Of a stretch of DNA of 11,479 bases, positions 1 through 11,479 are shown piece after piece. The DNA is from Gemmatimonas phototrophica (lineage in GTDB: Bacteria; Gemmatimonadota; Gemmatimonadetes; Longimicrobiales; Gaopeijiaceae). The notes under the pieces were generated by a model. It saw only the letters and a list, made by a program, of their open reading frames with translations. It was not told the origin of the DNA and ran no database searches. A program made the translations under genes and the position numbers. Position 1 is the stretch's first letter. Each line of letters starts with the position of its first letter. Location of the stretch: NCBI GenBank assembly GCA_945876015.1, contig CAMCNM010000035.1, forward strand, positions 1-11,479. The letters are read 5' to 3'.

Positions 1-428
1 TGCACCCGGTACGTGAGGAGGGTCCGGTCGGCCCCGAGTGCCTTCAGCTCCACCTGAACGCGCATCTCACGAAGCGGGCCCCGTCGGTAGCGGCGCACCA
101 GGCCGAACCGGCTCGGAGCCACCCACTCGAACGGGGTCTCCTCCCATTCGATGGGCACTCCCGCCACGCGCATCTTGAGCACGTGGCGACCGGGTCCCAT
201 CGCGACGTCCGGCTCCCGCGCGTCGGTCACGGTGGGGAGGCCGGTGTCGCGGTTGAAGCGGTCCGTATCGGCGACGAGCGGCCAGAGGGCGGCGGGCGTC
301 GCCTCCAGCTCCCACTCCCAGATGTAGCTCCGGGGACGAAGGTCATGGGTAGAGGTTGGCCGCGCGGACCCCAGGGGGACAAGTGGAGGCCGGAACGGGC
401 CGCGTCCGGCGGGGGTCCCACCGGACAT
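1..428 (-). CDS. SRPBCC-fold protein, 5' part only (possibly a DUF5939/adenylate-cyclase-type N-terminal domain)
   Basis: The reading frame is open from an ATG at 428 to the left edge, giving 142 codons with no stop, so the 3' end lies outside the window. After about 33 low-complexity residues comes SYIWEWELEATPAALWPLV, then DTDRFNRDTGLP, EWEETPFEWVAPSRFG and RRYRRGPLREM. This order, with W-L-V, D-T-x-R-F-N and a late W-x-x-P, is typical of SRPBCC (START-like) ligand-pocket domains. From memory it most resembles the version at the front of some bacterial adenylate cyclases (DUF5939), but no cyclase domain is visible. The start is the only ATG/GTG/TTG in frame between 428 and the conserved region. 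A GAGAG lies 8 bases upstream. That ATG overlaps the divergent sufE start. The SRPBCC fold is fairly sure; any function is unknown. Confidence 0.6.
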   Translation of the reverse strand, partial: MSGGTPAGRGPFRPPLVPLGSARPTSTHDLRPRSYIWEWELEATPAALWPLVADTDRFNRDTGLPTVTDAREPDVAMGPGRHVLKMRVAGVPIEWEETPFEWVAPSRFGLVRRYRRGPLREMRVQVELKALGADRTLLTYRV

Positions 429-855
429 GGATGCAGCTCTCGAGAAGAAGGTCGAGCGTTTTCGCGCGCTCCCGCGCGAGATGCGCTTGCAGGCTCTGCT
501 CGCGCACGCCAAGCGCTTTCCGGAGCTGCCCGACGATCTGCGCGAAGCGCGAGACCTCGGCATGGGGCGCGTCGAGGAGTGCCAGACTGCGCTCTACCTG
601 TGGGTCGGGATCGAGAACGGCAGAGTCCGGATCCACGCGGACGCTCCGCGCGAGGCTCCCACGGTCCGTGGCTTCGTGGGATTCCTGGTCGAAGCGCTCG
701 ATGGCGCCGATCCCGCGGCGATCGAGGATGTGCCGGAGGATCTCATGTTCAAGATGGGTCTCGACGAAGTCCTCGGACCCATGCGCAGCCGCGGGCTCGG
801 CACCGTCATCCGCCGCATTCGCCGCGACGTGGCGCGAGCGTCCGAAGGAGCCTAG
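427..855 (+). CDS. sufE: SufE-family sulfur acceptor for Fe-S cluster assembly
   Basis: This is a 142-residue protein, the usual SufE length. SufE takes persulfide sulfur from the cysteine desulfurase SufS on a single cysteine and passes it to the SufBCD scaffold in the cytosol. The family pattern is visible: a basic amphipathic N-terminus (EKKVERFRALPREMRLQALL), FPELPDDLRE, then the acceptor cysteine Cys52 in GRVEECQTALYLWV. It continues with a strand rich in small and acidic residues (VRIHADAP), TVRGFVGFLVEALDG, and LGPMRSRGLGTVI near the end. Typical members have G-C at the acceptor site; here it is E-C. Cys52 is the only cysteine. No sufS or sufBCD lies in the window, so partners must be elsewhere. 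There is no good ribosome-binding site (a G-run lies 11-15 bases upstream), so initiation may be weak or leaderless. Identification is confident at family level. Confidence 0.85.
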   Translation: MDAALEKKVERFRALPREMRLQALLAHAKRFPELPDDLREARDLGMGRVEECQTALYLWVGIENGRVRIHADAPREAPTVRGFVGFLVEALDGADPAAIEDVPEDLMFKMGLDEVLGPMRSRGLGTVIRRIRRDVARASEGA

Positions 856-1265
856 ACGCCGAGCGCAGCTCTCACTTCCTGTGGAATGCGAGCGGGCTTC
901 CGGTCCGTCCCGATCCAGACCGCCGTCACGCTGGCGACGACCGACGCTTCGTCGGGTGAGCCGACCGCCGATGCGACCTGATGGAAGACCATCGACGCTC
1001 GGGTCATGTCGCCGACCCGCGTACGCACCACGAGCTCGTCGCCCTGCCGCGCTTCCTTGAGGTATTCCACCTGGAGCGTGACCACGTACACTCCCCAGCC
1101 CCGCGCCTGGATCTCGGCCGCTGGAAAGCCGCCCTGCTCGAACACGTCGAATCGGGCCTGCTCGAACCAGTTGAGGAAGACGGTATGATTGACGTGCGCG
1201 AAGCCGTCGAGCTCGTAGCTGCGCGCCCGGAAGCGGCTCTCGAAGACGTGCGGCGTGGGTGCCAT
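852..1265 (-). CDS. Hotdog-fold acyl-CoA thioesterase (YbgC/FadM, 4-hydroxybenzoyl-CoA thioesterase family)
   Basis: This 137-residue cytosolic enzyme would hydrolyse an acyl-CoA thioester to free acid plus CoA. The single hotdog domain shows RSYELDGFAHVNHTVFLNWFEQAR at residues 15-38 in three parts: the Asp20 position of the family's catalytic acid, HVNH turning into the central helix, and F-E-x-A-R. Strand motifs VVTLQVEYLKEARQGDELVVRTRV and a closing VTAVWIG follow. Substrate cannot be read from sequence; relatives use short-chain, aromatic or long-chain acyl-CoAs. I chose the ATG at 1265 because homology begins just after it. A TTG at 1358 would add 31 unlike residues and run into modA. 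Its TAG stop lies in the same CTAG as the convergent sufE stop. A GGGGAG abuts the ATG with no spacing, so translation signals are poor. Confidence 0.85.
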   Translation of the reverse strand: MAPTPHVFESRFRARSYELDGFAHVNHTVFLNWFEQARFDVFEQGGFPAAEIQARGWGVYVVTLQVEYLKEARQGDELVVRTRVGDMTRASMVFHQVASAVGSPDEASVVASVTAVWIGTDRKPARIPQEVRAALGV

Positions 1266-1328
1266 CTCCCCAAATTGCGACCGGATGCTCGGTTGGTCAC
1301 CCCCCGTCCCGGCAGCGCCCTCCCTTCT
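1266..1328. promoter_or_regulatory. Divergent intergenic region between thioesterase and modAB
   Basis: These 63 bases separate two outward-facing start codons and must carry, or overlap, promoters for both sides. I see no clear -35/-10 pair, no convincing ModE-type operator and no molybdenum-cofactor riboswitch fold, but such elements can be degenerate. The pyrimidine-rich stretch just before the modA TTG lacks a Shine-Dalgarno sequence. Confidence 0.3.
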
Positions 1329-2834
1329 TTGATTCCACGAGCTAGCCGGCGAGCCCAATTCTCCGCCCTGATCGGTTGCGCCGCGCTGTTCGCGCCGGTC
1401 GCGGCCAGGGGGCAGGCCGCGGCGCCCGCACAGGCGCCGATCCTGGTTCTGGCGGCGGCCAGCCTGTCCGACGCTTTGCCCGCGGTCGCCAGGCTCTGGG
1501 AGGCGCGCGGAGGGGCACAGGTCGAGTTCAGCTTCGCGGCGACGTCGCGCCTGGCGCCGCTCACGCTGCAGGGCAATGCGGACCTGTTCATCTCGGCCGA
1601 TCGGGAGTGGATGGACTGGGTCGTGAAAGGCGGGGGCGCCAAGGCTGAGGACATCGTCCCGCTGCTCGGCAATTCGCTCGTGGTGGCCGTTCCCGCTGGC
1701 ACGGAGTCGCCGCCCCGCACGCTCGCGGAGGTCGTGGCGCTGCCGCGGCTCGCGCTCGCGGGCGAGGCCGTCCCGGCGGGCAGGTATGCGCGCGCGGCGC
1801 TCGAGGCCGCCGGTCTCTGGGACGAAGTGGAGGGGCGCGTCGTGCGTGGCGAAAGCGTGCGGAGCGCGCTCGAGTGGGTCGCGCGCGGAGAGGCCGCCGC
1901 GGGGATCGTCTACCGAACCGACATGCCTGTCACGCCGGGCGTGCGGCTCGCCTTCGCGATCCCGCCGGAGGTATCGCCCGCGATCGTCTATCCGGGCGTG
2001 GTGCTCGCCAGCGCGCCGAACGCGGCGGCGGCGGGCGAATTCCTCGCTTTTCTCCGCACGGCGGCCGCGCAGGAGGTGTTCATCGCGGCGGGCTTCGAGC
2101 CGCCGATCTCGCGCCCGCCCGCCGCGCCGCCGCAGGCCGGACCGGTCGAGAATCCTGGATCGGCCATCCTGTTGTCTCTCGTGGTCGGGCTGGCGGCGAC
2201 GCTGCTCGGCTTGGTTCCTTCGGTGCTGCTTGGCCGCCTGCTCGCGCGCCGCGAGTTCGCCGGGAAGGCGCTGGTGTCAACGCTGATCCTGATGCCCCTC
2301 GTGCTGCCTCCGGTCGTGACCGGATTCCTGCTTCTCACGCTATTCGGGACGCGCGGCGTGTTCGGGCCCGCCTTGGGCGCGTTCGGGATCACGGTTCCGT
2401 TCACGCTCATCGCGCCCGTGGTGGCGGCGGTCGTCGTGGGCCTCCCGTTCTACGTCCTCGCGGCGCGCGGAGCCTTCGAGGCTGTGGACGCGCGCCTCGA
2501 GGAAGTCTCCTGGACTCTCGGGGTGCGGCCGCGGAGCACCTTCTTCCGGGTCGTGCTGCCGCTCGCGGTGCCCGGGATCGCGGCGGGAGCGGTGCTCGCG
2601 TTCGCTCGCGCGCTCGGCGAGTTCGGTGCGACCGTGGTGCTCGCCGGGAACGTCGAAGGGCGCACGCGCACGATTCCGCTCGCGGTCTACTCGCTGCTCG
2701 AGTCCCCCGGTGGCAGCGGCGGCGCATGGGTGCTCGCGGGCGTCAGCGTGCTGCTCTCCTTGCTCGCGCTCGCCGGCTTCGAGGGTCTCTCCCGCTGGCA
2801 GAAGAAGAGGCTCGAGGAATGGTCGGGACGGTGA
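1329..2834 (+). CDS. modAB: ModA-ModB fusion: molybdate-binding protein joined to ABC permease
   Basis: This is one 501-residue polypeptide from a TTG start. Residues 1-28 form a signal peptide (basic RASRR, hydrophobic FSALIGCAALFAPVAA, then ARG-Q). Residues 37-260 are a ModA-type receptor: AAASLSDAL (41-50), FSFAATSRLA (68-76), QGNADLFISAD, AVPAGRYARAAL and GIVYRTD (192-198) are the segments that cradle the oxyanion. A proline/alanine linker (261-275) leads into ModB with five hydrophobic spans near 278-302, 312-340, 355-378, 405-430 and 466-484. The cytoplasmic EAA-type loop (EEVSWTLGVRPRSTFFRVVLP) and ALGEFGATV are typical of ModB. Outside N-terminus plus five spans puts the EAA loop and basic C-terminus inside, as needed for contact with ModC. 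ModA and ModB are normally separate genes. Tungstate is an alternative substrate. The exact start is uncertain, since other TTGs lie upstream in frame. Confidence 0.88.
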   Translation: MIPRASRRAQFSALIGCAALFAPVAARGQAAAPAQAPILVLAAASLSDALPAVARLWEARGGAQVEFSFAATSRLAPLTLQGNADLFISADREWMDWVVKGGGAKAEDIVPLLGNSLVVAVPAGTESPPRTLAEVVALPRLALAGEAVPAGRYARAALEAAGLWDEVEGRVVRGESVRSALEWVARGEAAAGIVYRTDMPVTPGVRLAFAIPPEVSPAIVYPGVVLASAPNAAAAGEFLAFLRTAAAQEVFIAAGFEPPISRPPAAPPQAGPVENPGSAILLSLVVGLAATLLGLVPSVLLGRLLARREFAGKALVSTLILMPLVLPPVVTGFLLLTLFGTRGVFGPALGAFGITVPFTLIAPVVAAVVVGLPFYVLAARGAFEAVDARLEEVSWTLGVRPRSTFFRVVLPLAVPGIAAGAVLAFARALGEFGATVVLAGNVEGRTRTIPLAVYSLLESPGGSGGAWVLAGVSVLLSLLALAGFEGLSRWQKKRLEEWSGR

Positions 2835-3484
2835 GCGAGGTGGCCACGCCGACCGTACGGTCGCTCGACGTTTCGGTGCGGCTCTCGATCGGGACGCTGG
2901 GTCTCGGCGTCGAGCTGCGGACCGACCGTCGCGCGGTGGCGATCGTGGGACCATCGGGCGCGGGGAAGAGCACCCTGCTTCGTGTCCTGGCCGGGGTCGA
3001 GCGCCGCGCGACCGGAAAGGTGGAGATGTCTGGCCGGACCTGGCTTGACACCAAACGCGGTGTCTTCCTCGAGCCTTGGGACCGCCGGGTCGGCTGGGTA
3101 CCGCAGAACGATCTGCTCTTCCCGCACATGAGCGTCCGCGAGAACATGGCGTTCGCAGGCGCGAGCGCGTCGGACGTCGAGGAAACAGCCGAACTGCTCG
3201 CGGTGCGGCCGCTGCTCGAGCGGCGTCCCCGGAACCTGTCGGGCGGAGAGCGCCAGCGGGTCGCGCTGGGCCGTGCGCTCCTGGCGCGGCCCGAGTTGCT
3301 GCTGCTCGACGAGCCCTTCTCGGCGCTCGATCGACCGCTCCGGCTGGATCTGGTGCAGCGGGTTCACGCGCTGGCCGAGCGGGCGGGCATCATGCTGGTG
3401 CTGGTCAGCCACGACGATGGGGACACCGCGGCGATGGCGGAGGAGCGCTGGCTCCTCGTCGAGGGTCAGCTCAACCGGCTATGA
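2819..3484 (+). CDS. modC: Molybdate ABC transporter ATPase, short form
   Basis: This 221-residue protein is the nucleotide-binding subunit that drives import through ModAB at the inner membrane. Visible motifs in order: Walker A GPSGAGKST (44-52), Q-loop in WVPQNDLLFPHMSVREN (Gln96), signature LSGGERQRV (140-148), Walker B LLLLDEP (160-166), D-loop SALD and switch His198 in LVSHDD. It stops soon after the ATPase core, whereas typical ModC is about 350 residues with a C-terminal molybdate-binding Mop/TOBE domain, so feedback sensing through that domain appears absent. The start is the ATG at 2819, with AGAGG 8 bases upstream and 16 bases of overlap with modAB. An in-frame GTG at 2831 forms a GTGA with the modAB stop and is a fair alternative. 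Either way the two are translationally coupled. Assignment as ModC rather than a sulfate ATPase rests on the modAB context. Confidence 0.88.
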   Translation: MVGTVSEVATPTVRSLDVSVRLSIGTLGLGVELRTDRRAVAIVGPSGAGKSTLLRVLAGVERRATGKVEMSGRTWLDTKRGVFLEPWDRRVGWVPQNDLLFPHMSVRENMAFAGASASDVEETAELLAVRPLLERRPRNLSGGERQRVALGRALLARPELLLLDEPFSALDRPLRLDLVQRVHALAERAGIMLVLVSHDDGDTAAMAEERWLLVEGQLNRL

Positions 3485-3600
3485 CCCGGCTGGGCTCGCG
3501 GTCGAGCACGCCGCGCACCGCGCGCGCGAGAATGTCGAGGCTGAACGGCTTGAACAGGAACCCGCAGGGCTCCCCTGCGGGCGCGAAACGCTCCTCGAGA
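3471..3600 (-). pseudogene. Remnant of a response-regulator receiver domain (C-terminal end only)
   Basis: On the minus strand the last 40 or so residues before a TGA at 3471-3473 read TLEERFAPAGEPCGFLFKPF followed by SLDILARAVRGVLDREP. This is the end of a CheY-like receiver: the conserved Lys-Pro after strand 5 (FLFKPF) and helix 5 (LARAVRGVLD). The frame stays open to 3761, but the residues before TLEE look random. I find no phospho-acceptor Asp region or N-terminal D-D pair in any minus frame, so the gene appears to have lost about two thirds of its length. Its 3' end overlaps the convergent modC end by 14 bases. It could instead be a small unrelated ORF with a chance match. Confidence 0.45.
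3561..3581. repeat. Perfect 9-bp hairpin downstream of modC
   Basis: CCCGCAGGG (3561-3569) and CCCTGCGGG (3573-3581) are exact inverted repeats around CTC. The GC-rich stem is very stable and lies 77 bases after the modC stop. No T-tract follows on either strand, so it is not a canonical intrinsic terminator. It may protect the mod mRNA 3' end or act as a pause site. It also lies inside the receiver-domain remnant, so it could be incidental. Confidence 0.4.
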
Positions 3601-3798
3601 GTGCGGCTCCGCCGCGAACGATTGTGACGTGGAGTGCTGTTGGTCATGGGAGGTTCGGCGCCCGGAAGGGATGCTTCTGTGGTGATTCGCCAAACTGTCC
3701 CGACCGAAGCACCGGCCGCAACGCGCTCGCCTCGTGCCGCAGCGGGGTAGTATTTTTCCACGGTCGCCCCCTTATGCGTCGCAGAGAGGAAGCCCTCC
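3601..3798. other. Unassigned intergenic stretch before the cupredoxin gene
   Basis: No convincing gene was found here on either strand. It holds a small GCGGC-TCC-GCCGC hairpin at 3603-3615 and a short T-rich patch (tagtattttt, about 3749-3758) that could contain a -10 element for the downstream gene, although no matching -35 was found. A GAGAGGA at 3783-3789 sits 9 bases before the TTG at 3799 and is a credible ribosome-binding site. Confidence 0.4.
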
Positions 3799-4470
3799 TT
3801 GACCTTTCGTATGCTCCTCGTGAGCCTGTTCGCCGCTTTCCTCGGCTTGTCCGGGCCTTCGTCGGGTCCGGCCGTCGCACCCTCTCACCCGATCCACGTT
3901 CATGCGGTGCCTGCTCCCGCGGGCCGGATCGACGGAAAGGTCATCATCAAGGAGAAGCCCGCGCGCCGTGTGCCCAGCCGCTATCCGGGCGGGACGGCCG
4001 GAAGCGCCCGGCCGGTCCAGAAGGTCCCCACGGTCGTCTACCTGGAGGGCCGCATCGGTGGAACGGCCGCTCCGGTGCAGGCCGAAATGGCGCAGCAGGA
4101 CACGTCGTTCGTGCCCGGTGTGCTCGTCGTTCCCGTCGGCACCGAGGTTCGCTTCGCGAATCGAGATCCGTTCTTCCACAACGTCTTCTCGTATTCGACC
4201 ACGCAGCGCTTCGACCTCGGCCGGTATCCCCGGGGAGAAGCCAAGACCGTGCGCTTCGCGGAGACCGGCGTGGTGAAGATCTACTGTGAGGTGCACGAGT
4301 CGATGCGCTCCGCGGTGATCGTCACCGAGAATCCTTTTCATGCGGTGGTCGGGCCGGACGGCTCCTTCGTGATCGAAGGCGTCCCCGCGGGCCGCCTTTG
4401 CCATGCTGCACCCTTTCAAGGCCGCCAAGTACGGCGCCATCTACTGGATCATGAAGCGGATGATGGGTAG
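3799..4470 (+). CDS. Secreted cupredoxin (plastocyanin-like, methylamine-utilization-type) with atypical C-terminus
   Basis: The protein has 223 residues. Residues 1-27 form a signal peptide (FRMLLVSLFAAFLGLSG), so the mature protein should be periplasmic or surface-located. The copper domain carries type-1 ligands: His127 in DPFFHNVFSYS, then Cys163, His166 and Met169 in KIYCEVHESMR. It would carry electrons or bind copper; no redox partner lies nearby. After NPFHAVVGPDGSFVIEGVPAG, where relatives continue with a small carboxypeptidase-regulatory-like beta domain, the sequence becomes RLCHAAPFQGRQVRRHLL and stops, which looks out of frame. The TTG at 3799 fits the GAGAGGA ribosome-binding site with 9-base spacing; an ATG at 3811 is the alternative. 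The family call is good; the last 25 residues are probably not native. Confidence 0.75.
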   Translation: MTFRMLLVSLFAAFLGLSGPSSGPAVAPSHPIHVHAVPAPAGRIDGKVIIKEKPARRVPSRYPGGTAGSARPVQKVPTVVYLEGRIGGTAAPVQAEMAQQDTSFVPGVLVVPVGTEVRFANRDPFFHNVFSYSTTQRFDLGRYPRGEAKTVRFAETGVVKIYCEVHESMRSAVIVTENPFHAVVGPDGSFVIEGVPAGRLCHAAPFQGRQVRRHLLDHEADDG

Positions 4471-4486
4471 CCGCACGAAGGCCTAG
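4403..4486 (+). pseudogene. Coding-like 3' tail in another frame after the cupredoxin domain
   Basis: In the frame one base behind the cupredoxin stop frame, an ATG at 4403 opens MLHPFKAAKYGAIYWIMKRM and ends MGSRTKA at a TAG (4484-4486), 27 residues. The amphipathic, codon-balanced look suggests the true C-terminus of some other protein whose front is missing. I do not recognise the family. It would fit a deletion joining the cupredoxin gene to a second gene out of frame near 4395. Confidence 0.3.
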
Positions 4487-4495
4487 AACGCAAAA

Positions 4496-4524
4496 GCGCC
4501 CCGGTCCGTGCTGGACCGGGGCGC
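4496..4524 (-). terminator. Rho-independent terminator after uppS
   Basis: GCGCCCCGGTCC (4496-4507) and GGACCGGGGCGC (4513-4524) form a perfect 12-bp stem with loop GTGCT. Read on the minus strand, TTTT follows the stem at once (AAAA at 4492-4495), placing it 16 bases past the uppS stop as a classical intrinsic terminator. It may also slow plus-strand transcripts from the cupredoxin gene, though no T-tract follows in that direction. Confidence 0.85.
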
Positions 4525-4539
4525 CCGCACGTCGGGAAG

Positions 4540-5289
4540 CTAGACCGCGGCCTGCCCTGCAACCCCCCCGAAGCGCCGGTCGCGACCCCTGAACTCGATC
4601 AGAGCGTCGGCCAGCCGCGCTGGGCTGAAGTCCGGCCACATGCATTCGGTGAAGAGCAGCTCGGCGTAGGCCGCCTCCCAGAGCAGGAAGTCCGAGAGCC
4701 GCTGCTCGCCGCCCGTACGAATCAGAAGATCGACGTCACGCACCGGCTCTCCTTCGTGCACCGCCTCTCCCAGCAGTCGCGAGAATACGTCACTGTCGAT
4801 GCGCGCCTCGCCGTCCAGGATCGCGGGCCGCGCGGCCGCGCGCCGGGCGGCTGCCACGATCGCCCCTCGAGACGAGTAGTCGATCGCCAGGCGGAGACGG
4901 AGCACACGTCCGTCGCGCGTCGTGCGCTCGGCGCGCTCGATCGCGCTCAACAGCGGACCGGACAGGCGATCACGCCGGCCGATCACGGTGAGACGTACAC
5001 CTCGCTCGGCCAGCTCCTCGACTTCGCTGCGCAGATGTCGTCGGAAGAGCGCCATCAGCGCGGTGACCTCGGTCGGAGGGCGCTGCCAGTTGTCCGACGA
5101 GAACGCGTAGAGCGTCAGTGTGCCGATCCCGAGATCCGGCGCCGCCTCGACGATGCGTCGCACCACCCGCGTCCCCTCGCGATGCCCGAAGACGCGCGGC
5201 CGTCCGTGGGCTTCGGCCCAGCGGCCGTTCCCGTCCATGATGATCCCGACGTGGATCTCGGCCGGCGGTCGTAGAGTGCTCTGTACCAT
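4540..5289 (-). CDS. uppS: Undecaprenyl (di-trans,poly-cis) diphosphate synthase
   Basis: This 249-residue cytosolic cis-prenyltransferase adds isopentenyl units to farnesyl diphosphate, giving the C55 carrier for peptidoglycan and O-antigen. Family motifs are all present: [17 protein letters not shown] with the catalytic Asp at residue 19, [42 protein letters not shown], and the isopentenyl-binding [21 protein letters not shown] followed by WPDFS. Length is close to the roughly 250 residues of E. coli UppS. Bacterial uppS usually sits with cdsA, dxr and frr. Here it closes a minus-strand series after a winged-helix regulator, with 37 bases between. No clear ribosome-binding site precedes the ATG at 5289. 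A strong terminator follows. Confidence 0.95.
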
Positions 5290-5302
5290 GAAGTATGATC
5301 CG

Positions 5303-5323
5303 AAAAAAAGAGAGAGGGATCCC
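5303..5323 (-). terminator. Possible weak terminator between regulator and uppS
   Basis: On the minus strand, just past the regulator stop, a short GAGGG...CCCTC pairing (12-base loop) that includes the palindrome GGGATCCC (5316-5323) is followed by CTCTCT and a run of seven T (A7 at 5303-5309 on the plus strand). The stem is short, so it could be an attenuator or a purine/pyrimidine tract without function. Confidence 0.3.
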
Positions 5324-5326
5324 GGC

Positions 5327-5704
5327 TCAGCCCTCGCGGGTGGACCGGATGATCGCTTCCATGTGGTCGAGGTAGGCCTGCAGCGAGCGGCGGCCGACCG
5401 CGGTGAGCGTGTACTCCGTCTTTGGAACGCGTCCCTCGAACGATTTCTTACAAGCGATGTAGCCGGCCTCCTCGAGCTTCCGCGCGTGCGCGCTCAGGTT
5501 GCCGTCGGTCGTGTTGAGCAGGCTTTTCAGATCGGTGAACATGACCGATCCGTTCACGGCGAGCGCGCTCACGATCCCCAACCGAACGCGCTCGTGGATC
5601 AGTCGGTCGAGCTCGAGCGCGGCCTCGCCGGAACCGGCGACCGAGCGCATCCTCTCGTTCATTTCCTTCGGAGCCCGTTTCCGGGCAGGACCACGATCAG
5701 CCAC
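5327..5704 (-). CDS. Winged-helix transcriptional regulator (HTH_34 / MarR-ArsR-like)
   Basis: From a GTG at 5704 the protein has 125 residues. The pattern [39 protein letters not shown] (recognition helix), [17 protein letters not shown] and [20 protein letters not shown] is the winged-helix family PF13601, a single-domain dimeric DNA-binding protein. No metal- or ligand-binding motif is evident. The GTG is chosen because GAGGAGG lies 4 bases before it; the longer TTG start at 5719 lacks such a signal. The start overlaps the stop of the membrane-protein gene by 8 bases, so the two are coupled. Pairing of this regulator type with a small membrane protein is common, and it may repress its own operon or the membrane partner. 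No operator was identified. Confidence 0.85.
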
Positions 5705-6323
5705 CGTGCCTCCTCGCAATCAGAAAACCGGACACCAGGTGAAGTCCGCCGAACCCCGCCGCCATGAACGCGTCGCCCCAGGATGCGGGGGCGAGCACCG
5801 CAGCCGTGCCCATGACGATGAACCCGATTCCCGTGAGGGGAATGATGCGGACCGAGTGGGAGCCGCCGGTCACGACCGCGGTACCGTAGAGCAGCAGCCA
5901 CATCCCCGGGAGCAGCGCCGTCTGGCCGTGCATGTACAACGCCACGGTCAGGATGCCTCCCACCGCGATCGGGGGGGAGAAGCTGAAAGCGAACTTCCGA
6001 CCGGGCCCCGACAGGAGCGGCATGCCCGCGGCGCGTGACTTCAGCGTCATCCCGACCAGAGCCATCACGAGCGAGATCGCGGCCACGGTGAGCCAGGTGG
6101 CCATCCAGCCCTCGGGCGTCTGCTGGCCGCGGGCGATCCACGACGCCCCCAGGGCCACGATCCCCATCGCGAAGCCGGCCCAGCCGGACACGGCCGTGAA
6201 CGACGCCGAGCGCTCCATCGTCTCGCGGATGAAGCGGAGGTTGTCCATTGCCCGGTCGTGCAGGGCGACGGGCTCCGGAGCGGGGCAGCGTAGGGGTCGG
6301 GCGGGAATCATCGAATCAACCAT
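5697..6323 (-). CDS. Multi-pass membrane protein of unknown function
   Basis: The protein has up to 208 residues and about six hydrophobic spans: AVSGWAGFAMGIVALGASWI, WLTVAAISLVMALVGMTL, FSPPIAVGGILTVALYMHG, MWLLLYGTAVVTGG, PLTGIGFIVMGTAAVLAP and FMAAGFGGLHLVSGFLIA. Before the first span is MDNLRFIRETMERSASFTAV, which I recall as a recurring front end of proteins encoded beside winged-helix regulators. It ends in basic RRHGG, probably cytoplasmic. No enzymatic motif is visible, so function is unknown. The start is uncertain: ATGs occur at 6323, 6311 and 6248, and a promoter-like sequence overlapping the first would favour 6311 or 6248. The gene is coupled to the downstream regulator by an 8-base overlap. 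Confidence 0.75.
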   Translation of the reverse strand: MVDSMIPARPLRCPAPEPVALHDRAMDNLRFIRETMERSASFTAVSGWAGFAMGIVALGASWIARGQQTPEGWMATWLTVAAISLVMALVGMTLKSRAAGMPLLSGPGRKFAFSFSPPIAVGGILTVALYMHGQTALLPGMWLLLYGTAVVTGGSHSVRIIPLTGIGFIVMGTAAVLAPASWGDAFMAAGFGGLHLVSGFLIARRHGG

Positions 6324-6348
6324 AGGGTTGGCCGGCGGGTCCCGTCAA
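6319..6348 (-). promoter_or_regulatory. Candidate sigma70-type promoter for the membrane protein-regulator pair
   Basis: On the minus strand TTGACG (6348-6343, five of six consensus) is followed after 18 bases by TATGGT (6324-6319, four of six). Transcription would begin near 6312. This is the best promoter-like match I noticed, but the -10 is weak and the organism's sigma preferences are unknown. Confidence 0.35.
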
Positions 6349-6372
6349 GTACTCTGCAATGCAAAAACCACC

Positions 6373-7380
6373 TCAGGGCACCACGACATCCAGCGCCTTC
6401 TCGAGCACTTCTACGTCAACCGCGTGGCCGGCGCTTCCGTAGACGTCCCCGTCCACCTCGAAGCGCGGCAGCGGCCCGCTTTCCGGAAACCGCACGCTGA
6501 ACCAGCGGTCCGAGATGATCTGCACCTCGGGCTCACCCACGTGCCGGCCGCGCTCCGCCCGATTGAAGAGCGCCGCGCGGCGGAGAGGCCCCGCGTCCCC
6601 GATCAAGCAGGCGTGCAAAAGGCCGTCATCGACGGTGGCGCCGGGTGCGATGGGGAAGCCGCCGCCGAAGTACCGCCCGTTCGAGATCGTCAGGATCAGC
6701 TGCCGGCCCGCTCGCGTCCCCAGCTGCCCCGTGGCCAGGCTCAGATCGACGCCCGGAAAACGGAAGAGCTGCTGGAGCGCGGTGACTTTGTAGAGGACCG
6801 CTCCCTTGAGGAAGCGCGCACCGGCCGCCGCGTCGATCACCGCGATGTCGAAGCCGAAGCCGACCAGATTGAGGAAGTGCCGGGTCCTGAACGCGCTCCG
6901 ATCCCCGCGTTTCGTGTCCGGAGCCGACGGCGTGACCACGCGCCCCACGTCCACCCTTCGCGTCCGGCCGCCGGCGAGCGCGCGTACCGCCGCCTCGGGG
7001 CTGTCGTACGAGAGGCCGAGGTTCCTTCCGAAGTCGTTTCCGGTCCCGGAGGGGAGCACGGCGAGCCGCGCGCCACCCGGCCAGCCGATCACCTGATCGG
7101 CGACCTGGCTCCAGGTGCCGTCGCCCCCAACCGCGACGATCGTTTCGGCACCGGCCTCGAGTGCCGCGCGGGCGAGCGGACCCTCGTCACCGCTCGCCCT
7201 GGTGATCGAGTGGCCGAAAGTGCCCAGATGTTTGGTGAGAAGCTCGAGATAGGCGGCAATGCGCTGCCCGCCACGGCCACGGCCGGATGCCGGGTTGAAG
7301 ATCACATGAACCCGGCCGGGGCCCGCGGGGCTCAGATGCGCTCCATCTCCTCGAAGGTCTGGAGTCCGCTCTTGAGCCAT
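6373..7380 (-). CDS. Diacylglycerol kinase-like lipid kinase (YegS/BmrU/DgkB family)
   Basis: This 335-residue cytosolic or membrane-associated enzyme would phosphorylate a lipid hydroxyl with ATP, making phosphatidic acid if the substrate is diacylglycerol. The catalytic domain begins with RVHVIFNPASGRGRGGQR (23-40). The nucleotide-binding AVGGDGTWSQVADQVIG (83-99) is followed by LAVLPSGTGNDFGRNLGL (106-123). The C-terminal beta-sandwich includes LNLVGFGFD, SNGRYFGGGFPIAPGATVDDG and PRFEVDGDVYG near the end. The usual GGDGT-hNE is GGDGT-WSQ here, a modest deviation at the Glu position. The ATG at 7380 overlaps the upstream gene by 49 bases, which is long. An in-frame GTG at 7305 would remove the overlap but leave almost nothing before IFNPASG. 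True lipid substrate is unknown; sphingolipid or sugar-lipid kinases share this fold. Confidence 0.88.
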   Translation of the reverse strand: MAQERTPDLRGDGAHLSPAGPGRVHVIFNPASGRGRGGQRIAAYLELLTKHLGTFGHSITRASGDEGPLARAALEAGAETIVAVGGDGTWSQVADQVIGWPGGARLAVLPSGTGNDFGRNLGLSYDSPEAAVRALAGGRTRRVDVGRVVTPSAPDTKRGDRSAFRTRHFLNLVGFGFDIAVIDAAAGARFLKGAVLYKVTALQQLFRFPGVDLSLATGQLGTRAGRQLILTISNGRYFGGGFPIAPGATVDDGLLHACLIGDAGPLRRAALFNRAERGRHVGEPEVQIISDRWFSVRFPESGPLPRFEVDGDVYGSAGHAVDVEVLEKALDVVVP

Positions 7381-7994
7381 TGCTCGCGAAAGGCGTATCC
7401 CGACACATCGGGAAGCGTGAGCCCCGCGGTCATCGGATGCTCGTGGAGGGTGAGCGTGCCCTTCTCCTCCTCGTGTTCCGCGTGGGGGCCTTCCATGTAG
7501 ATGTTTACCTTGTAGTGGTCATTGCCGTCGATCATGAACGAGTTGTACAGGTCGCGCACCGGAGCGAAGCGGTGGCTGGTGACCGTCATCTCGAGAATCG
7601 GCTTGTCCTGCTCGGCGACGGTCACGGTCATGACGTCGTCCTTCGGCGCGAGCCCGATGTCCACGGCCTTCATGTAGTGCGGCAGATGCCAGCGCGCGAT
7701 GGCGTGCTCACGCGACGAGTCGGTGGTCGTGCCCACCATGAACGGGAAGAACGCGGCTTTGGGCAGCTGATGGCCCGGCTCGACCCTCGGCGGCACGATG
7801 ATCGCGAGCACGATCTCGTTGTACTTGCCCACCATGCTCTCGGTGAACTCGAACGCCGTCACCGCGAGAATGCTCCGCGTGTGCTGCACCTCCAACGGCT
7901 GGAGATGCGCCGGGAGAAGGCCGCGCGCGTCCGAGGTCGGCATCTCGAAAAACGCCGCGCACGCCTGGGCAAAACCGTACCGAGTGTATTCCAT
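7332..7994 (-). CDS. Acetoacetate decarboxylase-like fold protein
   Basis: This 220-residue soluble protein shows the pattern I associate with the acetoacetate decarboxylase (ADC) superfamily: LLPAHLQPLEVQHTRSILAV, FEFTESMVGKYNEIVLAIIV, FFPFMVGTTTDSSREHA and HYMKAVDIGL, then a strand-rich second half. Lys109 in YMKAVDI may correspond to the Schiff-base lysine region of true decarboxylases, but I could not align it rigorously, so activity is unproven. Many relatives are non-decarboxylating lipocalin-like or lactonase-type proteins. It is the first gene of the leftward cluster, and its 3' end overlaps the lipid kinase start by 49 bases, suggesting shared expression and perhaps a role in acyl or keto-acid metabolism. 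AAGG seven bases before the ATG is an acceptable ribosome-binding site. Fold assignment is moderate; function unknown. Confidence 0.55.
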   Translation of the reverse strand: MEYTRYGFAQACAAFFEMPTSDARGLLPAHLQPLEVQHTRSILAVTAFEFTESMVGKYNEIVLAIIVPPRVEPGHQLPKAAFFPFMVGTTTDSSREHAIARWHLPHYMKAVDIGLAPKDDVMTVTVAEQDKPILEMTVTSHRFAPVRDLYNSFMIDGNDHYKVNIYMEGPHAEHEEEKGTLTLHEHPMTAGLTLPDVSGYAFREQWLKSGLQTFEEMERI

Positions 7995-8062
7995 TTTTCA
8001 GCCTTGATGTCCCGCGAGAGTTGTTTAGCCTTGTCTGACGATTTCCGCAGCCGGAGCTCGGT
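7995..8062. promoter_or_regulatory. Divergent promoter region between the two lipid clusters
   Basis: These 68 bases, somewhat richer in A and T than the flanks, separate the leftward cluster from the rightward phospholipid cassette, so promoters for both should lie here or just inside the genes. Several TTG-starting hexamers occur, but I see no well-spaced -35/-10 pair. Confidence 0.35.
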
Positions 8063-8092
8063 CTGAAGCTGAGAGGTTACCTGACGCTGGGA

Positions 8093-8824
8093 GTGATCGG
8101 AATCGCGCTCGTCCTTGGCGATCCGATTCAGCGCACCCTCGTGGTCGGGCTGGCGCGTCTATTTCCGTCCCGCCGCGAAGCGATCCTGACCGCGTGGATC
8201 CGTCTGTACGCTCGCATGATCTTCGCGACCACGCGCACGATCGGTGGCGCCCGCATCCAGGATCCGCCGTCCATCCCTGGGGGCCCCGGCGTGCTCGTCC
8301 TGGGGAACCACCAGTCCGTGCTCGACATCCCGCTGGTGGTCAACGCGCTGACGGTGCACCCCCGCATCGTCACCCGCGACCGCTATGCCCGCGGGAAGCC
8401 GCTAATCTCGCACATGATCCGCCTGTATCAATACCCGGTGGTCCACCCCTCTGCAACGGTCAAGCGGGGGGATCTGACGAGGATCGCGGAGGAGGCGGCT
8501 AGGAGCCCCGTCCCCATCGCGCTCTATCCCGAGGGGACCCGGACCAAGGACGGTGGCCTCGGAGCCTGGCGGGAGGCGGGCCTCCGAGCGATCCTCAGCG
8601 CGAGGCAGTGGCAGGTCTACCTCCTGGTCGCCGACGGCTTCTGGCAGGCGGCCAAGCTCCCGGACTTCGTGAGGACCGTGCACACCATCGACAGCCGTTC
8701 GGCCATGGTGGGTCCGTTTCCTTCACCGGAGCCGGGGACAGACCCCGCGGCCTTCATCGCGGAGATGCGCACGCGCATGGAGGCGGCGCTCACCGGCCTC
8801 AGGTCCCCGCCATCGGGAACGTGA
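8093..8824 (+). CDS. plsC: 1-acyl-sn-glycerol-3-phosphate acyltransferase (PlsC/LPLAT family)
   Basis: This membrane-bound acyltransferase would convert lysophosphatidic acid to phosphatidic acid. Counting from the GTG at 8093 it has 243 residues. The catalytic HX4D motif is GNHQSVLDIP (His73, Asp78), and the glycerol-phosphate-binding motif is YPEGTRTKDGG (145-155). An arginine-rich stretch and LISHMIRLYQYPVVHP match the intervening family blocks. The frame stays open upstream to 8039 and encodes LKLRGYLTLGVIGIAL, which completes an N-terminal membrane segment, but no ATG/GTG/TTG occurs there. A CTG at 8063 preceded by GGAG at 6-base spacing is a possible real start. It ends in a GTGA overlap with the next gene, indicating coupling with CDP-diacylglycerol synthesis. 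Confidence 0.92.
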   Translation: MIGIALVLGDPIQRTLVVGLARLFPSRREAILTAWIRLYARMIFATTRTIGGARIQDPPSIPGGPGVLVLGNHQSVLDIPLVVNALTVHPRIVTRDRYARGKPLISHMIRLYQYPVVHPSATVKRGDLTRIAEEAARSPVPIALYPEGTRTKDGGLGAWREAGLRAILSARQWQVYLLVADGFWQAAKLPDFVRTVHTIDSRSAMVGPFPSPEPGTDPAAFIAEMRTRMEAALTGLRSPPSGT

Positions 8825-9783
8825 CGGCTCCCGGAGCCGACCCCGACGCCCAGCGGCTGGCCCGGTCGCTGGTCGAGATCGCGGGTAGGGATCAAGTCCT
8901 CGCGGTCCTTCTGTTCGGCTCCCGCCTGGTGCAGGCTTCGCCCGATCGCTTCAGCGCCTACGACCTGGTCGTGGTGGTGGAGAGCTACCGCTCGTTCTAC
9001 GACGCGCTGGAGCGGGCTGGATTCGCACGCCGCTCACCCGCGATCCAGTCGGCGCTCAACCGCGTGCTCGCGCCCAACGTGATCGCGTTCGCGCCCGATG
9101 GGTGGAGCGGCGGACCGGTGGCGAAGATCATGGTGATGGAGCCGGCCGCGATGGAGCGCGCGCTGTCCAAGGACTCGCGCGACCATTTCGTGAAGGGAAG
9201 GCTGGTGCAGCGCGTGGCCGTGCTCCACGCGCGAGATCACGCGGCTTCGGCGTGGATCGACCGACTGATCGCGCGCGCGCGGGGAGACATCCTGAGCTGG
9301 GCGGGCTCGTTCCTGGACGAGCCGTTCACGCCCGCCGCGGCTGCGCTCCGCATGCTTCAGGTCTCGTACGGGGGTGAGGTTCGCCCCGAGGCGGCCGACC
9401 GCGTGCTCGATGTGTTCGAGACGCAGCGGTCGTTTCTGACCGAGGAGCTGACGCGGGTGCTGGCCGAAGCCGCGGAGGCCGGCGAGTTGACGAGGGAAGG
9501 CGAAGGCTATCGTTTCGCTCGTCCGCGGGGCGGCAGCGATCGGAGGGAAGCGCGCTCGTACTTCCTGCGCTCGAAGGTGAGAGCTACCGCGCGTTGGCTC
9601 AAGCACGTGATCACGTTCGACAACTGGCTCGATTACATCGCGCGCAAGGTCGAGCGCAGGACGGGAAAGAAAGTCGAGATCACAACCTGGGAGCGTCGCT
9701 TGCCCTATCTCCTGCTCTGGCCGAAGGTCGTGCGCGTGCTGCGCGAGCGTCCCGCGCGGCTCGACCCGGGGGCGCGGCGATGA
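8821..9783 (+). CDS. Tam41-like phosphatidate cytidylyltransferase (CDP-diacylglycerol synthase), nucleotidyltransferase fold
   Basis: The protein has 320 residues from a GTG overlapping the plsC stop (GTGA). Tam41/TAMM41 is a peripheral mitochondrial enzyme that makes CDP-diacylglycerol from CTP and phosphatidic acid. Compared from memory with human TAMM41, the blocks fall in the same order. LLFGSRLVQ (30-38) matches AYGSGVYRQ. YDLVVVVES (47-55) matches LDFVFTVDD and keeps the metal-binding Asp48. AKIMVME matches IKYGVIS, and FVKGRLVQRVAVL (123-135) matches IAGRLQKPVKI. FLDEPFTPAAAALRMLQVSYGGEVR matches the PESFSEEDL...LSYSGDFR block. A winged-helix-like part and a basic C-terminal region (KHVITFDNWLDYIARKVERR) follow; the latter could bind membrane. 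It is unlike the integral-membrane CdsA. Neighbours making its substrate and using its product support the role. Activity is inferred. Confidence 0.78.
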   Translation: MTAPGADPDAQRLARSLVEIAGRDQVLAVLLFGSRLVQASPDRFSAYDLVVVVESYRSFYDALERAGFARRSPAIQSALNRVLAPNVIAFAPDGWSGGPVAKIMVMEPAAMERALSKDSRDHFVKGRLVQRVAVLHARDHAASAWIDRLIARARGDILSWAGSFLDEPFTPAAAALRMLQVSYGGEVRPEAADRVLDVFETQRSFLTEELTRVLAEAAEAGELTREGEGYRFARPRGGSDRREARSYFLRSKVRATARWLKHVITFDNWLDYIARKVERRTGKKVEITTWERRLPYLLLWPKVVRVLRERPARLDPGARR

Positions 9784-10550
9784 GGCCCGAGATCGCGTCG
9801 CTTCTCGGCATCGTCGTCGCCGCCGTGCTCTCGATGCCGGTCTACCACTTCGGCCGCGCGCGGCGCGGCGTGGACAAGCTCGAGATCGCGGACCGCGGCA
9901 GCTTCATCCTCGGTCCGTTCCTGCGCGACTGGTTCTACTGGTTCATCCACCCCGTCGTCTGGCTCAGTCTCGCTCTCGGACTCTCGCCGCTGTTCTACAA
10001 CCTGCTCGGCGTGGTCTTCGGTGCCCTGGCGGGATGGGCGTTCGCCACGGGTCACCACGCGTTGGGGGGCTGGGGTGTGCTCCTGGGCGGAGTGGCCGAC
10101 ATCCTGGACGGGCGCATCGCGCGCGCGCAGGGCGTGGCCTCGCAGCGGGGCGCGTTCCTGGACTCGAGCCTGGACCGCTTCGCCGAGCTCGGGGCGTTCG
10201 TCGGGCTCGCCGTGCGTTTCGGCGGATCGCCGTGGGGCCTCGCATGGGTCACCGCCGGAGTCGGCGGATCGCTCCTCGTGAGCTATACGAGGGCTCGCGG
10301 CGAGAGCCTCGGTGTGGTCTGCAAGCTCGGGGTCATGCAGCGTGCCGAGCGGCTCATCCTGCTCGGCTTCGCGGGCATCCTTGATCCTGCCGTTTCGGCC
10401 CGGTGGCCCGACCTTTCCTGGTCCGATGCCGGGGGGGCCAGCCTTCTCCTGCCAGTGCTGGTAGTGATTGCGGTCGGGACCATGGGGACCGCGATCTTCC
10501 GGACCGTCTGGATCGCGCAGCGTCTGCCGGCCGTCGATCCCAGGCGGTGA
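9780..10550 (+). CDS. CDP-alcohol phosphatidyltransferase (phospholipid synthase)
   Basis: This 256-residue integral inner-membrane enzyme transfers a phosphatidyl group from CDP-diacylglycerol to an alcohol acceptor. The diagnostic motif is complete: D107-xx-D110-G111-xx-A114-R115-x8-G124-xxx-D128-xxx-D132 (ADILDGRIAR and GAFLDSSLDR), giving the two-metal site. Around it are about six hydrophobic segments, including SLLGIVVAAVLSM, HPVVWLSLALGLSPLFYNLLG, LGAFVGLAV, GLAWVTAGVGGSLLVSY and LLLPVLVVIAVGTMG. It ends in basic residues. The ATG overlaps the previous stop as ATGA, so it is the last gene of a coupled trio. The acceptor (glycerol-3-phosphate, inositol-phosphate, serine or other) cannot be read confidently. 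The N-terminal extension before the motif, RGVDKLEIADRGSFILGPFL, is longer than in PgsA. Confidence 0.9.
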   Translation: MRPEIASLLGIVVAAVLSMPVYHFGRARRGVDKLEIADRGSFILGPFLRDWFYWFIHPVVWLSLALGLSPLFYNLLGVVFGALAGWAFATGHHALGGWGVLLGGVADILDGRIARAQGVASQRGAFLDSSLDRFAELGAFVGLAVRFGGSPWGLAWVTAGVGGSLLVSYTRARGESLGVVCKLGVMQRAERLILLGFAGILDPAVSARWPDLSWSDAGGASLLLPVLVVIAVGTMGTAIFRTVWIAQRLPAVDPRR

Positions 10551-10581
10551 AGATTCCGCCCGGTGGGGGGCTCCTCGTAAG

Positions 10582-10619
10582 ACTTCTCGCCCGATTACGT
10601 AACCAAATGGGCTGGAAGT
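10582..10619. repeat. Imperfect hairpin with TTACGTAA in its loop
   Basis: ACTTC (10582-10586) pairs with GAAGT (10615-10619), then a wobble and one mismatch, then GCCC (10589-10592) pairs with GGGC (10609-10612). The 16-base loop contains the 8-base palindrome TTACGTAA (10595-10602). No T-tract follows. It lies 31 bases after the phospholipid operon and could be a 3' stabilising structure, a terminator of unusual type or an operator for the next gene. Confidence 0.35.
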
Positions 10620-10659
10620 AGAGCAGGCCCGGAACTCCCCGTCACGCCGGAGACACCCC

Positions 10660-11024
10660 ATGCGCGGTTGGGGACGGGCGTTGAGAGCGGCCGCCGTACT
10701 TCTCCTGGGTTCGATAGGCCCTGCACTCGGTATCGGCGCCCAGGCGGTCGCCGATTCGACCGCGGTGGTGGGCGTCTATCTCGACTGCCAGGGCCAGGCC
10801 GGCAACGGGTGCGATCAGAACTTCTTCCGCACCGAGATCCTGTTCGTGAACTGGGTGACCGATCGCGCGGTCGCGGACGTGCACCTGCTGGTTACGGCGC
10901 AGCAGGCGGAGGTCGGCGGTACACGCTCGCCTTCCTCGGGCTCAACCGGTTCGCGGATGACAATCTCCAGCTTTCGTACGCTTCTGCCTCGGATGCCACC
11001 AACGACGTGATCCGCCGCGGGCTC
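10660..11024 (+). pseudogene. Frameshifted, truncated secreted protein of unknown function
   Basis: An ATG at 10660 with GGAG 7 bases upstream opens a signal peptide (RALRAAAVLLLGSIGPALGIGAQA). It is followed by VVGVYLDCQGQAGNGCDQNFFRTEILFVNWVTDRAVADVH and LLVTAQQAE. The pattern (V-x-L-D-C-Q, C-D, F-R-T-E-I-x-F-V-N-W-V-x-D-R, A-D-V-H-x-L-V-T) continues naturally as YTLAFLGLNRFADDN and LQLSYASASDATNDVIRRGL, but in a different frame. The shift falls between about 10905 and 10920 in a G-rich run and equals loss of one base. I recall this front end from longer hypothetical secreted proteins of environmental bacteria; the rest of such a protein is absent after about 11024. It is either a decayed gene or a sequencing error plus a join. 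Confidence 0.6.
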
Positions 11025-11028
11025 CTAG

Positions 11029-11140
11029 GTAGACCACAAAGGAGTCGGCTTGGAGCTGCTCGACCTGGTGGGGGACATCGCGGCCGCGATCAAGAGAATC
11101 GACGAGCGGGCGCCCCAGGCCGCTAACGCACGAACCGGTA
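11029..11140 (+). pseudogene. Coding-like fragment of unrecognised protein
   Basis: In the frame starting at 11029, just after a TAG, the sequence reads VDHKGVGLELLDLVGDIAAAIKR and then IDERAPQAANARTG. Regular helix-like hydrophobic spacing and codon balance suggest real coding origin. There is no ATG start, and from 11141 the same frame runs into the tRNA 3' half and stops at 11188. I do not recognise the family. It looks like an internal piece whose front and back are both missing. Confidence 0.3.
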
Positions 11141-11181
11141 TTACACGCAGGATGTCGGGGGTTCGAATCCCTCAGCGCCCA
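11141..11181 (+). tRNA. 3' half of a tRNA-Val(UAC)-like gene, 5' half absent
   Basis: From the anticodon loop onward the sequence fits a tRNA exactly. Loop attacac (11140-11146) has U33 and anticodon TAC; then come 3' anticodon stem GCAGG, variable loop ATGTC, T-stem GGGGG with loop TTCGAAT and CCCTC (one G-U pair), acceptor strand AGCGCCC and discriminator A at 11181. No CCA is encoded. The upstream bases do not form a D-arm, and the 5' anticodon strand (CCGGT) mispairs with GCAGG. The 5' half is therefore missing, as at a displaced tRNA half left by an integrating element or at an assembly join. Confidence 0.6.
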
Positions 11182-11479
11182 CTGATGTAAGTCATTGTAA
11201 TAGATCGGTTTATGTGTTTTGGTCGGATGTCGTGAAAATCGTATCGCTCTGAGCGGTGCACGGCGCGTGCGCGACGAGGCCCGGGCCGGGTTTTCAGCGT
11301 TCGCGCCCGCCCCACGAACCGACTCCTGGCCGAGTGGCTCACAGAAGGTGCAAGACCTTCGCGCCACGCGGTCCAATGCCGCCTCTGCTTCCCCCTCCTG
11401 CCCTTGTCACACCCGCGCCGTACCTTTCCGGACATCGGCTGGGCGCGGCTCCTGTCGGGGCTCCCAGGGCCTCTGGGGG
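11182..11479. other. Gene-free right end with AT-rich patch and tRNA-like hairpin
   Basis: I see no supported gene here. The first 60 bases after the tRNA half (11181-11240) are only about 37% G+C by hand count (22 of 60), far below the rest of the window. At 11343-11359 a perfect hairpin GAAGGT-GCAAG-ACCTTC follows TGGCCGAGTGGC, which resembles a tRNA-Ser/Leu D-arm. GCGGTCCAATGCCGC (11369-11383) resembles a T-arm. The parts do not assemble into a proper cloverleaf. Confidence 0.4.

Follow-up and report, generated by a model that had tools for sequence, protein, structure and literature searches.

Three overlapping genes in the stretch of DNA analysed (11,479 nucleotides, hereafter the window) encode a PlsC-type acyltransferase, a Tam41-like protein and a CDP-alcohol phosphotransferase, in the order initially annotated, and they probably belong to a dedicated sphingolipid-linked pathway. 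More specifically, the case is evenly poised for the trio constituting the head-group half of a sphingolipid-type pathway, which would proceed via CDP-ceramide to an inositol-phosphate lipid; that the CMP acceptor is a sphingolipid phosphate is likewise an even prospect. The initial annotation had inferred that a bacterial lineage may use a Tam41-type enzyme. This in itself is not new, as a CDP-DAG-making bacterial Tam41 has been described (Kimura 2022, cited in PMC11646218) and its structure solved (7ecd); what is new is the setting of the Tam41-like enzyme in a sphingolipid-linked gene set.

Organization of the gene set

The features of the window considered here are as follows.

6373..7380, minus strand: DAGK/YegS-type lipid kinase (PF00781, 1.4e-26; PF19279, 4.3e-22)
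7332..7994, minus strand: acetoacetate-decarboxylase (ADC)-like protein (PF06314, 8e-7, just under cut-off)
8093..8824, plus strand: PlsC-type acyltransferase (243 aa, GTG start; PF01553, E 7.3e-12; HX4D, EGTR)
8821..9783, plus strand: predicted Tam41-family CTP:lipid-phosphate cytidylyltransferase (320 aa, GTG start)
9780..10550, plus strand: PIP-synthase (PIPS)-like CDP-alcohol phosphotransferase (PF01066, E 3.3e-10)

The three plus-strand open reading frames read in the window (8093-8824, 8821-9783 and 9780-10550) are coupled as first described, by a GTGA overlap at 8821-8824 and an ATGA overlap at 9780-9783. The motifs reported for the outer genes are present, i.e. NHQSVLD (HX4D) and PEGTR in gene 1 and DILDGRIAR...GAFLDSSLD in gene 3, as are the blocks listed for gene 2, except that the last of these is VSYGGEVR, not LSYxGxxR. 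The trio is not a chance arrangement, because relatives of the Tam41-like protein (37-69% identity) are encoded at 59 genome loci, 57 of which have the transferase gene after the Tam41-like one; at L014 the 1.1 kb following the Tam41-like gene is without a transferase, which counts against the sphingolipid reading. The functional unit is larger than claimed: it includes the lipid kinase and ADC-like genes, which the window carries on its other strand, and across genomes it is accompanied by a serine-palmitoyltransferase (SPT)-like gene that the claim omitted. The phosphatidate substrate originally assumed is, therefore, doubtful.

The kinase gene is present at 49 of the 59 loci, once as a contig-end piece (alignment A5, the window and 15 of the 49). 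Its product scores 114 and about 94 bits as DgkB/YegS versus 44 bits as sphingosine kinase, a result weighing against the sphingolipid reading. The ADC-like gene is present at 54 of the 59 loci (alignment A4, the window and 15 of the 54), and its product gave no matches in the PDB at E <= 0.01. Of 14 SPT-like gene neighbourhoods containing an ADC-like gene, 12 have it directly beside the SPT-like gene.

A PlsC-like gene is found at 53 of the 59 loci, one (L001) having a fragment only, and a further PlsC-like fragment lies at a contig edge in L018. The window protein has both HX4D and EGTR; among the 15 aligned PlsC-like proteins (alignment A3, the window and 14 of the 53 loci), EGHR replaces EGTR in L045, L051, L053 and L058. 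The putative acceptor is lysophosphatidate (LPA) or, by analogy, may be a sphingoid phosphate. The PlsC-like gene is also compatible with plain conversion of LPA to phosphatidate (PA), an observation that counts against the sphingolipid reading.

The transferase contains the motif D-x2-DG-x2-AR-x8-G-x3-D-x3-D, invariant over the 20 rows of alignment A2 (the window and 19 of the 57 loci), and its best solved relatives are the PIP synthases 5d92, 6h53 and 6wm5; relative to 6h53, it has an N-terminal extension of ~40 residues. With NCBIfam models it scores 119 of 180 bits as archaetidylinositol-phosphate synthase and 81 of 170 as PIPS, both under cut-off; since the curated cut-off is not reached, the protein is filed as PIPS-like only. 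The inositol-phosphate residues described for MtPIPS are S132, K135, R155 and R195 (PMC4634129). SYTRAR and QRAER of the window transferase align with SYIKAR and ERPER, so that the Ser, Lys-to-Arg and R155 positions fit, and the R195 position falls in a weakly aligned region.

Assignment of the middle protein to the Tam41 family

The middle protein is almost certainly a Tam41-family nucleotidyltransferase. It has a nucleotidyltransferase (NTase) core and a helical C-terminal part, the last stretch of which is common to proteobacterial relatives. Single-sequence searches of Pfam, NCBIfam and the PDB gave no Tam41 match for it. The Tam41 profile (PF09139) proposed as a check does not match the window protein at E <= 1 but does match relatives, including 15 of 52 aligned family members (E <= 0.01, best 2.3e-6) and 6 of 17 aligned relatives (E <= 0.01, best 3.1e-8); no match came from proteobacterial relatives (all five of those read from plasmids, and three further ones), and a search of six genomes behind the loci returned one match, under cut-off. 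Compared as profiles with the Tam41 structure 6ig2, alignment A6 (twelve loci, the window and four homologues) gives E 0.0089 and alignment A1 (the window protein and 51 of the 119 other homologues listed) E 0.82.

The window protein matches PF04439 (Adenyl_transf) at 4.3e-4, under cut-off, in the single-sequence Pfam search, as do 17 of the 52 family members at E <= 0.01 (best 8.6e-6); that it is a nucleotidyltransferase of another kind, e.g. an adenylyltransferase of aminoglycoside type acting on some unrelated acceptor, is very improbable. It is structure that settles the family assignment: the anticipated Tam41 fold is found over the NTase and second domains, at 12 to 14% identity to Tam41 structures. 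In Tam41, one of the three NTase acids is kept and positively charged residues hold CTP (PMC11646218). The aligned family has this single-acid active site and the basic residues for CTP, with D48, V or I at +2, and K102 each present in 52 of 52 sequences.

Association with SPT-like genes and CdsA

In a survey of 200 genomes of the phylum, the Tam41-like gene and the transferase orthologue occur in the identical 31 (the Tam41-like search matched 33, of which G094 and G124, being short partial matches, were not counted as carriers). CdsA, the presence of which was queried initially, is encoded in all 35 genomes tested, all 31 carriers among them, so PA needs no second synthase; together these distributions bear out the suggestion of an enzyme dedicated to one lipid. 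An SPT-like gene is present in 29 of the 31 carriers versus 6 of the 169 other genomes (Fisher p about 1e-26, uncorrected for kinship). In genus g2, SPT-like and Tam41-like genes vary in step, occurring together in 3 genomes, the SPT-like gene alone in 1 and neither in 11. Against the sphingolipid reading, two carriers, G075 (one contig) and G127, lack an SPT-like gene at E <= 1e-90, and the stretch read in each is also free of a PlsC-like gene. The kinase apparently goes with the sphingoid product, because it adjoins the SPT-like gene in four (G027, G139, G169 and G188) of the six genomes with an SPT-like but no Tam41-like gene; in G154 there is no adjoining kinase, and in G132 the contig ends there.

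The SPT-like gene lies inside the cluster at 19 of the 59 loci (alignment A7, 15 of the 19; a further alignment, A8, comprises three proteins); in the window's genome it is on another contig, beside a second ADC-like gene. For the SPT-like protein of L017 the closest solved enzyme is 3a2b, annotated as serine palmitoyltransferase (305 bits; next enzyme class 255). The SPT-like proteins in Gemmatimonadota and Acidobacteriota score 371 and 364 of 640 bits, below the curated SPT cut-off, which L045 and L104 do not reach, although SPT is their best family. The presence of MIPS was rejected as a discriminator, being found in 183 of the 200 genomes. The GNAT gene seen in other SPT clusters was likewise rejected as an essential companion (19 of 28 f1 trio genomes at E <= 1e-40). 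No unlabelled family of SPT-like gene neighbours recurred in more than 4 of 16 regions, and the neighbours scanned (an ABC permease, a PaaX-like regulator, a cyclophilin and others) suggested no lipid role.

A third phylum is represented by Roseomonas plasmids, where transferase, kinase and Tam41-like genes lie in a row. In three of the four Roseomonas species read, SPT and an acyl carrier protein (ACP) are nearby (SPT and ACP in L109 and L112; an SPT-family gene and ACP in L114), the SPTs of L109 and L112 scoring 612.7 and 625.5 bits, above the curated NCBIfam cut-off of 500. The Tam41-like family represented by L112 (alignment A11, L112 and 47 of 119 others) gives hhalign 99.9% and E 7e-35 against that of the window, in an alignment of 276 columns. 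The stretches read contain no annotated PlsC; those of Diaphorobacter, Pseudomonas and Qipengyuania plasmids have Tam41-like and kinase genes and no annotated SPT.

Candidate routes and known systems

In the proposed route, the sphingoid base would be begun by the alpha-oxoamine synthase of SPT type, and it or ceramide would be phosphorylated by the DAGK-type kinase; where present, the PlsC-like enzyme may acylate sphinganine-1-phosphate, which is lysophosphatidate-like. The Tam41-like enzyme would then use CTP to place CMP on the phosphorylated lipid, yielding CDP-ceramide instead of CDP-DAG, and the PIPS-like enzyme would transfer ceramide-phosphate to inositol-1-phosphate. We infer all substrates in this route, CDP-ceramide above all; a literature search for that term found no precedent. 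Searches on Gemmatimonadota with phosphatidylinositol (nothing on topic, by titles), on Gemmatimonadetes with SPT and ceramide, and on bacterial ceramide synthase with Caulobacter were also without result. In favour of the sphingolipid reading, the Caulobacter lipid kinase CpgB is described as forming ceramide-1-phosphate (PMC10331486). Somewhat tentatively, a bacterial liponucleotide pathway running alongside that of the glycerolipids can be envisaged, with Tam41-family enzymes making CDP-ceramide from sphinganine-1-phosphate or ceramide-1-phosphate and the CDP-alcohol transferase then determining the head group, which would be inositol phosphate in Gemmatimonadota and Acidobacteriota and a different one in Pseudomonadota. 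Kinase and Tam41-like enzyme would form an activation module and the transferase an exchangeable head-group module.

CDP-DAG is a possible product of the Tam41-like enzyme, and it may be that PlsC makes phosphatidate, the Tam41-like enzyme CDP-DAG and the PIPS-like enzyme phosphatidylinositol phosphate, so giving a second, dedicated CDP-DAG source for phosphatidylinositol (PI). The gene order matches the sequence LPA, PA, CDP-DAG, PIP exactly, and the characterised Tam41s, a bacterial one included, are reported to make CDP-DAG (PMC11646218). Setting aside the incomplete G000, every trio genome (30) has MIPS. Within family f1, 6 of 28 trio genomes have a separate PIPS-like gene beside MIPS, versus 19 of 24 genomes lacking the trio, a pattern that looks like replacement by the trio (both places were listed in 23 of 25 cases, and adjacency was seen in those 23). 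Nonetheless, with CdsA already in 35 of 35 genomes, and with neither the SPT-like tie nor the Roseomonas cluster (SPT and kinase, no annotated PlsC in the stretches read) explained, we consider this route unlikely.

A local PI cycle would account for kinase, Tam41 activity, PIPS and SPT together: an AUR1/BT1522-like synthase would move phosphoinositol from PI to ceramide, the kinase would re-phosphorylate the DAG freed, and the Tam41-like and PIPS-like enzymes would rebuild PI beside the sphingolipid machinery. PAP2_3, which we take to be the family of AUR1-type synthases, is matched in 10 of the 31 trio genomes at E <= 1e-12, so some of these could make inositol ceramide from PI, and in 18 at E <= 1e-3; in G190 and G118 the PAP2_3 gene is near the GNAT gene. 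By contrast, 13 of the 31 have no match at E <= 1e-3 (PAP2_3 being the one PAP2 family searched), and, of the six genomes that have the SPT-like but not the Tam41-like gene, four retain the kinase beside it. Such a cycle is more improbable still.

To our knowledge, the known sphingolipids gain their head group in one of three ways: another lipid passes it on, a sugar donor supplies it, or it arises by phosphorylation. CDP-activated ceramide, if true, would be a second head-group logic mirroring that of CDP-DAG, and would account for the retention of a Tam41-type enzyme by some bacteria that also have CdsA. The sphingolipid reading would also give a testable function to 'hypothetical' proteins of three phyla (Gemmatimonadota, Acidobacteriota and Pseudomonadota). 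For the bacterial proteins related to mitochondrial Tam41, it may supply a context.

Compared with the mitochondrial CDP-DAG synthase Tam41/TAMM41 (PF09139; solved structures 6ig2 and 6ig4, and 7ecd from Firmicutes), to which the window protein has the low identity given above, the gene set adds the PIPS-like transferase, the kinase and the SPT-like enzyme, and the window family has a conserved C-terminal stretch beyond the part matching 7ecd. The window transferase has the CDP-alcohol motif of actinobacterial PIP synthases (5d92, 6h53, 6wm5), and its SY-x-[KR]-AR and R-x-ER segments align with their inositol-phosphate region; it differs from them in its N-terminal extension and in having a partner cytidylyltransferase in the operon. 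In Bacteroides, BT_1522-1526 similarly link inositol-1-phosphate, PIPS and sphingolipids (PMC9246714), although there ceramide is described as receiving phosphoinositol via the AUR1-like BT_1522, and CdsA and Tam41 are absent as terms from the main text of that paper. The transferase-kinase-Tam41-like row of Roseomonas resembles the ceramide-phosphoglycerate genes CpgABC of Caulobacter (CCNA_01217-01219), where CpgB is described as a ceramide kinase (PMC10331486) and where CpgA or CpgC is predicted to correspond to the Tam41-like protein; the head group is phosphoglycerate in Caulobacter and probably inositol phosphate here.

Gene neighbourhood of the Tam41-like gene

The window (contig 35 of a 73% complete genome of 1.98 Mb in 276 contigs) contains three overlapping genes that are coupled as described in the initial annotation, being joined on the + strand by 4-base overlaps, with two genes on the opposite strand upstream of them:

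6373-7380, - strand, DAGK-type lipid kinase, upstream of the trio
7332-7994, - strand, acetoacetate-decarboxylase-like (ADC-like) gene, directly upstream of the trio
8093-8824, + strand, PlsC-type acyltransferase, first gene of the trio
8821-9783, + strand, 320-residue protein resembling the mitochondrial CDP-DAG synthase Tam41 (Tam41-like), second gene
9780-10550, + strand, CDP-alcohol phosphotransferase (the transferase), third gene

Labels of Gemmatimonadota or a subgroup (we take Longimicrobiales and BD2-11 to be such) are carried by 51/59 related genome loci, of Acidobacteria or Vicinamibacteria by 4/59, and of Gammaproteobacteria by 4/59. The proposal of a three-gene cassette holds in that the transferase (57/59 loci) and acyltransferase (53/59, one a fragment) recur, but the unit is larger, including the ADC-like gene (54/59) and the kinase (49/59). 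Locus L013, which has no transferase, is cut off by a contig edge, and none was found within the 1.1 kb of downstream sequence of L014. The acyltransferase was not found in L014, L015, L030, L033, L035 or the Acidobacteria-side L069, so the Tam41-like/transferase pair is considered the core. In all four Acidobacteria/Vicinamibacteria loci the kinase, acyltransferase, Tam41-like and transferase genes are co-directional, with the ADC-like gene ahead of the run in three. No lysine is invariant across 16 aligned ADC-like proteins, making a role as a classical Schiff-base decarboxylase doubtful.

Elsewhere in the window, an undecaprenyl-diphosphate-synthase-like gene, a winged-helix regulator and a 208-residue protein without a Pfam match (4540-6323, - strand) co-occur near the kinase in 17/59 loci. 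A single ORF (981-2831, + strand) unites a periplasmic binding domain (PF13531) and an ABC permease (PF00528); with the ATPase encoded behind it (2843-3481), it corresponds to a fused ModA-ModB-like molybdate transporter. Positions 427-852 (+ strand) encode a SufE-type Fe-S protein (PF02657, 5.6e-23).

The lipid proposed to be activated

A search for cdsA alongside the Tam41-like gene, suggested with the initial annotation, gave PF01148 in all 31 carriers among the 200 phylum genomes and in 4 non-carriers (35/35 tested), so the Tam41-like enzyme is no substitute for CdsA. It would use CTP to activate a phosphorylated lipid, to be handed to a dedicated transferase.

A gene resembling serine palmitoyltransferase (SPT) is within the cluster in 19/59 loci. 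The nearest solved relative of one such protein (L017) is annotated as SPT (305 bits; next class, 255). In the Acidobacteria locus L045 the SPT-like gene, an alpha-oxoamine synthase gene itself preceded by a short-chain dehydrogenase, stands ahead of the ADC-like gene; its top NCBIfam model is SPT, at 364 bits (cut-off 640). Across the 200 genomes, the SPT-like subfamily (E <= 1e-180; next-best match 4.9e-113) is present in 29/31 carriers versus 6/169 non-carriers; within one genus (g2), three genomes have both genes, one the SPT-like gene alone, and 11 neither. In the window's genome the SPT-like gene lies at the edge of contig C203; of the two ADC-like genes there, one (7332-7994, - strand) is beside the kinase and the other (L083, 2688-3359, - strand) overlaps the SPT-like gene. 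The kinase adjoins the SPT-like gene in four (G027, G139, G169, G188) of the six genomes that have it but lack the Tam41-like gene, which points to its acting on the sphingoid product; in G154 no kinase neighbours the gene, and in G132 the contig runs out there.

Given the accompanying SPT-like enzyme and DAGK-family kinase, with CdsA encoded elsewhere, a sphingolipid phosphate, yielding CDP-ceramide, is favoured over phosphatidate as the Tam41-like substrate. The chances are nonetheless roughly balanced, since the acyltransferase within the unit, the closeness of the kinase to DgkB, and two carriers without an SPT-like gene (G075, G127) speak for a glycerolipid. The term CDP-ceramide was not found in the literature searched, most subscription papers being outside that search.

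The transferase and its probable acceptor

The best solved relatives of the transferase are PIP synthases (PIPS; 5d92, 8.6e-10; 6h53, 3.6e-9; profile 3.1e-24); as it scores below curated NCBIfam cut-offs, it is termed PIPS-like. Its SYTRAR and QRAER blocks align to the inositol-phosphate region of MtPIPS. Within one family (f1), myo-inositol-phosphate synthase (MIPS) is present in 27/28 carriers, the exception being the incomplete G000. A second PIPS-like gene is present in 6/28 f1 carriers versus 19/24 non-carriers, adjoining MIPS in 23/25 cases with both positions listed. Five f1 genomes have neither the trio nor this gene: G053, G064 and G152 also lack MIPS; G132 and G154 (89-90% complete) have it. 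Inositol phosphate as the acceptor fits these distributions.

Plasmid-borne relatives and apparent sphingolipid systems

The Tam41-like protein matches 16/72,556 plasmid records. The window and plasmid families align over 276 columns, including most of the C-terminal stretch (hhalign 99.9%, E 7e-35). Transferase, kinase and Tam41-like genes are consecutive on one plasmid each of Roseomonas mucosa, R. haemaphysalidis, R. marmotae and R. gilardii, followed in the first three by an SPT-family gene and acyl carrier protein on the opposite strand; the two SPTs scanned, scoring 612.7 and 625.5, exceed their curated threshold of 500. The Roseomonas transferase is only distantly similar to the PIPS-like one (1.3e-6), so the head group may differ. 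Roseomonas genes annotated "dATP pyrophosphohydrolase" (L109, 621-1778; L112, 383-1543; L114, 333-1484) match the GNAT family that accompanies SPT in L101-L103 (1.3e-93 to 8.9e-90); the annotation is probably wrong, and the proteins may be ceramide N-acyltransferases. Diaphorobacter has Tam41-like and transferase genes with a kinase and annotated acyltransferase close by, and in Pseudomonas sp. JS425 and in Qipengyuania the Tam41-like gene is paired with a kinase; annotated SPT is absent from the stretches examined in these three. LptF/LptG-family permeases, possibly exporting the completed lipid, lie near the Tam41-like gene in 6/7 plasmid stretches (L109-L114).

The GNAT gene (E <= 1e-40) is present in 19/28 f1 carriers, so N-acylation may run otherwise in the remainder, possibly through the PlsC-like enzyme.

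A different SPT occurs in other Gemmatimonadota families. It is accompanied by GNAT and PAP2_3 genes in L101 (6918-11108), L102 (5594-9739) and L103 (6093-10370), and in L101 also by an NAD-epimerase-type dehydrogenase; the L103 GNAT copy, itself without a Pfam match, shares 55% identity with its L101 counterpart. The Tam41-like profile has no match in these three regions, and PAP2_3 none at E <= 1e-3 in 13/31 carriers. The L101-L103 set is apparently a ceramide plus AUR1-like system, a second inositol-ceramide route within the phylum. In Caulobacter, ceramide-phosphoglycerate is made by CpgABC, CpgB being a ceramide kinase (PMC10331486).
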